NCBI GenBank assembly: GCA_947525975.1
Contig: CANNVE010000014.1
Location: 1-64,000 of the forward strand
Length of the DNA: 64,000 nucleotides
Direction of reading: 5' to 3'
Source of the DNA: an uncultured Muribaculaceae bacterium
GTDB lineage: Bacteria > Bacteroidota > Bacteroidia > Bacteroidales > Muribaculaceae
Every line of letters starts with the position of its first letter. Position 1 is the first letter of the stretch. Made by a program: the position numbers and the translations under genes. Under the pieces are notes generated by a model. That model searched no databases. It had not been told where the DNA came from and was given only the letters and a program-made list of their open reading frames with translations. Positions 1-64,000 of the stretch are shown here, piece after piece.

Positions 1-92
1 GGGCTCGTCCCCCACCGGATGGGATAACGCTAACGAAGCCCGCTCTCCGCGGGCTCGCCCACCCCCGGATGGGATTACGCTAACGGAAGCCC
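1..92. repeat. Two imperfect direct copies of a roughly 42-bp intergenic unit
   Basis: The units at 1-41 and 51-92 share GGGCTCG at the left, a core like GGATGGGATAACGCTAACG, and AAGCCC at the right. They differ by a few substitutions and a one-base indel and are joined by a 9-bp spacer. No open frame of note crosses them. With only two copies visible, and the window starting at the first, the array may be longer to the left. It is too short and too irregular to be a CRISPR array. It looks like dispersed intergenic repeat DNA; its function is unknown. Confidence 0.6.
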
Positions 93-118
93 ACGGTGAG
101 CGGGCGTGAGGATAGTAG

Positions 119-182
119 CCCAGGGCAAAGCCCTGGGGGGGATAAATACATCTAATAATATCGCAGCCCGGCGAGGGCTGCG
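119..182. repeat. Pair of short perfect hairpins downstream of the ABC ATPase gene
   Basis: Two stem-loops lie close together: CCCAGGGC/GCCCTGGG with an AAA loop (119-137) and CGCAGCCC/GGGCTGCG with a 5-nt loop (162-182). An AT-rich spacer separates them. On the minus strand they lie just after the last gene of the ABC operon, so they could end or protect that mRNA, although no clear U-run follows either stem. The arrangement also resembles REP-like palindromic repeats. Either reading is an inference. Confidence 0.5.
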
Positions 183-237
183 CGGATGGATTCACACGCG
201 GCCTCCGTCGGGCTGTTTTTTTGTGACGCCTGGGGCG

Positions 238-912
238 TCAGAGCTCGGTGGCCTCAACGATTTTGCCGTCGAAGAGGTTGATGATGCGGTCGGTGTATGC
301 GGCATCGTGTTTGCTGTGGGTCACCATCACGATGGTGGTGCCGTCGCGGTGGAGCTCGCTGAGGAGATTCATCACTTCCTCGCCATTCTTGGAGTCAAGG
401 TTGCCGGTAGGCTCATCGGCGAGTATCAGCTCGGGGCGCGACACCACGGCGCGGGCTATGGCGGCGCGCTGCTGCTGACCGCCCGAAAGCTGCTGCGGGA
501 AATGCTTGGCGCGGTGGCTGATGCCCATGCGCTTCAGGGCCTCGCGCACCATCTCCTTGCGCTCCGAGGCCTTGATGCCGAGATACTGCAGGGGCAGCTC
601 CACGTTCTCCTCGATGTTGAGCTCGTCGATGAGGTTGAAGTTCTGGAACACGAAGCCGATCTTGCCCTTGCGGAGCGATGTGCGGTCTTTCTCCTTCAGG
701 CCGCTCACCTCGGTGCCGGCGAGGGTGTATTTCCCCGATGTGGGATTGTCGAGCAGCCCGAGGATGTTGAGCAGCGTAGACTTGCCGCAGCCCGAGGGGC
801 CCATGATGGCGATGAATTCGCCCTTATCAACGTTGAATGACACGTCGCGCAGCGCGAGGGTCTGGACGTCCTCAGTGCTGAACGTCTTGCAGAGGTTTTC
901 GATCTTGATCAT
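238..912 (-). CDS. ABC transporter ATP-binding protein (LolD/MacB-type)
   Basis: This 224-residue ATPase is the size of a stand-alone LolD/FtsE/MacB-type nucleotide-binding domain. Walker A GPSGCGKST is at residues 38-46, the ABC signature LSGGQQQ at 142-148, and Walker B LILADEP followed by TGNLD, typical of this family, at 162-173. It should sit on the cytoplasmic face and power mechanotransmission by FtsX-type permeases rather than classical substrate translocation. It is the last gene of a minus-strand operon, 42 bp after a permease gene. It is the only ATPase in the operon, so it presumably serves all three permeases. The substrate cannot be read from sequence. Confidence 0.95.
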   Translation of the reverse strand: MIKIENLCKTFSTEDVQTLALRDVSFNVDKGEFIAIMGPSGCGKSTLLNILGLLDNPTSGKYTLAGTEVSGLKEKDRTSLRKGKIGFVFQNFNLIDELNIEENVELPLQYLGIKASERKEMVREALKRMGISHRAKHFPQQLSGGQQQRAAIARAVVSRPELILADEPTGNLDSKNGEEVMNLLSELHRDGTTIVMVTHSKHDAAYTDRIINLFDGKIVEATEL

Positions 913-954
913 GATTTTATATTTTTGTGTTGTTATTTTTTCTTTAAGTTTGCG

Positions 955-3312
955 TCAATCATTTTTTCTCAAAACTTCGATCGGGTTGGCATTCGCCGCG
1001 CGACGGCTCTGCACCACCACCGACAGGAAGCACACAATCAGAGCCTGGGCTATGGCCACCGCGTAGATCCATGCGTAGAGGTCGATGCGATAGGAATATT
1101 CCGACAGCCAATCGCTCATCACATAGTAGATGACAGGGATGGATATGAGCGCGGCGATGCCCACATAGGTCATGAACGACCTCACAAGGCGCGTCAGCAC
1201 AGAGGCGCTTGAGCCGCCCATCACCTTGCGCACGGCAATCTCCTTCGAGCGCTGCTGCACATAGAACGTAGACATTGCCACCAGGCCGAGCATCGAGATA
1301 ATCACCGCTATGCAGGCGAATACGGCAATGATGATGGAGAGCTTGTGCTGGCTCTCATAAATGCGTTTGATAATATCATCGAGGTAACAATCATTGAAAA
1401 TATAATCGGAATATCCCTGATACACATTGTTGTATGCCTCCTTTATCTGCTGCAAGGCCGCGTATTCGTCTCCATTCACCTTTATCAGGAAGATCCATGG
1501 GCCGAAATCCACTCCGGGCTTGCCAATGCTGATGAGCACGGGATGCTGATCGGCGAGAACATCGCCAATAAGAAAATCCTCTGTGATGCCGGCTATCGGC
1601 ACACGATTATTTCCATAAGGGAAATCGACAGCATCCTCATCTATTCCGAACTCGGCCAAAGTCTGCATATTGACATAATTTTTATTTGCGCTCGCAAGAT
1701 GATTGTCTTTCTTAAGCTTCAGCCCGAGAAGATCCATATAGTTTGAGTCGGCGCAGAACGTCTGCAATGATATGGTCTTTCCCTCATGTACCATAGTGTT
1801 GTTGTTGCCGCGTCCCAATGGAGCCGACCAGCATACGCTGACCTTGTCTACGCAAGCCATGCCGTTGAGCTCCGACAGGAAGGCTTCGTCTTTCTCCCCC
1901 TCCCAAGGATAAGAGATCTGCATGATGCCCTTGGTGTCGTATCCAAGAGGCGCGTTGATCAGGTGGCGCACCTGCATGAACATGGTGATGGCCGACGCCA
2001 CGAGCACGATGGTGCAGACATTCTGCAGGATGATGAATATCTTACCGAACACCATGTTTGACCGGCGCTTCACGCCGCCCTTGACGGCATCGATGGGCTT
2101 AACCGACGATATCAGCATGGCCGGGGTGATACCCGAAGCTACGCCCATCACCAGAATCACGCCCACGGCAAATGCCACTGTCGCGGCGTTGACGCAGGCC
2201 ACGAAGTCGATCGGGGTGTCGAGCAGCTCCTCGGCGTAGGGCTTGGCCAGATAGGCGAATCCGATGCCGATGGCGAACGAAACGGCGCACATCAGCGTGC
2301 TCTCGCATATCAGCCTCCACATCACCCTGCCGCGGCTTTCGCCCAGCAGGCGGCGGGTGGCCATCTCCTTGGCGCGCTTGCCGGCAAGAGCCACCGTGAG
2401 GTTGATATAGTTCATCACCGCGAACAGCAGGATCACTATTCCCGTCAGGAAAAGCAGCTTGGTGAGCTTGGGATTGCCGAGGTTGATGTTTCCGCTCGAG
2501 GAGCCGATGCCGGAGAAATACTCATCCTTGAAAGGCACAAGTATCAGCTTGGTCTCCTGTCCCGGCATCTGGAGTATCCAAAAGTGCTCTTTAAGCGCTT
2601 CATTGTATTTGTCGACCATAGCCTCCAGATCGTATCCCTCCTTGGCCACGAGCACCACGTCGGCGCCGGTGGCGTTGTTCATGCCCTCGTTTGTCATAGA
2701 AGTGTTGACGTATTTCATCATGCTGAAGTTGAGCAGCATATCTACGGGACGGTGATCATGCGTCATCAGCATGGTGTTGGTCATCGGCTCCATCACGCCC
2801 GTCACCACGAACGGCTCCTCATATTGGCTGAAGACTATCGTCTTGCCCATCGGATTCTCATCACCCCACACCTTGCGGGCGTACTCCTCGGTGACGATAG
2901 CCGAGCGCGGATCGTCGAGCGCCGTGCCGGGGTCGCCCTGCAGCATCTTGAAGTCAAAGACGTCGTAGAAAGTAGAATCCACGAAGAAGCAATCCGTCTC
3001 GATATTCTCGTCATTGTACACGAGCCAGCGGTGATTGCGGAAAATAGCCGTGGAGGTCTCTATCTCCGGAAATTTATCGCGGAGCACATGCTGCACCCTC
3101 CAGTGGGTGCCGAGGTTTTTGCCCCGCTCGCCGCCAAAGTCAAGGCCCACCCAGTACATGCGGTCAGCCTTTGTCTGCTGCGAGTCGATGTGGGTCTCCT
3201 GCCACCAGTAGCAGCCGATGATGACCACAAACATCATGCTCAGCGCCAGGCCCAGCACGTCGATGAGCGCGTAGGCCTTGTTGCGCCGAAGGAAGTTGAA
3301 GTAGCTTTTCAT
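955..3312 (-). CDS. ABC transporter permease with FtsX/MacB-like domains
   Basis: The 785-residue product begins with a cytoplasmic stretch and a membrane segment at about 14-36. A large periplasmic MacB_PCD-like domain follows (about 40-280), then a three-helix FtsX block starting near 285 with the characteristic AGKRAKEMATRRLLG segment. A second periplasmic domain and a second FtsX block follow (about 660-775, with QQRSKEIAVRKVMGG). There is no ATPase domain, so it relies on the ATPase encoded 42 bp downstream. It is closely similar throughout to the product at 8512-10857: both start MKS(Y/F)FNFLR and both contain WQETHI and the AGKRAKEMATRRLLG block. The two are probably a within-operon duplication. 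The gene starts 2 bp after the preceding permease gene ends. Confidence 0.93.
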   Translation of the reverse strand: MKSYFNFLRRNKAYALIDVLGLALSMMFVVIIGCYWWQETHIDSQQTKADRMYWVGLDFGGERGKNLGTHWRVQHVLRDKFPEIETSTAIFRNHRWLVYNDENIETDCFFVDSTFYDVFDFKMLQGDPGTALDDPRSAIVTEEYARKVWGDENPMGKTIVFSQYEEPFVVTGVMEPMTNTMLMTHDHRPVDMLLNFSMMKYVNTSMTNEGMNNATGADVVLVAKEGYDLEAMVDKYNEALKEHFWILQMPGQETKLILVPFKDEYFSGIGSSSGNINLGNPKLTKLLFLTGIVILLFAVMNYINLTVALAGKRAKEMATRRLLGESRGRVMWRLICESTLMCAVSFAIGIGFAYLAKPYAEELLDTPIDFVACVNAATVAFAVGVILVMGVASGITPAMLISSVKPIDAVKGGVKRRSNMVFGKIFIILQNVCTIVLVASAITMFMQVRHLINAPLGYDTKGIMQISYPWEGEKDEAFLSELNGMACVDKVSVCWSAPLGRGNNNTMVHEGKTISLQTFCADSNYMDLLGLKLKKDNHLASANKNYVNMQTLAEFGIDEDAVDFPYGNNRVPIAGITEDFLIGDVLADQHPVLISIGKPGVDFGPWIFLIKVNGDEYAALQQIKEAYNNVYQGYSDYIFNDCYLDDIIKRIYESQHKLSIIIAVFACIAVIISMLGLVAMSTFYVQQRSKEIAVRKVMGGSSASVLTRLVRSFMTYVGIAALISIPVIYYVMSDWLSEYSYRIDLYAWIYAVAIAQALIVCFLSVVVQSRRAANANPIEVLRKND

Positions 3313-3314
3313 AT

Positions 3315-5678
3315 CTAATCGTTTTGGTTTATTATTTCTGTAGGATTGAAATTCGAGGCGTGGGCGGCGCGGAACGCCACAATTCCGATTATGATCGCGA
3401 ACAGCGCCGTCCCGATGCCGAGCAGCTGCCAGATGGTGAGCGGACTACTCTGCATGAAGTTCTCCAACCAATGCAGGCCGGCCATCTGCCCGAGAGCCAC
3501 GCCAATCGCGATGGCCGGAACGGAAAGGATGGCGACATCCTTGCTCACCACTCTCACCACATCGGTGGTCTCCGCGCCATTGACCTTGCGGATGGCAATC
3601 TCGCGCCTGCGGCGGTTGATCTCGTCAACAGTGTATCCAATCAATCCGGCCAAGGCTATCATCAGCGCCACCAGGCAGCATATCATCAGCGAATCACGCA
3701 GATTCCTCTCTTTTACAAACTGATATTCTATCTCCTGATATATCGATGACACATTGCAATCCATCGCTTTTGACAGATCAGATATCACATCTTGCGACAA
3801 GTCTTTAAGCTTTATCAGCATTATATTCGGTGGGAAGTAGCTGTTTCCGTTAAGGTCGTAGAACATGACCGAAGGCCGCTGCTCCTGATTGTCGACCGTG
3901 CCGATTCGAAAATCTTCGTAAACGCCTACAATCGTGAACAGATCATCGCCTGTATCGCTATGCTCGCTGAACTTCAGTTTCTTGCCTATGGGGCCGTCAG
4001 ACCATCCGGCCAGTTTGTCAACGCTCTCCACAAACGACCGGCTCACCATTATGTTTTTGTCATTGAGCCGGCCGGGAGGAAAGATTTCGCCTTCAACCAC
4101 GGGAATCTCTAGCACATCGAAGTAATTATCGCTGATAGAATACAGGTCGGCGAAATTGACCAGCACTTCATCGCTTCCCGGCAAGAAAGCATTGTTGCCG
4201 CTTGATCTCGTCCACAGTTTCTGTGAGCAGAATGACACCTGCTCAACAGCCGGATTTTTCCTTGCTTCCTGCTCCAAGGCCAGCCTGCGCTGATAGTCAA
4301 ATCCCACATATGCCACTGCGAGCCTATCGTAGGAATATCCGGCTTCAGCCTTGAAGATGTAATCGTATTGCTTTACCATCGTGGCCATCACGGTGATAAG
4401 GAATGAAACTCCCAGGAATTGCACAAAGAGCAGCGTCACCTTCCACCAACGCTTCTTCCCGACTGCCCCCCGAAAAGCCACCGCCACGGGCACATTGCTG
4501 TATATCGCTGACGGCACCCACACGGCCACAATCATGATAAGAGCCAACACACCGCAAAGGATCATGAGCGTGGTCGGAGCGAAAAGCGCTTTGAAGCTCA
4601 CCTGCATCAGACGAATCACTGTCTCTCTGAACACGAACACAAGCCCGGCGGCTATGGCAAGAGCCAAAAGCAGATGCACAGTGACTTCGGCCAATGTACG
4701 CAATGTGATCTCGCGTCGGCCTGCACCATAGCACTTCTCGATAGCCGTGGCACGCGAACGGCTCACCATCGTAGAGACAACGAGCAAAATATAGTTGAGC
4801 ATAGCGATCACTATCAGCATGATTCCAAGCATCAGCATCATCCTGTTGGATGCCTTGACCTCCGGTTCATCAGCATGGATGGAAAGCAAGGGCGACACAC
4901 CATACCTTATATCGGAATTATTGCGCACCATCTCTTCGAGATCTACATGCCTGCCCTGCACCTTGCGGATTTCCTGCTCCAGAGCATCGATGTCAGTGCC
5001 GGGATGCACCTTTACATATCCTTGATACCTGTCGTTGCCATACCAATTAGACAGGCTCCTCTCACCCATCACATTGATCGAAAAGAGCATATCGGCACAA
5101 AAATGCGTATTTTCGGGAAAATCCTCAAATATGCCGGTCACTGTGAATAACTGGCCTCCAATCTCGGCATATTGCATAGCCATGCCCATCGCCTTTTCAG
5201 GCCCACCGAGCACATCGGCAAACGACTTTGAGATCATGATATTATTTATATCAGATAGAGCTGTAAGGTCGTTACCCAACACCACAGGCAGAGAAAGTGT
5301 GCGAAGGAAGAGACTGTCGACCGCATAAGCCCTCATGCTCAAAGAGTCGTTATTTTCAGTGATCAGCAGTTGCACGCCAACTTCCGACATGACAGTACCT
5401 GTCTCGATCTGCGGAATTTCGTCACGCATCGCCGGGAGCACTGCTCCGCTGATACTGGGAAATGTCACCATGCCTTGTGAGCCACCGCGATCAAATGATT
5501 CCACCATACGGTAGATGCGGTCGGCGTCGGCGATGAAGTCGTTGTATGATCGCTCGAAGCATACCTTGGCTATCAGCAGCAGGCCAAGGGCGAGACCGGC
5601 GGCAAGGCAAAGGATCTTGATTATGTTGCCGTTGCCCCGGCGGAAGAGGCTGCGCAGGGCAAGTCTGAAATAATGCAT
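3315..5678 (-). CDS. ABC transporter permease with FtsX/MacB-like domains (divergent)
   Basis: At 787 residues it has the same layout as its neighbours: an N-terminal membrane segment (about 20-40), a periplasmic core, an FtsX block starting near 278, a second periplasmic domain and a C-terminal FtsX block with RRREIAIRKVNGAE. Its sequence is clearly more distant from the other two permeases than they are from each other. It may therefore be the obligate heterodimer partner of one or both. It lies 12 bp after the adaptor gene and 2 bp before the next permease gene, which implies tight translational coupling. Transported substrate unknown. Confidence 0.93.
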   Translation of the reverse strand: MHYFRLALRSLFRRGNGNIIKILCLAAGLALGLLLIAKVCFERSYNDFIADADRIYRMVESFDRGGSQGMVTFPSISGAVLPAMRDEIPQIETGTVMSEVGVQLLITENNDSLSMRAYAVDSLFLRTLSLPVVLGNDLTALSDINNIMISKSFADVLGGPEKAMGMAMQYAEIGGQLFTVTGIFEDFPENTHFCADMLFSINVMGERSLSNWYGNDRYQGYVKVHPGTDIDALEQEIRKVQGRHVDLEEMVRNNSDIRYGVSPLLSIHADEPEVKASNRMMLMLGIMLIVIAMLNYILLVVSTMVSRSRATAIEKCYGAGRREITLRTLAEVTVHLLLALAIAAGLVFVFRETVIRLMQVSFKALFAPTTLMILCGVLALIMIVAVWVPSAIYSNVPVAVAFRGAVGKKRWWKVTLLFVQFLGVSFLITVMATMVKQYDYIFKAEAGYSYDRLAVAYVGFDYQRRLALEQEARKNPAVEQVSFCSQKLWTRSSGNNAFLPGSDEVLVNFADLYSISDNYFDVLEIPVVEGEIFPPGRLNDKNIMVSRSFVESVDKLAGWSDGPIGKKLKFSEHSDTGDDLFTIVGVYEDFRIGTVDNQEQRPSVMFYDLNGNSYFPPNIMLIKLKDLSQDVISDLSKAMDCNVSSIYQEIEYQFVKERNLRDSLMICCLVALMIALAGLIGYTVDEINRRRREIAIRKVNGAETTDVVRVVSKDVAILSVPAIAIGVALGQMAGLHWLENFMQSSPLTIWQLLGIGTALFAIIIGIVAFRAAHASNFNPTEIINQND

Positions 5679-5690
5679 ATATGTGGGGAA

Positions 5691-6965
5691 TTAGTCGTTG
5701 ATCGATAGGATTTCCTTATCTTTGTAGGCTTCGTATCCGTTGAGGATGACCTTTTCGCCGGGGTCGAGGCCTTCGAGCACCTCATAGTATTGCGGATTCT
5801 GGCGGCCAAGGCGTATCTGCCGGCGGTAGGCCTTCTTTCCGTCCTTGTCAAGCACGAATATCCATTTGCCTCCGGTGGTCTGGAAGAATGTGCCGCGAGG
5901 TATGAGCACAGCCTTGGCCGACTGGCCGAGCTGGAGATTGAGGTAGTAGGTCTGGCCCGAGCGTATCTTTTCGGGATACTCGCCGTCAAACACAAATTCC
6001 ACCCTGAATTTCCCCTCCCTCACCTCGGGATACACCTTGCGCAGACGTAGATTATAGGACTTGCCCTCGCGCTCGCAAGAGGCTTCAAGGCCGGTGTGCA
6101 CGCGGTCGATGTAATGCTCGTCGATCTTGGCCTCCACCTTGTAGTTGCTCAGATCGTTTATCTGTCCAACCTTGGCCCCGGCGCTCACGTTCTGCCCGAG
6201 CTCCACGTCGAGCAAGCCGAGCTCTCCGTCTATGGGGCTGACAACATTGAGGTGCTCCTTGCGCTCACGGATGAGCACCACGTTGCGCTGCATGTTGGCG
6301 AGGTTGTCCTCCATCTGCTCCACCTGGCTCAGGCGGAAAATGCTGTCTTTCTGCAGGCGCTGGTCTATGAGCTGGCTGCGGCGCATGGCCAGTTCGTAAT
6401 CTTCCTTGGCCTTGAGGTATTCCTCGCGACTGTTGAGGCGCTCCTTCTGCAGGCGTTCCTGCTGGCGGAAAGCGCGCTCCTTCTGCACCACGTCGAGATC
6501 GATCTGCAGCTTTTCATTGCGGTTGTTGAGCAAATCCTGCTCCATGCTGATCTGGGTGTTGCGCAGTATGTTCTGCTTCTCGGCAAGCTCGGCCTCTGCG
6601 TTGAGTATCTGCAGGTCGAGGTTTGAATTGCTCAGGCGTATGATCACATCGCCCTTCTTCACGGTGGCACCCTCCTCCACCACCTTCTCGCGCACTATGC
6701 CGCCCTCCTCGGGGCTGATCTGCACGGTGCTGATGGGGAGCACATTTCCGTCTACGCGGGCGAAATCGTCAAACTGCCCGTCGATCACGCTTCCGATGTT
6801 GAGCCCGCGACGGTCGATTTTGAGAGTGCTTGCCACATCGCTGGTGGCAATCCAGGCCACAAGGCCAATGATGACTGCTCCCCCTATGATATAAGGAAGA
6901 TGCTTTTTGCGAATGCCTTTCTTTTCAGGTAATTGAATATCCATAGTGTTTTGTTTTTTAATCAT
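5691..6965 (-). CDS. HlyD/MacA-type periplasmic adaptor (membrane fusion protein)
   Basis: The 424-residue protein has a short basic N-terminus, one membrane anchor at about 24-45, a split lipoyl/barrel-sandwich domain (EEGGIVREKVVEEGATVKKG before the hairpin; VVSPIDGELG after it), a long coiled-coil hairpin at about 120-240 rich in Glu, Gln and Arg, and a beta-barrel/membrane-proximal region to the end. It should bridge the FtsX-type permeases and the TolC-like channel encoded just upstream. Two ATG starts are possible, 6965 and 6944. The second has a strongly A-rich leader typical of Bacteroidota and would shorten the protein by 7 residues. The domain content does not depend on the choice. 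Confidence 0.93.
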   Translation of the reverse strand: MIKKQNTMDIQLPEKKGIRKKHLPYIIGGAVIIGLVAWIATSDVASTLKIDRRGLNIGSVIDGQFDDFARVDGNVLPISTVQISPEEGGIVREKVVEEGATVKKGDVIIRLSNSNLDLQILNAEAELAEKQNILRNTQISMEQDLLNNRNEKLQIDLDVVQKERAFRQQERLQKERLNSREEYLKAKEDYELAMRRSQLIDQRLQKDSIFRLSQVEQMEDNLANMQRNVVLIRERKEHLNVVSPIDGELGLLDVELGQNVSAGAKVGQINDLSNYKVEAKIDEHYIDRVHTGLEASCEREGKSYNLRLRKVYPEVREGKFRVEFVFDGEYPEKIRSGQTYYLNLQLGQSAKAVLIPRGTFFQTTGGKWIFVLDKDGKKAYRRQIRLGRQNPQYYEVLEGLDPGEKVILNGYEAYKDKEILSIND

Positions 6966-7047
6966 TTAGTTATGGAGGGGCAATTTAAAATCGCCTTATA
7001 TCGCGGCTGCCCTTCCACGAAGCCCTTCCATGCGACCCTTACGCAAT

Positions 7048-8385
7048 CTACCAGAGACGGTCGCCTTTGTAGTATCCCACGAGGCGATTCTTCATGTAGT
7101 AGAGCAGGCGGCGCTGCAGCAGGTCGATGCGGCTCTGATAGTAGGTGTTTTCTGTGGTGAGGAGGTCGATGACCGAAAGCATTCCCTCGTCGCACTTGCG
7201 CTTGGCGAGAGCGTAGGTCAGGCTGTCGGCCTCAACTTTCTTCTCCAGGCTCACGATTTCCTTGAAGTATCCGTCGCGGTCATTGACAGCGGCGGTGATG
7301 TCGTTGTATAGCTTCAGCCGCGATTCTTCGCGCTCTATCTGCGCCACATTGTAGTTGTTGCGGGCGCGGCGCAGCGATGAGTGGCGGCTGAATCCGTTGA
7401 AAATAGGTATGCTGACGCTCGCTCCCACATATTTGCCGAGATTATTGCGGAATTGAGAACTGAAGCTTGCGGCGTTCGACTCCACGCCGAGAGCGCGGAA
7501 ATAATTGGTGCTCAAGCCGGCCTGCACTGATATCTGAGGCGAGAAAGCGCCCTTGGCGGCCCTATAGGCGTAGCGCGACATATTCACGTTGAGGTCAGCC
7601 ATCCGCGCTTTGGGATTGCTATAGAGAGCGCACTGATATATCTGCTCCGGGTCATCGATCTGCATCGCCGGCTCTGGCAGGCCGGCGATATTGCCATTCC
7701 ATGCGTCGAAATCGCGCATGGCGGGATCTAGATTCATCGCATCCCACAGGCTGAGGCAAGCCATCTGATAGGCATTGCGCCTCTGCACAAGGGCGTATTC
7801 GTCATTTGCGGCCTGAGCCTGTCGCTGCGCCAGATCAGGCATCCCTATCATGCCGAGGTCAAACTCCAATTTGGCCTTTTCAAGCGCCCGGCGGCTTTCG
7901 GCCACCTTGTCTTCGGCCACCTCTATCGTGCCTTTGCAATACACAAGCTCCACATAGGCCGACATCACCGCGATGGCCTTTTCGTCGCGGGCATCCTGCA
8001 AAGCGTCCTTGCCGTATTTCTTGCTTTCGCGCGCCTGCTTGAAGCGGTTGAGGGTCTGAAGGCCGTCAAACAGATTCAGCCCCGCGTATGCTCCATATCC
8101 GTTGTTGAAAGTTGTCACCGTGTTGTAGGTGTTGGTCTCCGGGTCGATGTTGCGGCCCCAATTCCACTGCACGCTCGATGATGCCGACACCGTGGGCAGG
8201 AATCCGCCCACAGCCTGCAGATAGTCAGCCTTGCGGCTGTCGAGGTCCAATTCGGTCTTCTTCACAGAAGCGCTGTTCTCCACGGCGTACTCTATGCATC
8301 GGTCGATGGTCCAGGCCTCTTGCGCCCGGGCGCCAAAGAAGGCGCCCGCGGCGAGGGCTAATATAAATGTTTGTTTTGCAGTCAT
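7048..8385 (-). CDS. TolC family outer-membrane efflux channel
   Basis: From the ATG at 8385 the protein has 445 residues. It opens with a signal peptide (MTAKQTFILALAAGAFFGA, cut near ARAQ), followed by two repeated TolC-type helical/beta units. Typical motifs are the early IDRCIEYAVENSASV and the mid-protein DLNVNMSRYAYRAAKGAFSPQIS. An in-frame start 20 codons upstream exists but would put a charged tail before the signal peptide, so 8385 is preferred. It sits between the first permease gene and the adaptor gene and should form the outer-membrane exit duct of this exporter. Confidence 0.92.
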   Translation of the reverse strand: MTAKQTFILALAAGAFFGARAQEAWTIDRCIEYAVENSASVKKTELDLDSRKADYLQAVGGFLPTVSASSSVQWNWGRNIDPETNTYNTVTTFNNGYGAYAGLNLFDGLQTLNRFKQARESKKYGKDALQDARDEKAIAVMSAYVELVYCKGTIEVAEDKVAESRRALEKAKLEFDLGMIGMPDLAQRQAQAANDEYALVQRRNAYQMACLSLWDAMNLDPAMRDFDAWNGNIAGLPEPAMQIDDPEQIYQCALYSNPKARMADLNVNMSRYAYRAAKGAFSPQISVQAGLSTNYFRALGVESNAASFSSQFRNNLGKYVGASVSIPIFNGFSRHSSLRRARNNYNVAQIEREESRLKLYNDITAAVNDRDGYFKEIVSLEKKVEADSLTYALAKRKCDEGMLSVIDLLTTENTYYQSRIDLLQRRLLYYMKNRLVGYYKGDRLW

Positions 8386-8511
8386 ATCATATCTGTTATC
8401 GGTTTTCGGCACATCTCCGCAGACAGCGGAATCTCTGAAATCCATACACTTATTACCATTTATCTAACTGTATTGTCCGCCATCCGCGGGGTGCCGTCTA
8501 CCTCAATTAAA

Positions 8512-10857
8512 TCAATTTGCTTTCAATCTGTCCACCGGGTTTGAATTAGCCACTGCGCGCGACTGCGCATAGACTATCGCCACCGTGAATGACATCACCA
8601 ATGCGAATGTCAGGGCGAAGAGCCACCAATAGACCGGTATGCGGTAGCTGAATTGCGAGAGCCAATCGCCAAGCAAGTGGTAGGCCAGGGGCACGGCGAT
8701 GACAAAGGCCACGATTATGTATGCGCCGAAAGTAATTGTCACGCGCCTTATGATGCCGGCTGCCGTTGACCCGAACACCTTGCGCACGGCTATCTCGTTC
8801 TCGCGCTGCTGCACATAATATGTGCTGATGGCCATGAGGCCGAGAAGCGAAATCAGGATGGCAACCGAGGCGAAGATGGCCATGATGATCGACACGTTTC
8901 TTTGATCTTTGTATTGCGACTCTATATAGTCCTCGGCGAAATATTCTCCTTGTTCAAGAGGAATCGGACTGACATCCTCGTAGATCTCGCGCACCTGCTC
9001 AAGCACAGCGACAGGATCGCCCTCAAATTCCAAGAACATTGTCCAGGGGTTGGATATTTCATTAATCTCAAGCGCCTTGCAGGGGTTCTGCTCGGCCAGC
9101 ACCGAACCTACGTGGAAATCTTTGATCACGCCGGCGATCGGCAATCGCCAGGTGCGGAACGGAAAATCCACAGCATCCTCATCAAGCCCAAGCTCCGCGA
9201 GCAGACCCGGAGTCACCCATACACCGCCGTCGACATTGTTGTCGCGAAGCACTTCGATGCTCCAGAAATCCATGAATGTGGAGTCGGCGTTGAATACGTT
9301 GGCGTAGATATTCTTTCCCTCATATTCCCACGAGGTGGTCGACGACCCGGTGAGCGGATTGCCATAGCAATTCACCACCTTTTTTATGGCCGGGAGCTGA
9401 AGGCACTTATCGTGTATGATCTTCATCCTCCACTCGCCTATGCCCGCATTTCTTATCATCATTTTGCCGGAAGGGTCATATCCCAACGGAGCGTTGACCA
9501 GATGGCGCACTTGCAGGAACATGCCCAGGGCACACACTATCATGGCTATCGTGATGGCATTCTGCACCACAATGATCACCTTGCTGAAATACATCTTTGT
9601 GCGGCGACGGAATGTGCCCCTGACCACATCTACAGGCTTGCTCGATGAGATCAGCATAGCCGGGATGATGCCGGCGGAAAGGCTTATTACAGCGTATACG
9701 CCCACGGCCAAGGCAATGGTGGCAGGAGTGACGCACGCATTGATGTCGATGTATATGTCGCACAGCGTGTAAGCGTAAGGCTCGGCCAGATAGGCAAGCA
9801 ATAAGCCTATGGCCAAAGACAAGGCGCACAGCAGCGCGCTCTCGCCTATGAGCCTGCCCACGATGGCGGCGCGCCGGCTGCCAAGCAAGCGGCGAGTGGC
9901 CATCTCCTTGGCGCGCTTGCCGGCAAGGGCCACTGTGAGGTTGACATAATTGAGCATCGCGAAGAGGAGGACGACACCACCTACTGCCGCAAGCACCTCC
10001 ACCATATCCTTGTCGCCGGAGATGTGGTTGCCGGTGCTTGAATAGACACCATCGTAGTAGATAGATTTTAACGGAAATATTTCAAGTTTCCACTCGTTTT
10101 CCGTTCCTATATTTGACAGATTCTTGAAATTATCGCGCATGAACTGCTGGTATTTGTCCACATTCTCCGTCAGATCCACGCCCGGGGCTGCGAGCAGATA
10201 GAGGTCGCAACCGCCCAATTGGGCCATGTCCTTGTCGAATATCCACGATGCTCCGGTGTATTCCTCCATCTCTATGCGGCAGATCATATCGGGCTTCTTC
10301 CTGTCCCAAGTCTGGAAAAGGCTCTGTTCGGGCATCTTCATCACTCCGTTGACAATGAAATAAACCGAATCGGCCTGCCAGCTGAAGCGCTTGCCAATGG
10401 GATCGCCGTCGCCGAAATTGGCCTTCGCGTATTCCTCGCTCACTATCACCGAATGCTTGTCGGCAAGGGCTGTGCGGGGATCGCCCTGCTTGAGCTCGAT
10501 ATCGAATATGTGGAGGAAAGCGGAATCGACAAACAAGGTGTTGGTGACCACATCTCGGTCATCGATGTGGAAACCCGGAGAAGTCATGATCACCGCGGCG
10601 GTGCTCTCGATTTCAGGGAAAGCGTCTCTCAAATGAGGCTGAAGCGCCCAGGGGCCGCTGGTGAATCTATTGCCGCTCTGCGATGTGAATCCCATGGCGT
10701 AAATGCGGTCGGCCTTGTCATGGCAGTGACCTATGTGGGTCTCCTGCCAGGCGTAGGCTCCGATCAATATCACAAACATGAAACTGACCGACATGCCGAA
10801 GACATCTATCACGGCGTAGGCTTTGTTGTTTCGCAGAAAGTTGAAGAATGATTTCAT
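8512..10857 (-). CDS. ABC transporter permease with FtsX/MacB-like domains (first gene of operon)
   Basis: The 781-residue permease has the two-block architecture described for its neighbours: N-terminal membrane segment, MacB_PCD-like domain, FtsX block with AGKRAKEMATRRLLGSRR, second periplasmic domain, and C-terminal FtsX block with QQRENEIAVRKVFGS. The ATG at 10857 (MKSFFNFLRNNKAYA) is preferred because it aligns with the start of its paralogue at 3312; a TTG-type start 3 codons upstream is the alternative. It is the promoter-proximal gene of the exporter operon. A sigma-54-type promoter 39-55 bp upstream points to control by the NtrC-family regulator encoded at 11875-13206. Confidence 0.92.
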   Translation of the reverse strand: MKSFFNFLRNNKAYAVIDVFGMSVSFMFVILIGAYAWQETHIGHCHDKADRIYAMGFTSQSGNRFTSGPWALQPHLRDAFPEIESTAAVIMTSPGFHIDDRDVVTNTLFVDSAFLHIFDIELKQGDPRTALADKHSVIVSEEYAKANFGDGDPIGKRFSWQADSVYFIVNGVMKMPEQSLFQTWDRKKPDMICRIEMEEYTGASWIFDKDMAQLGGCDLYLLAAPGVDLTENVDKYQQFMRDNFKNLSNIGTENEWKLEIFPLKSIYYDGVYSSTGNHISGDKDMVEVLAAVGGVVLLFAMLNYVNLTVALAGKRAKEMATRRLLGSRRAAIVGRLIGESALLCALSLAIGLLLAYLAEPYAYTLCDIYIDINACVTPATIALAVGVYAVISLSAGIIPAMLISSSKPVDVVRGTFRRRTKMYFSKVIIVVQNAITIAMIVCALGMFLQVRHLVNAPLGYDPSGKMMIRNAGIGEWRMKIIHDKCLQLPAIKKVVNCYGNPLTGSSTTSWEYEGKNIYANVFNADSTFMDFWSIEVLRDNNVDGGVWVTPGLLAELGLDEDAVDFPFRTWRLPIAGVIKDFHVGSVLAEQNPCKALEINEISNPWTMFLEFEGDPVAVLEQVREIYEDVSPIPLEQGEYFAEDYIESQYKDQRNVSIIMAIFASVAILISLLGLMAISTYYVQQRENEIAVRKVFGSTAAGIIRRVTITFGAYIIVAFVIAVPLAYHLLGDWLSQFSYRIPVYWWLFALTFALVMSFTVAIVYAQSRAVANSNPVDRLKAN

Positions 10858-10895
10858 CGTTGACAAAAAAAATGTTTATTCTGCCTTACATAACA

Positions 10896-10912
10896 TGCCA
10901 AGACCGTGCCAA
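10896..10912 (-). promoter_or_regulatory. Sigma-54 (-24/-12) promoter of the ABC exporter operon
   Basis: Read on the minus strand the site is TTGGCACGGTCTTGGCA. It matches the sigma-54 consensus YTGGCACGRNNNTTGCW at 16 of 17 positions, with GG and GC separated by exactly 10 bp. The -12 element ends near 10897, so transcription should start near 10885 and give a leader of about 28 nt before the ATG at 10857. No TAnnTTTG box for the housekeeping sigma factor is visible in this gap. An NtrC-type activator is encoded about 1 kb away. The site is seen directly; its activity is inferred. Confidence 0.75.
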
Positions 10913-10927
10913 ACTCATAATATACTG

Positions 10928-10941
10928 ATTGCCACAGCAAT
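10928..10941. promoter_or_regulatory. Small dyad upstream of the sigma-54 promoter
   Basis: ATTGC-CACA-GCAAT is a perfect 5-bp dyad centred about 50 bp upstream of the predicted sigma-54 start. It could be a binding site for a regulator or for a bending protein. It is short enough to occur by chance. Confidence 0.25.
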
Positions 10942-10957
10942 GTCACAATACAACAAA

Positions 10958-10990
10958 ACGGCGAGTGTCAAAAATTTTGACACTCGCCGT
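10958..10990. terminator. Long palindrome: terminator for the lipoprotein gene and/or enhancer site
   Basis: ACGGCGAGTGTCA (10958-10970) pairs perfectly with TGACACTCGCCGT (10978-10990) across an A/T-rich centre. On the minus strand it follows the stop codon at 11010 by 19 bp and is itself followed by TTTTGTTGT, as expected of an intrinsic terminator. Plus-strand sequence after the stem is also T-rich. It is centred about 89 bp upstream of the predicted sigma-54 start of the exporter operon, a usual distance for an enhancer bound by an NtrC-type protein, so a double role is possible. Confidence 0.7.
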
Positions 10991-11009
10991 CAATTATTTT
11001 TACATCAGC

Positions 11010-11414
11010 CTACAATTCCGCCGAAGGCACGGTGATGGCCACGGTGTCGGCTTCGGTGCAGAAAAGCATCTGCAGAGACGCGCCTTTCTCTTTGATAAGG
11101 CTCACGGTGGCGCCGACATCGGTGGTGTCAGGCTGCTCACGCATGAATCGGGCAAAATCATCGCGAAGCAAATCGGAATGCGCGCGTATGGCGCTCAACT
11201 GCACCTCAGATTCCGCCACATTCACGTAGGCGCTGACAGTGGAGTCGGCGTATGCAAGCCTGTCGAGGGTCATGCCGTAGCCCATGTCCTGCGGCAGATG
11301 GCGGTTCGACTCCTCTACCTGACGCTCCAGCGGATCACCGCCGCATGCCGAAATAGCGGCTGACAGAAGCAGGGCTGCCGCCGCCGGCAACCACCTGCCC
11401 TTGAAAAGTCTCAT
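11010..11414 (-). CDS. Small predicted lipoprotein of unknown function
   Basis: The 134-residue product starts with a basic n-region, a hydrophobic stretch (about 8-22) and a lipobox ending in AISAC with the acceptor Cys near residue 24, so a lipid-anchored envelope protein is likely. The rest is hydrophilic with alternating strands and helices and no motif I recognise. It lies 15 bp downstream of the helical-protein gene and probably shares its promoter. Its position between the exporter operon and the NtrC-type regulator suggests an envelope-related role, but that is only context. Confidence 0.8.
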   Translation of the reverse strand: MRLFKGRWLPAAAALLLSAAISACGGDPLERQVEESNRHLPQDMGYGMTLDRLAYADSTVSAYVNVAESEVQLSAIRAHSDLLRDDFARFMREQPDTTDVGATVSLIKEKGASLQMLFCTEADTVAITVPSAEL

Positions 11415-11429
11415 GCGTCCCGGTGCTTT

Positions 11430-11756
11430 TTATTTTGAAGCCTTGTTGATCACTTCAAGCACGGAGTTGATGCCGTCCTTGTATTCAGCCATGGCCTTGT
11501 CATAGGCCTCGCTGAAGTATGCGCTCCTTGCTTTCTTGTAAGCGGCGGGCGACTCGAAGGCCGAAGGCTGCTTGTCAAACGATATGTTGATGCGCTTCAC
11601 CACCTCATTGTGCAGAGTGGCGAGCTTTGTGAGCATCTCGTCGGCTTGGGCTTCGGTTATGATTTCAGCGAGCACGGCCGAGGGGAGCACATATTGCACC
11701 ACGGCGTTGTTGAGCTCGTTGATGTACTTTTTAAGGTCTCTTTTGCTTGTAATCAT
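11430..11756 (-). CDS. Small helical protein of unknown function
   Basis: From the ATG at 11756 the product has 108 residues, is mostly charged and helical, has no signal peptide or membrane segment, and ends in EVINKASK. The open frame continues far upstream, but that part lies antisense to the response-regulator gene and is not credible coding sequence. A TATCTTTG -7 box at 11780-11787 (minus) gives a start site just upstream of this ATG, supporting the short form. It is transcribed divergently from the response regulator. Family and role not recognised. Confidence 0.75.
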   Translation of the reverse strand: MITSKRDLKKYINELNNAVVQYVLPSAVLAEIITEAQADEMLTKLATLHNEVVKRINISFDKQPSAFESPAAYKKARSAYFSEAYDKAMAEYKDGINSVLEVINKASK

Positions 11757-11779
11757 ATTGCGGTGTATTATTAATATGG

Positions 11780-11787
11780 CAAAGATA
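11780..11787 (-). promoter_or_regulatory. Bacteroidetes-type -7 box for the 11756-11010 gene pair
   Basis: TATCTTTG on the minus strand matches TAnnTTTG and would place the transcript start about 18 nt upstream of the ATG at 11756. A good -33 TTTG at the usual distance is not obvious. Confidence 0.5.
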
Positions 11788-11862
11788 AAACAATTAATCC
11801 GATATTCATGCTTTTGCGACAGCATTTTTCCTCTTTTTTTCAATCGTATTCGTATTTTTTCG

Positions 11863-11870
11863 TAATTTTG
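11863..11870 (+). promoter_or_regulatory. -7 box of the response-regulator gene, only 4 nt from the ATG
   Basis: TAATTTTG ends 4 nt before the ATG at 11875. Since the transcript start normally lies about 4-6 nt after this box, the mRNA would begin at or within a base or two of the A of the start codon, that is, be leaderless. A -33 TTTG at the usual spacing is not evident. Confidence 0.55.
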
Positions 11871-11874
11871 CGGC

Positions 11875-13206
11875 ATGAAGATTGAAGGCACACTCTTAGT
11901 GGTAGACGACAACAAAGCCATCCTGCAGGCAGTGGAGACACTGGCCCGGCGCACATTCGCCAAGGTTGTCACTACGCCACGCCCCGACGACATCCCGGCG
12001 CTGCTGCGGGCAGAGCGCCCCGCAGTGCTGCTGCTCGACATGAATTTCCGCGCCGACATCAACAGCGGCAACGAAGGCCTGTATTGGCTCAAGCAGGCCC
12101 AAAAGGCATCGCCCTCGACAGCGGTGGTGCTCTTCACCGCATATGCCGATGTGCAGCTCGCTGTCAAAGGCATGAAGGAAGGAGCGGCTGACTTCGTCAC
12201 CAAGCCGTTTGACAACGACGAACTGATGCAGACCCTGGTGCGCGCCGCCGGCAAAGAGGCCTCGGGAAAGCGCCCCGACAGTGGAACGCCACAGATGATA
12301 TGGGGCACATCGCCCGCGATGACGCGCCTGCAGGAAGTGGTGGAGAAGATAGCCGCCACCGAGGCCAACGTGCTCATCACCGGAGAGAACGGCACAGGAA
12401 AGGAATTGCTCGCAAAGGAGATACACCGCCTTTCGGCCCGATCGCAGGCGCCGATAGTCACAGTAGACATGGGAGCGGTGGTGGAGACGCTTTTCGAGAG
12501 CGAACTTTTCGGCCACGCCAAGGGCGCCTTCACAGATGCCCGCGCCGACCGTCCGGGAAAATTCGAGGCCGCCTCCCACGGCACCCTGTTTCTTGACGAG
12601 ATTGGCAATCTCCCCTACCACCTCCAGGCCAAACTGCTCTCGGCCCTACAGCAGAGACGCATCACACGCGTAGGCTCAAACACGCCAATCCCAATCGACA
12701 TACGCCTTGTGTGCGCCACCAACTGTGACCTGCCGCGCATGGTGGCCTCAGGAGAGTTCAGGCAGGACCTATTCTACCGCATCAACACCATCAAGCTCGA
12801 ACTTCCGGCCTTGCGCGAGCGCAAAGACGACATTCCTGTCTTCGCGCGCCATTTCCTTGAAAAGTACGCCAAGGCATACGGCAAAGAGGCGTTTGAACTG
12901 ATGCCTGACGCCTGCATGGCCCTGATGGAGCAGCCCTGGCCGGGAAACATACGCGAACTTGAGCACGTGGTGGAGAAAGCTGTGATCATGGCCGACAAGA
13001 ACGAGCTCGGGGCCACAGACTTCGATCTCAGCCATGCTCCTCAGGCCGCCATTGCCGGCGCAGACGCGCAGACACTCGAAGACATGGAGCGGGCAATGAT
13101 AGCGCGCGCCATAAGCGGATGCGAGGGGAATATGAGCATGGCCGCAAAGCAATTGGGAATCACCCGGCAGACAATGTACAACAAAATGAAGAAATATGGC
13201 CTCTAA
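11875..13206 (+). CDS. NtrC-family sigma-54-dependent response regulator
   Basis: The 443-residue protein has the full three-domain plan. A receiver domain spans about 5-120 with acidic DD at 11-12, phospho-acceptor D55 in LLLDMNF, and the K of TKPFD. An AAA+ sigma-54 activation domain spans about 140-370 with Walker A GENGTGKE. A Fis-type helix-turn-helix lies at the C-terminus (MAAKQLGITRQTMYNKMKKYGL region). The sigma-54-contacting loop reads GAFTDA rather than the textbook GAFTGA. The receiver begins within a few residues of M1, so the ATG at 11875 is well fixed. It overlaps the histidine kinase gene by 11 bp and should be its partner. The nearby sigma-54 promoter at 10896-10912 is its most obvious target. 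Confidence 0.95.
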   Translation: MKIEGTLLVVDDNKAILQAVETLARRTFAKVVTTPRPDDIPALLRAERPAVLLLDMNFRADINSGNEGLYWLKQAQKASPSTAVVLFTAYADVQLAVKGMKEGAADFVTKPFDNDELMQTLVRAAGKEASGKRPDSGTPQMIWGTSPAMTRLQEVVEKIAATEANVLITGENGTGKELLAKEIHRLSARSQAPIVTVDMGAVVETLFESELFGHAKGAFTDARADRPGKFEAASHGTLFLDEIGNLPYHLQAKLLSALQQRRITRVGSNTPIPIDIRLVCATNCDLPRMVASGEFRQDLFYRINTIKLELPALRERKDDIPVFARHFLEKYAKAYGKEAFELMPDACMALMEQPWPGNIRELEHVVEKAVIMADKNELGATDFDLSHAPQAAIAGADAQTLEDMERAMIARAISGCEGNMSMAAKQLGITRQTMYNKMKKYGL

Positions 13207-14497
13207 AGGCTGGACACTCCGGCGCTCTCCCATAGCAGGGTCGGCATTAGCCGCCGCATCCACAATAGCGGCCACGCTGACCTACGGCCAATGGCTCATT
13301 TTCACGGCCTGCTCGATAACAGCCGTCATGGCCTACGCCTCAATCATCAGGTCATATTTCAAGATCAGGCGCAATGTGGCATTCGTGCTTGACGCGGTGG
13401 AGAACCAAGATTTCGCCTTCAGATACACCACCTCTACCCGAAATGCACCTGACGCTTACGTCAACGCATATCTCAACCGGCTTATCGACATACTCGAGCG
13501 CCTCACCGATGACATACGCGAGAAGGACAGATATTATGAAGTGATCCTCAACAGCGCCGACAATGGCATCATCGTGATCGACGAGGCCGGAAATGCGCTG
13601 CACTGCAACAGGGCTGCCCACAAGATGCTGCATACCGACGTAATATCGAAAGTGAGCCACCTGCAGAGAGTGCATCCTTCGCTGCCATCGCTGCTGACCG
13701 CCGACCCGCCTCCTTCATCGATCAGCCTGCAATTGCCCACAGGAAACATGTCGCTGTCAGTTGCCAGGTCGCGCGTGACGCTCCACGGAAAGCAAGTTGA
13801 CATCATAGCCCTGTCTGACATCAGCCGCAGCCTCGTGACCAAGGAACTCGAATCATGGGAAAGCCTGACGCGTGTGCTCACGCATGAAATCATGAACTCG
13901 CTCACGCCGTTGATCTCTATAAGCGACTCGCTCCTTTCAGACCCCGGCGCAGCATTGCCCGACTACCAACGGGGCCTCGCCACAGTGGCGGCCACAGGAA
14001 AAAGCCTTAAGCGATTTGTGGAAAGTTACCGCACATTCGCCAATATCCCCACGCCCAATCCGTCGCCATTCTACGTAAAGCCATTTCTCGCTATGATGCA
14101 GGAGATATGTTCTCACCAGATGTCAGGATCGGCGGTCAAAGTCGATGTCAAGTGCGCGCCATCAGACCTCATGCTCTATGCCGATGAGCAATTGATAGCG
14201 CTCGTGGTCACCAACATCCTCAAAAACGCAATGCAGGCCGTGGCTGAAATCCCGGCTCCTGAAATCAAGATCGAAGCCAGACTCATGGCCGACGAATCGG
14301 TGAAAATCGAAATATCAAACAACGGCCCTGTCATACCCGCAGAGGCTGCCCGCCAGATTTTCCTGCCATTCTTCACCACAAAGCCCAATGGCAGCGGCAT
14401 CGGCCTAAGCATAGCCAAGCGCATAATGGCCGCAAGCGGAGGATCAATCTCTCTGCGCACCCTCCCCCGCACCACATTCACCCTCACCTTCGCCTGA
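13196..14497 (+). CDS. Sensor histidine kinase, partner of the NtrC-type regulator
   Basis: The 433-residue protein has two adjacent membrane segments near the N-terminus (about 12-52) with almost no loop between them, a linker, a PAS-like region (about 112-215), a HisKA motif LTHEIMNSLTPL with phospho-acceptor H230, and a HATPase domain with N-box NILKNAMQAV and G-box GSGIGLSIAKRIM. With so little extracytoplasmic sequence it probably senses a signal in or near the membrane or through the PAS domain. It starts inside the end of the regulator gene, implying translational coupling. Confidence 0.93.
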   Translation: MASKGWTLRRSPIAGSALAAASTIAATLTYGQWLIFTACSITAVMAYASIIRSYFKIRRNVAFVLDAVENQDFAFRYTTSTRNAPDAYVNAYLNRLIDILERLTDDIREKDRYYEVILNSADNGIIVIDEAGNALHCNRAAHKMLHTDVISKVSHLQRVHPSLPSLLTADPPPSSISLQLPTGNMSLSVARSRVTLHGKQVDIIALSDISRSLVTKELESWESLTRVLTHEIMNSLTPLISISDSLLSDPGAALPDYQRGLATVAATGKSLKRFVESYRTFANIPTPNPSPFYVKPFLAMMQEICSHQMSGSAVKVDVKCAPSDLMLYADEQLIALVVTNILKNAMQAVAEIPAPEIKIEARLMADESVKIEISNNGPVIPAEAARQIFLPFFTTKPNGSGIGLSIAKRIMAASGGSISLRTLPRTTFTLTFA

Positions 14498-14534
14498 CCC
14501 ATACCCGACAAATCATTATTTTTTTTAGCGAATT

Positions 14535-14566
14535 TTTGGAATTGCAATCATTAATTCGTAATTTTG
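14535..14566 (+). promoter_or_regulatory. Bacteroidetes-type promoter of aroE
   Basis: A -33 TTTG (14535-14538) and a -7 TAATTTTG (14559-14566) are separated by 20 bp, a textbook arrangement. The ATG at 14572 follows the -7 box by 5 nt, so the predicted transcript starts at about that ATG. This excludes any start upstream of 14566. Confidence 0.7.
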
Positions 14567-14571
14567 CCTAT

Positions 14572-15369
14572 ATGACGCTTAACGACTCACTATTCACCGA
14601 TATGATGCACGACATTCAAAACATCTATGGTCTGATAGGCTACCCCCTTGGCCATTCTTTTTCACAGAATTTTTTCAACCAGAAGTTTGAATCAGAAGGC
14701 ATTAATGCCAAATATGTGAATTTTGAAATACCATCGATAAGCGACTTCCCCTCCATCATAGCGCGCAATCCTATGCTGCGAGGCCTCAACGTCACGATCC
14801 CTTACAAAGAGAAAGTGATAGAATACCTCGACGAGCTCGACCCGCAGGCCAGAGCCATCGGTGCCGTAAACGTGATTAAACCCATGCGCAACTCCAAAGG
14901 TGAAATCGTGGGGCTAAAGGGATACAACTCTGACTTCATAGGATTTGTCGACTCGATCAAGGCGTTCATAAAGCCCTGCCACACTCATGCGCTGATTCTC
15001 GGCACCGGAGGCGCAGCCAAGGCTGTGGAGCAAGGCTTGCTGTCGCTCGGAATAAAGCCGGTGAAGGTGTCAAGGTCGCCGGGAAAAGGAAAAATCACAT
15101 ATGCCGACCTCACTCCCGAGGTGATGGAGCAAAACAAGATCATCGTCAATACCACGCCTCTGGGCATGTATCCGCACATCGACGAATGCCCCGACATCCC
15201 TTACGGTCTCCTAACCCCCGACCACCTTTGCTACGACCTGCTCTATAACCCTGACACCACGCTTTTCATGAAGAAGAGCGCCGAGCATGGAGCCGTGACC
15301 AAAAACGGCCTTGAGATGCTGCTGATGCAGGCATTCGCCGCATGGAACATCTGGAATTCGGTGGGCTGA
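14572..15369 (+). CDS. aroE: Shikimate dehydrogenase
   Basis: AroE reduces 3-dehydroshikimate to shikimate with NADPH in the chorismate pathway. Diagnostic features are YGLIGYPLGHSFSQNFFN (substrate domain), NVTIPYKEKV with the catalytic Lys, the nucleotide-binding ILGTGGAAKAV, NTTPLGMYP, and KNGLEMLLMQAFAAWNIW at the end. Length is about 255-265 residues, as usual. The start is uncertain: the ATG at 14572 is promoter-compatible only if the mRNA is leaderless, while ATGs at 14602 and 14605 would give a leader of about 30 nt and an N-terminus closer to that of related enzymes. The gene is separate from comEC by only 19 bp and may be co-transcribed with it. Confidence 0.93.
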   Translation: MTLNDSLFTDMMHDIQNIYGLIGYPLGHSFSQNFFNQKFESEGINAKYVNFEIPSISDFPSIIARNPMLRGLNVTIPYKEKVIEYLDELDPQARAIGAVNVIKPMRNSKGEIVGLKGYNSDFIGFVDSIKAFIKPCHTHALILGTGGAAKAVEQGLLSLGIKPVKVSRSPGKGKITYADLTPEVMEQNKIIVNTTPLGMYPHIDECPDIPYGLLTPDHLCYDLLYNPDTTLFMKKSAEHGAVTKNGLEMLLMQAFAAWNIWNSVG

Positions 15370-15388
15370 CCGCCTAAATCCTGCAGCA

Positions 15389-17419
15389 TTGCGGCCGCCA
15401 CTGTCCTTTATGCCGGCGCTCCCCGTCGCTGCCGGCTTAGTGGCCGGAATCATTGCGGCTGAATGGGACTACGGGGCTGCATGCGCCATTGCGGGGGCTT
15501 TGCTTTTCGCCGCCTTATACTCATGCAAGCGGCATTATGCCGCATTCATAGCCCTGTCGGCGGCAGCAGGTTCCATCCTGGCTCTGGCCCGACAGCCCGT
15601 GGCGGTGCCGGAAAGCGCCGACGGGAAATTTGCACAATGCTCCGGATTGATCGTGAGCGAGTCGATTGGCGAGAACTCGCACAAATGCGTGGTAAGCATC
15701 GATTCAGTCGACGGGAAGCGGTGCCAACCGCCATTTCGGTGCCTCGTTTTCAACCGTCACATTACACCCGGGCTGCAACCGGGAGCCAGAGTCGAATTTT
15801 CAGCCGATATACAACCCGTCACCGAGGCCAAGGGCCTGCCCTATGAGGCTGACTACGGCAAATACCTGCGATATGACGGCATCACAGCCAGAGCCGTGAT
15901 ATACAACGAGTCGCTTTCTGTCACAACCGGCCCCGGACTATGGCACGGACTCGTCAACTCTGTGCGCGAATCAATGGCCACGGGCATAAGCCAATCGGGG
16001 GTATCGCCTCAGACATCAGCATTCCTGCTGACCACGATACTTGGCGAAGACGATTTCCTATCGCCTGACATCAAGTCGGGATTCCGCTCGGCAGGCCTCA
16101 GCCACATACTCGCTTTGAGCGGGCTGCATGTTGGCATCATCGCGTCGTTTATCATGCTGTCGCTATTTCCTCTCCGCCTCCTCCCCGGCGGCAGAAAGGC
16201 GCAGTTTTTCGTGTCTATGATCCTGATCTGGTCCTACGCTGTAGCCACCGGCCTCTCCCCGTCAGTTACCAGGGCGGCTATGATGCTGACCGTGATGATC
16301 ATTTCCCGATTGCTTGAGCGCGGCAACCACTCATTCAATGCTCTGTGCGTAGCCCTGATCGCAGTGCTCGCCATCAACCCCTACTCTCTTTTCACTCCCG
16401 GGCTGCAGATGTCGTTCGCCGCCGTGGCCGCGATATTGCTTGCGGTGAGACTAATGCCCAAGTCGCTTAATTCGCGGCCTGCAATGTCGTTTCTCCTTGG
16501 CATGGTCATTGTGCCTTTGGCCGCAATGCTCGGCACAGGCATCATCGGCGCCTATTATTTCCATTCGTTCCCCACTCTCTTCCTTCCGGCCAACATAGCC
16601 GCGGCCCTACTTTTCCCCATGCTGCTCACAGCCGGCATCGCGCTGATGCTCTCTACGATGGCGGGGATGCACGCATTATGGCTCGCCTCCACAGCAGATT
16701 ACCTCTACAGCGCTGTCACCGGCATCTCCGAGGCCTTCGCCGCAGGCACGCAGTGGCGAGGCCTATTCTTCTCCGCATGGGCCATATTGCCTTATTGGAT
16801 AGGCCTTATCCTAATTTTTGAATTCTTGAAAAGGAGGCTTGTCGACAATGACGAATATGACAGGCGCAGGCGCTCGTTTCTGATTTGGGGCTGCGCTTTC
16901 ATGCTCCTCTCCGCAGGTTCAGTCATGATCATGCGCGATCCGCCTCCAAAGGCCGAGATGTATCTGACCGACATTTATCCGCAGGCTATCGTGACGGTTA
17001 CGCCCGACCACGCCTACCTTCTGCCCATAGGCAAACGCATTGACCGGGACGAAGCCCTGGAACGATATGATGACAGATACGCCACATTTCTGATGCACAG
17101 GGGACATGACCGGTTTGAGATCATGCCCGACAGTTTTCGTGACGGCCTCTTCTACCGCAACGGGCCATTCCTGCTCGCCGCCGACAAACTTATATACATC
17201 GCCGATTCCGACTCGCTGCCCAAGCCTCCGACTAAACCATGGCGCATACTCGTAGGAAGCGGATACAGAGGCCCGCTGCGGGGCATCGCCTCCGGTGGTG
17301 ACTCAATCGTGATATGCAAGGGCGTAAACGGCAACCGTGCCGCAGCACTGCGCCGCCAATGCGGCGACTCGATCTACATTATCGACGCTCCCCTGCCCAT
17401 AGCCTTCACATCATACTGA
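15389..17419 (+). CDS. ComEC/Rec2-family membrane protein
   Basis: The 676-residue protein has N-terminal membrane segments, an extracytoplasmic OB-like (DUF4131) domain at about 65-190, and the polytopic competence domain from about 225 with the hallmark ILALSGLHVGII. About ten hydrophobic helices run to residue 525. The last 170 residues lack the HxHxDH metal site of the metallo-beta-lactamase domain found in full-length ComEC. The first in-frame start is TTG at 15389; an ATG at 15410 is the alternative, but RPPLSF just before it resembles the usual conserved N-terminus, so I kept TTG. In the family the role is DNA passage across the inner membrane; competence in this organism is not shown. 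Confidence 0.85.
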   Translation: MRPPLSFMPALPVAAGLVAGIIAAEWDYGAACAIAGALLFAALYSCKRHYAAFIALSAAAGSILALARQPVAVPESADGKFAQCSGLIVSESIGENSHKCVVSIDSVDGKRCQPPFRCLVFNRHITPGLQPGARVEFSADIQPVTEAKGLPYEADYGKYLRYDGITARAVIYNESLSVTTGPGLWHGLVNSVRESMATGISQSGVSPQTSAFLLTTILGEDDFLSPDIKSGFRSAGLSHILALSGLHVGIIASFIMLSLFPLRLLPGGRKAQFFVSMILIWSYAVATGLSPSVTRAAMMLTVMIISRLLERGNHSFNALCVALIAVLAINPYSLFTPGLQMSFAAVAAILLAVRLMPKSLNSRPAMSFLLGMVIVPLAAMLGTGIIGAYYFHSFPTLFLPANIAAALLFPMLLTAGIALMLSTMAGMHALWLASTADYLYSAVTGISEAFAAGTQWRGLFFSAWAILPYWIGLILIFEFLKRRLVDNDEYDRRRRSFLIWGCAFMLLSAGSVMIMRDPPPKAEMYLTDIYPQAIVTVTPDHAYLLPIGKRIDRDEALERYDDRYATFLMHRGHDRFEIMPDSFRDGLFYRNGPFLLAADKLIYIADSDSLPKPPTKPWRILVGSGYRGPLRGIASGGDSIVICKGVNGNRAAALRRQCGDSIYIIDAPLPIAFTSY

Positions 17420-17421
17420 CA

Positions 17422-17460
17422 AATACTAAGTGGAGGTGTGTTTCTCCGAAACGCACGGGC
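17422..17460 (+). repeat. Dispersed hairpin repeat, copy A
   Basis: The segment reads AATACT, then TGGAGG, then a stem-loop GTGTGTTTC-TCC-GAAACGCAC (17436-17456) and CGGGC. The same order in inverted orientation occurs at 49250-49286, 32 kb away. Both lie just downstream of a plus-strand gene. The conserved flanks argue for a true repeat family rather than two unrelated terminators. Confidence 0.6.
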
Positions 17461-17496
17461 CAAGCTCCATCTGCATTCATTGATTGACAATCATAA

Positions 17497-17565
17497 AGAC
17501 AGGAACACAGCAGAAACAGCAGGCTCCACTTAATATTGCCTGCTGTTTCTGCTGTGCTACTGTCT
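17497..17565. repeat. Long inverted repeat between convergent comEC and aminopeptidase genes
   Basis: The 27-nt left arm (17497-17523) and right arm (17539-17565) are complementary at 24 positions; the only break is a 3-nt internal mismatch, and the loop is 15 nt. Arm core is CACAGCAGAAACAGCAGG. It lies between the ends of two convergent genes and could terminate both, although no U-run follows either arm. It is longer than a usual terminator stem. Confidence 0.75.
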
Positions 17566-17591
17566 CGAGGTCACCAAAGGCCTCATTAAAT

Positions 17592-19376
17592 TCAGCGGGT
17601 GAGATGCGCCGTCTTGGCTGCGAGCCATGCGGCTTCCTCCGCGTCGAGGTGCGGGGTCAGTTTCTCACGCACGGTGTCGTGGTAAGCGTTGAGCCATGCG
17701 ATCTCGTCGTCGGTCATGATCTCTGTCTCACAGAGCGAGAGGTCGATCGGGAAAAGGGTTAAAGTCTCGAATTTGTAGAATTTGCCAAACTCGGTCTCCA
17801 TTGCGGGCACTGTGAGCACAAGATTCTCGCAGCGTATGCCATGGACGCCTTCGCGATAAAGGCCGGGCTCATTTGATGTGATCATGCCTGGCATCAGCTT
17901 GGTGGGCACGTAGTTCATGCGTATCGACTGAGGACCTTCGTGCACATTGAGGAAATGGCCCACGCCGTGGCCTGTGCCGTGGAGATAGCTCAGGCCTTCC
18001 TTCCACAGGTATTGACGGGCAAGGACATCGAGCTGCACGCCCATGGTGCCTTCCGGGAACACGGCTGCGCCGAGAGCGATATGACCTTTCAGCACGAGCG
18101 TGAAATCATGCTTTTCAAGCTGAGTGGGAATGCCCATGGCTATGGTGCGGGTGATGTCGGTGGTGCCGTCGAGATATTGGGCGCCCGAGTCGATCAGGAG
18201 GAGCCCTTCAGGGCGAATCGTGGCATTGCTTTCGGTGTCAGGCTCATAGTGCACGATTGCTCCGTGGGGGCCGTATCCGGCTATCGTGCCGAAACTCTCA
18301 TCGAAGTAGAGAGGCTGCGCGCTGCGGTGCTTGCGCAGTATGGCGTCGACATCGAGCTCGGTGAGCGTATTCCCGTCGGTCATTGTTTTCTCTATCTCCA
18401 TGAGCGACTTCACCAAGGCCACGCCGTCGCGCACCATGGCATCGCGCACGCCGCGCACCTGCGTGTCGTTCTTTATCGCCTTTGGCATGGCCACCGGCGA
18501 TGCTCCGGCCACAGCCCTTTCTGAAAGCAGATTGGCGATAGCCACCGAGGTCTTCACCTCCTCGATCAGCACTTTCTCGGCGGGGAGCGCCTTGACAAAA
18601 TCTTTGACGCTATCATAGGGCTTCACCTCCACGCCTTGCTTCGCGAGATATGAAATTGTATCGGAGTCAAACTTATCGGGATCGGCAAACAGCACGGTAC
18701 CGGCAGGCGAAACGTAGAGGTATGATGTGACCACCGGATTGTATTTGACATCGCGGCTGCGCACATTGAGAGCCCACGCTATTTCGTCGAGCGGAGATAT
18801 AAATACTGAATCAGCCTTCTGGCTGCGCGCTTGCGCTAGTATGCCGGCAAGCTTTTCCTTGGCGCTCATGCCGGCGTATTTCTCGTCATGAATCATGATG
18901 AGATCCTTCGGAAGCGCGGGGCGCGATGCCCACACCCTGTCGACCACGTCAAAATCGGTGTCGAGCCTTATGCCATGGTCTGCGAATCGCTTCGACATGG
19001 CGCGGACTTCGGTGACGGAGAAAAGCATGCCGTCGATGCCCACCACTGATCCATGCGGAAGATTGTCTGTGAGATACGTCTCAATCGACGGAGTCGCGGG
19101 CAGGCCATCCTTCATCAGTTCGATGCCGGTGCCTGAAAGTTGGTCGGCAGCCTGCAGGAAATAGCGGGAATCTGTCCACAGAAGCGCCTTATCGGCAGTG
19201 ACAACGAGCGAACCGGCCGAACCGGTGAAACCGCTCAAAAACCGTCTCACCTGCCAATGCTTGGCTATGTATTCGCTCTGATGCGGATCAGTCTGCGGGA
19301 TGATAACGGCATCGACGCCGGCAGCCTTCATCTCGGCCCGCAGCGCGCCAATGCGCTCTTTGATTTCTTCTTTCAT
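17592..19376 (-). CDS. Xaa-Pro aminopeptidase (peptidase family M24)
   Basis: The 594-residue enzyme should release N-terminal residues preceding proline, using two metal ions. It has two creatinase-like N-terminal domains and a C-terminal pita-bread domain with the metal ligands visible in order: the two Asp of IDSGAQYLDGTTDITRT, the His of GTGHGVGHFLNVHEGP, and Glu in SNEPGLYREG and FETLTLFP. The length fits the long eukaryote-like/Bacteroidota aminopeptidase P class. There is no signal peptide, so it is cytoplasmic. The ATG at 19376 (MKEEIKERIGALR) is preferred over one 14 codons upstream because the N-terminal helix starts there in related proteins. Confidence 0.93.
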   Translation of the reverse strand: MKEEIKERIGALRAEMKAAGVDAVIIPQTDPHQSEYIAKHWQVRRFLSGFTGSAGSLVVTADKALLWTDSRYFLQAADQLSGTGIELMKDGLPATPSIETYLTDNLPHGSVVGIDGMLFSVTEVRAMSKRFADHGIRLDTDFDVVDRVWASRPALPKDLIMIHDEKYAGMSAKEKLAGILAQARSQKADSVFISPLDEIAWALNVRSRDVKYNPVVTSYLYVSPAGTVLFADPDKFDSDTISYLAKQGVEVKPYDSVKDFVKALPAEKVLIEEVKTSVAIANLLSERAVAGASPVAMPKAIKNDTQVRGVRDAMVRDGVALVKSLMEIEKTMTDGNTLTELDVDAILRKHRSAQPLYFDESFGTIAGYGPHGAIVHYEPDTESNATIRPEGLLLIDSGAQYLDGTTDITRTIAMGIPTQLEKHDFTLVLKGHIALGAAVFPEGTMGVQLDVLARQYLWKEGLSYLHGTGHGVGHFLNVHEGPQSIRMNYVPTKLMPGMITSNEPGLYREGVHGIRCENLVLTVPAMETEFGKFYKFETLTLFPIDLSLCETEIMTDDEIAWLNAYHDTVREKLTPHLDAEEAAWLAAKTAHLTR

Positions 19377-19447
19377 CTTATATTTAGCATTAATCGAATA
19401 AGTGTATACATATGACACACTTACCCTTATTTCAGACCATTCAGGGC

Positions 19448-19975
19448 CTATTGTTCGTTGTATTTGCTGCCTTTGATACGTCTATTTATCTTTTTGGCCA
19501 ATTCTTCACAGTTTTCTTGCAGCAGCACATCAAATCTGTTCCAACGTCCATCAGACACACTCTCCTTAAATGAGTAGACATAAGTATTTTTTTCAGTACT
19601 GATCGACAATTCGACAGACACCTTCATCCCTGCCTTGCCGGTCAATTCGTCAAGACGTATCGATATTTTACAGGGAGCTTCTGACGTAGGAGAATATGTT
19701 TTTTTGGTCTTTTGGGAAAGCGTCTTAAATATTTCCGGTCCGATGTATTTTATGATTACTGCCATTTGGTCAGCAGTCATATCATTTTTGGCGGCTGTAT
19801 ACTCCATAAAGTCAGGCAATGACATGCCTTCGCAATACACACTGTCGGCAATAAACTCAACTTTATACTCAGTTTCCTTGTTAAAGGCCACTCCGTGTCT
19901 TTTAGTCCACTTGCCAAAGGCCGGGAACGACACTAAAACCATGATTGACAATAAAAGCAGATTCTTAAACTTCAT
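19448..19975 (-). CDS. Small secreted protein of unknown function
   Basis: From the ATG at 19975 the product has 175 residues, with a clear signal peptide (MKFKNLLLLSIMVLVSFPAFG) and a mature part rich in Lys, Tyr and Ser. The mature part shows beta-strand-like alternation at about 110-150. No known motif is visible. A promoter with both boxes lies just upstream, and the more upstream in-frame ATG at 20002 falls inside its -7 box. The aminopeptidase gene follows after 71 bp and may be read through from here. Confidence 0.75.
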   Translation of the reverse strand: MKFKNLLLLSIMVLVSFPAFGKWTKRHGVAFNKETEYKVEFIADSVYCEGMSLPDFMEYTAAKNDMTADQMAVIIKYIGPEIFKTLSQKTKKTYSPTSEAPCKISIRLDELTGKAGMKVSVELSISTEKNTYVYSFKESVSDGRWNRFDVLLQENCEELAKKINRRIKGSKYNEQ

Positions 19976-19999
19976 AACTTCTAACGTATATTTATGTTG

Positions 20000-20031
20000 C
20001 AAAAATATATAAATAATCTAACAAAAACAAA
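20000..20031 (-). promoter_or_regulatory. Bacteroidetes-type promoter of the small secreted protein gene
   Basis: On the minus strand a -33 TTTG (20028-20031) and a -7 TATTTTTG (20000-20007) are spaced by 20 bp. The start site would lie about 20 nt upstream of the ATG at 19975. Confidence 0.65.
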
Positions 20032-20106
20032 CGTCGGGGTCAATTTCCAATGAATCCACATGAAATAATCTGAATCAAATCGCCTTAAGAACTCAAAGCT
20101 TGTAGT

Positions 20107-21855
20107 TTACCAACCATTGTTTTGTGTCAGGTTGAGATTGCGATCCATCTCTACCAGAGGTATGGGCCACAACTCATGGCGGCTCTGATAGGAGCGTGTG
20201 TACATCAGATCACCGAAAATATCGGTTGCGTTCTTTACCGACTTTTCAAGCATCCCCCAGCGGCGCAGATCCCAATATCTCTGGCCTTCTCCGGCAAGTT
20301 CAAAGGCACGCTCGCGTTGTATCCTTATTGCCATATCCTCCTTTCCTCCGACGGATAGCCATGAGGCGCCGGAGTTAAGCCCGGGCATGCCGACACGGGC
20401 GCGTATCTTGTTGACCTCAGCCACAGCCTTGTCCGTGGCTCCGCTCTCATTGTATGCCTCGGCAAGCATAAGTATAACATCGCCAAGGCGAATAAGCGGA
20501 AATTCGTATGGCGTGCGGTTATACTCACCCCAATATCCGTCAAGGTTACCGGTCGGAATCCATTTGCGCCAGAAATATGAATTCCAACCTTCAGAGTTGC
20601 GGATAAATGCCATTGCCTCCATCGGCGCGCCACCCTGTGTCGGGTCGGCAAGCACAAACTGCTTGTCCATGGGATTCGAGCCGGCATCAGTGCCAAGATA
20701 ATGCGAGTAAGGAGTAATCACATTTAGGCACAGGCGAGGGTCGCGCTGACGATAAGCATCCATCACTTTTGTCGTGTCGCAGTCAAGCGTGGATGTCACT
20801 ACGGTGCTTCCCTGATCAATCGCCACGCTCATATACCTGCGGCGGAGCTGTGAATCCCCGTTATTGAAACCCGGAAACACATCGTCCCAGTCAAAGGGGG
20901 AGCCATCGAGGTTCTCGTACATATCCACGAGTGTGGTCGATGGGACAATGCAGTTGCTTGCAATCAGGCGCATGGTTGACTTGTTGCCGAAATACGAAAC
21001 TATGTCAAGAGCATATCCGGCAGTGTTCCCGTCTATCGACTGAATCGAAAAAATCATCTCGGGACTGTGGTTGCCGTTGTAGAGGCGGAACAGTCCGTTG
21101 TAGTCGGGGTGAAGCGAGTAGCCGTAATTGTTGGATTTATTATAGACAATTTCCTCAAAATCAGCAACAGCCTTGTCCCACTCGCGGTTGAACAGGTACA
21201 CTTTACCACGCAGTGCATAAGCGGCTCCTTTGGTGGCGCGGCCGAGGTCGGCGGCGTCCCAGCTTACCGGGAGCTTTTCGATGGCTTCTGTGAGATCATC
21301 GATTATGTGTCGGCGGATTTCATCCTCCGAACTGCGCGGTGCATTGAGGTTGGCGAACTGTTCGTTTATGTCACACGTTTCATCATAATATGGCACACCG
21401 CCCCAGCAGTTGAGCATACGGAAATATGCCATCGCCCGCAGGAATTTAGCCTCGCCGGTCACGCGGTCGATCGTCTGTTGACTGATAGGCATACCAGCCA
21501 CATTGCGGATTACGGTGTTGGACCGATGGACCAGTTCGTAAAGATACTGCCAATGGTTCTGCACACCGCCACTATTGGAGGCGAACGATGTCCCACGCGA
21601 TATGTCCGACCACGGTGTAGTACCGTCGGCAAGGTCGCTGCACATATCGAAAGTGAACTCCATGCCAAAGCACCAATTGGCTTTCATCGCAGCGTACATC
21701 CCTACGGCAGCCTGACGTGCATGATCTTCAGTCTGCCAGAAAGTCTGCCCCGACATCTGGTCGCCGGGGACGTAATCGAGGCTCTCGCACCCGCTTAAAA
21801 GCAAAGCGCAGGCGGCCAATGCCGATATATATCTGATTTTCATTTTATGATTCAT
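20107..21855 (-). CDS. SusD/RagB-family outer-membrane lipoprotein
   Basis: The 582-residue protein is the glycan-binding partner that caps a SusC transporter. It has a lipoprotein signal peptide with lipobox LLLSGC (acceptor Cys about residue 23), TPR-like helical units in the N-terminal half (VHRSNTVIRN, ITGEAKFLRAMAYF-like segment) and the typical C-terminal PLIRLGDVILMLAEAYNE and RERAFELAGEGQRYWDLRRWG motifs. It starts 4 bp after the SusC gene ends, so the two are co-translated. An ATG 4 codons downstream (21843) is the alternative start. No glycosidase gene follows, so the ligand is unknown. Confidence 0.95.
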   Translation of the reverse strand: MNHKMKIRYISALAACALLLSGCESLDYVPGDQMSGQTFWQTEDHARQAAVGMYAAMKANWCFGMEFTFDMCSDLADGTTPWSDISRGTSFASNSGGVQNHWQYLYELVHRSNTVIRNVAGMPISQQTIDRVTGEAKFLRAMAYFRMLNCWGGVPYYDETCDINEQFANLNAPRSSEDEIRRHIIDDLTEAIEKLPVSWDAADLGRATKGAAYALRGKVYLFNREWDKAVADFEEIVYNKSNNYGYSLHPDYNGLFRLYNGNHSPEMIFSIQSIDGNTAGYALDIVSYFGNKSTMRLIASNCIVPSTTLVDMYENLDGSPFDWDDVFPGFNNGDSQLRRRYMSVAIDQGSTVVTSTLDCDTTKVMDAYRQRDPRLCLNVITPYSHYLGTDAGSNPMDKQFVLADPTQGGAPMEAMAFIRNSEGWNSYFWRKWIPTGNLDGYWGEYNRTPYEFPLIRLGDVILMLAEAYNESGATDKAVAEVNKIRARVGMPGLNSGASWLSVGGKEDMAIRIQRERAFELAGEGQRYWDLRRWGMLEKSVKNATDIFGDLMYTRSYQSRHELWPIPLVEMDRNLNLTQNNGW

Positions 21856-21859
21856 TTAA

Positions 21860-24800
21860 TTAGAAAGATACGTTGATACCCACGGAATACTGACGGATTG
21901 CCGGATATCCGACATTGGCTCCAATTTCAGGGTCAAGACCGGGGAAATTCGTTATTGTGAACAGATTGTCGATGCTGCAGTAGATTTTCAGATTCTCTAC
22001 AAAGAATTTCTTTGTAATCTTACTCGGCACAGTGTATCCGAGTTGGATATTCTTGCAGCGCAAGTATGCGGCGTTATGCACGAAGGCGTCACTGGCGATA
22101 TTGTTTTTGCCATTGGCATTGTTTCGCAGCACAGGATAGATGGAATTGTATGGATTTTCGGGGGACCATGCGTTGTCGGTTATATCTTTTATCAGCGACT
22201 GGCCCATTACGGTCACGAAGCGGAAAGCCTGATTGTTGTAGTACACCTGATGGTTGCCTACACCCTGAAAAAGCACGCTGAAATCAAAGTTGTTCCAGCT
22301 CAATCCGAGGTTCGCGCCGAAAGTAAAACGCGGGAGTGTGCCGTGACCTATCTCCACACGATCGTTTGTGTCGAGTTTGCCATCGCCGTTGGCATCCCGA
22401 TACAGGAAGTCGCCGAGTTCGGGGCGTTGGTATGTAGCAAAATAATCCGGGTTCCTGTCCACAAGCGACTGCACATAATCAAGATCCGATTGGTCGCGCA
22501 CGATACGGTCAACTGTAATCACATACAGCTGGTTGATAGGCTTGCCCTCCTGTGTCTTGTAGACACCGCTTATCGAAGATACATCGCCTTGGAATTTAGT
22601 GACCTTGTTTGTCACGAACCCCATATTAAAGCCTACATTATACGAAACTTTGCCGACTTTATCGTTCCAGCGAATGTCAAACTCTACGCCCTTATTATTT
22701 ACTTGTCCGGCATTTTGGTTGGGAACAACGCTTGTGCCATGCTCAAGAGGGGCCGGCAGCGATATTAGTATGCCTTTCGTATCCTTGTTGTATATATCTA
22801 CCGAGCCGCTGAGACGATTGTTAAGGATGGCATAGTCCACACCTATATTCGTCATGTAGGTTTTCTCCCATGTCAATGCCGGATTAGCAAGAACTGTCTG
22901 CGCAAGCCCCCCGGTGATGTTGCCGTTGAGGATATAATTTGCCGTGGCGAACAGTGATTGATACATATAGTAGCTTGTAGTGGCATTGTTGCCCAACGAG
23001 CCATACGACGCACGGAGTTTGAGTTGGTTGAGCCATGACGATGTTCCGCGCATGAACCTTTCTTCTGAAATTCTCCATCCTGCCGAAATCGATGGAAAAT
23101 AGCCCCAGCGATGACCGGGTGCGAATTTCGACGAACCGTCGGCACGCAGATTGGCTTCAAGCAGATAGCGGTTGTCCCAGTTGAGGTTGACACGTCCGAA
23201 ATAGGAGCGCATCGCCCATTCGTTGTAGTTGCCAGTTATGCCGCCGTTGGTCATACCGGCGTCGATGGCGCCTAATGACGGATCAACGAGGTCGTATTTA
23301 ATGAAATAGTCCTGATCATACTTGTTGTATTCCTGGCTCATGCCGGCGAATAAGGATGCTTCGAGTTTGCTGACATTGAATTTATATTGTGCGGTCACTT
23401 CCGATGAGCGGAATGTGTTTCGGTAGTTGTAGCGGCGGATATATGTGCGCACAACCCCCTCGCGGATAAGCACCGGCCCGTCGAAAGTGAAGCGGTACAA
23501 GTCGCGGTCGGTCAGATGATGCTCGATGTTGCGCTCCCAGTAGTTCATGGAGAAAGTTCCTTGGACAGTCAGCCCTTTCACCGGAGTAAGACGCGCATAG
23601 ATCTTACCGACCATGCGTTTTGTCTTGACCGGATACTCGTCCTTGTAGAACCACTGCCGGCGGTACGGATTGGCGTTGCTCACGTTTTCCTCCTCCGGAT
23701 TCTGTATGCCTCCATAAAGCCCTGTGGCCGGGTCATACAGCGTCATGCCCGGCACAGTATTGAACGCACCGTAACCGAAAATGACATCACCACCTGCCGC
23801 GGCATTCTCCGCCGACGGATTATTGGTGTCATAATAACCGAACAGGTTTGTCCCGACACTTATCCACGGCTTTATATTGATGTCAAGGTTTGTGCGCATC
23901 TGGTAACGCTCATAATCCGTGTGATACACCATGCCCGGATTGTTGACATAGCCGAACGAGAGGTTATAATTCACCGTTTTCGTTCCTCCGGTGATTGCAA
24001 GATTATGATTCTGCACCACCGACGTGTTGCGGTAGATATGGTCCTGCCAGTCAGTGTTGGGATATATTGAGGGGTTGCGACCGCCGTCGTTGCGCCATTC
24101 GTCGATCTTGCCTTGTGAAAACCGAGGTGCCTGGCCGTTGACTATCAGGCCTGCATTCTGTATTTCCATGAAATCGGCATAATCAGTCACAAGATTCAGA
24201 CGCTTGGCTACGGTTTCAAACGATACATTGCCGCTGTATGTGACCCTTGGTGCGCGTTCCACACCGTGCCGGGTAGTTACGAGAATAACGCCGTTTGCGG
24301 CTCTTGAACCGTATATGGCAGCGGAAGCAGCATCCTTCAGCACCGATATATTCTCTATATCCTGGGGGTTGATGTCACTGAGGGCGATGCCTGTCATGCC
24401 GTCCACCACTACCAGCGGCGCCGCATTGTTTAGAGTGCCGAGACCACGCACCGTTATGCTCTGTGATTCAAAGCCCGGAGTGTTTCCTCCGGAGTTTGTG
24501 ACTGTCAGGCCTGCGGCAAGTCCGGCAAGCGCATTGGTGGCGTTAGTGATCGGGCGGTCTTCAAGCGCACCGACATTGACCGAGGACACCGAGCCTGTCA
24601 GGTCGACTTTCTTTTGTGTGGCATAGCCCACAACAACCACTTCATCAATCAACGAAGATACAGGCTTAAGTTCAATCTTAATGTTAGTGAAGTTGTCCGC
24701 ATTCACTTCCACACTCTCTTCGGCATAGCCCACATACGACACATTTAATTCACACGGCAGGCCAAGCACATGCAATATGAAGTCTCCTTCGACATCTGTG

Positions 24801-25000
24801 ATGGTGGCGTTCTTGCGGTCTTCATCCGTAAACACCGAGCATCCAATCACCGGATCTCCATATTCATCGACCACTTTTCCCCTGATCGCACACGCTCCAG
24901 AAACATCTGCCTGTTCACGCGTCATTCCGTACATATTCAGCGCGCATCCCGAAGTGAAGACAAGGCAAAGCAAAACGATAAGGATAGGATAACGATTCAT
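21860..25000 (-). CDS. SusC/RagA-family TonB-dependent transporter
   Basis: The 1046-residue receptor has a signal sequence, a carboxypeptidase-D-like domain (about 35-110, IRGKVVDEYGDPVIGCSVF), a TonB-box/plug region with VDEVVVVGYATQKK-type sequence, SITVRGLGTLNNAAPLVVVDG, and a 22-strand barrel ending in IRQYSVGINVSF. It imports oligosaccharides or peptides with SusD and TonB energy. The ATG at 25000 is chosen because a promoter with both boxes lies at 25023-25053 and upstream in-frame ATGs precede it. The signal peptide ends FTSGC, so it could be read as a lipoprotein signal, unusual for a SusC-type protein. Confidence 0.95.
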   Translation of the reverse strand: MNRYPILIVLLCLVFTSGCALNMYGMTREQADVSGACAIRGKVVDEYGDPVIGCSVFTDEDRKNATITDVEGDFILHVLGLPCELNVSYVGYAEESVEVNADNFTNIKIELKPVSSLIDEVVVVGYATQKKVDLTGSVSSVNVGALEDRPITNATNALAGLAAGLTVTNSGGNTPGFESQSITVRGLGTLNNAAPLVVVDGMTGIALSDINPQDIENISVLKDAASAAIYGSRAANGVILVTTRHGVERAPRVTYSGNVSFETVAKRLNLVTDYADFMEIQNAGLIVNGQAPRFSQGKIDEWRNDGGRNPSIYPNTDWQDHIYRNTSVVQNHNLAITGGTKTVNYNLSFGYVNNPGMVYHTDYERYQMRTNLDINIKPWISVGTNLFGYYDTNNPSAENAAAGGDVIFGYGAFNTVPGMTLYDPATGLYGGIQNPEEENVSNANPYRRQWFYKDEYPVKTKRMVGKIYARLTPVKGLTVQGTFSMNYWERNIEHHLTDRDLYRFTFDGPVLIREGVVRTYIRRYNYRNTFRSSEVTAQYKFNVSKLEASLFAGMSQEYNKYDQDYFIKYDLVDPSLGAIDAGMTNGGITGNYNEWAMRSYFGRVNLNWDNRYLLEANLRADGSSKFAPGHRWGYFPSISAGWRISEERFMRGTSSWLNQLKLRASYGSLGNNATTSYYMYQSLFATANYILNGNITGGLAQTVLANPALTWEKTYMTNIGVDYAILNNRLSGSVDIYNKDTKGILISLPAPLEHGTSVVPNQNAGQVNNKGVEFDIRWNDKVGKVSYNVGFNMGFVTNKVTKFQGDVSSISGVYKTQEGKPINQLYVITVDRIVRDQSDLDYVQSLVDRNPDYFATYQRPELGDFLYRDANGDGKLDTNDRVEIGHGTLPRFTFGANLGLSWNNFDFSVLFQGVGNHQVYYNNQAFRFVTVMGQSLIKDITDNAWSPENPYNSIYPVLRNNANGKNNIASDAFVHNAAYLRCKNIQLGYTVPSKITKKFFVENLKIYCSIDNLFTITNFPGLDPEIGANVGYPAIRQYSVGINVSF

Positions 25001-25022
25001 TTCAGCTAATACTTTTTTTACG

Positions 25023-25053
25023 CAAATATAAATGTGTCGCCGAAAATGCCAAA
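25023..25053 (-). promoter_or_regulatory. Bacteroidetes-type promoter of the SusCD operon
   Basis: On the minus strand a -33 TTTG (25050-25053) and a -7 TATATTTG (25023-25030) are spaced by 19 bp. The start site would be about 15-18 nt upstream of the ATG at 25000. No SusR, ECF-sigma or hybrid regulator gene adjoins it. Confidence 0.7.
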
Positions 25054-25143
25054 GCGGGTGATAATAGACAACATAAATATGACAACGAAAAGGGTGAGGC
25101 GACAAACACATGCCACCCCACCCCGAGACTCACTAATTATTGA

Positions 25144-26007
25144 TCATCCCACCTGTATCACAAGAAAATTAGAAAGGTTCCAGAATCTGCATGAATCAAT
25201 TATCATCAGCACCAGTCCGTCAACATCTTCAACCAGAGCATAAGACCCTTCGGGATGATTGGTTAGAATTTTAGCCTTATCGGCATTGAGATACAACTTT
25301 TTAAGGCTGCGTTTGTCAGCCGTGACGAAAAAGTCCCTATCAAAATCTCCTTTCATCAGTTTTAGATTCCTGAGGAATCCGGTCTCAATGATTTTGTGCT
25401 CCTTAAGCTGTGACTTCGAAGCAATCACGTAGTAGCATTCATTCAACTCGTTTTCCAGCCTGATTGATGCGGATTGCATCGAATCAAGACTCGAATTCAC
25501 AATCGCCACAGTCGAATTCAGAGAGTCGATTTCTACATTGAGAGAGTCTATTATTTTATCAGATTGCGATATTCTCGCCTTTAGCCGCTCCACTTCTTCA
25601 GTCTGCGCATCGGTCATTTTTCGCATTGCCGCAATGGTGCTTTTGAGTTCATCTGTATAAAAAGATGATTTTTTCATGCGCTCATCCATTTCAGCCAAGC
25701 GCTCACGACGCATTCTCAAGGATTCCCTCACAGCATCCATATCAGCCAGTAACCGGCGGCACTGCGCCTTGTTTTCAGATGATTGAGATCCGGTGATAGC
25801 CACAATATCTTCCAGACGCTTGATTTGATCCATGCTCGCGGTCATCTCCTCGACAAGGCCCAAAAGCATGTCCCTTTCTGCCAAAGCCTCGGCAAGCTCT
25901 TGCCTTGAAGCCTCCATAAGTGATTGCTGTTGATTTGACTGCTCCTGACTTTGGCACGAAGTAGCCAACATTGTCAGCGCAGTCAGGAATGATAAGAGGT
26001 ATTTCAT
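25144..26007 (-). CDS. Coiled-coil lipoprotein of unknown function
   Basis: The 287-residue product has a lipoprotein signal peptide (MKYLLSFLTALTMLATSC, acceptor Cys about 18). A long, strongly charged coiled coil follows at about 25-190, with heptad-like Leu/Ile spacing and repeated SLNVEIDSLNSTV-type units. A small C-terminal domain ends in LSNFLVIQVG. It probably extends into the periplasm. The ATG at 26007 is preferred over a TTG two codons upstream. It is transcribed divergently from the LytS-type kinase and ends 144 bp before the SusC gene start, so it may belong functionally with either; the sequence does not decide. Confidence 0.8.
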   Translation of the reverse strand: MKYLLSFLTALTMLATSCQSQEQSNQQQSLMEASRQELAEALAERDMLLGLVEEMTASMDQIKRLEDIVAITGSQSSENKAQCRRLLADMDAVRESLRMRRERLAEMDERMKKSSFYTDELKSTIAAMRKMTDAQTEEVERLKARISQSDKIIDSLNVEIDSLNSTVAIVNSSLDSMQSASIRLENELNECYYVIASKSQLKEHKIIETGFLRNLKLMKGDFDRDFFVTADKRSLKKLYLNADKAKILTNHPEGSYALVEDVDGLVLMIIDSCRFWNLSNFLVIQVG

Positions 26008-26029
26008 TGTCAAAGATTGAATTCTGATA

Positions 26030-26062
26030 CAAAAATAATCATTTTCATCTTAAAATTCCAAA
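26030..26062 (-). promoter_or_regulatory. Bacteroidetes-type promoter of the coiled-coil lipoprotein gene
   Basis: On the minus strand a -33 TTTG (26059-26062) and a -7 TATTTTTG (26030-26037) are spaced by 21 bp. It lies back to back with the kinase promoter at 26111-26141. Confidence 0.6.
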
Positions 26063-26110
26063 CACGCAAACAAACGACCAAAATATGCCAATAAACGTCA
26101 TCCCGCAGAC

Positions 26111-26141
26111 TTGTAAAATATTTGCCCGCACACTATCTTTG
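26111..26141 (+). promoter_or_regulatory. Promoter of the LytS-type kinase gene, 4 nt from the ATG
   Basis: A -33 TTG (26111-26113) and a -7 TATCTTTG (26134-26141) are correctly spaced. The ATG at 26146 follows 4 nt later, which predicts a leaderless transcript. Confidence 0.6.
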
Positions 26142-26145
26142 CAAC

Positions 26146-27192
26146 ATGAAATCAATCGAGAATAAAACATCATTCATCCTTGACCTATTCTTTTGCGTGA
26201 TTTTCATCCCAATTCTCGTTTCGTTGGGTCCGGCTCACCATTGGTTTGGACAATGGCCTCTTTTTTCAGTGATAGTTTGCGCCTATCTATACGGATGCTA
26301 CTTCAGTATAATGAAGATCAACGTGCCCAAACTGCTGATCGCAAAAAAATACACATCCATCGCAGGCGTCATCCTTCTTTCTGTGACAGCCACTTATCTG
26401 CTTTCGCTATACCCGTTGCCCGACATGGACTTTGTCACCCCGGCTTTGAGCGAGTATCAGACGAAGGTGCGCAACTATGGTGTCGCGGTCTCGCTTTGGC
26501 TGATGTTTTCTCTCGTCATAGGCTATGCTCTCACCATATCATTCGTCAAAGAGCTATACGCCCAGCTGTTGCTTAAAAAAAAGATAGAAGCGGAGAGGGA
26601 CAAAGCCGAGCTCGCTGTTTTCAAGGCGCAAATCAGCCCTCACTTCATGTTCAATACACTCAACTCATTATACAGCCTCGTGATAGGGACTTCGGAAAAA
26701 GCCGAAAACGCTTTCATCAAATTCACCGAACTGCTTAAATACACATACATCACGATAGAAAAAGATCTGGTGACTCTTGCCGACGAAATCGCGTACATCC
26801 AAAATTACATCGACCTGCAGCAGATAAGGCTGAATAGCCACACTGAAATAGACTGGAGATACGACATTGACAACGATATGATTAAAGTGCCTCCAATGCT
26901 GATGCTGACATTTGTGGAAAACGCATTTAAATACGGGTCATCCACATGCCGCGACTGTGTCATACGCATATATCTGTCAGTCAGAGATGGCGTAATTCGT
27001 TTTGAAACCTGGAACAGGATAATGAAACACGCTGATGAATTCCGAAAAGACATGCCCGTAGGAATCGAGAACTGCAAATCCAGACTGATGTCTCTATACC
27101 CCGATTGCCACTCCCTGAATACGGCAGAGGAGGACGGGGCCTTCAGAGTGTCATTAAAAATAGAAGTAAAAGCCCATGAACAACACGATTAA
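26146..27192 (+). CDS. LytS/AlgZ-type sensor histidine kinase
   Basis: The 348-residue kinase has four predicted membrane helices (about 10-30, 38-56, 68-90, 112-134), a short coiled coil, the His_kinase (PF06580) motif SPHFMFNTLN with phospho-acceptor H166, and a HATPase-like C-terminal part with LTFVENAFKYGS. This is the family that pairs with LytTR response regulators, and such a gene overlaps its end by 17 bp. The helices leave little periplasmic sequence, so the signal is probably sensed in the membrane. Confidence 0.93.
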   Translation: MKSIENKTSFILDLFFCVIFIPILVSLGPAHHWFGQWPLFSVIVCAYLYGCYFSIMKINVPKLLIAKKYTSIAGVILLSVTATYLLSLYPLPDMDFVTPALSEYQTKVRNYGVAVSLWLMFSLVIGYALTISFVKELYAQLLLKKKIEAERDKAELAVFKAQISPHFMFNTLNSLYSLVIGTSEKAENAFIKFTELLKYTYITIEKDLVTLADEIAYIQNYIDLQQIRLNSHTEIDWRYDIDNDMIKVPPMLMLTFVENAFKYGSSTCRDCVIRIYLSVRDGVIRFETWNRIMKHADEFRKDMPVGIENCKSRLMSLYPDCHSLNTAEEDGAFRVSLKIEVKAHEQHD

Positions 27193-27880
27193 ATGCGTGG
27201 CGATCGACGACGAACCCCTTGCGCTGGATATCATCGCCAAATTTTGTCAACGTATTGGAGGCATTGAATTGTCAGTTTTCTCAGATCCGGCATTAGGCCT
27301 GGAGCGCATCAGGACAGAAAAGCCGCAGGTGGCCTTCCTCGACATAGAAATGGAGAATATCAGCGGACTGGCCATCGCCGCGCAACTGCCCAAGGAGACG
27401 TGCTTCATCTTCACCACCGCATTTCTTGACTACGCAATGGACGGATTTGAGCTCGATGCAGTCGACTACCTTCACAAACCCATCGCCTTTTCGCGCTTTC
27501 AGACGGCTTTCGCAAAAGCCTTGAGACGCCTGAAAGGCAATTCCGCTGACGAAAAACAAAATATTTTGGTCAAACAGGAATACAACAATGTCAACATCCC
27601 CTTAAATGAAATCATTTATGTAGAGGCGATGGAAGGATACGTCAAGATATTCCGTGAAAACAATGTTTGCACCGTATCACGAATGATACTGAAAGTCATC
27701 GGAAATCTCTTGCCTGAAAAAAACTTCATAAGGATACACCGGTCATTCATCATACAGAAATCTAAAGTCAGAAGCTTCAACAAAAGAGAGGTGGAGCTCA
27801 AAAACGGAAAACGCCTTCCGATAGGACGCCAATACGCCAATGACGTAGCGGCAATCTTATCTCAAACGAAAACCGACTGA
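27176..27880 (+). CDS. LytTR-family response regulator
   Basis: The 234-residue regulator has a receiver domain (about 5-120; DDE at 11-13, phospho-acceptor D56 in VAFLDIEM, K of HKPIAF) and a LytTR DNA-binding domain (about 135-230; NEIIYVEAMEGYVKIF and FIRIHRSFII). It starts within the kinase gene and is clearly its partner. In this family targets are often few and local; the divergent coiled-coil lipoprotein gene at 26007 is the nearest candidate. No binding-site pair was identified. Confidence 0.94.
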   Translation: MNNTIKCVAIDDEPLALDIIAKFCQRIGGIELSVFSDPALGLERIRTEKPQVAFLDIEMENISGLAIAAQLPKETCFIFTTAFLDYAMDGFELDAVDYLHKPIAFSRFQTAFAKALRRLKGNSADEKQNILVKQEYNNVNIPLNEIIYVEAMEGYVKIFRENNVCTVSRMILKVIGNLLPEKNFIRIHRSFIIQKSKVRSFNKREVELKNGKRLPIGRQYANDVAAILSQTKTD

Positions 27881-27932
27881 TACATCTCACACAAAATATT
27901 GGCCAACCGCCCGAGGATTGGAAAAAGTTATG

Positions 27933-27940
27933 TATCTTTG
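27933..27940 (+). promoter_or_regulatory. -7 box upstream of the CMP-sugar synthetase-like gene
   Basis: TATCTTTG fits TAnnTTTG and would give a leader of about 16 nt before the ATG at 27962. No good -33 element is seen at the usual spacing. Confidence 0.45.
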
Positions 27941-27961
27941 CAATTGCAAACATTGCGAGTT

Positions 27962-28666
27962 ATGACTACGAATCCTATCTTCATCATACCGGCGCGGGGC
28001 GGAAGCAAGGGCATCCCCCACAAAAACATAGCCCGAATAGCCGGAAAGACCTTGCTGGCGTATGCCATTGACGCTGCCAGAGGCGCTGGCGCCCCTGATC
28101 AGCGCATAATCCTCTCCACTGACGATGCGGCCATCGCCGACGCTGCCCGCGAGGAAGGACTCAACGTGCCATACATGCGCCCGGCCCGGCTGGCCACCGA
28201 CACGGCGTCGAGCCGCGACGCGATGCTCGATGTCATGGACTGGGCCGACGCCAGGGGCATCGATTACGACTGCGTGGTGCTTCTGCAGCCCACCTCGCCC
28301 CTGCGCACAGCCGAGGACATCAAAGGATGCCTGGCGCTATACAATGACGATATCGACATGGTGGTGAGCGCTACCGAATGCTCGGCCAATCCCTACTATA
28401 ACTGTTTCGAGCCTGATGCTGAAGGCTTCCTGCGCATATCTAAAGGCGACGGCCTCATCACCCGCCGGCAGGACGCGCCGGCAGCCTACGAGCTCAACGG
28501 CGCCGTATATGTGATCAATCCCCGCTCGCTCAGGTCAATGCCAATGGGAGCCTTCTCCAAGAGAGTGCCCTACGCAATGCCCGCCGACCGAAGCATCGAC
28601 ATAGACCGCCCCATAGACCTGATAGTGGCTGAAGCCTTGATTAACGAACAGTCAAAAACAAAATGA
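27962..28666 (+). CDS. Acylneuraminate cytidylyltransferase-family protein (CMP-nonulosonate synthetase-like)
   Basis: The 234-residue enzyme carries the family signature near its N-terminus, IIPARGGSKGIPHKNI, then LLQPTSPLRTAEDI and the late DIDRPIDL. By family it activates a nonulosonic acid (sialic, legionaminic or pseudaminic type) with CTP. A TTG 21 codons upstream is open but lies before the -7 box, so the ATG at 27962 is used. It overlaps the next gene by 4 bp. The combination of this family with a CBS-nucleotidyltransferase is seen in legionaminic-acid loci such as ptmB/ptmE of Campylobacter, yet no synthase or modification gene is nearby. The exact sugar is not known. Confidence 0.85.
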   Translation: MTTNPIFIIPARGGSKGIPHKNIARIAGKTLLAYAIDAARGAGAPDQRIILSTDDAAIADAAREEGLNVPYMRPARLATDTASSRDAMLDVMDWADARGIDYDCVVLLQPTSPLRTAEDIKGCLALYNDDIDMVVSATECSANPYYNCFEPDAEGFLRISKGDGLITRRQDAPAAYELNGAVYVINPRSLRSMPMGAFSKRVPYAMPADRSIDIDRPIDLIVAEALINEQSKTK

Positions 28667-29721
28667 ACCAACACATCATAAGCACAGAAGCCACTCTGCG
28701 CGAGGCATTGAGCCGGCTCAACGACCTCTCGGGAGGGGTGATGACATTATTCGCCGTTGACAGCGAAGGCGTGATGAAGGGCACAGTCACCGGCGGCGAC
28801 CTGCGCAGGGCCATACTCGCCGGCGCAGGCATAGACACGCCGGTGAGTGAGGCTATGCACACCGGCTTCAGAAGCCTGAGAGACGGCAAGCCTGACGTGA
28901 GGAGCATACGCCGTTGCCGCAATCTCGGAATAAAGCTTCTGCCTCGCCTTGACAAAAACGGGCATATTGTGTCAGTGCTCGACCTTTCGAAATGCCGCAC
29001 CCAGCTGCCGGTGTGTGCCATATTGATGGCCGGAGGCAAAGGCGAGCGCCTGCGCCCGCTAACCGAGAAGACGCCCAAGCCCCTGCTTGAAGTGGGTGGC
29101 AAGCCTATAATCGACTACAATATCGAGGCGCTCCTGGCGTGCGGCATCGAGAGGATATTCATCACCGTCAACTATCTGGCCGAGTGCATCGAGCGCCATG
29201 TGGCGTCGAAGCCCGAATGGGCCGGAAAGGTGGAGTGCGTGAGAGAAAGCCGCCCCCTCGGCACGATCGGCTCGGCGGCATTGGCCGGAATACCCGACGA
29301 GGGGCTGACCATAGTCACCAATTCCGACATCCTCACCACGATTTCATACGAGGATATGTACCTGCACCACACGTCAAAAGGAGCCGACATCACCATTGCG
29401 GCCATCCCCTATCAGGTGTCGGTGCCGTATGCCATACTCACGGTCGATCCTGCCGACCAAAGCCGTGTCACAGGCCTGTCGGAGAAGCCGTCATACTCAT
29501 TCTTCGCCAACGCCGGCATATATATTTTTCCGAATGCCATGCTGAAATCCCTCCCCACCGATCGGCGCACCGACGCCACCGATCTCATCGAAGACGCGAT
29601 AAGGCAGGAACGAAAAGTGACATATTATCCCATCAACGGCACATGGATCGACATCGGCTCGCCAATGGACTTCAAGCATGCGGCCGAGCTCATGAAAAGC
29701 GTCACTGCTTTCAATAAATAA
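28663..29721 (+). CDS. Nucleotidyltransferase with N-terminal CBS-domain pair (sugar-1-phosphate type)
   Basis: The 352-residue protein has a CBS-like pair at about 1-115 (VDSEGVMKGTVTGGDLRRAIL; LPRLDKNGHIVSVLDL) fused to an NTP_transferase domain starting at about 120 (AILMAGGKGERLRPLTEKTPKPLLEVGGKPI written in part). It ends in YYPINGTWIDIGSPMDF, typical of sugar-phosphate nucleotidyltransferases. The fusion order is that of PtmE-like glucosamine-1-phosphate guanylyltransferases of the legionaminic pathway. The nucleotide and sugar cannot be assigned from sequence alone. Co-transcribed with the preceding gene (4-bp overlap). Confidence 0.87.
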   Translation: MNQHIISTEATLREALSRLNDLSGGVMTLFAVDSEGVMKGTVTGGDLRRAILAGAGIDTPVSEAMHTGFRSLRDGKPDVRSIRRCRNLGIKLLPRLDKNGHIVSVLDLSKCRTQLPVCAILMAGGKGERLRPLTEKTPKPLLEVGGKPIIDYNIEALLACGIERIFITVNYLAECIERHVASKPEWAGKVECVRESRPLGTIGSAALAGIPDEGLTIVTNSDILTTISYEDMYLHHTSKGADITIAAIPYQVSVPYAILTVDPADQSRVTGLSEKPSYSFFANAGIYIFPNAMLKSLPTDRRTDATDLIEDAIRQERKVTYYPINGTWIDIGSPMDFKHAAELMKSVTAFNK

Positions 29722-29803
29722 AGGCTCCGGCGGGAAATATCGCGTCTACGATTGTTAATAATACATACGACACGCCCAAGTGCGCGCGTATATGCAATTA
29801 ATA

Positions 29804-29811
29804 TAATTTTG
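29804..29811 (+). promoter_or_regulatory. -7 box of obg
   Basis: TAATTTTG fits the consensus and would give a leader of about 35 nt before the ATG at 29853. An in-frame ATG-free extension to 29814 lies too close to the box to be the start. No -33 TTTG at good spacing. Confidence 0.5.
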
Positions 29812-29852
29812 CGGTGAGCCATCGCGCTGACCCCAACTTAAATAGCAGATTT

Positions 29853-31082
29853 ATGGCTGACTCTAATTTCATAGACTACGTAAAAATCCTCTGCCGCTCG
29901 GGCAAAGGCGGTGCCGGCTCGGCTCATTTCTATCGCGCCAAATACATACCCAAAGGCGGCCCTGACGGCGGCGACGGCGGCAAGGGCGGCAGCATCATAC
30001 TCAAGGGCAACAAAAATATGTGGACGCTGCTTCCGCTTAAATACCGCAGGCATATTTTCGCCGGAAACGGACAGGCTGGCTCCGGCGGACGGAGCTTCGG
30101 CAAGGACGGCGACGATGTGATCGTAGAGGTGCCCTGCGGCACCGTCGTATTCGATGCCGAAACCGGCGAATACCTTTGCGAAGTCACCGACGACGGCCAG
30201 GAAGTGGGCCTGCTCAAAGGCGGACGCGGAGGCCTCGGCAACTGGCACTTCAAAAGCGCCACCAACCGCACTCCACGCTATGCCCAGCCCGGCGAGCCGG
30301 CCATTGAAAAAAGCGTGATCCTCGAGCTTAAGCTTCTGGCCGACGTGGGCCTCGTAGGCTTCCCGAATGCCGGAAAGTCAACCCTGCTTTCGTCTCTGTC
30401 TTCGGCCCGCCCGAAGATCGCCGACTATCCGTTCACCACTATGGAGCCGCAGCTCGGCATCGTGAGCTACCGCGACAACCGCTCGTTTGTGATGGCCGAC
30501 ATCCCCGGCATCATCGAGGGCGCGAGCGAGGGCAAAGGCCTCGGACTGAGATTCCTGCGCCACATAGAGCGCAACGCAGTGCTGCTCTTCATGGTGCCTG
30601 CCGACGCCGAAGACATACGCAAGGAATATGAAGTGCTCCTCGGCGAGCTCGAGAAATTCAATCCGCAGCTCATGGACAAGCATCGACTGCTGGCCGTGTC
30701 GAAATGCGATATGCTCGACGAGGAACTGATGGACGAAATACGCGCCACACTCCCCGACGACATCCCGTCGGTATTCATTTCATCTGTCACCGGATACGGG
30801 CTCACCGAGCTCAAAGACATGCTGTGGCGGGCCATTACAGACGAAAATAACCGCCTCGCCACCCCCGACATCATACACCGCCCGCTCGACGGCAACCACC
30901 GCGTGCGCGAAGAAGACAACTTCATCTTCGAATACGAACCCACGGAGGAAGAAGCCGAAGACCTGCAGCAGATCAGCCCGGAGGCATGGGGCAATGACGC
31001 ATACGAATGGGATGAGGACGCCGACGAGGATTTCGACGAAAATCTCTATGAGGCTGACGACGACAGCAACAAGAACCGATAA
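29853..31082 (+). CDS. obg: Obg/CgtA GTPase
   Basis: The 409-residue GTPase acts in late 50S ribosome assembly and stress control. An Obg fold with Gly-rich loops occupies about 1-157 ([22 protein letters not shown]). The G domain follows with P-loop GFPNAGKST at 169-177, switch [12 protein letters not shown] and the G4 motif as SKCD. The tail (about 345-409) is very acidic, as in many Bacteroidota Obg proteins. The A-rich leader and the conserved [10 protein letters not shown] start support the ATG at 29853. prmC follows after 9 bp. Confidence 0.97.
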
Positions 31083-31091
31083 AGCCGCCGC

Positions 31092-31940
31092 ATGACCATT
31101 CGCGAAATGAAGCGGCATCTCACGCAGATGCTGACGCCCGCAGTAGGAGACAGCGAGGCCGGGGCCATGGCCCTGGCCATCATTGAAGACATACGCGGAT
31201 ACAAGGCCGTGGACATAGCCATTAACGGCGACCGCGATTTGCTTCCCGATACCGAGAAGCGCATGACCAATGCAGCCGAGAAGGTGATAGGAGGCATGCC
31301 CTTGCAGTATGCCATCGGCAAAGCCCTGTTCAGGGGCAGATACTTCAGAGTGGACCGGTCCACTCTCATTCCCCGCCCCGAGACCGCGCAGTTGGTGGAT
31401 ATGATCACTGACAGATGGCGCGGAGAATCAGATCTACGTGTCATGGACATTGGCACCGGCTCGGGTTGCATTGCCATCTCTCTCTCCCTCGACCTGCCTT
31501 TTGCCCACGTCGATGCCATTGACATCAGCCCCGGAGCGCTCGCCGTGGCCAAAAAGAACGCAGAGACGCTTAATGCCACCCGCATTTCATTCAGTGAAGC
31601 CGATGCTCTGTCCCTGCCCCCGCAGGACGATACCTTCGACATCATAGTGAGCAATCCGCCCTATGTGCTTGATAGCGAAAAAGCCTCTATCGACGCCCGG
31701 GTAGCCGACTATGAGCCGGCCACGGCTCTCTTCGTGCCCGACAGTGATGCCTTGAGGTTCTACAGGCCAATAGCCGAGTTCGCATCGCGCTCGCTCCGCC
31801 CCGGCGGCATGCTTTATTTTGAAATCAACCCTCTATGCGCCGACAGCATCCTATCACTGCTGCGAGGATGCGGATTCAAAGACGCAAGCGTGGAGCGTGA
31901 CTACAAGGGCGCACTCAGATTCGCCATAGCCGAAAAATGA
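31092..31940 (+). CDS. prmC: Peptide chain release factor N5-glutamine methyltransferase
   Basis: PrmC methylates the GGQ glutamine of release factors using S-adenosylmethionine. The 282-residue protein shows the N-terminal helical domain, the SAM-binding IGTGSGCIAISLSL and the catalytic VSNPPYV. It lies between obg (9 bp upstream) and recX (4-bp overlap), suggesting one mRNA. Confidence 0.95.
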   Translation: MTIREMKRHLTQMLTPAVGDSEAGAMALAIIEDIRGYKAVDIAINGDRDLLPDTEKRMTNAAEKVIGGMPLQYAIGKALFRGRYFRVDRSTLIPRPETAQLVDMITDRWRGESDLRVMDIGTGSGCIAISLSLDLPFAHVDAIDISPGALAVAKKNAETLNATRISFSEADALSLPPQDDTFDIIVSNPPYVLDSEKASIDARVADYEPATALFVPDSDALRFYRPIAEFASRSLRPGGMLYFEINPLCADSILSLLRGCGFKDASVERDYKGALRFAIAEK

Positions 31941-32422
31941 CAATAAAGCCGAAAACAGTCAGTCCGCAGCAAGCCCTCATGCGCCTTGAAGACCTTTGTG
32001 TGAGCGCTGAACACTGCGAGGGCGAGATGCGCGAAAAGATGCGCAGATGGCGCATAGCGCCGTCTGACGCCGACAAGATCATAGAATCGCTCAAAAAGCG
32101 CAGATTCATTGACGACAGGCGATTTGCCGAGGCCTACGCGCGCGACAAATACCGCTTCGCCCGCTGGGGAAAGCGTAAGATAGCCATGGGGCTTGCCGCC
32201 AAGCGCGTGGACTGCGACATCGTGGCCGACGCGCTCGACGCCATCGACGCGGACGAATACACAGACATAGCCCGAAGCGCGCTCAACGCCAAGATCAACG
32301 CCAATCCTGACTCAATCTCTACCTTCGAAGGTCGCACAAAACTCTTCAGATTCCTTATTGGCAGGGGCTACGAACCGGCGCTCGCATCAGCCCTGATCAA
32401 GGATGCGATCCATATACAATAA
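31937..32422 (+). CDS. recX: RecX-family regulatory protein
   Basis: The 161-residue, highly basic helical protein has the three-helix repeats of RecX. Typical are KKRRFIDDRRFAEAYARDKYRFARWGKRKI and FLIGRGYEPALASALI (quoted in part). In the family it modulates RecA filament growth. It overlaps prmC by 4 bp; no recA lies in the window. Confidence 0.92.
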   Translation: MTIKPKTVSPQQALMRLEDLCVSAEHCEGEMREKMRRWRIAPSDADKIIESLKKRRFIDDRRFAEAYARDKYRFARWGKRKIAMGLAAKRVDCDIVADALDAIDADEYTDIARSALNAKINANPDSISTFEGRTKLFRFLIGRGYEPALASALIKDAIHIQ

Positions 32423-32450
32423 AAATTTATAGCTAAATACGCGCGAAGTA

Positions 32451-32481
32451 TTGACAGATTGTATTTATTTCTTTATATTTG
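32451..32481 (+). promoter_or_regulatory. Bacteroidetes-type promoter of the DUF3857 gene pair
   Basis: A -33 TTG (32451-32453) and a -7 TATATTTG (32474-32481) are spaced by about 20 bp. The leader to the ATG at 32509 would be about 22 nt. Confidence 0.65.
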
Positions 32482-32508
32482 CAATCTATAACCAATACCC
32501 CGCCAAAT

Positions 32509-34341
32509 ATGCGACAGATACTGACCTCACTGTCATTTCTATTGTGCCTTATAGTCAACGCGGCGGCAGACAAAGGCGAAAATGACAATATCGTAATAAA
32601 CCGGCGCATCACCACCTACACCCTTAAAAGCTCAGCCTATGCTAAACTTGGATCAGTGAAGGAGCGCGACGAAATCACCTTCGCCGCGCAGCGAGTCGAC
32701 GGCAATGCCATAGCCATTACATTCTACAACGACAATATCACTGTAGACAAGGCATCGGCATCCGGAGCAAAGCCGCAATACCGCAAAGCCACTGACAAGG
32801 ACATTTTTTTCGACGATTCGAGGGTATGCTTCATGCAGGTGCCCGTGAAAGCCGGAAAAGAGGCGAAAGCTTCATTTGAACTGACGCACTCAGATCCGGC
32901 CCAATTCTGCGAAATCCACTTCCCCAGCGCTTATTTCACCCGCGAATTAGTGGTGGAAGTGGAGGTGCCCATAGAGTTGGCCTCATATATCAGCATTGAG
33001 CCTTTCAATCTGACCGATAACATGAAATTTGAAAGCGTCCCTACCAAAGACGAGGGCATGCTGTACCGTGTCACTATGACTGATGTCGCGGCGACCAAGC
33101 GCGAGCCGCTGGCCCCATCGTATTCGTTCACGGCCCCAAGGCTCATGGTAAAAGGCACATTCTACGACCTCAAAGCCCTTTATGAATTCCTCCACGGCTA
33201 TTGCCCGCAGAACGAAAGGCCCGCCGAGGCCGTGGCTGCCATGGCCGCCACAGTCTCGGCCTCTGCCCCGACGCAGATCGCGGCCATCGACTCTGTGGCC
33301 CGGTGGGTGAGGAGCAACATACGCTATGTGGCCATTGAGCATGGCGATTACGGACGCTCTCCGGCTCCGGCAGAGGAGGTGCTTGAAAAGAGGTACGGGG
33401 ATTGCAAGGGATCGGCCAACCTCATAAAGGATATGCTCAGGAGCATTGGAGTGGACGCGAGGCTCGCCTGGATAGGCACAGCCGGAGATAAGGCGTATTC
33501 ATGGTCGGAATATCCGCTCATGTCATGCGGCAACCACATGATAGCCGCCGCTATGCTGCCCGACACCGTGATCTTCATCGACGGCACCACCGGACTTCAG
33601 CCCGACGGCTTTATCTCACCGTCGATTCAAGGCCGCGAAGCCATGATCGAAGACGGCGCGTCATACATATTGAAACACACGCCCATCCTCCCGTTCAATG
33701 CCTCAACCGACTCGGCTGCCATAATCTATGCCATCGGCGCCCAAGGCCTTGAAGGCAATGCCACACGCACACTGACAGGCACTTTCAGCTCCATGATAGA
33801 AAATTCTCACCATGCGGTGAGGTCTACGCGCAAAAACGAACTCCTCGCCGCCTTCGCCTCTGACCAAGGCTCGGCGGCAGCTGACAGTGTGTCGCTCATC
33901 TCCGGCGGCATTGACGGGAAGCCGTCTGTGCTCACATACCGGATCACTGACCCTGCAAGCGTGAAAAACGCGAGCACAGCCATGTATGTCGGCATGCCGG
34001 CATTTCACAGCCTGCCGGTTTTCCCCCTTTCAAGCAAGGAGCTAAAAGAACGCACACGAGGCGTGCGCCTGCCTTACGGATGGAAAGTGAGCACAGTCTC
34101 CACCCTGATGCTGCCAGAGGATGCAGGCGAGATATCACTTCCCGACGACACAGAATACGAAGGCCGATGGTTCAAGGCCAGCATTTCCTACAGCATCATC
34201 GAAGGCGACGCTGTAAAGTGCGTCGCTTCGGCCGAAGTGATACGCCCCGACGCCGATCCCGCGGAAACGCCTGATTGGAATGACGAACTGTCGAAATTAA
34301 CCAAACTATCCTCACGTAAAATAAAAATCTCTAAAAAATGA
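32509..34341 (+). CDS. DUF3857/transglutaminase-domain secreted protein, catalytic triad intact
   Basis: The 610-residue protein has a signal peptide (about 1-22), a DUF3857-type beta domain (about 25-215), and a transglutaminase-like core. In the core the papain-like triad can be read as Cys299 in YGDCKGSAN, His in CGNHMIAAA and Asp in FIDGTTG. A beta-rich C-terminal domain follows. It is likely periplasmic or surface-exposed. Whether it cross-links, hydrolyses peptides or acts on cell-wall material is unknown. An ATG 10 codons upstream sits inside the promoter and is rejected. The next gene overlaps by 4 bp and encodes a related protein without the triad. Confidence 0.87.
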   Translation: MRQILTSLSFLLCLIVNAAADKGENDNIVINRRITTYTLKSSAYAKLGSVKERDEITFAAQRVDGNAIAITFYNDNITVDKASASGAKPQYRKATDKDIFFDDSRVCFMQVPVKAGKEAKASFELTHSDPAQFCEIHFPSAYFTRELVVEVEVPIELASYISIEPFNLTDNMKFESVPTKDEGMLYRVTMTDVAATKREPLAPSYSFTAPRLMVKGTFYDLKALYEFLHGYCPQNERPAEAVAAMAATVSASAPTQIAAIDSVARWVRSNIRYVAIEHGDYGRSPAPAEEVLEKRYGDCKGSANLIKDMLRSIGVDARLAWIGTAGDKAYSWSEYPLMSCGNHMIAAAMLPDTVIFIDGTTGLQPDGFISPSIQGREAMIEDGASYILKHTPILPFNASTDSAAIIYAIGAQGLEGNATRTLTGTFSSMIENSHHAVRSTRKNELLAAFASDQGSAAADSVSLISGGIDGKPSVLTYRITDPASVKNASTAMYVGMPAFHSLPVFPLSSKELKERTRGVRLPYGWKVSTVSTLMLPEDAGEISLPDDTEYEGRWFKASISYSIIEGDAVKCVASAEVIRPDADPAETPDWNDELSKLTKLSSRKIKISKK

Positions 34342-36479
34342 AAAACTTCCTTTTGCTGCTTTTCGTTCTTGCAGGCATGGCCATGGCGCAAGCCGCATCC
34401 GACAAAAAATTCCACAACAAGGCCTCTAAAGAAGTCTGGTCAACAGATATCGACATCATGAACCCTTCGGCAGAGATACCATCAGAATTGTCTGACGGAC
34501 AATCAGCCGTCATTATCGGCGCTTACTATGGCGTAAAGGCCGAGGCCAACGACCAGCAGTCAGTGTCAAGGTCGCTGTCGACAAAGACCACATGCACATC
34601 GGTCAACCGCATCATGGTGAAGCTCCTTGACCAGGCAGCGGTTGACTACTACAGCGACTTCTCCTACGGCGGACAGACGCGCATGAAGCGGGCTAACGGA
34701 TATGTCAGCCGCAAGATCGACAACGCATTCGGCGCGCGCATATTCAAGCCCGACGGCTCCATGCAGGAGGTAGACCTCTCTGAAGCCCTTGTGGAGACAA
34801 GCGGAAAGAAAGGCAAAGACGTTGAGTCCTACAAGATAGTGATACCCGGCCTGGAGGTGGGCGACGTGCTCGAGTATTTCTACTACACAAAAGAGGTGGC
34901 CGAGAGCACATCGCCCCAACGCATGCTCTTCCCCTTCTGCAAGAGATATCCGGTGATGAACATGAAGATCTCAGGCGAATTTGACCCTGATCTCACCGTC
35001 GAATGCCGGTCGGTCAACGGCGCGCATGACCTTGCCAAAGGCTTCGACGAAAAGAGCAAGAAAAACACCGTGACTCTGCATGCTTCGGGCATCTCGGCCA
35101 TGCCCGACGAAGAATGGACCCTCCCCTTGAGGCAAATCCCCTACATCGAGATGCAGGTGCTCAACAACACATCGCCCCTGGGCATCTCTTCAATAAAGCG
35201 CCGCGAGGGTGTGCACTTCCTCCCCGCCGGAGTCTACTACAACGATATACGCACTGTGACGCGCCTGATCGACACCAAGGACTCTAAAGCGATGAGGAAG
35301 GCGCAAGGCACCATAAAAGCTTTCCGCAAGCAGCATCCGCAGGCGTCGCGCAAGGAAATAGCCGACGCCACATGGCTCGCGCTGATGCACTCCATGATAT
35401 GCGAGAAGGAAAGCCTCAACGACATGGAGCTTGCCATCTGCATGCATGACATCCTGTCAGACCAGGGATTCGAGCCCGACAGCCTCGGCATCGGATTCAC
35501 ATGCTCGCGAGAGAGCTTTTCGATCAACGACATCCTTTCGTGGGGCGAGCCCGACTATGTGGCGGTGGTCGGAGACGACATCTATTATATGGGAATCTCG
35601 GGCGACTATATGCCGGGCGAATTCCCGGCATCGTACCACGGCGAGCAGGTGGGCGCATTCATGGGCAAGCGCGAAAACCTCTCGAAAGGGACCATGCTCA
35701 GGGAAATGCGGGTGCCGCAGACAAGGGCCACCCAGAACGCCCTCAAGCAAGAAATGACCCTCAAAGTGGGCGTCGACGGCGAGCCTTCGCGTCTGGTGCG
35801 GCAAGCCGCGGCTATAGGCGGCGCCAAAGGCTCCATAAGCCTGCCTCAGGACATCAACGCATATCTGACCTCAATAGAAGATTTCCTTGAGATTCCCGAG
35901 AAAAACAGGCATAAGAGAATCAACCAGGACGATGTGGAGTTCGCCAAGCGCACCACTGAATTCATGCGTGAAGAGGCAGAGACGCAGATAGGCAGCGCTC
36001 CGTCGGAGATCACCACAGCGGAAGTGAAGTCTTGGGGCAATCTGCCATCAGGCAACACCGCCTCATGGGAAATGGAATGCGAATTCAACGACCTGACCGA
36101 AGACCTTGGCGACGACATTGAGCTCAAAGTGGGCAAGCTGCTCGGAAACACCGAAAAGCTGACCAACGAGCAAAAGACCCGCTCACTCGATGTGATGATA
36201 CCCTCTCCACGGCAGACAATGACATCTGTCATCATAGAGATTCCCCAGGGATACAAGGTGGACGAAGCCAGCCTCGAAGCCTTGAAGGTGAACACATCCA
36301 CCACCGCAGGCCAGGTGATGATGCAGCCGCAGATCCTCGACAACGGCAACCTCAAAGTGCAATACATGCTGCGATTCAACAAATCGCACATCCCGGTGGA
36401 GCAATGGCCCAATTTCGCGGTCCTTATTGACGCCGCAGCCGACGTCTCAGCCTCGTCAGTAATCCTCACCAAGCAATAA
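34338..36479 (+). CDS. DUF3857-domain secreted protein with degenerate transglutaminase core
   Basis: The 713-residue protein has a signal peptide (MKNFLLLLFVLAGMAMAQA), a DUF3857-like domain (about 80-290; NRIMVKLLDQAAVDYYSDFSY, VETSGKKGKDVESYKIVIPG region), a helical region where a transglutaminase core would lie (about 330-430) and a C-terminal beta domain. The segment that should carry the catalytic GDCKD reads SLNDMELAICMHD, so the nucleophile is absent at the expected place. It starts inside the end of the active homologue, so the two are probably made in equal amounts and may form a complex. Function unknown. Confidence 0.85.
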   Translation: MKNFLLLLFVLAGMAMAQAASDKKFHNKASKEVWSTDIDIMNPSAEIPSELSDGQSAVIIGAYYGVKAEANDQQSVSRSLSTKTTCTSVNRIMVKLLDQAAVDYYSDFSYGGQTRMKRANGYVSRKIDNAFGARIFKPDGSMQEVDLSEALVETSGKKGKDVESYKIVIPGLEVGDVLEYFYYTKEVAESTSPQRMLFPFCKRYPVMNMKISGEFDPDLTVECRSVNGAHDLAKGFDEKSKKNTVTLHASGISAMPDEEWTLPLRQIPYIEMQVLNNTSPLGISSIKRREGVHFLPAGVYYNDIRTVTRLIDTKDSKAMRKAQGTIKAFRKQHPQASRKEIADATWLALMHSMICEKESLNDMELAICMHDILSDQGFEPDSLGIGFTCSRESFSINDILSWGEPDYVAVVGDDIYYMGISGDYMPGEFPASYHGEQVGAFMGKRENLSKGTMLREMRVPQTRATQNALKQEMTLKVGVDGEPSRLVRQAAAIGGAKGSISLPQDINAYLTSIEDFLEIPEKNRHKRINQDDVEFAKRTTEFMREEAETQIGSAPSEITTAEVKSWGNLPSGNTASWEMECEFNDLTEDLGDDIELKVGKLLGNTEKLTNEQKTRSLDVMIPSPRQTMTSVIIEIPQGYKVDEASLEALKVNTSTTAGQVMMQPQILDNGNLKVQYMLRFNKSHIPVEQWPNFAVLIDAAADVSASSVILTKQ

Positions 36480-36796
36480 TCCCCACAGTCCCTCCGGAGA
36501 GCCAACATCGCGCCCTCCGGAGGACTTCATCCTATTCGGCATCACAATCTACATTTAGTGTCAATTTTGACTGTAATACTAAAATCCACAATTCACTTTT
36601 TTCTGTGTAAAAAAAAAGTATTTTATATTTTTTTCGTATTATCTTTACATTCATAAAAATAAATTTTTATTAAATTTAGTATCAATAAAACCCGTATTCA
36701 CTTGACAGTATAATAAGGCCAATAACCTATTTGATTTACGTACTCATCCGGCTTGATTTAATAAATTATACCCATCACCGACATTATATTTTATAT
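36480..36796. other. 317-bp intergenic region with a hairpin, otherwise AT-rich
   Basis: A stem CCTCCGGAG/CTCCGGAGG (36491-36499 and 36515-36523) follows the DUF3857 gene pair and may end its mRNA, without a U-run. The rest is very AT-rich with long A and T runs around 36598-36700. TTATCTTTA near 36640 is close to a -7 box but lacks the final G, and it would imply a leader of about 150 nt for the next gene. No other gene or RNA is apparent. Confidence 0.6.
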
Positions 36797-38530
36797 ATGA
36801 ACAAATTATCTCCGTTTATAAAGTACTTTACAGTTATTCTTGTATCCGGTTTATTATCCGCATATAGCAATGAGGTATTTGCCCAAGACTACGTAGACAT
36901 AGTGCATTCTGACAGTTATACTTCCGGCTCTAAATATGCTACACTAAACACCTCTATGCTTACTAAAGAGCAGAGAGCCAGCAGTCAATCCTCCTCTATC
37001 ATCATAACAAATGAAGACGAACTTGATGAAAATACATTGATAGCGGTGAAGTACGCAAAATCGGTTTGGGAGTCAGTTATTTCCAACAGTGTCAACCTGT
37101 TGATCGAGGTAAAAATTGCTGATATTGAAGAAGACATCAGGACTACGGTGAAATATATAAAGGACGATGGAATTCTCATTCCAGTATCTTTAGCCGCATA
37201 TATCCGCCAATCAGCAGATAGGGATTATAAACTTCCTGACGGAATCATCTACATAAGTTCAAACACTGCTTGGGATTATGGGTTGAATAACAACAAATCT
37301 CCCGAAGGACTTAACTTGGCTTATGGTTTAATCAGAGCCATCGCCCGCACTCTTGGATTTGGCTCCAGCATTATGATGGATTCAAACGGAAACTATATGT
37401 TCGCAGATAAACAACATCATACTATATTCAATACCATAGTGCACAATTCATCCAATATCAAATTAAACACTTTAAGCATTAATGGAGGGAAACCCAGTGC
37501 TGAACTAAAAACGTTCATCGAAAATCCCGGCCAAACTTTTTGGATTAGCGGCAATAATGGAGATTATAAATTATCATCACCACCATACGACTTGAATAAC
37601 CCGCCATTTGTATTTCTGGAGGATGTCAATTCCCTGATGAAAAAGGATTTGCTTATTGGTGACTATATTCTTCAAGTTGACAATAAGACCCTGGATATAC
37701 TCAACACTTTAGGATGGAACACAATAAAAAACAATCCTCTGACTATTTCGAGCGACGATGTATCAGACAACGGCCTTGCATCCGCGTATGCTTCACACAA
37801 TTTCAGAATTAACACAGGAAATCAATCAATCAGCGCCCCAAAATGGTTCTTACACTTACCCTTGAAGAATGGTGTGATTCAAAAGATTCAATTGCAGGAC
37901 AACAACCTTTCATGCACAACTCCTATAATCGAGAATGAAGATCTATTCAAAATAAACCTTGATGGTGACATCGAGGCCAAATTGCACTTTTCATGCACAA
38001 TCGATGGAAAAGAGGTTGAGGCCAATCCTTTTAAGATCTTCTTTGAACTAAAACCTCTTATTGAATACGCTACCATTGAGAAAATTGTAGATAATTCGCC
38101 GTTAGATTCCTATGACGCATATTATAAAGTTAAGTATCGTGGGGCTGATAAAATAAAAGTTTCTGTGGAGGAGGAATTCTCTTCAATATTGAAATCCAAT
38201 TACCTGTACGAACCATACATCGCGTATGGTATCGCTGACCATATAGCCTCGCCGTTCTATGCATGGATAGATTTTATCGCGGAAAACAAATATGGACGTT
38301 CTGTATATACAATTGAACTTCAGCCATTCGGCGTCGTACAAAAGCCTTCGGGAAATGTCGAACAGGTGATTGATATCGACGGAATTTTTGAAATTTACGA
38401 CCTTTGTGGTATTAAATTGGGGCAATTCAATAATCTCGTAGACATTAAGTCCCTTCAATATAAAGGCGTGGTCATTGTTAAGCATATAGTCAATGATGAA
38501 ATCATTGAAACAAAAAAAATATTTTTATGA
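36797..38530 (+). CDS. AT-rich secreted protein resembling an inactivated zinc metalloprotease, with a T9SS-like tail
   Basis: The 577-residue protein has a signal peptide cut near VFAQ (29/30). A domain at about 60-300 resembles Bacteroidota zincins that carry HExxHxxGF, but at the expected place it reads RAIARTLGF (residues 180-188), so both His and the Glu are lost. The end (about 520-577; IYDLCGIKLGQF then KGVVIVKH and KKIFL) looks like a type A type-9-secretion sorting domain. Base composition is far more AT-rich than the neighbours, suggesting recent transfer or relaxed selection. Stand-alone gene between two hairpin-bearing gaps. The protease relation is my inference from motif layout only. 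Confidence 0.6.
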   Translation: MNKLSPFIKYFTVILVSGLLSAYSNEVFAQDYVDIVHSDSYTSGSKYATLNTSMLTKEQRASSQSSSIIITNEDELDENTLIAVKYAKSVWESVISNSVNLLIEVKIADIEEDIRTTVKYIKDDGILIPVSLAAYIRQSADRDYKLPDGIIYISSNTAWDYGLNNNKSPEGLNLAYGLIRAIARTLGFGSSIMMDSNGNYMFADKQHHTIFNTIVHNSSNIKLNTLSINGGKPSAELKTFIENPGQTFWISGNNGDYKLSSPPYDLNNPPFVFLEDVNSLMKKDLLIGDYILQVDNKTLDILNTLGWNTIKNNPLTISSDDVSDNGLASAYASHNFRINTGNQSISAPKWFLHLPLKNGVIQKIQLQDNNLSCTTPIIENEDLFKINLDGDIEAKLHFSCTIDGKEVEANPFKIFFELKPLIEYATIEKIVDNSPLDSYDAYYKVKYRGADKIKVSVEEEFSSILKSNYLYEPYIAYGIADHIASPFYAWIDFIAENKYGRSVYTIELQPFGVVQKPSGNVEQVIDIDGIFEIYDLCGIKLGQFNNLVDIKSLQYKGVVIVKHIVNDEIIETKKIFL

Positions 38531-38563
38531 GGGGCATAACCATAAAGAAGGAGGCATTAGGAT

Positions 38564-38590
38564 AAAGCCGAAAGAGCCATAATCGGCTTT
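38564..38590 (+). terminator. Probable terminator of the AT-rich secreted protein gene
   Basis: AAAGCCGA (38564-38571) pairs with TCGGCTTT (38583-38590). An outer GGCATT/AATGCC pair extends the structure across internal loops. It starts 34 bp after the stop codon; only a short T-run follows. Confidence 0.5.
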
Positions 38591-38923
38591 CTCCGAATGC
38601 CGAGTACTGTTGTGTCCATGCCGGGCATGCCTGCGCCATACTCCGGCATACCCGGATACTATAAATCGGCCTCCTCCGGATGCCTCCATCCCCGCCACAC
38701 TTCCAATCTCGCTGATTGACAATTCATCAATCATTAAATCACATTTGATATCCTGATGCTACTGTCCTCCTGTCCTAAAAGTCACCACGAATCTTTGATG
38801 GAATCGCATAAACCTCTTTTGCAGAGGGGCACACTCAGACTTTGATATCGCTAAACCTCGCCATTTTTTTGCCGCTTGATTTTTATTAAGGGAAAATAGG
38901 TGCGGAAATTGGATTTTTTTTCG

Positions 38924-38931
38924 TAACTTTG
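38924..38931 (+). promoter_or_regulatory. -7 box of aspS
   Basis: TAACTTTG matches TAnnTTTG. The leader to the ATG at 38970 would be about 33 nt and contains one arm of the TTTGCGT/ACGCAAA inverted repeat. Confidence 0.5.
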
Positions 38932-38969
38932 CGTGTTAATACGCTTACGCAAAAAATATCATATTTTCT

Positions 38970-40733
38970 ATGTTTAGGACAAATACTTGCGGCGAGCTTC
39001 GCATCGCTAACGCCGGAGAGGAAGTGACCCTCGCCGGCTGGGTGCAGAGAGTCCGCAAAATGGGAGGCATGACCTTCCTCGACCTGCGAGATCGATATGG
39101 CATCACCCAGGTGGTTTTTGACAGCAGCGACGACGCTGCCCTCAACGACGCCGCATCTCACCTTGGCCGCGAATTCGTGGCTCAAGTCAACGGCATAGTC
39201 AGGGAGCGCGAATCAAAGAACCCCAACATGCCCACCGGCGACGTGGAGATCGTGGCCAAGAGCCTCAACATCCTCAACACCAGCGAGGTGCCTCCGTTCA
39301 CGATTGAAGACAACACCGACGGCGGAGACGACCTGCGCATGAAATACCGCTACCTCGACATCCGCCGCAGCCCCGTGCGCAAAAACCTGGAGCTGCGCCA
39401 CAAGATGACGATGGAGGTGCGCCGCTATCTCGACTCAAAGGGATTCCTTGAGATAGAGACTCCGATGCTCGTGGGCTCGACGCCCGAAGGCGCCCGCGAC
39501 TTCGTGGTGCCCTCGCGCATGAACCAGGGCCAATTCTACGCCCTGCCCCAGTCGCCCCAGACCCTGAAGCAGTTGCTGATGGTGGCCGGCATCGACCGCT
39601 ACTTCCAGATCGTGAAATGCTTCCGCGACGAAGACCTGCGCGCCGACCGCCAGCCCGAATTCACGCAGATCGACTGCGAGATGAGCTTCATCGAGCAGAA
39701 CGACATCATCGAGCTCTTCGAGGGCATGGCCAAGCACCTGTTCAAGACCATCCGCGGCATCGAGCTCACCGAGCCGTTCCCCCGTATGCCTTGGGCCGAC
39801 GCCATGAAATATTACGGCAGCGACAAGCCCGACACCCGCTTCGACATGAAGTTTGTGGAGCTTATGGATGTGCTTAAGGGCCACGGATTCAGCGTATTTG
39901 ACAACGCGGCCTATATCGGCGGCATCAACGCCAAGGGCGCGGCTCACTATACACGCAAGCAGATCGACCAACTCACGGACTACGTAAAGCGCAGCCAGAT
40001 CGGCGCCAAGGGCATGGTTTACGCCCGCGTAGGCGAGGACGGCACTGTAAAATCGTCGGTCGACAAATTCTACACACAGGAAGTGCTGCAGGAGATGGCC
40101 CGGAAGATGGATGCCGCTCCCGGCGACCTCATACTCATCCTCAGCGGCGATGACGCCATGAAGACCCGCAAGCAGCTCTGCGAGCTCCGTCTCGAGATGG
40201 GACGCCAGCTGGGCCTGCGCGACAAGAACAAATTCTCATGCCTCTGGGTCGTAGACTTCCCCATGTTTGAGTGGAGCGACGAAGAGCAGCGCCTGATGGC
40301 CATGCACCACCCCTTCACCCACCCCAAGGACGAAGACATCCCCATGCTCGACACCGACCCCGCAGCCGTACGCGCCGATGCCTATGACATGGTCATCAAC
40401 GGCGTGGAAGTCGGCGGCGGCTCAATCCGCATCCATGACAGCGAGCTGCAGGCCAAGATGTTCGAGATACTCGGATTCACGCCCGAAAAGGCACAGGAGC
40501 AATTCGGCTTCCTGATGAACGCCTTCAAATTCGGAGCGCCTCCCCACGGCGGCCTCGCATACGGCCTCGACCGCTGGGTGTCGCTCTTCGCGGGCCTCGA
40601 CTCTATCCGCGACTGCATAGCATTCCCGAAGAACAACAGCGGACGCGACGTGATGCTCGACGCTCCCGCCGCCCTCGACCAGAAGCAGCTCGACGAGCTC
40701 GCCATAGCCCTGGTGGAGAAGCCCGCGAAATAA
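38970..40733 (+). CDS. aspS: Aspartyl-tRNA synthetase
   Basis: The 587-residue class II synthetase has the N-terminal OB anticodon-binding domain (about 1-110), class II motif 2 [18 protein letters not shown], a bacterial-type GAD insertion domain (about 280-415), and the end motifs [12 protein letters not shown] and [15 protein letters not shown] (motif 3). Length is that of bacterial AspRS. It has its own promoter and is followed by a strong stem-loop. Whether it also charges tRNA-Asn cannot be told from what I see. Confidence 0.97.
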
Positions 40734-40744
40734 ACTTTTTTAAC

Positions 40745-40787
40745 CAGGAATTTTGGATGATGCGCGAAGGATCATCCGAAATTCCTG
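40745..40787 (+). terminator. Stem-loop after aspS
   Basis: CAGGAATTTTGGATGAT (40745-40761) pairs with ATCATCCGAAATTCCTG (40771-40787) with one G-T wobble over 17 bp; the loop is 9 nt. GTTTTGG follows. It lies between aspS and the Nif3-like gene and probably ends aspS transcription at least partly. Confidence 0.65.
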
Positions 40788-40808
40788 TTTTGGCAATTTA
40801 TACAGCAG

Positions 40809-41912
40809 ATGCGAAATTCAGCGATCATAGCGCTCATTGAGCGGTTTGCGAGCCCCTCGCTGCAGGAGAAGTGGGACAACACAGGCCTGCAGGTGGGCAC
40901 CCCGCTGGCCGAATGCACCGGAGTGCTCGTGTGCCTCGATCCCACCCCGGCGGTGGTCGACGAGGCCATCAGCCTCGGCTACAACCTCATAGTCTCTCAT
41001 CATCCCCTTTTCTTCAAGCCGGTGAAGAGGCTGACCGGTGCCACCCTCACCGAAGCGACAGCCCTCAAGGCCATCGCCGCAGGCATCACCATCTATTCGA
41101 CCCATACAGCCTGCGATTCGGCCCAAGGAGGCGTGTCTTACGCCCTGGCCCGGATGCTTGGCGTGGAGCCGAAGCGCACGCTCGCGCCTGTGAGCGGACG
41201 CCTGGCGCTGCTCAAGACGATGGTGCCATCAGACCACGCCGACGTGGTGCGCATAGCCCTCTTCGACGCCGGAGCCGGAGCGCTCGGCAAATATGACTGC
41301 TGCAGCTTCAACGTGGAAGGCACAGGCACATTCCGCCCGCTCGAAGGCGCTGATCCATACGCAGGCACGCCCGGCGAAGGCCACTCCGAAGCCGAGACTG
41401 AAATCACAGTGGTGCTTCCGTCAGACCTTATTGGCCAAGTCGAGAAGGCCCTGCTCGAGACCCACCCCTACGAAACGCCCGCTTATTCGTTCCTGCCATT
41501 GCTCAACTCTGAGCCGGATCTCGGACTCGGGGTTTACGGCATCAGCGAAGACGGCCTTTCGCCCGATGATTTCGTGGCTATGGTCAAGGATAGGCTCGGA
41601 TGCCAGGCTGTGAGATGCACGGCTATCGGCCTCGACCCTGAGACAAAAATCAGGCGGGTGGCTGTGTGCGGAGGCAGCGGGGGCGAATTCATAGGCAAGG
41701 CCATAGCCATGGGCGCGCAGGCCTATGTCACCGCCGACATCCGCTACCACGACTTTGTGGAATACCGCGACCGCATCCTGCTGATAGACGCCGGCCACTT
41801 CGAGACCGAAGCCCCGTTCAAGGCGTCGATAGCCTCCTTGATAAAGGAAGGATTGCCCGGTGTGGCGGTGACCACAACTTCAACTATCGATAATCCAATC
41901 AAATATCTTTAA
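40809..41912 (+). CDS. Nif3-like dinuclear metal-centre protein
   Basis: The 367-residue protein belongs to the Nif3/YqfO family. It shows EKWDNTGLQVG, LIVSHHPLFFKP with the metal-binding HH, YSTHTACD, an inserted CutA-like domain (about 130-235) as in the longer members, and the C-terminal CGGSGGEFI and DAGHFETE. Cellular role of the family is unsettled; a GTP cyclohydrolase I-related activity has been proposed for some. Followed after 63 bp by a zinc-ribbon coiled-coil gene, a common Bacteroidota pairing. Confidence 0.92.
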   Translation: MRNSAIIALIERFASPSLQEKWDNTGLQVGTPLAECTGVLVCLDPTPAVVDEAISLGYNLIVSHHPLFFKPVKRLTGATLTEATALKAIAAGITIYSTHTACDSAQGGVSYALARMLGVEPKRTLAPVSGRLALLKTMVPSDHADVVRIALFDAGAGALGKYDCCSFNVEGTGTFRPLEGADPYAGTPGEGHSEAETEITVVLPSDLIGQVEKALLETHPYETPAYSFLPLLNSEPDLGLGVYGISEDGLSPDDFVAMVKDRLGCQAVRCTAIGLDPETKIRRVAVCGGSGGEFIGKAIAMGAQAYVTADIRYHDFVEYRDRILLIDAGHFETEAPFKASIASLIKEGLPGVAVTTTSTIDNPIKYL

Positions 41913-41975
41913 GCCGGGGAAGACGCGGCCTAATACGCCGCCGTCGCCCGCGCTTTAACCTATAACTTAAAAAAA

Positions 41976-42740
41976 ATGGCTACCGAAAAGAAAAATGAGC
42001 AAGCCACTGTAGAGCAGCGCCTGCGTTCGCTCTACGAACTCCAGACCATCCTCTCGGAAATAGACAGCATCAAGACCATCCGCGGCGAACTTCCCCTCGA
42101 AGTCAGCGACCTCGAAGACCAGATCGTGGGACTGAACGCGCGCATCGACAACTACGGACACAACATCCATGACCTGAACGACCAGCTAGCAATGGAAAAG
42201 GGCAAAATCGAAGAGTCAAAGATGAAGATTGCCCGCTATCAGGAGCAGATCGACAACGTGCGCAACAACCGCGAATTTGACCTCCTCTCAAAGGAAATAG
42301 AATTCCAGAACCTCGAAATCGAGCTCTCTGAAAAGCACATACGCGAGCACCAGCGAGCCATCGAAAACACCGAGGCTGAAATACAGCAGACCAAGGAACA
42401 GCTCGCCGACCTTGAGCACATCCTGGCCGAGAAGAAGACCGAGCTTGAGGAGATCGTGTCTGAGACTCGCCAGCAGGAAGAAGGCCTGCGCGAGAAGGCA
42501 AAGCAGATTGAGCCCAAGATCGACGATTTCACGCTAAAGGCATTCAAGCGCATACGCAAAAACGCGCGCAACGGCCTCGGCATCGTATACGTGCAGCGCA
42601 ACGCCTGCGGCGGCTGCTTCAACCGCATCCCCCCGCAGCGCCAGATGGAAATCAAGATGCACAAGAAGGTGATCGTGTGCGAATACTGCGGACGCATCAT
42701 GATCGATCCCGAGCTTGCCGGCATCTATACCGAAGCCTGA
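41976..42740 (+). CDS. Coiled-coil protein with C-terminal C4 zinc ribbon (CT398-like)
   Basis: The 254-residue protein is a long charged coiled coil (about 10-190) followed by a zinc ribbon whose four Cys are visible as CGGCFNRIPP and CEYCGRIM. This is the architecture of the CT398/zf-RING_7 family, which has been linked to transcription or secretion-system partners in other phyla. A run of A precedes the ATG and serves as the usual Bacteroidota leader. It is cytoplasmic by sequence. Confidence 0.88.
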   Translation: MATEKKNEQATVEQRLRSLYELQTILSEIDSIKTIRGELPLEVSDLEDQIVGLNARIDNYGHNIHDLNDQLAMEKGKIEESKMKIARYQEQIDNVRNNREFDLLSKEIEFQNLEIELSEKHIREHQRAIENTEAEIQQTKEQLADLEHILAEKKTELEEIVSETRQQEEGLREKAKQIEPKIDDFTLKAFKRIRKNARNGLGIVYVQRNACGGCFNRIPPQRQMEIKMHKKVIVCEYCGRIMIDPELAGIYTEA

Positions 42741-42907
42741 TCTGAATATTGATTTCGGCGCCTCGGCGCCGCCTCGGCCTGACGATAATCACGGATCTGC
42801 ACGGAATGCCTCAGCGCCTTCTGTGTGTGATTCGTGAAAACCGCGGAGGCCCATGCCGCGTCGCGCTCCTCACCGATATACTGAATCAAGAATTCAAATT
42901 TCATTAA

Positions 42908-44914
42908 ATGTCAATGAGCGACACCTCTGCCTTCACATCAAAGCAAATAGAGGCCGACAGGCGATATCTCGAGCTCCTATCGCACAGCTTCGGCAGCGTT
43001 TCGGCGGCCAGCACAGAGATCATCAACCTCGAGGCCATCCTCAATCTGCCCAAAGGCACAGAGCATTTCATAGCCGACATACACGGCGAGAACGAGGCTT
43101 TTGAGCACATACTGCGCAACGCCTCGGGCGACATACGCAGAAAAGTGGGCGAGATATTCGGCAACACCATGCGCGACAGCGACCTGCGGCAGCTCTGCTC
43201 CCTGATATACTATCCGGAGCAGAAACTCGAATATGTGCAGCAGAGCGAGCCCAACATGGCCGATTTCTACCTCATCACGCTGCATCAGCTGATAAAGGTG
43301 CTGCAGAAGGTGTCGTCAAAGTATTCAAGGTCAAAGGTGAGAAAGGTGCTTCCGAAGGAATTCGCCTACATCATAGAGGAGCTGCTCCACGAGGCGCCCA
43401 CCGAGAACAAGCAGGGATACTACAACCGCATCATCGAAACGATCATCTCCACCGGGCAGGCCGGAGAGTTTGTGATAGCCATCTGCAACGTGATCCAAAG
43501 GCTGAGCATCGACCAGCTGCATCTGCTCGGCGACCTGTTTGACCGCGGACCGGGCGCGCATCTCGTGCTCGAGGCGCTCACCGCCTACCCGCAGTTTGAC
43601 ATACAATGGGGCAACCATGACGCCCTGTGGATGGGCGCAGCCGCAGGCAATGAATGCTGCATTGCCAATGTGGTGCGCATCAGCCTGAGATACGCCAACA
43701 TGGCCACCCTCGAGGAGGGATACGGCATCAACCTTACCCCCCTGGCCACATTCGCCATGGAGGCTTACGCCGACGACCCTTGCGACATATACATGCCATC
43801 GGCCATCGGAGCAAAAGACCTTTCCGAAAAGCGAAAGAGCCTTATAGCCCAGATGCACAAGGCCATGGCCGTCATACAATTCAAGCTCGAGGGGGCGATG
43901 CTCGACCGCCATCCCGAATGGGGCATGGCTGACCGCAAGCTCCTCCACCGCGTGGACTACGCCAAGGGCACAGTCAGCATCGACGGAAAAGAGTATGAGA
44001 TGCTCGACAAGCACTTCCCCACCATCGACCCCTCCGACCCCTACCGCCTTACGACGGAAGAGGCCGCTATAGTCGACGGCTTGAAACACTCGTTCGGCAT
44101 CAGCGACAAGCTCAAGCGCCACATATCGATGCTCTTCTCCCACGGCTGCCTCTACAACATCTGCAACAGCAATCTGATGTTTCACGCATCGATTCCGATA
44201 AACGAAGACGGAAGCCTGAAAGAGGTGGAGGTGGAAAACGAATACTACAGCGGACGCGAACTCCTATACCGCATTGGCCTATTGATGCGGTCGGCTTTCA
44301 ACCGCGACACCTCGCCCGAAGAGCGCAGCCGGGCCATCGATTATTACTGGTATCTATGGTGCGGCCCTGACTCTCCGCTCTTCGACAAGTCGAAGATGGC
44401 CACATTCGAGCGATATTACATTGCCGACAAGGAGACTCACCATGAGGAAAAAGGCTGGTACTACAAGCTGCGAGACAACGAAGAGGTGTGCGACCGCATA
44501 CTCGACGCATTCGGAGTGACCGGCAAGCACCGCCACATCATCAACGGGCACGTGCCCGTGAAAGCCGGAAATGGAGAGACACCGATAAAAGCCAACGGGA
44601 AGATGCTCGTGATCGACGGCGGATTCTCAAAGGCATATCACAAGACCACCGGCATAGCCGGATACACGCTCGTTTTCCACAGCCGGGGGCTGCAACTGGT
44701 GCAGCACGAGCCTTTCTCAAGCGCCGAGGACTCTGTGAGAAACGGCACCGACATCGTGAGCACCACGCAGGTAGTGGAGCTCAACAACAGCCGCATTCTC
44801 GTCAGGGACACTGATAAGGGACACGAACTCGAGCACCAGATCAATGAGCTGCGCGAATTGCTCTACGCATATCGCCATGGCTTCGTGAAGGAAAAAAACT
44901 CCACTTCACTTTAA
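42908..44914 (+). CDS. fbp: Fructose-1,6-bisphosphatase, class III
   Basis: The 668-residue enzyme removes the 1-phosphate of fructose 1,6-bisphosphate in gluconeogenesis. It belongs to the class III (Firmicutes/Bacteroidota) phosphoesterase type and carries metal-binding motifs FIADIHGENEAF, LLGDLFDRGPGAH and IQWGNHDALWMG near the front, and INGHVPVKAGNGE near the end. Length fits the class. The 4-bp gap to the next gene suggests co-transcription. The 167-bp gap before it contains a GGCGCC/GGCGCC stem but no clear promoter. Confidence 0.96.
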   Translation: MSMSDTSAFTSKQIEADRRYLELLSHSFGSVSAASTEIINLEAILNLPKGTEHFIADIHGENEAFEHILRNASGDIRRKVGEIFGNTMRDSDLRQLCSLIYYPEQKLEYVQQSEPNMADFYLITLHQLIKVLQKVSSKYSRSKVRKVLPKEFAYIIEELLHEAPTENKQGYYNRIIETIISTGQAGEFVIAICNVIQRLSIDQLHLLGDLFDRGPGAHLVLEALTAYPQFDIQWGNHDALWMGAAAGNECCIANVVRISLRYANMATLEEGYGINLTPLATFAMEAYADDPCDIYMPSAIGAKDLSEKRKSLIAQMHKAMAVIQFKLEGAMLDRHPEWGMADRKLLHRVDYAKGTVSIDGKEYEMLDKHFPTIDPSDPYRLTTEEAAIVDGLKHSFGISDKLKRHISMLFSHGCLYNICNSNLMFHASIPINEDGSLKEVEVENEYYSGRELLYRIGLLMRSAFNRDTSPEERSRAIDYYWYLWCGPDSPLFDKSKMATFERYYIADKETHHEEKGWYYKLRDNEEVCDRILDAFGVTGKHRHIINGHVPVKAGNGETPIKANGKMLVIDGGFSKAYHKTTGIAGYTLVFHSRGLQLVQHEPFSSAEDSVRNGTDIVSTTQVVELNNSRILVRDTDKGHELEHQINELRELLYAYRHGFVKEKNSTSL

Positions 44915-44918
44915 TTCT

Positions 44919-45494
44919 ATGGAGACCGATCTCAGACATGACATTGACCAAGCTGTGGCCATCTTAAAGAAAGGCGGCTTGATACTATACCCCACCGACA
45001 CGGTGTGGGGCATCGGATGCGACGCCACTAACCCCGAGGCCGTGGCCAAAGTATACGCGCTCAAGAAGCGCGACGATTCGAAAGCGCTTATCACGCTCGT
45101 AGGAAGCGAATTGGCCCTTGAGCGCACAGTGGCCGAGGTGCCCGACGTGGCCTGGCAATTGATCGAGGCAGCCGTCACCCCGGTGACGATCGTATATGAC
45201 CGAGGCGCCGGAGTGGCCGAAAATCTGCTCGCGCCCGACGGGAGCCTCGCCGTCAGGCTGACTCGCGAGCGCTTCTCGGCCGAACTGTGCCGACGCTTCA
45301 GGCGCCCGCTGGTGTCGACTTCGGCCAATGTCAGCGGCCAGCCCACGCCACGCTGCTTCGGCGAGATTTCGCAGGAAGTGATCGATGGCGTAGACTATGT
45401 GTGCCAATCGCGCCGCGACGAGGCGCCTGAGGCCACTCCGTCGATGGTGATCAAAATCAGCGCCGGAGGCCAGTTCAAGATCCTGCGCAAATAA
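44919..45494 (+). CDS. tsaC: L-threonylcarbamoyladenylate synthase (TsaC/Sua5/YrdC family)
   Basis: The 191-residue protein makes threonylcarbamoyl-AMP for the t6A modification of ANN-decoding tRNAs. It shows YPTDTVWGIGCDATN, KKRDDSKALI and VSTSANVSGQPTP, all typical of the YrdC fold. It is the short form without the Sua5 C-terminal domain. It starts 4 bp after fbp. Confidence 0.93.
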   Translation: METDLRHDIDQAVAILKKGGLILYPTDTVWGIGCDATNPEAVAKVYALKKRDDSKALITLVGSELALERTVAEVPDVAWQLIEAAVTPVTIVYDRGAGVAENLLAPDGSLAVRLTRERFSAELCRRFRRPLVSTSANVSGQPTPRCFGEISQEVIDGVDYVCQSRRDEAPEATPSMVIKISAGGQFKILRK

Positions 45495-45518
45495 TCTGCG
45501 CGGCATTAATCCCAATCA

Positions 45519-46934
45519 TTGACGATGCAGACCACCCGCCAACGCCTCGCCTATATTCTGTCAGACTATCTGGCGGTATTTGCGGGATGGTGCGTATTCA
45601 ACATCATCAGGTATTACACGCTCCCTACCAACGCCTCCTTGCCGAGCCTGGGAGCCTACTTCTCAATGCCCACCGTCATCATAGGACAGGTGTTGCTGCC
45701 ACTCATGATGGTGTGCCTTTTCGCAATATCTGGATATTATAATTCGGCCTTTTTCAAGAGCCGTCTTGAAGATGTGCTCAACGCTTTCTCGATATCGCTG
45801 ATCGGAGCCGTGATCATATTCTTCGCGGTTCTCTTCAACGACAGCATACCCGACCGCCTGAGCAATGTGGAGATGACCGCAATGGTGTGGGCGCTCATCG
45901 GAGGTGTCACATCGATCGAGCGTGTGATCAACACTCGCATAGCCGCGAAAAAAATCTGGAACCGTAAGATAGCTTTCAGCGCCCTCATATTCGGTCAGCC
46001 CGACAAAGCGGAAGCACTGGCCAAAGACCTCGACACAAAATATCGGTCGATGGGATTCGCTGTGACCGGATACGCAACTCCGGGCGCGGAAGCGCCCAAG
46101 ACGGGATCGCGGCCATCATACAGCCTCGAAAACCCCGAGGAGGTCATCAACGGGCATCAGGCTTCTTGCTACATCATAGTTCCTGACGGGCTCTCGATTG
46201 AACAGACCATCAACACCATCAATGCCCTTCTGCCCACCGGCAAAAGCGTATACGTCACTCCGGGCAGCCACCACTTCCTGGCATCTAAGGCCCGCACATC
46301 GGCTGTGGCGGGAGAGGTACTTGTCGACGTCTCCAAATCAGACATCCCGGACAGCACGCGCAATCTTAAATTTCTGGGCGACATAGCAGCCTCGGCAATT
46401 GCCCTTATCGCGCTGGCTCCGGTGTTTGCGATCATAGCCCTGATGATCAAACTTGATTCAAAAGGCCCGGTATTTTACAGGCAGACACGCATCGGGTACA
46501 AGAAAAAGCCCTTCGAAATATACAAATTCAGATCGATGCACACCGACGCCGAAGACACAGGGCCCGCCCTGTCGTCGGCCGACGACCCCCGCATCACGCC
46601 TTTGGGGCGCACACTCCGCAAATACAGGCTTGACGAATTGCCTCAATTCTGGAATGTGCTCAAGGGAGAGATGTCGCTCGTAGGCCCGCGCCCTGAAAGG
46701 GAGTTTTACCTGAAGCAAATCGTAAAGCGCGCTCCGCACTACAATCTGGTGCATCAGGTGCGTCCTGGAATCACATCGTGGGGCATGGTAAAATTCGGAT
46801 ACGCGCAAAACATCGACCAGATGCTTGAGCGCATGAAATATGACTTGGTCTACGTCGAAAACATATCGTTCGCCGTAGACATGAAGATACTCTTCTACAC
46901 GATCAACACCGTGCTCACCGGCAAAGGACTCTGA
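45519..46934 (+). CDS. Polyprenyl-phosphate sugar-phosphate transferase (WbaP/exopolysaccharide family)
   Basis: The 471-residue protein has four N-terminal membrane helices (about 10-125), a Rossmann-like middle region, a fifth membrane segment (about 285-310), and a bacterial sugar transferase domain with PVFYRQTRIGYKKKPFEIYKFRSMHTDAE and LRKYRLDELPQFWNVLKGEMSLVGPRPE (both quoted in part). It should transfer a sugar-1-phosphate to undecaprenyl phosphate and so start a surface glycan. No glycosyltransferases or polymerase genes adjoin it, so it may act for a locus elsewhere. Confidence 0.93.
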   Translation: MTMQTTRQRLAYILSDYLAVFAGWCVFNIIRYYTLPTNASLPSLGAYFSMPTVIIGQVLLPLMMVCLFAISGYYNSAFFKSRLEDVLNAFSISLIGAVIIFFAVLFNDSIPDRLSNVEMTAMVWALIGGVTSIERVINTRIAAKKIWNRKIAFSALIFGQPDKAEALAKDLDTKYRSMGFAVTGYATPGAEAPKTGSRPSYSLENPEEVINGHQASCYIIVPDGLSIEQTINTINALLPTGKSVYVTPGSHHFLASKARTSAVAGEVLVDVSKSDIPDSTRNLKFLGDIAASAIALIALAPVFAIIALMIKLDSKGPVFYRQTRIGYKKKPFEIYKFRSMHTDAEDTGPALSSADDPRITPLGRTLRKYRLDELPQFWNVLKGEMSLVGPRPEREFYLKQIVKRAPHYNLVHQVRPGITSWGMVKFGYAQNIDQMLERMKYDLVYVENISFAVDMKILFYTINTVLTGKGL

Positions 46935-46935
46935 G

Positions 46936-47063
46936 TCAATTAGTAATTAGTAGTTAGTAATTGCTGATTGAGGTTGAAATGTTGATGAGGATTGAAGATC
47001 GAAAGGATTGAAGAGGGATAGAATATGAAAATTACTAATTATTAATTGAAAATTACTAATTGA
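46936..47063. repeat. Heptamer repeats and terminal inverted repeats in the gap before the ClC gene
   Basis: The gap opens with a 7-bp tandem repeat AATTAGT (four units, 46938-46965, two of them variant). It holds two direct copies of GAAAATTACTAATT (47027-47040, 47048-47061). TCAATTAGTAATT (46936-46948) is the exact inverse of AATTACTAATTGA (47051-47063). The whole is AT-rich and could be a remnant of a small non-coding mobile element. The last repeat abuts the start of the ClC gene. Confidence 0.6.
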
Positions 47064-47068
47064 GTAAA

Positions 47069-48877
47069 ATGGCATTACCGCAGACTGCAGCCAAAAAGGC
47101 ACCGGAATGGTTTCTAAAGTTCCTCGCCTGGCGCGAACGACATATAAAGGAAAAAAACTTCGTGATATTCCTGTCATTTCTTGTAGGCATATTCGGAGGT
47201 CTGGCCGCTATGGCGCTTAAATGGCTAATACACACCATCGGATCGATCGTGATCGGATGGGGCGCCGACATACACGCCGGATTCAACATCTCATACATCC
47301 TCGCCCCGGCCATAGGCATAGTGATAGTGGCCCTGTTTGTAAGATACGTGGTTAGGGATGACATCTCACACGGTGTCACCCAGGTGCTCTACGCCATCTC
47401 ACAAAAGAAAAGCCGGCTAAAGAGCCACAATATGTACACCTCTTTGCTGGCCAGCTCGGTCACCATAGGCTGCGGCGGATCGGTTGGTGCCGAGGGCCCT
47501 ATCGTGTACACAGGCGCAGCCATAGGCTCAAATCTCGGATCATTATTCCGCCTATCGCCTCGAATACTGATGATTCTCGTCGGATGCGGAGCCGCGGCTG
47601 GCATAGCAGGCATATTCAAAGCCCCGATCGCAGGCATGCTTTTCACTCTCGAAGTGCTCATGCTCGACCTCACCACCGTGACGGTGATGCCCTTGCTCAT
47701 CGCGTCGATCACCGGAGCCACCATCGCCTACGGATATTCCGGATTCGATTTCGAATTCTTCTACGTGCAGAGCGAGGACTTCACAATGGCCAAAGTGCCT
47801 TACGCCCTGATTCTCGGCGTGGCCTGCGGCCTTGTGTCGCTTTATTTCACCAAGGTGATGAACATGATGGAGAATTTCTTCCGCCGATTCTCCAACCGCT
47901 GGATGCGCACCCTCGTGGGCTGCCTCATCCTCTGCGCCCTCGTCTTCCTCTTCCCGCCTCTCTATGGCGAGGGATACGACAGCATCAACAGCTTGCTCTC
48001 GGGCAATGTAAGCAATCTCGTGGAGATATCTCCTTTCACGGGCGAAGCCCACAACCTATGGTTCATCATCCTGTTCATAGCCATGGTCATAGCCACCAAG
48101 GCCTTCGCCACATCATCGACCAACGGCGCCGGAGGCGTGGGCGGTACATTCGCCCCGTCGCTCTACGTAGGATGCCTCACCGGATTCCTCTTCGCATTCA
48201 TCGTCAATTCTTTTGACATCGGCGTAGGCGTAAGCACCAAAAATTTCGCCCTGATAGGCATGGCAGGCGTGATGAGCGGCGTGATGCATGCACCGCTTAT
48301 GGCCATATTCCTCACGGCTGAGCTCACAGGCGGATACTCGCTCTTCCTCCCCCTGCTCATAGTCTCGACAATCAGCTACGGCACCATCAAGATATTCATG
48401 CCATACAGCATCTACACAATGCGACTGGCCCGCCGGGGCGAACTTCTCACCCACCACAAAGACAAGGCTGTGCTGACACTGCTTAAAGTCAACAACGTCA
48501 TCGAGAAGGACTTCCTTTCGGTCACCCCCGAGATGAACCTTCGCCAGATGGTCGATGTCATATCCCAATCTACACGCAACCTCTTCCCCGTGCTCGATCC
48601 CGAAGGAAAGCTTCTGGGCATAGTGCTGCTCGACGAAATACGCAACATCATGTTCCGCCCCGACCTATACAAGAAAATGACCGTGGCCACATTCATGTCT
48701 ACGCCGCCTGCCAAGATCGAGATAGGCGACAGCATGGAAAAGGTGATGAAGACATTTGACGACACCGGAGCGTGGAACCTTCCCGTGGTAGAGAACCACA
48801 AATACGTGGGATTCGTATCGAAATCAAAGATTTTCAACTCCTATCGACGTGTCCTTCGCCATTACTGCGAAGACTGA
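47069..48877 (+). CDS. ClC-family chloride channel/antiporter with C-terminal CBS pair
   Basis: The 602-residue protein has a ClC core of about 10-12 helices (about 35-440), with GGSVGAEGPIVYTGAA carrying the gating Glu, GAGGVGGTFAPSLYVG, and GVMHAPLMAIFLTAELTGGY. It is followed by two CBS domains (about 470-590; DFLSVTPEMNLRQMVDVI, FPVLDPEGKLLGIVLL). The core transports Cl- or exchanges it for H+; the CBS pair may bind nucleotides and gate it. The ATG at 47069 is preferred over a TTG three codons upstream inside the repeat. Confidence 0.93.
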   Translation: MALPQTAAKKAPEWFLKFLAWRERHIKEKNFVIFLSFLVGIFGGLAAMALKWLIHTIGSIVIGWGADIHAGFNISYILAPAIGIVIVALFVRYVVRDDISHGVTQVLYAISQKKSRLKSHNMYTSLLASSVTIGCGGSVGAEGPIVYTGAAIGSNLGSLFRLSPRILMILVGCGAAAGIAGIFKAPIAGMLFTLEVLMLDLTTVTVMPLLIASITGATIAYGYSGFDFEFFYVQSEDFTMAKVPYALILGVACGLVSLYFTKVMNMMENFFRRFSNRWMRTLVGCLILCALVFLFPPLYGEGYDSINSLLSGNVSNLVEISPFTGEAHNLWFIILFIAMVIATKAFATSSTNGAGGVGGTFAPSLYVGCLTGFLFAFIVNSFDIGVGVSTKNFALIGMAGVMSGVMHAPLMAIFLTAELTGGYSLFLPLLIVSTISYGTIKIFMPYSIYTMRLARRGELLTHHKDKAVLTLLKVNNVIEKDFLSVTPEMNLRQMVDVISQSTRNLFPVLDPEGKLLGIVLLDEIRNIMFRPDLYKKMTVATFMSTPPAKIEIGDSMEKVMKTFDDTGAWNLPVVENHKYVGFVSKSKIFNSYRRVLRHYCED

Positions 48878-48915
48878 TACGCATATCCCCTTATCCCCTT
48901 TAACCGCATCACAAC

Positions 48916-49224
48916 ATGGCACCCCGTATCACCCGCATGCTGACTGCCGAGCGCGCCGGCCTCCTGGCAGTCATAGCCATCATAGTGTCAATCGCAGCCC
49001 TCTCAATGTGCGAACGCATTCCTGCGGGACCCGAGGACAAAGCCGCGCTTGACAGCGCCATGGTCGGTCGCATCGATTCCTCGGCCAAGGCCTATCCCGA
49101 CACCGTCAGCCACCCTCCGGCCAAAGCCGGCCGAAAGAAATCACCAGTGAAGAAAGCAGACCCGAATCTCAGGATGCGTCTCTATCTCGATGAGCGTGTC
49201 GATTCGGGCTGTGATGATCGCTGA
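48916..49224 (+). CDS. Small single-pass membrane protein of unknown function
   Basis: The 102-residue product has one hydrophobic helix at about 12-32 and then a Lys/Pro/Asp-rich tail likely outside the cytoplasm. It starts 38 bp after the ClC gene and could be translated from the same mRNA. No family recognised. It is short, but the frame is open, has an A-containing leader and ends before a terminator. Confidence 0.55.
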   Translation: MAPRITRMLTAERAGLLAVIAIIVSIAALSMCERIPAGPEDKAALDSAMVGRIDSSAKAYPDTVSHPPAKAGRKKSPVKKADPNLRMRLYLDERVDSGCDDR

Positions 49225-49249
49225 ATAAGCCAATCAACATGATATATGT

Positions 49250-49286
49250 GTCCGTGCGTTTCTACGAAACGCACCTCCAAGTATTC
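49250..49286 (-). repeat. Dispersed hairpin repeat, copy B (inverted relative to copy A)
   Basis: On the minus strand the order is AATACT, TGGAGG, stem-loop GTGCGTTTC-GTA-GAAACGCAC (49254-49274) and CGGACAC. It matches copy A at 17422-17460 except for a 3-nt insertion, the loop bases and a few substitutions. It stands between the small membrane-protein gene and a strong terminator. Confidence 0.6.
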
Positions 49287-49294
49287 GGGCTATT

Positions 49295-49349
49295 GAAAAA
49301 AACCAAAAAGCCTGTCTAACACTTGTTAGACAGGCCTTTTTGGTTTTTT
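49295..49349. terminator. Strong bidirectional terminator
   Basis: AAAAAACCAAAAAGCCTGTC-TAAC on the left (ending 49320) pairs with its complement starting 49325, with a single-base bulge and a 4-nt ACTT loop. A-rich and T-rich ends make it effective in both directions. It serves the convergent small membrane-protein gene (+) and the beta-barrel gene (-). Confidence 0.85.
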
Positions 49350-49361
49350 CCGAATTATCTA

Positions 49362-49889
49362 TCAGAAGTTGTAGACGATGCCAAGCTGGATGTTGGTGAG
49401 GTTGATGGCGAAGCCGGTGTTGTTGAAGCCTTCGCCGTTGCAGCTGTAGTGAGAGTAGCTGAAAAGATTGGTCTTTGCCAGGATCTGCCACTTGTCGCTT
49501 ACCATGTAAGAGATGCCCGGACGAACGAATACGCCCACACCGCCCATGCCGTCGGCATGCTCTACCTTGTTGTGGAGGTAATCAACGGCAGCCTCGCCGA
49601 AGATAGAGAAATTGTCATGGTGGAAGAAGCTGTAGCGGCCGTATGCGCCGATGTTGAAGTTGTTGACAGTCTGGTCGCCCATTTCAGCGTAGTCATATCC
49701 CAGCTCAACGCCGAGAGCGAAATTCTCGCTGAAGTTGAAGCCCGCGGTAGGCGCGATGCTGAAAGTGGTGACACGGTCAGAGTCTCCGGTCTTCTCGGTA
49801 GCCACGCCAAATGTGCCACCAAGGAAGAACTGCGCGTTGCAGATCACAGCTGCCATGGCGAACATGGCGACTAATAGAATTTTCTTCAT
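49362..49889 (-). CDS. Small outer-membrane beta-barrel protein
   Basis: The 175-residue protein has a signal peptide (MKKILLVAMFAMAAVICNA) and a series of alternating amphipathic strands with aromatic girdles (FALGVELGYDYAEM, FSIFGEAAVDYL, QLGIVYNF at the end). This indicates an 8-strand OmpA/OmpX-type barrel. The final aromatic residue is the usual BAM signal. It has its own promoter at 49925-49955 and shares a terminator with the opposite strand. Function unknown. Confidence 0.88.
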   Translation of the reverse strand: MKKILLVAMFAMAAVICNAQFFLGGTFGVATEKTGDSDRVTTFSIAPTAGFNFSENFALGVELGYDYAEMGDQTVNNFNIGAYGRYSFFHHDNFSIFGEAAVDYLHNKVEHADGMGGVGVFVRPGISYMVSDKWQILAKTNLFSYSHYSCNGEGFNNTGFAINLTNIQLGIVYNF

Positions 49890-49924
49890 AGCATATAAGT
49901 TTAAATTCTTTTTTAATATCAACG

Positions 49925-49955
49925 CAAATTTAGAGCTTTTTTATTTCCCACACAA
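49925..49955 (-). promoter_or_regulatory. Bacteroidetes-type promoter of the beta-barrel gene
   Basis: On the minus strand a -7 TAAATTTG (49925-49932) is preceded by a -33 TTG (49953-49955) with 20-bp spacing. The leader to the ATG at 49889 would be about 30 nt. Confidence 0.6.
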
Positions 49956-50005
49956 CCTTATGGCAAAAAAAAACGAAAATTCACCAATTTTTGTGGAATA
50001 ATGAC

Positions 50006-50013
50006 TATCTTTG
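50006..50013 (+). promoter_or_regulatory. -7 box of the threonine dehydrogenase-like gene
   Basis: TATCTTTG fits the consensus and gives a leader of about 33 nt to the ATG at 50052. No good -33 TTTG at usual spacing. It lies back to back with the beta-barrel promoter. Confidence 0.5.
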
Positions 50014-50051
50014 CCAAAGATAATAAAATCAATCCAACCTTAATTAGGAGT

Positions 50052-51032
50052 ATGAAAAATGTCCTGATAATTGGTTCCACAGGCCAGATCGGCTCGGAAC
50101 TGACCATGAAACTCCGTGATTTATATCCAGCTTCGGGCATCGTGGCGGGATACATCAGCGGAGCAGAACCAAAAGGCGACCTGCTCGAATCAGGCCCGGC
50201 CGAGATTGTAGACATCACCGACGCCCCGCGTATAGCCGAGGTGGTGCGCAAATACAACATCGACACGATCTATAATCTCGCCGCCCTGCTCAGCGCAGTG
50301 GCAGAGACTCGCCCTCAGCTGGCTTGGAAAATCGGAGTCGGCGGCCTATACAATGTGCTTGAGGTGGCGCGGGAAAACAACTGCGCCGTATTCACACCCA
50401 GCTCAATAGGATCTTTCGGAGACGCCACGCCCCACATACAGACTCCGCAGGACACCATACAGAGGCCCAAGACCATCTACGGAGTCACCAAAGTCACAGG
50501 CGAGCTCCTGAGCGACTACTACGCCCACAGATTCGGCGTCGACACCCGCTCGGTGAGATTCCCCGGCCTGATATCATACACCACCCCTCCCGGCGGCGGC
50601 ACCACCGACTATGCGGTAGATATCTACTACTCTGCCATTAAAGGCGAAAAATTCCACTGCCCGATCAAATCAGGCACATTCATGGATATGATGTACATGC
50701 CCGATGCCCTGCGAGCCGCAGTAGAGATTATGGAGGCCGACCCTTCGCGCCTTGTGCACCGCAATTCATTCAACATCGCCTCGATGAGCTTCGATCCCGA
50801 GATAATCTATGCGAAAATCAAGGAATACGTCCCCGGATTCGAGATGGAGTACACGCCCGACCCCTTGCGCCAAGCCATAGCCGATTCCTGGCCCGACAGC
50901 CTCGACGACACCTGCGCCCGCGAAGAATGGGACTGGAAGCCGCAGTATGACCTCGATGCCATGACGCGCGACATGCTCGCAAACCTTAAAAAGAAGCTCA
51001 ATCCCGAAAAAAAATTTGTGGAAGTCAAATAA
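50052..51032 (+). CDS. NAD-dependent epimerase/dehydratase-family protein, probably L-threonine 3-dehydrogenase (SDR type)
   Basis: The 326-residue protein is an extended short-chain dehydrogenase. The NAD loop GSTGQIGSELT is at the N-terminus, the catalytic Ser lies in PSSIGSFG, and Tyr and Lys lie in YGVTK. The segments RFPGLISYTTPPGGGTTDYA and GTFMDMMYMPDALRA match the SDR-type L-threonine 3-dehydrogenases. It would oxidise L-threonine to 2-amino-3-ketobutyrate. A second enzyme (kbl) is not in the window. An AGGAG sits 5 nt before the ATG, uncommon in this phylum. Confidence 0.87.
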   Translation: MKNVLIIGSTGQIGSELTMKLRDLYPASGIVAGYISGAEPKGDLLESGPAEIVDITDAPRIAEVVRKYNIDTIYNLAALLSAVAETRPQLAWKIGVGGLYNVLEVARENNCAVFTPSSIGSFGDATPHIQTPQDTIQRPKTIYGVTKVTGELLSDYYAHRFGVDTRSVRFPGLISYTTPPGGGTTDYAVDIYYSAIKGEKFHCPIKSGTFMDMMYMPDALRAAVEIMEADPSRLVHRNSFNIASMSFDPEIIYAKIKEYVPGFEMEYTPDPLRQAIADSWPDSLDDTCAREEWDWKPQYDLDAMTRDMLANLKKKLNPEKKFVEVK

Positions 51033-51046
51033 TTTTTCTAAATTTG
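51015..51046 (+). promoter_or_regulatory. Promoter of tRNA-Thr
   Basis: A -33 TTTG (51015-51018) lies in the last codons of the preceding gene, and a -7 TAAATTTG (51039-51046) follows at 20 bp. The start would be about 35 nt before the tRNA. Confidence 0.65.
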
Positions 51047-51086
51047 CACCCGTAAAAGGCAGGAAGCCTCGGCGACCTGCCCACAA

Positions 51087-51159
51087 GCCGCAATAGCTCA
51101 GTTGGTAGAGCATTTCATTCGTAACGAAAAGGTCGTGGGTTCGAGTCCCACTCGCGGCT
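51087..51159 (+). tRNA. tRNA-Thr (anticodon CGT)
   Basis: The 73-nt cloverleaf folds with a D arm GCTC/GAGC, an anticodon stem TTTCA/CGAAA with loop TTCGTAA (anticodon CGT at 51120-51122, reading ACG), a T arm GTGGG/CCCAC with TTCGAGT, and discriminator T. CCA is not encoded. Two A-C mismatches are seen: one in the acceptor stem (sixth pair) and one at the base of the anticodon loop. It has its own promoter and a strong terminator. Confidence 0.93.
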
Positions 51160-51170
51160 CTTACTAAAAC

Positions 51171-51212
51171 AAAAAAAAGTCAGTTGATTTTCAATCAACT
51201 GACTTTTTTTTT
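51171..51212. terminator. Bidirectional terminator after tRNA-Thr
   Basis: AGTCAGTTGATT (51178-51189) pairs perfectly with AATCAACTGACT (51193-51204) around a 3-nt loop. An A8 run precedes and a T run follows. It can end the tRNA transcript and the opposite GH3 operon. Confidence 0.9.
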
Positions 51213-51283
51213 GCATGGCATCCAGCCGGATGCCATAAGACCTTTTCCCACAGGTTTCAAGGAATTTTACCGTGGACTGTCAA

Positions 51284-53485
51284 TTATTTGTATGTGAAGG
51301 GAACTTTGGCGTGGATATCGGTCGACGAGGAGCCTATCAGCAGCATGAATTTTCCCGGCTCGGCCACCCATTGGTGAGCGGCATCGTCGAAATAGCGCAG
51401 ATGCTCGGGCAATATCCGGAATTCCACCTCACCAGTCTCTCCCGGCTTGAGCGAAATTTTTGAGAATCCCTTGAGCTCCTTAAGCGGACGGGGCAATGTC
51501 GATTTGAGGTCTGACACATAGAGCTGCACCACCTCAGATCCCTCGACTCCGCCTGCATTGGTTATCGGAATCCTGACCACGAGCGGCGCTCCGTCGGTCA
51601 TCTCCTTGGCCGAGGCCGTGGGCTTTCCGTATTCAAACTTAGTGTAGGAAAGCCCATGCCCAAAGGGGAAGAGTGCCGGAATCGACTTTGTGTCATGCCA
51701 ACGATAGCCTACGAGTATGTCTTCTCTATACTCCTGCCTCGGGCCAGACGATTCCACGCCGGGATAGGCTTCCGGGCCAAATGAGTGGGCGGCGCAGTCT
51801 TCAAGCCTTCTCGGTATGGAATACGGCATCTTGCCCGAAGGATTGACCTTTCCGGAGATGGCATCGGCCATGGCCGGCCCTATCATCGTGCCGAGGTACC
51901 AACTCTGCATCACTGCCGGCACCTTGCCGATCCAAGGCATCGAGTAGGCATTTCCGGTGACGTTGGCCACAACTACATTGGGGTTTGCATCGCAAAGCTC
52001 CTCTATGATGCGGTCTTGCCCCCACGGCAGCGAATATTCGCGGCGGTCAGTGCCTTCAGTGTCCTGGAAGCCATTCTTGTTGAGGCCACCGATGAAGATC
52101 ACCGCATCTACATCCTTGGCCATAGCCACGGCCTCGCGGCGAAGCGAGTCGAGCACATCCTGCGCCACGAGCTCCTCTCCGTCGTAGATCGGGCGGCCCG
52201 ATTTGTAGCCGGGCGCATAGAGCACTTCGGCGTAGACTTCTTTCAGGGCATCGAGCGGCGTAAACATATCCTTCACCTTGAGCTCTGACGAACCGCCGCC
52301 CTCGGTGAGATTGCGCACAGCGTTCTCTCCCACCACAAGCACGCGCTTGTAGCGGTCGGGGCGCAGAGGCAGCAGGCCGTCATTCTTCAAAAGCACTATC
52401 GATTCGTCGGCTATGCGCTTGGCTGCTGCGTAATGCTTGGCGAAATCGAGCGAACCGCGCGGAGCGCCTGAGTTCATGGCCGTGCGGAAAATAAGCCGAA
52501 GCACATTGGCGGCTTTGGCGTTGACCGAGGAGTCGGGCAATTCCCCGCTTTCGAGCATCTTCAGATAGGGATTGGCAAGATAGTAGTCGTCGCAGGTGAA
52601 TTCGCTTTCGGAGGTCAGGCCGTTGGTGTAAGTGCCCATCTCTATGTCGAGGCCGTTGAGTGCGGCCTGGCGCGTGTCATGCGTGCCGCCCCAGTCTGAG
52701 ATTACGGCTCCGTCAAAGCCCCATTCCCCCCTGAGGATGTCGCAAAGCAGGCGCGAATTGTGGCAGGCGTGCTGCCCGTCATATTGATTGTAAGCGCCCA
52801 TTATGCTCCACGTCTTGCCCTCGGTCACAGCCTTCTTGAAGGCCGGCAGATAGATCTCATACAAGGCTCGGTCAGAGACGCGCACATCTACGTTTCCGCG
52901 CCATGTCTCCTGGTTGTTGAGGGCGAAATGCTTCACGCAGGCGGCCACGCCATTCTTCTGCAGCTCTTGTATGTAGGGCACGGCCATCTCACCGGCCAGA
53001 TACGGGTCCTCGCCCATATACTCAAAATTGCGGCCATTGAGGGGAGTGCGGTATATATTCACGCCGGGGCCAAGGAGCACATCTTTCTCGCGGTATCTGG
53101 CTTCTTCGCCGATGTTGCGCCCATAGAGAGCCGCCATCTGCGGATTCCATGTAGCAGCCAATGCGGTCAGCGCCGGGAAAGCGGTAGAGTAATCATTGGC
53201 CCAATTGGCGTATCCCCAATCGTTCCAATTCACTTCAGCCCTGACACCGTGAGGCCCGTCGCTCATCCATAGCTCAGGGATGCCGAGGCGCGGCACTCCG
53301 GCGCTTGAGAATTTTCCTTGGGCGTGACAAAGAGCCACCTTCTCCTCCCGAGTCATCCTGGCCAGAGCATCCTCCACCCTCTGCTCAATAGGCAGCCTCT
53401 CATCAAGGTAGGCCGGGACAGCGTCATCGGCGCCGGCAAAAGCCATGCTCCCGCCCAACAGCGCCATCGCAACGATTTTTTTCAT
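51284..53485 (-). CDS. Glycoside hydrolase family 3 (beta-glucosidase-like)
   Basis: The 733-residue secreted enzyme has a signal peptide (about 1-19), the GH3 N-terminal barrel with catalytic nucleophile D264 in VISDWGG, KHFALNNQE and GPGVNIYRTPLNGRNFEYMGED (quoted in part). The GH3 C-terminal domain and a fibronectin-III-like end domain (about 650-725) follow. It likely releases sugars from beta-linked oligosaccharides; glucose versus xylose specificity is open. It is last in an apparent uvrB-ygiQ-GH3 run, 33 bp after the YgiQ gene, and far from the SusCD pair. Confidence 0.93.
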   Translation of the reverse strand: MKKIVAMALLGGSMAFAGADDAVPAYLDERLPIEQRVEDALARMTREEKVALCHAQGKFSSAGVPRLGIPELWMSDGPHGVRAEVNWNDWGYANWANDYSTAFPALTALAATWNPQMAALYGRNIGEEARYREKDVLLGPGVNIYRTPLNGRNFEYMGEDPYLAGEMAVPYIQELQKNGVAACVKHFALNNQETWRGNVDVRVSDRALYEIYLPAFKKAVTEGKTWSIMGAYNQYDGQHACHNSRLLCDILRGEWGFDGAVISDWGGTHDTRQAALNGLDIEMGTYTNGLTSESEFTCDDYYLANPYLKMLESGELPDSSVNAKAANVLRLIFRTAMNSGAPRGSLDFAKHYAAAKRIADESIVLLKNDGLLPLRPDRYKRVLVVGENAVRNLTEGGGSSELKVKDMFTPLDALKEVYAEVLYAPGYKSGRPIYDGEELVAQDVLDSLRREAVAMAKDVDAVIFIGGLNKNGFQDTEGTDRREYSLPWGQDRIIEELCDANPNVVVANVTGNAYSMPWIGKVPAVMQSWYLGTMIGPAMADAISGKVNPSGKMPYSIPRRLEDCAAHSFGPEAYPGVESSGPRQEYREDILVGYRWHDTKSIPALFPFGHGLSYTKFEYGKPTASAKEMTDGAPLVVRIPITNAGGVEGSEVVQLYVSDLKSTLPRPLKELKGFSKISLKPGETGEVEFRILPEHLRYFDDAAHQWVAEPGKFMLLIGSSSTDIHAKVPFTYK

Positions 53486-53518
53486 TGATAATAGTATTTA
53501 AGGTAATAAGTTGATGTC

Positions 53519-55390
53519 TTATTTCCGCGGACTGCCCGTCCGTGTCGGCCCGAACAGACGCTTTATCAGATCGGGGCGATGCAAACGCGTGAGCGAGCGG
53601 GTGATGTCCTGCCGGTAGGCTCGGTCATACCAGAAGAAGTATTTGCGTTGGGCCAACTTCTCCTCAGGCCGCACGGCGGTGAAGATTTTCTCACCGGTGT
53701 AGGGATGGTATCCACTGTAATAAATCTCTGTGGCCACTGTCATCGGCGTAGGCGTGAAATCCTGCACCTGCTCCAGATGGAAGTTGAGATCCTTGGTCTG
53801 GCAGGCGAGCTCGGCCATGTCCACTTCGCGGCATCCGGGATGACTCGAAATAAAATAAGGTATGAGCTGCTGGCGCAAGTCATATTTCCGGTTTACAGCA
53901 TCGAAAATATCCTTGAAATCGTGGAATAGGGCGAACGAAGGCTTGCGCATCACCTGCAGCACGGGGTCAGCCGTGTGCTCGGGAGCCACCTTCAGCCTGC
54001 CCGAGACGTGATCGCGTATCAGCTCTTCGTTGTATCTGCGGTTGGTCTTGTCCACGGCCTTGTCGCCCGTGGGGTGCATCGAGAGGTCATATCTCACTCC
54101 CGAGCCTATAAACGACTTCTTCACGGCCTGACAGGCATCTACGGCATGGTATATGTCGAGAAGCGGGCCATGGTCAGTGTTGAGGTTGCGGCATGGCGAC
54201 GGGTGCAGGCACGAAGGCCTCAGGCACTTGGCGCATAGGCTCTTGTCGCGGCCACCCATGGCATACATGTTGGCCGAGGGGCCGCCGAGGTCGCTGATGT
54301 ATCCCTTGAAATCGGGCATGCGCGTCACCTGCTCCACCTCCTTCATGATAGAGGTCTTTGAGCGCGAGGCAATGAATTTGCCCTGATGGGCCGAAATGGT
54401 GCAGAACGCACAGCCGCCGAAGCATCCGCGATGCAGATTGACGCTGTGGCGTATCATCTCATATGCCGGGATGCGCTTGCCTTTGTATCTCGGATGCGGC
54501 AGGCGGGTATAAGGCAGGTCGAATGCGCAGTCGATCTCGCCCTGCGTCATTGCCGGGCGCATGGGATTGGCCTTCACCACCCTGTCGCCATATCGCTGCC
54601 AGAGGCAGGCTCCGCCGTCCATGCGGTTGCTCTGCTGCTCGATGTGCTTGAAATTAGATGACTGCAGGCGCTTGTCGCGTCGGCAATCATCCCAGCTGTT
54701 GAGCACTATATCGGCGGCGGTGAGCGGATTGGGCTGCTCTTCCCTTTCCGGCATTTCAGATGCCGGAAGCATGATCACCGACTGGCGTAGATCCCTGATT
54801 TCCGATATCTTCTCACCGGCTGCAAGCCTGTCGGCCAACTCCACCACCGTGCGCTCGCCCATGCCGTAGAGCAGCATATCGGCAGGCGCGTCGAGTATGA
54901 TCGACGGCCGCAAGCGGTCCTGCCAATAGTCATAGTGCGAGAATCTGCGCAGCGAGGCCTCGATTCCGCCGGCCACAATGGGCACATCGGGATAAAGGCT
55001 CCGCAAAATCTTCGTGTATTCGATGGTGGGGTAATCCGGGCGCATGCCGTGGCGACCATCGGGGGTATAGGCATCGTCGCTGCGGCGGCGGCGATTGGCC
55101 GTGTAGTGATTCACCATCGAGTCCATGGCGCCGGCCGACACTCCGAAGAAAAGGCGCGGTGCGCCGAATTTCTTGAAATCGCGCAGATCATCGCGCCAGT
55201 TGGGCTGAGGCACTATGGCCACCTTGTAGCCCGCGGCCTGCAGCGACCTGCCGATCACAGCCGCCGCGAATGAAGGATGGTCGACATAAGCATCGCCCGA
55301 GAAGAGCACCACGTCGACATGATCCCACCCGAGCGCCCGCATCTCCTTGACCGACGTGGGCAGCCACTCCAATTTATCTGATTCTGACAT
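53519..55390 (-). CDS. YgiQ-family radical SAM protein
   Basis: The 623-residue protein has an N-terminal B12-binding-like region (about 20-120; VDVVLFSGDAYVDHPSFAAA in part), GIEASLRRFSHYDYW, the radical SAM cluster motif CFGGCAFC at about 330-337, KTSIMKEVEQ, and the typical APEHTADPVL and QVQDFTPTPMT. It binds a 4Fe-4S cluster and S-adenosylmethionine. The reaction of this family is unknown to me. It follows uvrB by 24 bp. Confidence 0.92.
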   Translation of the reverse strand: MSESDKLEWLPTSVKEMRALGWDHVDVVLFSGDAYVDHPSFAAAVIGRSLQAAGYKVAIVPQPNWRDDLRDFKKFGAPRLFFGVSAGAMDSMVNHYTANRRRRSDDAYTPDGRHGMRPDYPTIEYTKILRSLYPDVPIVAGGIEASLRRFSHYDYWQDRLRPSIILDAPADMLLYGMGERTVVELADRLAAGEKISEIRDLRQSVIMLPASEMPEREEQPNPLTAADIVLNSWDDCRRDKRLQSSNFKHIEQQSNRMDGGACLWQRYGDRVVKANPMRPAMTQGEIDCAFDLPYTRLPHPRYKGKRIPAYEMIRHSVNLHRGCFGGCAFCTISAHQGKFIASRSKTSIMKEVEQVTRMPDFKGYISDLGGPSANMYAMGGRDKSLCAKCLRPSCLHPSPCRNLNTDHGPLLDIYHAVDACQAVKKSFIGSGVRYDLSMHPTGDKAVDKTNRRYNEELIRDHVSGRLKVAPEHTADPVLQVMRKPSFALFHDFKDIFDAVNRKYDLRQQLIPYFISSHPGCREVDMAELACQTKDLNFHLEQVQDFTPTPMTVATEIYYSGYHPYTGEKIFTAVRPEEKLAQRKYFFWYDRAYRQDITRSLTRLHRPDLIKRLFGPTRTGSPRK

Positions 55391-55414
55391 AGCGAATTAA
55401 AGTCTTTGCGTTGG

Positions 55415-57502
55415 CTATTTCGTCTGCTCGAGTTTTTGCTCGAGCTTGATGATCTCGTCGCGCAAGCGGGCCGCTTCGATAAATTCCATATCCTTGGCGG
55501 CGCGCATCATCTGCGAACGCAGCTGCTCCACGTGCTTGAGCATCTGCTCGCGGTTCATGTATCCGATGACCGGATCGGCCGCGATGTCGACCCTTGTCGA
55601 GAATTCGTAATCGTATCCATGAGTCTTTGCCGCCTGCTTCTTGCCCGAGGCGCCACGCTGTCCGCGCGCTTGGCGGCGCGATGCTTCATCAAAGCCCGGC
55701 TCGGTCTCCTCAAGCGCGATGATTGAATTGCGGGCCTTCACTATGGCCTGGGGCGTGATGCCATGAGCCTCGTTGTAGTCAAGCTGCAGTTTGCGCCTGC
55801 GCTCGGTCTCGTCAATTGTGAGCTGCATCGACTCCGTGATCTTGTCGGCGTACATTATGACCTCGCCGTTGATGTTGCGCGCGGCTCGGCCCACCGTCTG
55901 CGTGAGCGACCGGTGGCTGCGCAGGAATCCCTCCTTGTCAGCGTCGAGGATGGCCACAAGCGACACCTCGGGCAGGTCGAGGCCCTCGCGCAGAAGGTTG
56001 ACGCCCACCAGCACATCGTAGACTCCAGCGCGCAGGTCGTCGAGGATGCGTATGCGGTCCATCGTGTCTACGTCGCTGTGTATGTATGCCGTTTTCACGC
56101 CCATCTTTATGAAATAGGCATTGAGTTCCTCGGCCATGCGCTTTGTGAGGGTGGTGACAAGAGTGCGCTCTCCCCTCTCGATGCGCACCTGTATCTCTTC
56201 CATAAGATTGTCGATCTGATTGACCGACGGGCGCACCCTGATCAGCGGATCGAGCAGGCCGGTGGGGCGTATCACCTGCTCCACCACCACGCCCTCGCTC
56301 CGGCCCAGCTCGTAGTCGGCCGGAGTGGCGCTGACGTAGATGGTCTGAGGCGTGAGGCTTTCGTATTCCTCGAATTTCAGAGGGCGGTTGTCGATTGCGG
56401 CGGGGAGGCGGAATCCGTATTCCACGAGATTCATCTTTCGGGAGATGTCGCCGCCGTACATGGCCCGGATCTGCGGGATCGTGACGTGGCTCTCATCTAT
56501 TATGGTGAGGAAATCATCAGGGAAATAGTCAAGCAGGCAGAAGGGGCGCGACCCCGGGGTGCGCCCATCGAAGTATCGGCTGTAATTCTCTATGCCCAAG
56601 CAATATCCCACCTCCTTGATCATCTCCACATCATAGGTTACGCGCTCATAGAGGCGCTTGGCCTCGAGCTCGCGCCCCTCGGCGTTGAACTGCGCCACTC
56701 TCTCGCCAAGATCAAGCTGTATCTGGGCCACGGCCGACGCCTGGCGCGCGGGAGTGGTCACGAAGATGTTGGCCGGGAAGATATTGAATGTCTCATGCTT
56801 GCCGAGCGAGATATTGTCCTGCGGATGCAGAGTGGAGATCGACTCCACCTCGTCGCCCCAGAACACTACGCGGAGAATGATCTCCTCGTAGGCCAGGCGT
56901 ATGTCGACCGTGTCGCCCTTGGCGCGGAAATTGCCTCTCTGCAGGTCCACCTCGTTGCGGCTGTAGAGTGCATTGACCAGCTGGCGCAGAAACTCATTGC
57001 GCGAGATCTTCTGCCCCACCCTGATGGGCACGATGCTCTGGTGGAAATCATCGGGATTGCCGATGCCGTAGAGGCACGACACCGACGACACCACTATGAT
57101 GTCCCTCCGGCCCGAAAGCAGGGCCGAAGTGGTGGCCAGGCGCAGCTTGTCGATCTCATCGTTGATCATCAGATCCTTCTCGATGTATTTGTCGACCGAC
57201 GGGATGTATGCCTCCGGCTGATAATAGTCGTAGTACGACACGAAATACTGCACCGAATTGTCGGGGAAGAACGACTTGAACTCGCTGTAGAGCTGAGCCG
57301 CCAAAGTCTTGTTGTGGCTCAAAATCAGCGTAGGCTTCTTCACCTCCTTGATCACATTGGCCATCGTGAAAGTCTTTCCCGAGCCCGTCACGCCGAGCAG
57401 CGTCTGCGCCGGAAGGCCCGAATTGACGCCCTCCACAAGCTGCGAGATAGCCTGGGGCTGGTCGCCCGTAGGCTTATAGTTTGATTCAATCCTGAATTCC
57501 AT
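55415..57502 (-). CDS. uvrB: Excinuclease ABC subunit B
   Basis: The 695-residue DNA repair helicase has Walker A LLGVTGSGKTFTMAN near residue 35-50, the beta-hairpin region VSYYDYYQPEAYIPSVD, DESHVTIPQ, the helicase motif GRAARN, and a C-terminal UVR motif (DMEFIEAARLRDEI) for UvrC. The ATG at 57502 (MEFRIESNYKPTGDQP) is right; an upstream in-frame ATG at 57535 lies before the -7 box. First gene of the run to ygiQ and GH3. Confidence 0.97.
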   Translation of the reverse strand: MEFRIESNYKPTGDQPQAISQLVEGVNSGLPAQTLLGVTGSGKTFTMANVIKEVKKPTLILSHNKTLAAQLYSEFKSFFPDNSVQYFVSYYDYYQPEAYIPSVDKYIEKDLMINDEIDKLRLATTSALLSGRRDIIVVSSVSCLYGIGNPDDFHQSIVPIRVGQKISRNEFLRQLVNALYSRNEVDLQRGNFRAKGDTVDIRLAYEEIILRVVFWGDEVESISTLHPQDNISLGKHETFNIFPANIFVTTPARQASAVAQIQLDLGERVAQFNAEGRELEAKRLYERVTYDVEMIKEVGYCLGIENYSRYFDGRTPGSRPFCLLDYFPDDFLTIIDESHVTIPQIRAMYGGDISRKMNLVEYGFRLPAAIDNRPLKFEEYESLTPQTIYVSATPADYELGRSEGVVVEQVIRPTGLLDPLIRVRPSVNQIDNLMEEIQVRIERGERTLVTTLTKRMAEELNAYFIKMGVKTAYIHSDVDTMDRIRILDDLRAGVYDVLVGVNLLREGLDLPEVSLVAILDADKEGFLRSHRSLTQTVGRAARNINGEVIMYADKITESMQLTIDETERRRKLQLDYNEAHGITPQAIVKARNSIIALEETEPGFDEASRRQARGQRGASGKKQAAKTHGYDYEFSTRVDIAADPVIGYMNREQMLKHVEQLRSQMMRAAKDMEFIEAARLRDEIIKLEQKLEQTK

Positions 57503-57522
57503 ACAATCGCGTTCTAAACCTA

Positions 57523-57553
57523 CAAAGTTAACCATTTCCCGCGAAATGACAAA
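57523..57553 (-). promoter_or_regulatory. Bacteroidetes-type promoter of uvrB
   Basis: On the minus strand a -33 TTTG (57550-57553) and a -7 TAACTTTG (57523-57530) are spaced by 19 bp. The leader to the ATG at 57502 would be about 16 nt. No LexA-like box was recognised here. Confidence 0.7.
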
Positions 57554-57605
57554 GCCCCCTGGACAATCAATTTCTAAAAAATGCTATAAAACATATTTAA
57601 TAAGA

Positions 57606-57690
57606 AAATTGGTCGATTTTTCCAATTTTTTGGTAGTTTTGGAAAATATTTGTTGGAAAATATTGTGTAACTTTGCAGTTGGAAAATAAT
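57606..57690. promoter_or_regulatory. Repeated TTGGAAAATA motif and RND-operon promoter
   Basis: TTGGAAAATA occurs at 57639, 57653 and 57679, at intervals of 14 and 26 bp. The second and third copies flank a -7 box TAACTTTG at 57668-57675. An AAAATTGG/CCAATTTT inverted repeat lies just upstream (about 57606-57630). The spacing around the -7 box suggests an operator for a regulator of the efflux operon. No regulator gene lies next to it. Confidence 0.5.
57668..57675 (+). promoter_or_regulatory. -7 box of the RND efflux operon
   Basis: TAACTTTG fits the consensus; the leader to the ATG at 57720 would be about 39 nt. The best TTTG upstream is at 57649-57652, slightly too close, so the promoter may depend on an activator or be weak. 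Confidence 0.5.
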
Positions 57691-57719
57691 ACACACGTTT
57701 TTATCATATAAAAGCCAAC

Positions 57720-58868
57720 ATGACATCATTGAAACTCAATTCGTTTGCGATCACTGCGGGACTGGCCTGCATTGTCGCTTCGTGTTCAGGCGGCCAGCAG
57801 CAGGCACAGACCCAGCAGCAGGCCCCCGAAATCGCTGTTATGACGATCCAGCCCACAGCATCAGAGCTGCAGTCAACCTACCCGGCCATCATCAAGGGCA
57901 AAACCGATATCGACATCCGTCCGCAAGTGACAGGATTCATCACCAAAGTGCATGTGGACGAAGGCGACTACGTGCGCAAAGGCCAGACTCTCTTCACTCT
58001 TGACCAGGTGCAATACCAGGCTGCCGTAGACCAGGCCCAGGCATCGGTCAACTCTGCCAAAGTGGCTGTGAGCAACGCGCAGATACAGGCCGACAACCAG
58101 AAGCGCCTGTATGACAAGAACATCATCAGCGAATCGCAGTACGTGACATCGGCCAACCAGCTCTCGCAGGCCAAGGCCGCTCTGGCGCAGGCTGAGGCTG
58201 CGCTGGCAAGCGCCCGCAAGAATTTGTCGTACACTGTGGTGACATCGCCCAGCGATGGCGTCGTAGGCTCTATCCCCAACCGCGAGGGCTCTCTGGCATC
58301 GCCCTCTTCGGCCCAGCCTCTGACCACCGTCAGCGAGAACAAGCAGGTCTACGCCTATTTCTCACTCAACGAGAAAGAGCTGCTCAAACTCACAGACAAC
58401 GGCGCCAAGAGCGTGGACGCAGCCATCAACGCCATGCCCGCCGTGAAGCTGCAGCTCGCCGACGGCACAGTATATCCGCTCGAAGGCAAGATAGCCACTG
58501 TGTCGGGCGTGATCAACAACACCACCGGAGCCGCTTCGGTGCGCGCCATCTTCAACAACGAGAACGGCATGCTTCGCAGCGGATCGACCGGCCAGATCAT
58601 CATCCCCGAGGTCTCTGACGCCGCAATCGTGATCCCGCAGAAGGCCACACAGGAGATTCAGGACAAGAAATTCGCCTACGTAGTCAATGACTCCAACAAG
58701 GTAGTGGCCACTCCCATCACAGTGCTTGGCGTAAACGACGGCCATAACTATGTGGTGACTTCGGGCCTCAACCCCGGCGATGTGATTGTGATCGAAGGCG
58801 TAGGCACCAAGGTGCGCGACGGAGGCATGATCAAACCCGTATCAGCCGCCGCACAGCCCGAGCAGTAA
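57720..58868 (+). CDS. RND efflux periplasmic adaptor lipoprotein (AcrA/MexA-type)
   Basis: The 382-residue protein has a lipoprotein signal with IVASC (acceptor Cys about 22), a Gln-rich linker, the split lipoyl domain (IDIRPQVTGFITKVHVDEGDYVRKGQ in part; VVTSPSDGVVGSI), an alpha-hairpin (about 100-160), a beta-barrel and a membrane-proximal domain. It links the RND pump to the outer-membrane channel encoded downstream. First gene of a three-gene operon. Confidence 0.95.
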   Translation: MTSLKLNSFAITAGLACIVASCSGGQQQAQTQQQAPEIAVMTIQPTASELQSTYPAIIKGKTDIDIRPQVTGFITKVHVDEGDYVRKGQTLFTLDQVQYQAAVDQAQASVNSAKVAVSNAQIQADNQKRLYDKNIISESQYVTSANQLSQAKAALAQAEAALASARKNLSYTVVTSPSDGVVGSIPNREGSLASPSSAQPLTTVSENKQVYAYFSLNEKELLKLTDNGAKSVDAAINAMPAVKLQLADGTVYPLEGKIATVSGVINNTTGAASVRAIFNNENGMLRSGSTGQIIIPEVSDAAIVIPQKATQEIQDKKFAYVVNDSNKVVATPITVLGVNDGHNYVVTSGLNPGDVIVIEGVGTKVRDGGMIKPVSAAAQPEQ

Positions 58869-58920
58869 GCGCAGGAATCCTCTCAAGGAATGAAATCAAA
58901 AATCTAAAATCTTCCAGATA

Positions 58921-61900
58921 ATGAAGTTAGATACATTTATTAACAGGCCTGTGCTCTCGACGGTGATCTCGATCTTCATCGTGCTGCTTGGCCTCATCGG
59001 CCTTGTGTCGCTCCCTGTGACGCAGTTCCCCGATATCGCGCCGCCCACCATCTCGGTGACCACGACTTATTACGGCGCAAACGCCCAGGCCGTGCTCAAC
59101 TCTGTGATCGCGCCTCTTGAAGAGTCGATCAACGGCGCCGAGGGCATGACATACATGGAATCAACCGCCACCAACACCGGATCGGCCACCATCAACGTAT
59201 ACTTCGAGCAGGGTTTCGACCCCAACATGGCCGCCGTCGACGTGCAGAACCGCGTGGCAAAGGCCCAGAGCCTGCTGCCCGCCGAGGTGACGAGCGTGGG
59301 CGTATTGACCCAAAAGCGCCAGACCTCCATGCTCCTCGGCATCTCGCTTTATGACGAAAACGGCGCATACAGCGAGGAATTCATCGAGAACTACATGAAG
59401 ATCAACATCGTGCCCCAGCTGCAGCGTATCTCGGGCGTGGGCGATGTGATGGTGATGGGCGCAGACTATTCAATGCGCGTATGGCTCAAGCCCGACGTGA
59501 TGGCGCAGTACAATCTGCAGCCCTCTGATGTGGCAGCCGCCCTGGCCGAGCAGAACGTCGAGGCCGCCCCCGGCGCTTTCGGCGAGCAAGGCAACCAGAC
59601 ATTCCAGTACAGCATGACTTATAAGGGCCGCCTCACCACTCCCGAGGAATTCGGCGACATCGTGGTGCGCGCCAACAGCAACGGCGAGACCCTCCTGCTC
59701 AAGGACGTGGCCGAAATAGAGCTGGGCCGCGTGACCTACGGCTTCCACAGCCAACTCAACGGCAAGACCTCGACCATGTGCATCATCTTCCAGACTCCGG
59801 GGTCAAACGCCACCACCATCATCAACGACTGTCTCGACTTCGTGGAGAACATGAAGGCTGAGCTCCCCGCCGGCATCGGCGTGGCCATCCCGCTCAACAA
59901 CAACGACTTCCTCTACGCCTCTATCCATGAGGTGCTCAAGACCCTGATCGAGGCATTCGTGCTCGTGTTCTTCGTGGTGTACATCTTCCTGCAGGATATC
60001 CGCTCCACCATCATCCCGGCCATCGCCATCCCCGTGGCGCTGATCGGCACATTCTTCATGCTCAAGCTCATCGGCTTCTCTGTCAACCTCATAACCCTCT
60101 CGGCCCTTGTGCTCGCGATCGCCATTGTGGTCGATGATGCGATAGTGGTGGTCGAGGCCGTGCACGCAAAGCTCGACGTCGGATACAAGAATGCCCGCAT
60201 GGCATCGATCGACGCCATGAGCGAAATCGCAGGCGCTCTGATCTCGATCACCCTCGTGATGATGCTTGTGTTCATCCCCGTGTCGTTCATGAGCGGCACA
60301 TCGGGCGTGTTCTACCGCCAGTTCGGCCTCACCATCGCCATAGCCGTGGGCTTCTCGGCCGTCAACGCGCTCACCCTCTCGCCCGCCCTCTGCGCGGTGT
60401 TCCTCAAAGGCCATGACGATAACGGCCATGAAAAGAACCTGAGCGAGAAAATGGGCGAAGCCTACAGCGCAGCCGGCCAGGCCGTGAAGAAGCGCTACGC
60501 AAGCCACCTCACCCTCGACATCCACCCCCTCATCACCATGATCTTCGTGGCCGCCACCATCACATTCATGGTGCTCGGATGGTTCCAGACCGAAGTGATA
60601 TGGAAGCTCATCGTGGCTGTGATCGTGGCCATCATCGGCGTGATGGGCATCTTCAACAAGCGATTCCACAATGGATTCAACAACGGCTTCAACCGTATGC
60701 TCAAGCAATACAGCAAGGTTGTGACCTTCTTCTGCAAGCACAAATTCACATCAGGCGGCATCGTGGCTGCCTCAGTGCTTGGCCTCGTGATGCTGATGAA
60801 GTCGACTCCCACATCGCTCGTGCCTTCGGAAGACACCGGCGTATTCTTCGTGATGCTCAACATGCCTCCCGGCACATCGCAGGAGCGCACAGGCCAGGAG
60901 CTTGAGAAAATCAACAAGGTGCTTATGACCCTCCCCGGCGTAAAGCTCACGCAGATGATCGACGGCTACAGCTTCATTGCCGGCCAGGGCGCCACCTACG
61001 GCACATTCATCGTGAAGCTCAAGGACTGGGAAGAGCGCGGCAAAGGCGAGAGCGTGAACGACCTGATCAAGATGGTCTACGGTCTGACCGCAGGCGTGGT
61101 CAAGGACGGCACAGTGGCCGCCTTCGCTCCGCCTATGATCACCGGATACTCGGCCACCAACGGCTTTGAAATCAAGATGCAGGACAAGACCGGCGGCGAC
61201 ATCAACCAATTCTTCGGCATCGTGCAGGGATTCCTCGCCGAGCTCAACAAGCAGCCCGAGATACAGATGGCCTACACCACCTTCAACCCCACCTTCCCGA
61301 TGTACATGGTCGACATCGACGTGGCCAAGGCCAAACAGGCAGGCATCAGCCCCAGCACTCTGCTCTCTACCCTGCAGGGATACTACGGCTCGATGTATGT
61401 GTCAAACTTCAACCGCTTCGGCAAGATCTACCGCGTGATGATGCAGGCCGACCCGGAAGACCGCGTATCGCCCGAGACCCTTAACGCCATCAAGGTGCGC
61501 AACGGCGCAGAGATGGCTCCCATCTCAAACTTTGTGAGCCTCCGACGCGTATACGGCCCTGACTTGCTCAACCGATTCAACATGTTCACCTCGATCTCCG
61601 TCAACGGCCAGCCCAATCCCGGATACTCGTCGGGCGATGCCATCGCCGCCATACAGCGAGTGGCTGCCCAGACCCTCCCCACCGGCTTCGGATACGAATA
61701 CGCAGGCATGACCCGCGAGGAAGCCAAGCAGGACTCAAGCGCCACAGCCGTGATCTTCGGCCTCTGCCTCCTCTTCGTCTACCTGCTGCTTTCAGCGCAG
61801 TATGAGAGCTACATCCTGCCTTGGGCCGTGATCCTCTCAATTCCGTTCGGCCTCATGGGCTCATTCATCTTCGCCAAGATGGAAGGCCTCGACAACAACA

Positions 61901-62304
61901 TCTACCTCCAGATCGCGCTCATCATGCTTATCGGCCTTCTCGCCAAGAACGCCATCCTCATCATCGAGTTCGCGCTCGAGCGCAGGCGCACAGGCATGTC
62001 GATTCTCAACGCAGCCATCAGCGGCGCGTCGGCCCGTCTGCGTCCTATCCTCATGACATCGCTCGCCCTGATCATCGGCCTTCTGCCCCTGATGTTCGCC
62101 CACGGCGTAGGCGCCAACGGCAACCGCGCCCTCGGCGCAGGCTCAATCGGCGGCATGCTCATAGGCATGATTCTGCAGGTATTCATCGTTCCGGCTCTGT
62201 TCGTGACATTCCAGATCATCCAGGAGAAGATCAGCCCCATCCAATGGAAAGACGAGGAAGAAGGCGGCACCATCGAGAACGAAATCGAGCAATACGTCAA
62301 ATAA
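58921..62304 (+). CDS. RND-family multidrug efflux pump (AcrB/HAE1-type)
   Basis: The 1127-residue inner-membrane transporter has twelve helices, two large periplasmic loops, and the proton-relay pair D405-D406 in IVVDDAIVVVE. Other typical motifs are VLSTVISIFIVLLGLIGL near the start, FVLVFFVVYIFLQDIRST, and GLLAKNAILIIEFA late. It is somewhat longer than E. coli AcrB because of extra residues between helix 6 and 7 (about 495-560). It exports hydrophobic drugs or detergents using the proton gradient. Sits between its adaptor (52 bp upstream) and channel genes. Confidence 0.97.
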   Translation: MKLDTFINRPVLSTVISIFIVLLGLIGLVSLPVTQFPDIAPPTISVTTTYYGANAQAVLNSVIAPLEESINGAEGMTYMESTATNTGSATINVYFEQGFDPNMAAVDVQNRVAKAQSLLPAEVTSVGVLTQKRQTSMLLGISLYDENGAYSEEFIENYMKINIVPQLQRISGVGDVMVMGADYSMRVWLKPDVMAQYNLQPSDVAAALAEQNVEAAPGAFGEQGNQTFQYSMTYKGRLTTPEEFGDIVVRANSNGETLLLKDVAEIELGRVTYGFHSQLNGKTSTMCIIFQTPGSNATTIINDCLDFVENMKAELPAGIGVAIPLNNNDFLYASIHEVLKTLIEAFVLVFFVVYIFLQDIRSTIIPAIAIPVALIGTFFMLKLIGFSVNLITLSALVLAIAIVVDDAIVVVEAVHAKLDVGYKNARMASIDAMSEIAGALISITLVMMLVFIPVSFMSGTSGVFYRQFGLTIAIAVGFSAVNALTLSPALCAVFLKGHDDNGHEKNLSEKMGEAYSAAGQAVKKRYASHLTLDIHPLITMIFVAATITFMVLGWFQTEVIWKLIVAVIVAIIGVMGIFNKRFHNGFNNGFNRMLKQYSKVVTFFCKHKFTSGGIVAASVLGLVMLMKSTPTSLVPSEDTGVFFVMLNMPPGTSQERTGQELEKINKVLMTLPGVKLTQMIDGYSFIAGQGATYGTFIVKLKDWEERGKGESVNDLIKMVYGLTAGVVKDGTVAAFAPPMITGYSATNGFEIKMQDKTGGDINQFFGIVQGFLAELNKQPEIQMAYTTFNPTFPMYMVDIDVAKAKQAGISPSTLLSTLQGYYGSMYVSNFNRFGKIYRVMMQADPEDRVSPETLNAIKVRNGAEMAPISNFVSLRRVYGPDLLNRFNMFTSISVNGQPNPGYSSGDAIAAIQRVAAQTLPTGFGYEYAGMTREEAKQDSSATAVIFGLCLLFVYLLLSAQYESYILPWAVILSIPFGLMGSFIFAKMEGLDNNIYLQIALIMLIGLLAKNAILIIEFALERRRTGMSILNAAISGASARLRPILMTSLALIIGLLPLMFAHGVGANGNRALGAGSIGGMLIGMILQVFIVPALFVTFQIIQEKISPIQWKDEEEGGTIENEIEQYVK

Positions 62305-62370
62305 TTTATCGAATCAGCGATTTCCCTCCGGCCTTTGCCGGAGTGGAAATCGATAACTCCGGAACAATCA

Positions 62371-63750
62371 ATGAGACACAACAAAATATTGCTCGCAGGC
62401 GCGGCAGCGGCTTTGCTCCTCTCAATGGACAGCTGCGGCATCTACGGCAAATACCAGACCCCTGACAACACGGCCCTCACATCGGCCTACGCCGAGACCA
62501 GGAAGCAGGCCGTAGACTCGGCAGCTCTTGGCAATATGCTTTGGGAGAACGTATTCACCGACCCCGTGCTGACCGACTACATCAACATGGCTCTGCAAAA
62601 CAACACCTCGCTGCGCAATGCGCAGAGCAACGTAAAGATCGCGCAGGCACAGCTGCAGGGAGCGCGCCTGGCTTATCTGCCTTCGCTCACACTCGCACCC
62701 AACGGCGGCGCAGCGTCATACGCAGGCTCTGACCTGAGCTGGACCTACTCGATACAGGCCAACGCCAGCTGGGAAATCGACATATTCGGCAAGACCCTCA
62801 ACAACAAGCGCAAGGCGCAGGCAGCCGTATACCAGAGCGAGGCTTACGCACAAGCAGTGCGCTCGCAGATCATTTCGGGCGTGGCCAACTGCTACTACGG
62901 CATCGCCATCGCCAATCGCCAGCTCACCCTATACCGCAGCACAGCCGAGCTGTGGAAGGAGTCAGTGGAAGTGATGAAAAACCTGAAGGAGGCCGGACGC
63001 ACCACCGAAGCAGCCGTAGTGCAATCGACAGCCAACTACTACAGCATCCTCGCCGGAATCACCGACGTGGAGACAAGCCTCTGCCAGCTCAACAACACGA
63101 TGTCGCTCCTGCTCAACGTCATGCCCCAGGAATGGGCCGTCAGCCCCGACGCAGCCCTTCAGATGCCCGTGGCCCTGCAGGAAGGCGTGCCCATGTCAGT
63201 GCTCGCATTCCGCCCCGACGTGGCAGCCTCGGAGCAGGCTCTCGCCCAGGCATTCTACACCACAGGCGGCGCACGCGCGGCTTTCTATCCCGGCCTCACC
63301 CTCACGGCCTCTGGCGGATTCACCAATCTGCTCGGATCGTTCATCAAGAATCCCGGTGAATTCTTCTACCAGCTGGGCGGATCGCTTGCAATGCCCCTCT
63401 TCGCACGCGGACAGAACATCGCCCGCCTGAAAGCCGCCAAGGAATCGCAACAGCAGGCTCTCAACAACTTTGAGTACACCCTGCTCTCCGCAGCTTCGGA
63501 AGTGGAACACGGCCTCGTGGTTTACGGAAAATCTGTTGAGAAGCAAGATCTGCTCAAGGAGCAGGTGGCCAACCTCGAAAAGTCAGTTGAATACACCAAC
63601 GACCTGCTCCTATACGCCAACGGCACATACCTCGAAGTGCTCACAGCGCAGCAGAGCCTGCTCAACGCACAGGTATCAGCCCTCAACACCGAGCTGACCC
63701 GCACCCGAGCCATCATCAACCTCTACCAATCGATGGGAGGAGGCCGATAA
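62371..63750 (+). CDS. RND efflux outer-membrane channel (NodT/OprM-type lipoprotein)
   Basis: The 459-residue protein has a signal peptide ending near MDSC, which suggests lipid attachment although the lipobox is imperfect. Two TolC-type repeats follow (LTDYINMALQNNTSLRNA; AYLPSLTLAP; MSVLAFRPDVAASEQALAQAF in part). It should form the trimeric outer-membrane duct of the pump. The ATG at 62371 is preferred to one 12 codons upstream because it begins the signal peptide. Confidence 0.94.
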   Translation: MRHNKILLAGAAAALLLSMDSCGIYGKYQTPDNTALTSAYAETRKQAVDSAALGNMLWENVFTDPVLTDYINMALQNNTSLRNAQSNVKIAQAQLQGARLAYLPSLTLAPNGGAASYAGSDLSWTYSIQANASWEIDIFGKTLNNKRKAQAAVYQSEAYAQAVRSQIISGVANCYYGIAIANRQLTLYRSTAELWKESVEVMKNLKEAGRTTEAAVVQSTANYYSILAGITDVETSLCQLNNTMSLLLNVMPQEWAVSPDAALQMPVALQEGVPMSVLAFRPDVAASEQALAQAFYTTGGARAAFYPGLTLTASGGFTNLLGSFIKNPGEFFYQLGGSLAMPLFARGQNIARLKAAKESQQQALNNFEYTLLSAASEVEHGLVVYGKSVEKQDLLKEQVANLEKSVEYTNDLLLYANGTYLEVLTAQQSLLNAQVSALNTELTRTRAIINLYQSMGGGR

Positions 63751-63772
63751 GCCCCGCCCCACTCAAATACCA

Positions 63773-63818
63773 AAGCCGCGCGGAGCGTCGACAGACGCCG
63801 CCGCGCGGCTTCGTTTTA
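63773..63818 (+). terminator. Terminator of the RND efflux operon
   Basis: AAGCCGCGCGG-AGCGTC on the left pairs with GACGCC-GCCGCGCGGCTT on the right (63794-63811), with one bulge and a GACA loop, followed by CGTTTT. It starts 22 bp after the stop codon. Confidence 0.8.
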
Positions 63819-63917
63819 AATATCCCACTCTGAGCCCGCCTGACCGAGCTGCTGCCGCACTCCCGACAGAGCGGCAACAATTTTTTTTAATTTCACGTGA
63901 GACTTCTTTTTAATTTT

Positions 63918-63947
63918 TTTGTTTTTAAGAAAAAACAATTATCTTTG
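63918..63947 (+). promoter_or_regulatory. Bacteroidetes-type promoter of a gene entering at the right edge
   Basis: A -33 TTTG (63918-63921) and a -7 TATCTTTG (63940-63947) are spaced by 18 bp. The ATG at 63993 would follow a leader of about 40 nt. Confidence 0.6.
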
Positions 63948-63992
63948 CGATATAGAAATCTTAATTGATTCCGAACATTAAACCCTATAACC

Positions 63993-64000
63993 ATGATAAG
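63993..64000 (+). CDS. Start of a gene truncated by the window edge
   Basis: Only ATGATAAG is present, after a leader with a good promoter. Nothing can be said of its product. Confidence 0.4.

Follow-up and report, generated by a model that had tools for sequence, protein, structure and literature searches.

Related regulators and exporters

Regulators of the NtrC/ZraR/AtoC type are composed of a receiver, an AAA+ domain and a Fis-type HTH, and the usual loop with which such activators contact sigma-54 is GAFTGA. Bce-type modules of Firmicutes have, beside an FtsX-type ABC transporter, a kinase whose two hydrophobic segments are joined by hardly any outer loop. Long duplicated FtsX-type permeases are a trait of ADOP and DarB, the latter belonging to DarBCD, which, in the available part of PMC7616364, is named as the darobactin cluster's ABC transporter.

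Sigma-54 control has been little explored in Bacteroidales, and one in silico survey of 2025 (PMC12316311) stood out in the literature. Its link between sigma-54 and FtsX-type permeases in Bacteroidia is already known: in the part of the survey available, sigma-54 promoters are enriched before COG0577/FtsX permeases, which the authors call first evidence. Neither enhancer geometry (palindrome or spacing) nor a link to an adjacent two-component system appears in the same part, and 'UAS' and 'upstream activat' have 0 occurrences in it. The accessible text of PMC7366714, on transcription start sites of B. thetaiotaomicron, has 0 occurrences of sigma54, sigma-54 and RpoN, and that of PMC3162934 makes no mention of Bacteroid-.

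An exporter operon beside an NtrC-type two-component pair

The window analysed here is a stretch of 64,000 nt from an uncultured Muribaculaceae bacterium (GCA_947525975.1, contig CANNVE010000014.1, positions 1-64,000 of the forward strand). Its exporter genes lie on the minus strand in the order P1-TolC-HlyD-P2-P3-ABC, and we infer that all six form one transcript. Domain searches identified the first gene, P1 (8512-10857), as a duplicated FtsX/MacB_PCD permease, followed by a TolC-type outer membrane channel (OEP; 7048-8445), a HlyD-type periplasmic adaptor (5691-6965) whose nearest NCBIfam model, below cut-off, is DarC, a second duplicated FtsX/MacB_PCD permease, P2 (3315-5678), and an ABC ATPase of MacB/LolD type, a separate protein of 224 aa (238-912). 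The third such permease, P3 (955-3312), is 44% identical to P1. The inventory given in the preliminary description (three FtsX-type permeases, adaptor, TolC and one ATPase) was thus recovered in full, as three FtsX/MacB_PCD proteins, HlyD, OEP and ABC, and the locus holds every component of a tripartite ABC exporter, namely MacB-like permease, ATPase, HlyD-type adaptor and TolC channel.

The operon shares with MacAB-TolC and LolCDE its adaptor, its TolC, its MacB_PCD and FtsX domains and the type of its ATPase (MacB 207 bits, LolD 189 bits). Unlike MacB proper, the ATPase is unfused, and unlike the permeases of these systems, those of the window are duplicated, at about 785 aa, with P1 matching MacB chains weakly (E 0.003). 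The likeness to ADOP (175 + 167 bits for P1 and P2), DarB (82 + 72 bits for the same pair) and DarC (197 bits for the adaptor) stays under all curated cut-offs (622, 700 and 450, respectively), which places the operon outside DarBCD as currently modelled; it also differs from DarBCD in having three permeases to one ATPase. Neither a precursor peptide nor a modifying enzyme was noted in the exporter operon. The pump may export a peptide-like or envelope-active compound.

On the plus strand, an NtrC-type response regulator (11875-13206) carries the receiver, the sigma-54 interaction domain and the Fis-type HTH of its class (Response_reg, Sigma54_activat and HTH_8). Its nearest NCBIfam models are PEP_resp_reg, AtoC, NtrC and ZraR, all below cut-off, and among the solved chains closest to it are an NtrC-family regulator (4l4u), ZraR (1ojl) and an RR receiver (2qr3). 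It is set apart from these relatives by its sigma-54 contact loop, which reads GAFTDA in the window and GAFTDA (47) or GSFTDA (25) in 72/72 homologues, by an ABC exporter as its putative target and by a palindrome and spacing of its own; GAFTDA appears to be a natural variant of the common loop. The histidine kinase (13196-14497, plus strand) has an N-terminal hydrophobic region, PAS and HATPase_c, and neither domain search nor hydropathy showed an extracytoplasmic domain in it. By hydropathy only, the window kinase has one hydrophobic segment over threshold; among the 73 kinases compared, 52 have two segments, 19 one, 1 none and 1 three, and the outer loops, again by hydropathy only, are of at most 16 aa in 51/53. 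The kinases with two segments may recall the Bce-type arrangement, from which the locus differs in its NtrC-type regulator with sigma-54 and in its tripartite transporter; coupling between kinase and transporter is putative.

The pair had been described as a sigma-54 activator and a kinase about 1 kb from the exporter, as its domains and position bear out. Between them lie two small minus-strand genes, which had gone unmentioned, one lipoprotein-like (11010-11414) and the other encoding 108 aa (11430-11756); neither belongs to a Pfam family, and both are kept in locus L067.

A probable sigma-54 promoter

The predicted -24/-12 promoter of the exporter operon, TTGGCACGGTCTTGGCA, occupies 10896-10912 on the minus strand and is recognised by its match to the consensus and its conservation before homologous operons. 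Scored against the sigma-54 consensus YTGGCACG-N4-TTGCW, it agrees at 12/13 specified positions, the deviation being TGGCA for TTGCA in the -12 element; the 16/17 claimed earlier correspond to these 12 plus the four N. The spacing is exactly GG-N10-GC, with GG at 10910-10909 and GC at 10898-10897. The genome has one copy of rpoN (156 bits).

The first ATG of the operon, at 10857, is 39 nt past the -12 GC, so that a start 12 nt on leaves the leader of about 28 nt that had been proposed. Likewise, the reported lack of a housekeeping -7 box held, as exact TAnnTTTG has 0 occurrences on the minus strand from the palindrome described below to the exporter ATG. Within the surrounding 3 kb, exact copies are found at 10108 (+), 11780-11787 (-) and 11863-11870 (+). 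The last of these, TAATTTTG, stands directly before the regulator ATG as a -7 box of housekeeping type. As a point against, a scan for E. coli-type promoters gave three overlapping sigma-70-like sites at 10948-10917(-) (3 in 1.3 kb, 1.1 expected); this promoter type is not known to be the housekeeping one in Bacteroidota.

Within the window, TTGGCACGGTCTTGGCA is the single match at up to 1 mismatch, with 0 in 100 shuffles. Nevertheless, taken alone the site is modest evidence, because TGGCAC-N5-TTGCW, a looser pattern, is about as frequent in the window at 1 mismatch as by chance (2 found, 2.8 expected). In the whole genome, TGGNAN6TTGC gives 92 sites against 48 for the reversed pattern.

An enhancer-like palindrome at a fixed distance

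The strongest evidence for a regulatory link is a candidate enhancer palindrome, TGTC-N9-GACA, at 10966-10982 (no strand), 53 bp upstream of the -24 element, which is proposed as the site of the regulator and is unique in its own genome under two patterns. The locus thus has, in addition to GG-N10-GC and rpoN, a candidate site for an activator at a defined distance upstream. While the window holds one good copy, TGTAAAAATAATTGACG (10988-11004, no strand), 22 bp further upstream and with 3 mismatches, may be a degenerate second one; in relatives, the second copy is found 21-23 bp upstream of the first. The palindrome was absent from the preliminary description.

The first copy is also enclosed by a minus-strand hairpin of 16 pairs (10957-10991; -33.7 kcal/mol, z -6.05) whose tail on that strand is T-rich. 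This hairpin is terminator-like for the small upstream gene and by itself could account for the palindrome in this genome and in L067. That the palindrome is merely this terminator, and that the sigma-54 site works without it or not at all, is nevertheless scarcely credible, given that in relatives the same 17 bp return, as a rule twice, with no G+C-rich extension and at the same distance to the -24 element.

The sign of control is a separate matter, since an upstream position alone does not reveal it and sigma-54 activators can repress in other cases. The palindrome might then be an operator for repression of the exporter, whether by this protein or by another. However, a sigma-54 promoter requires an activator, and enhancers are laid out in just this way, coupled to a -24 element from a fixed distance upstream; repression is considered highly improbable. 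The neighbouring regulator would presumably be the palindrome-binding protein and act as an activator.

Recurrence before homologous exporters

The palindrome (up to 2 mismatches) lies 50-57 bp before TGGCA in 35/45 exporter operons, compared with 4/981 other genes. Two of these four controls are other exporter genes and one is a regulator gene; the last, L136:1306-3606, codes for a different protein that matches nothing in the exporter set, and not all controls are explained. The preliminary description had suggested a search for the -24/-12 site before homologous operons, and a best site of at least 11/13 indeed precedes the first exporter gene in 23/45 operons against 10/977 other genes. 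This strict scoring reached only 23 because some loci do not retain the C of the -12 GC: the -24 half is conserved, and the -12 C relaxed in some. The loci unmatched at 4 mismatches were L068, L071 (locus probably beginning inside the operon) and L118, with a miscalled gene, yet a visible palindrome and TTGGCAC. The module is also carried by the commensals Phocaeicola vulgatus ATCC 8482, with its promoter in L161, and Bacteroides cellulosilyticus (L150). In the window stretch and 80 loci (1.41 Mb), the palindrome occurs 93 times, against 1-7 for scrambled versions, and its gap to TTGGCA in the 80 loci has 32 counts at 52-54 and 27 at 73-76. Further peaks at 63-65 and 85-87 had suggested a 10.5-bp ladder, which was dropped because TTGGCA is also a frequent reading of the -12 element, and the same promoter was thereby counted twice.

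When 393 genomes were searched blindly for palindrome, spacing and TGGCA, 29 sites emerged, compared with 3 when the pattern was reversed, and 24/29 precede exporter genes. The weak members of the 24 are L170 (48 residues) and L180 (26 residues), both at contig ends, and L174 (23% identity); L185, whose exporter gene starts 285 nt away, is also counted. The five sites without an exporter gene comprise L169 and L176, inside genes that we take to be SusC-like, and L177, L195 and L197, which precede other genes. A chance origin of site and palindrome is rejected by the shuffles, the controls, the scrambled patterns and the reversed-pattern search. The proposed sigma-54 link between the two-component pair and the exporter is supported, at the level of sequence inference, by the 35/45 against 4/981 and the 24/29.

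Which activator reads the site

Sigma-54 activators can act from elsewhere, and this genome encodes three strong ones, along with two weak domain matches, so the promoter might be driven by the paralogue on contig C1 or the receiver-less activator on C11. The diverged C1 paralogue, however, has its own exporter module with a different, 16-bp palindrome 44 bp away, and the third activator adjoins an LptE gene. Moreover, in 10 of 14 site-bearing genomes (16 minus the two with sites inside SusC-like genes), a homologue of the regulator studied here is found no more than 3.4 kb from a window-type site. Another activator is consequently regarded as very unlikely. The paralogue palindrome stands at 42-44 bp in 5/7 loci and at 66 in L200, and was not found in L201; its pattern has 2 matches in 1.39 Mb of other loci.

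Presence of a homologue at E <= 1e-100 in 13/14 site-bearing genomes is a weak test, because 205/393 genomes have one. As homologues are far commoner than the exact geometry, found in 16 genomes, many of them must recognise different sites or more degenerate ones. The regulator occurs without an adjoining exporter in 35 genomes; among the 19 of these searched whole, the exact palindrome was found in 12, at 13 promoters, all of them (13/13) before an exporter gene, and not in the other 7. In L207 (G031), the -24 element is present and the TGTC palindrome was not found.

Proposed control and its significance

Given the recurrence of palindrome, spacing and TGGCA before exporters and the outcome of the blind search, the best reading, and very probably the right one, is that the neighbouring regulator exerts dedicated enhancer control over the exporter operon. 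The regulator and kinase would be transcribed from their own housekeeping-type promoter, and the kinase would phosphorylate the regulator, which would then bind TGTC-N9-GACA at 10966-10982 and the degenerate copy at 10988-11004 and oligomerise. Through a short DNA loop of fixed spacing, the bound regulator would drive open-complex formation by sigma-54 RNA polymerase at 10896-10912, turning on transcription of P1-TolC-HlyD-P2-P3-ABC. The module had been called self-contained, which agrees with a palindrome unique in its genome. The term needs refining in two respects: two other genes intervene, and elsewhere several operons in one genome can bear the same code, so that a module may extend beyond a single operon.

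A wider reading is possible rather than probable: a regulon for envelope export, widespread in Bacteroidales and marked by an enhancer code of its own, in which a kinase lacking an outer sensor would read the state of the exporter in a Bce-like manner, the activator would induce a single common ATPase, adaptor and TolC together with interchangeable duplicated permeases in varying combinations, and paralogous modules would be kept apart by palindrome length and distance. The genes so controlled would stand in one operon in the window and behind up to eight scattered promoters in the relative G148. The two palindrome types are TGTC-N9-GACA at 53 bp and the 16-bp type at 42-44 bp; their presence in one genome offers a clean case for the separation of parallel sigma-54 modules. 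The rule of palindrome, spacing and promoter, which blindly predicts exporter genes, provides a direct way to regulon members in gut commensals, points to a candidate activator, and makes the cargo of the pump and the signal sensed testable.

A probable σ54 promoter of the exporter operon

Pfam assignments agree with the preliminary description of the module, which had listed three FtsX-type permeases, an adaptor, TolC and one ATPase beside a σ54 activator and its kinase. The exporter operon (238-10857, minus strand) encodes, in order, permease P1, TolC, an HlyD adaptor, permeases P2 and P3 and the ATPase, and the NtrC-type regulator and PAS kinase pair lies on the plus strand (11875-14497). 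The genome contains one copy of rpoN, together with three strong and two weak domain matches to σ54 activators. The third activator (L149:7033-8292, on contig C11 of this genome) adjoins an LptE gene, and no receiver domain was seen in the frame read.

The σ54 site claimed on the minus strand is present as a sequence match, TTGGCACGGTCTTGGCA (10912-10896), whose GG and GC occupy 10910-10909 and 10898-10897, respectively. Of the 13 positions specified in the generally known consensus used for scoring, YTGGCACG-N4-TTGCW, it matches 12. The claimed leader of about 28 nt also holds, with the first ATG at 10857, if transcription begins 12 nt past the −12 element. As had been stated for a housekeeping −7 box, the exporter promoter region has no exact match to TAnnTTTG, the Bacteroidota-type box; an exact match, TAATTTTG, lies directly ahead of the regulator gene (11863-11870). 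By chance alone, a window of this composition should contain 2.8 matches to a similar pattern at one mismatch, so that a single site is insufficient as evidence, and therefore 80 loci carrying regulator homologues (55-82% identity to the window regulator, local BLAST) were compared.

Conservation of the promoter and its palindrome

The window and the 80 loci, 1.41 Mb altogether, contain 31 sites matching at least 12 of 13 positions, versus three for the reversed pattern. The window and 44 of the 80 loci contain an exporter gene upstream of the regulator and include the first gene of the exporter, giving 45 operons; the remaining loci are L077, which is cut, and 35 with no exporter match upstream of the regulator. 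The same −24/−12 site (at least 11/13), whose presence before homologous operons had been proposed as a check, occurs around the first exporter gene in 23/45 operons, versus 10/977 other genes.

Side-by-side comparison of the homologous promoters revealed a 17-bp palindrome, most commonly TGTCTAATWATTAGACA and mostly in two copies. When up to two mismatches to TGTCWAAWWWTTWGACA are allowed, the 1.41 Mb contain 93 copies, versus between 1 and 7 for each of four scrambled palindromes. Measured from the end of the palindrome, the distance to TTGGCA is 52-54 bp in 32 counts and 73-76 bp in 27, the latter mostly from the second copy. The window copy, TGTCAAAATTTTTGACA (10982-10966), lies 53 bp from the −24 element, and a degenerate second copy with three mismatches is found at 11004-10988. 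The palindrome (up to two mismatches) followed 50-57 bp on by TGGCA precedes 35/45 exporter operons and 4/981 other genes, these four being two exporter genes, one regulator gene and one other protein; allowing four mismatches, the counts are 40/45 and 6/981.

In the window the palindrome forms the core of a hairpin whose stem has 16 pairs (−33.7 kcal/mol, z −6.05) and which on the minus strand has a T-rich tail; the palindrome may therefore also serve to end the transcript of the small upstream gene. Among the promoters compared side by side, relatives other than L067 have the palindrome without the G+C-rich arms, and thus the hairpin is not the conserved feature.

Extra palindrome copies shortly before the regulator gene (L098:9928, L119:9925, L127:9925, L112:9926, L137:9926, L100:4502) suggest possible autoregulation; no −24 element was seen at the usual distance on their regulator side in the loci inspected. 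Rikenella-type loci have a second palindrome pair and −24 element within the cluster (L122:4308-4346, L108:1543-1581), which in L122 directly precedes the ATPase gene.

Other σ54-like sites were observed in the collected loci. One is conserved before a small gene (L102:18273, TTGGCATAAGGTTTGCA; close variants L128:17965, L142:18364, L145:18390), which in L128 is HSP20. Another, TTGGCACGGTATTTGCT (L077:3440-3456, 13/13), lies about 480 nt ahead of a Cpn60 chaperonin gene and makes heat-shock control by σ54 possible. PMC12316311 describes GrpE and GroES as σ54 dependent in B. thetaiotaomicron.

Genome-wide distribution

In the window's own genome, both TGTCNAANNNTTNGACA and TGTC-N9-GACA-N45-62-TTGGCA occur once, at the exporter promoter. 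Across 393 genomes of the order, TGTCNAANNNTTNGACA-N50-57-TGGCA was found at 29 sites in 16 genomes (reversed pattern, 3), and the next gene is an exporter-part homologue at 24 of the 29 (23/28 without the window). Four of these assignments are less secure: two genes are truncated at contig ends, one shares 23% identity, and one begins 285 nt from its site. Of the five non-exporter sites, two fall within SusC-like genes and appear to be chance hits, and three lie ahead of other genes. Genome G148 has eight such sites (L179, L186, L190, L192, L194-L197), preceding TolC, an ATPase, several separate permease genes and two non-exporter genes, which from their sequences we take to encode a small secreted protein and a lipoprotein resembling serine hydrolases. 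A further search covered 19 of the 35 genomes in which no exporter adjoins the regulator; the exact palindrome was found in 12, at 13 promoters that all precede an ATPase or permease gene of the exporter family, and not in the other seven.

Proposed pairing of regulator and palindrome

With the two SusC hits set aside, 13/14 site-bearing genomes have a regulator homologue (E <= 1e-100), which says little because 205/393 genomes have one. Nearness tells more about the pairing than presence alone: in 10/14 a homologue and a site are at most 3.4 kb apart. A second exporter module in the window's genome (L148: adaptor, ATPase, two 420-aa permeases, TolC, regulator and kinase) has TTGGCACGGCCATTGTG ahead of the adaptor gene and, at a distance of 44 bp, the 16-bp palindrome TGTACGGCCATGTACA. 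Of six second-module loci from relatives of the genus, four carry a TGTCCG-type palindrome at 42-44 bp and one carries it at 66 bp; none was found in the sixth. The L148 and window regulators are 46% identical, and such diverged regulators with matching, distinct palindromes fit a model in which each would read its own, the window regulator binding that of the exporter promoter.

All 72 examined homologues of the window regulator (11875-13206) carry GAFTDA (47) or GSFTDA (25), the usual σ54 contact loop being GAFTGA. The window kinase has a hydrophobic N-terminus, with one segment above the hydropathy threshold; two hydrophobic segments are predicted in 52/73 kinase homologues, with loops of at most 16 residues in 51/53 measurable. 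As no outer domain was seen in the window kinase and these loops are short, sensing within the membrane, by the PAS domain, or via the exporter appears more likely than sensing via a periplasmic domain.

The closest relatives of the exporter are duplicated ADOP permeases and the darobactin exporter, to whose DarC the adaptor scores 197 bits, every match falling under its curated cut-off; the ATPase is of MacB/LolD type. From these nearest relatives, a peptide-like or envelope-active substrate may be guessed.

Relation to previous work

It has been argued in general terms that σ54 governs the bacterial exterior (PMC3162934). In-silico σ54 sites before COG0577 and FtsX-like permeases of Bacteroidia were reported in 2025 as first evidence (PMC12316311), so that the bare σ54/permease link is already published; the enhancer palindrome, its spacing and the regulator pairing are absent from the portion of that article examined. 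No further paper on σ54 enhancer control of such exporters was recognised in the literature searched, which mostly excludes subscription journals.

The regulator–exporter link of the preliminary description is borne out by the operon comparison and by the blind genome-wide sites, and the neighbouring NtrC-type regulator very probably controls the exporter operon. As judged from sequence, the finding is confirmed and strengthened to that of a conserved, dedicated enhancer-promoter of a σ54 two-component system before a tripartite exporter.
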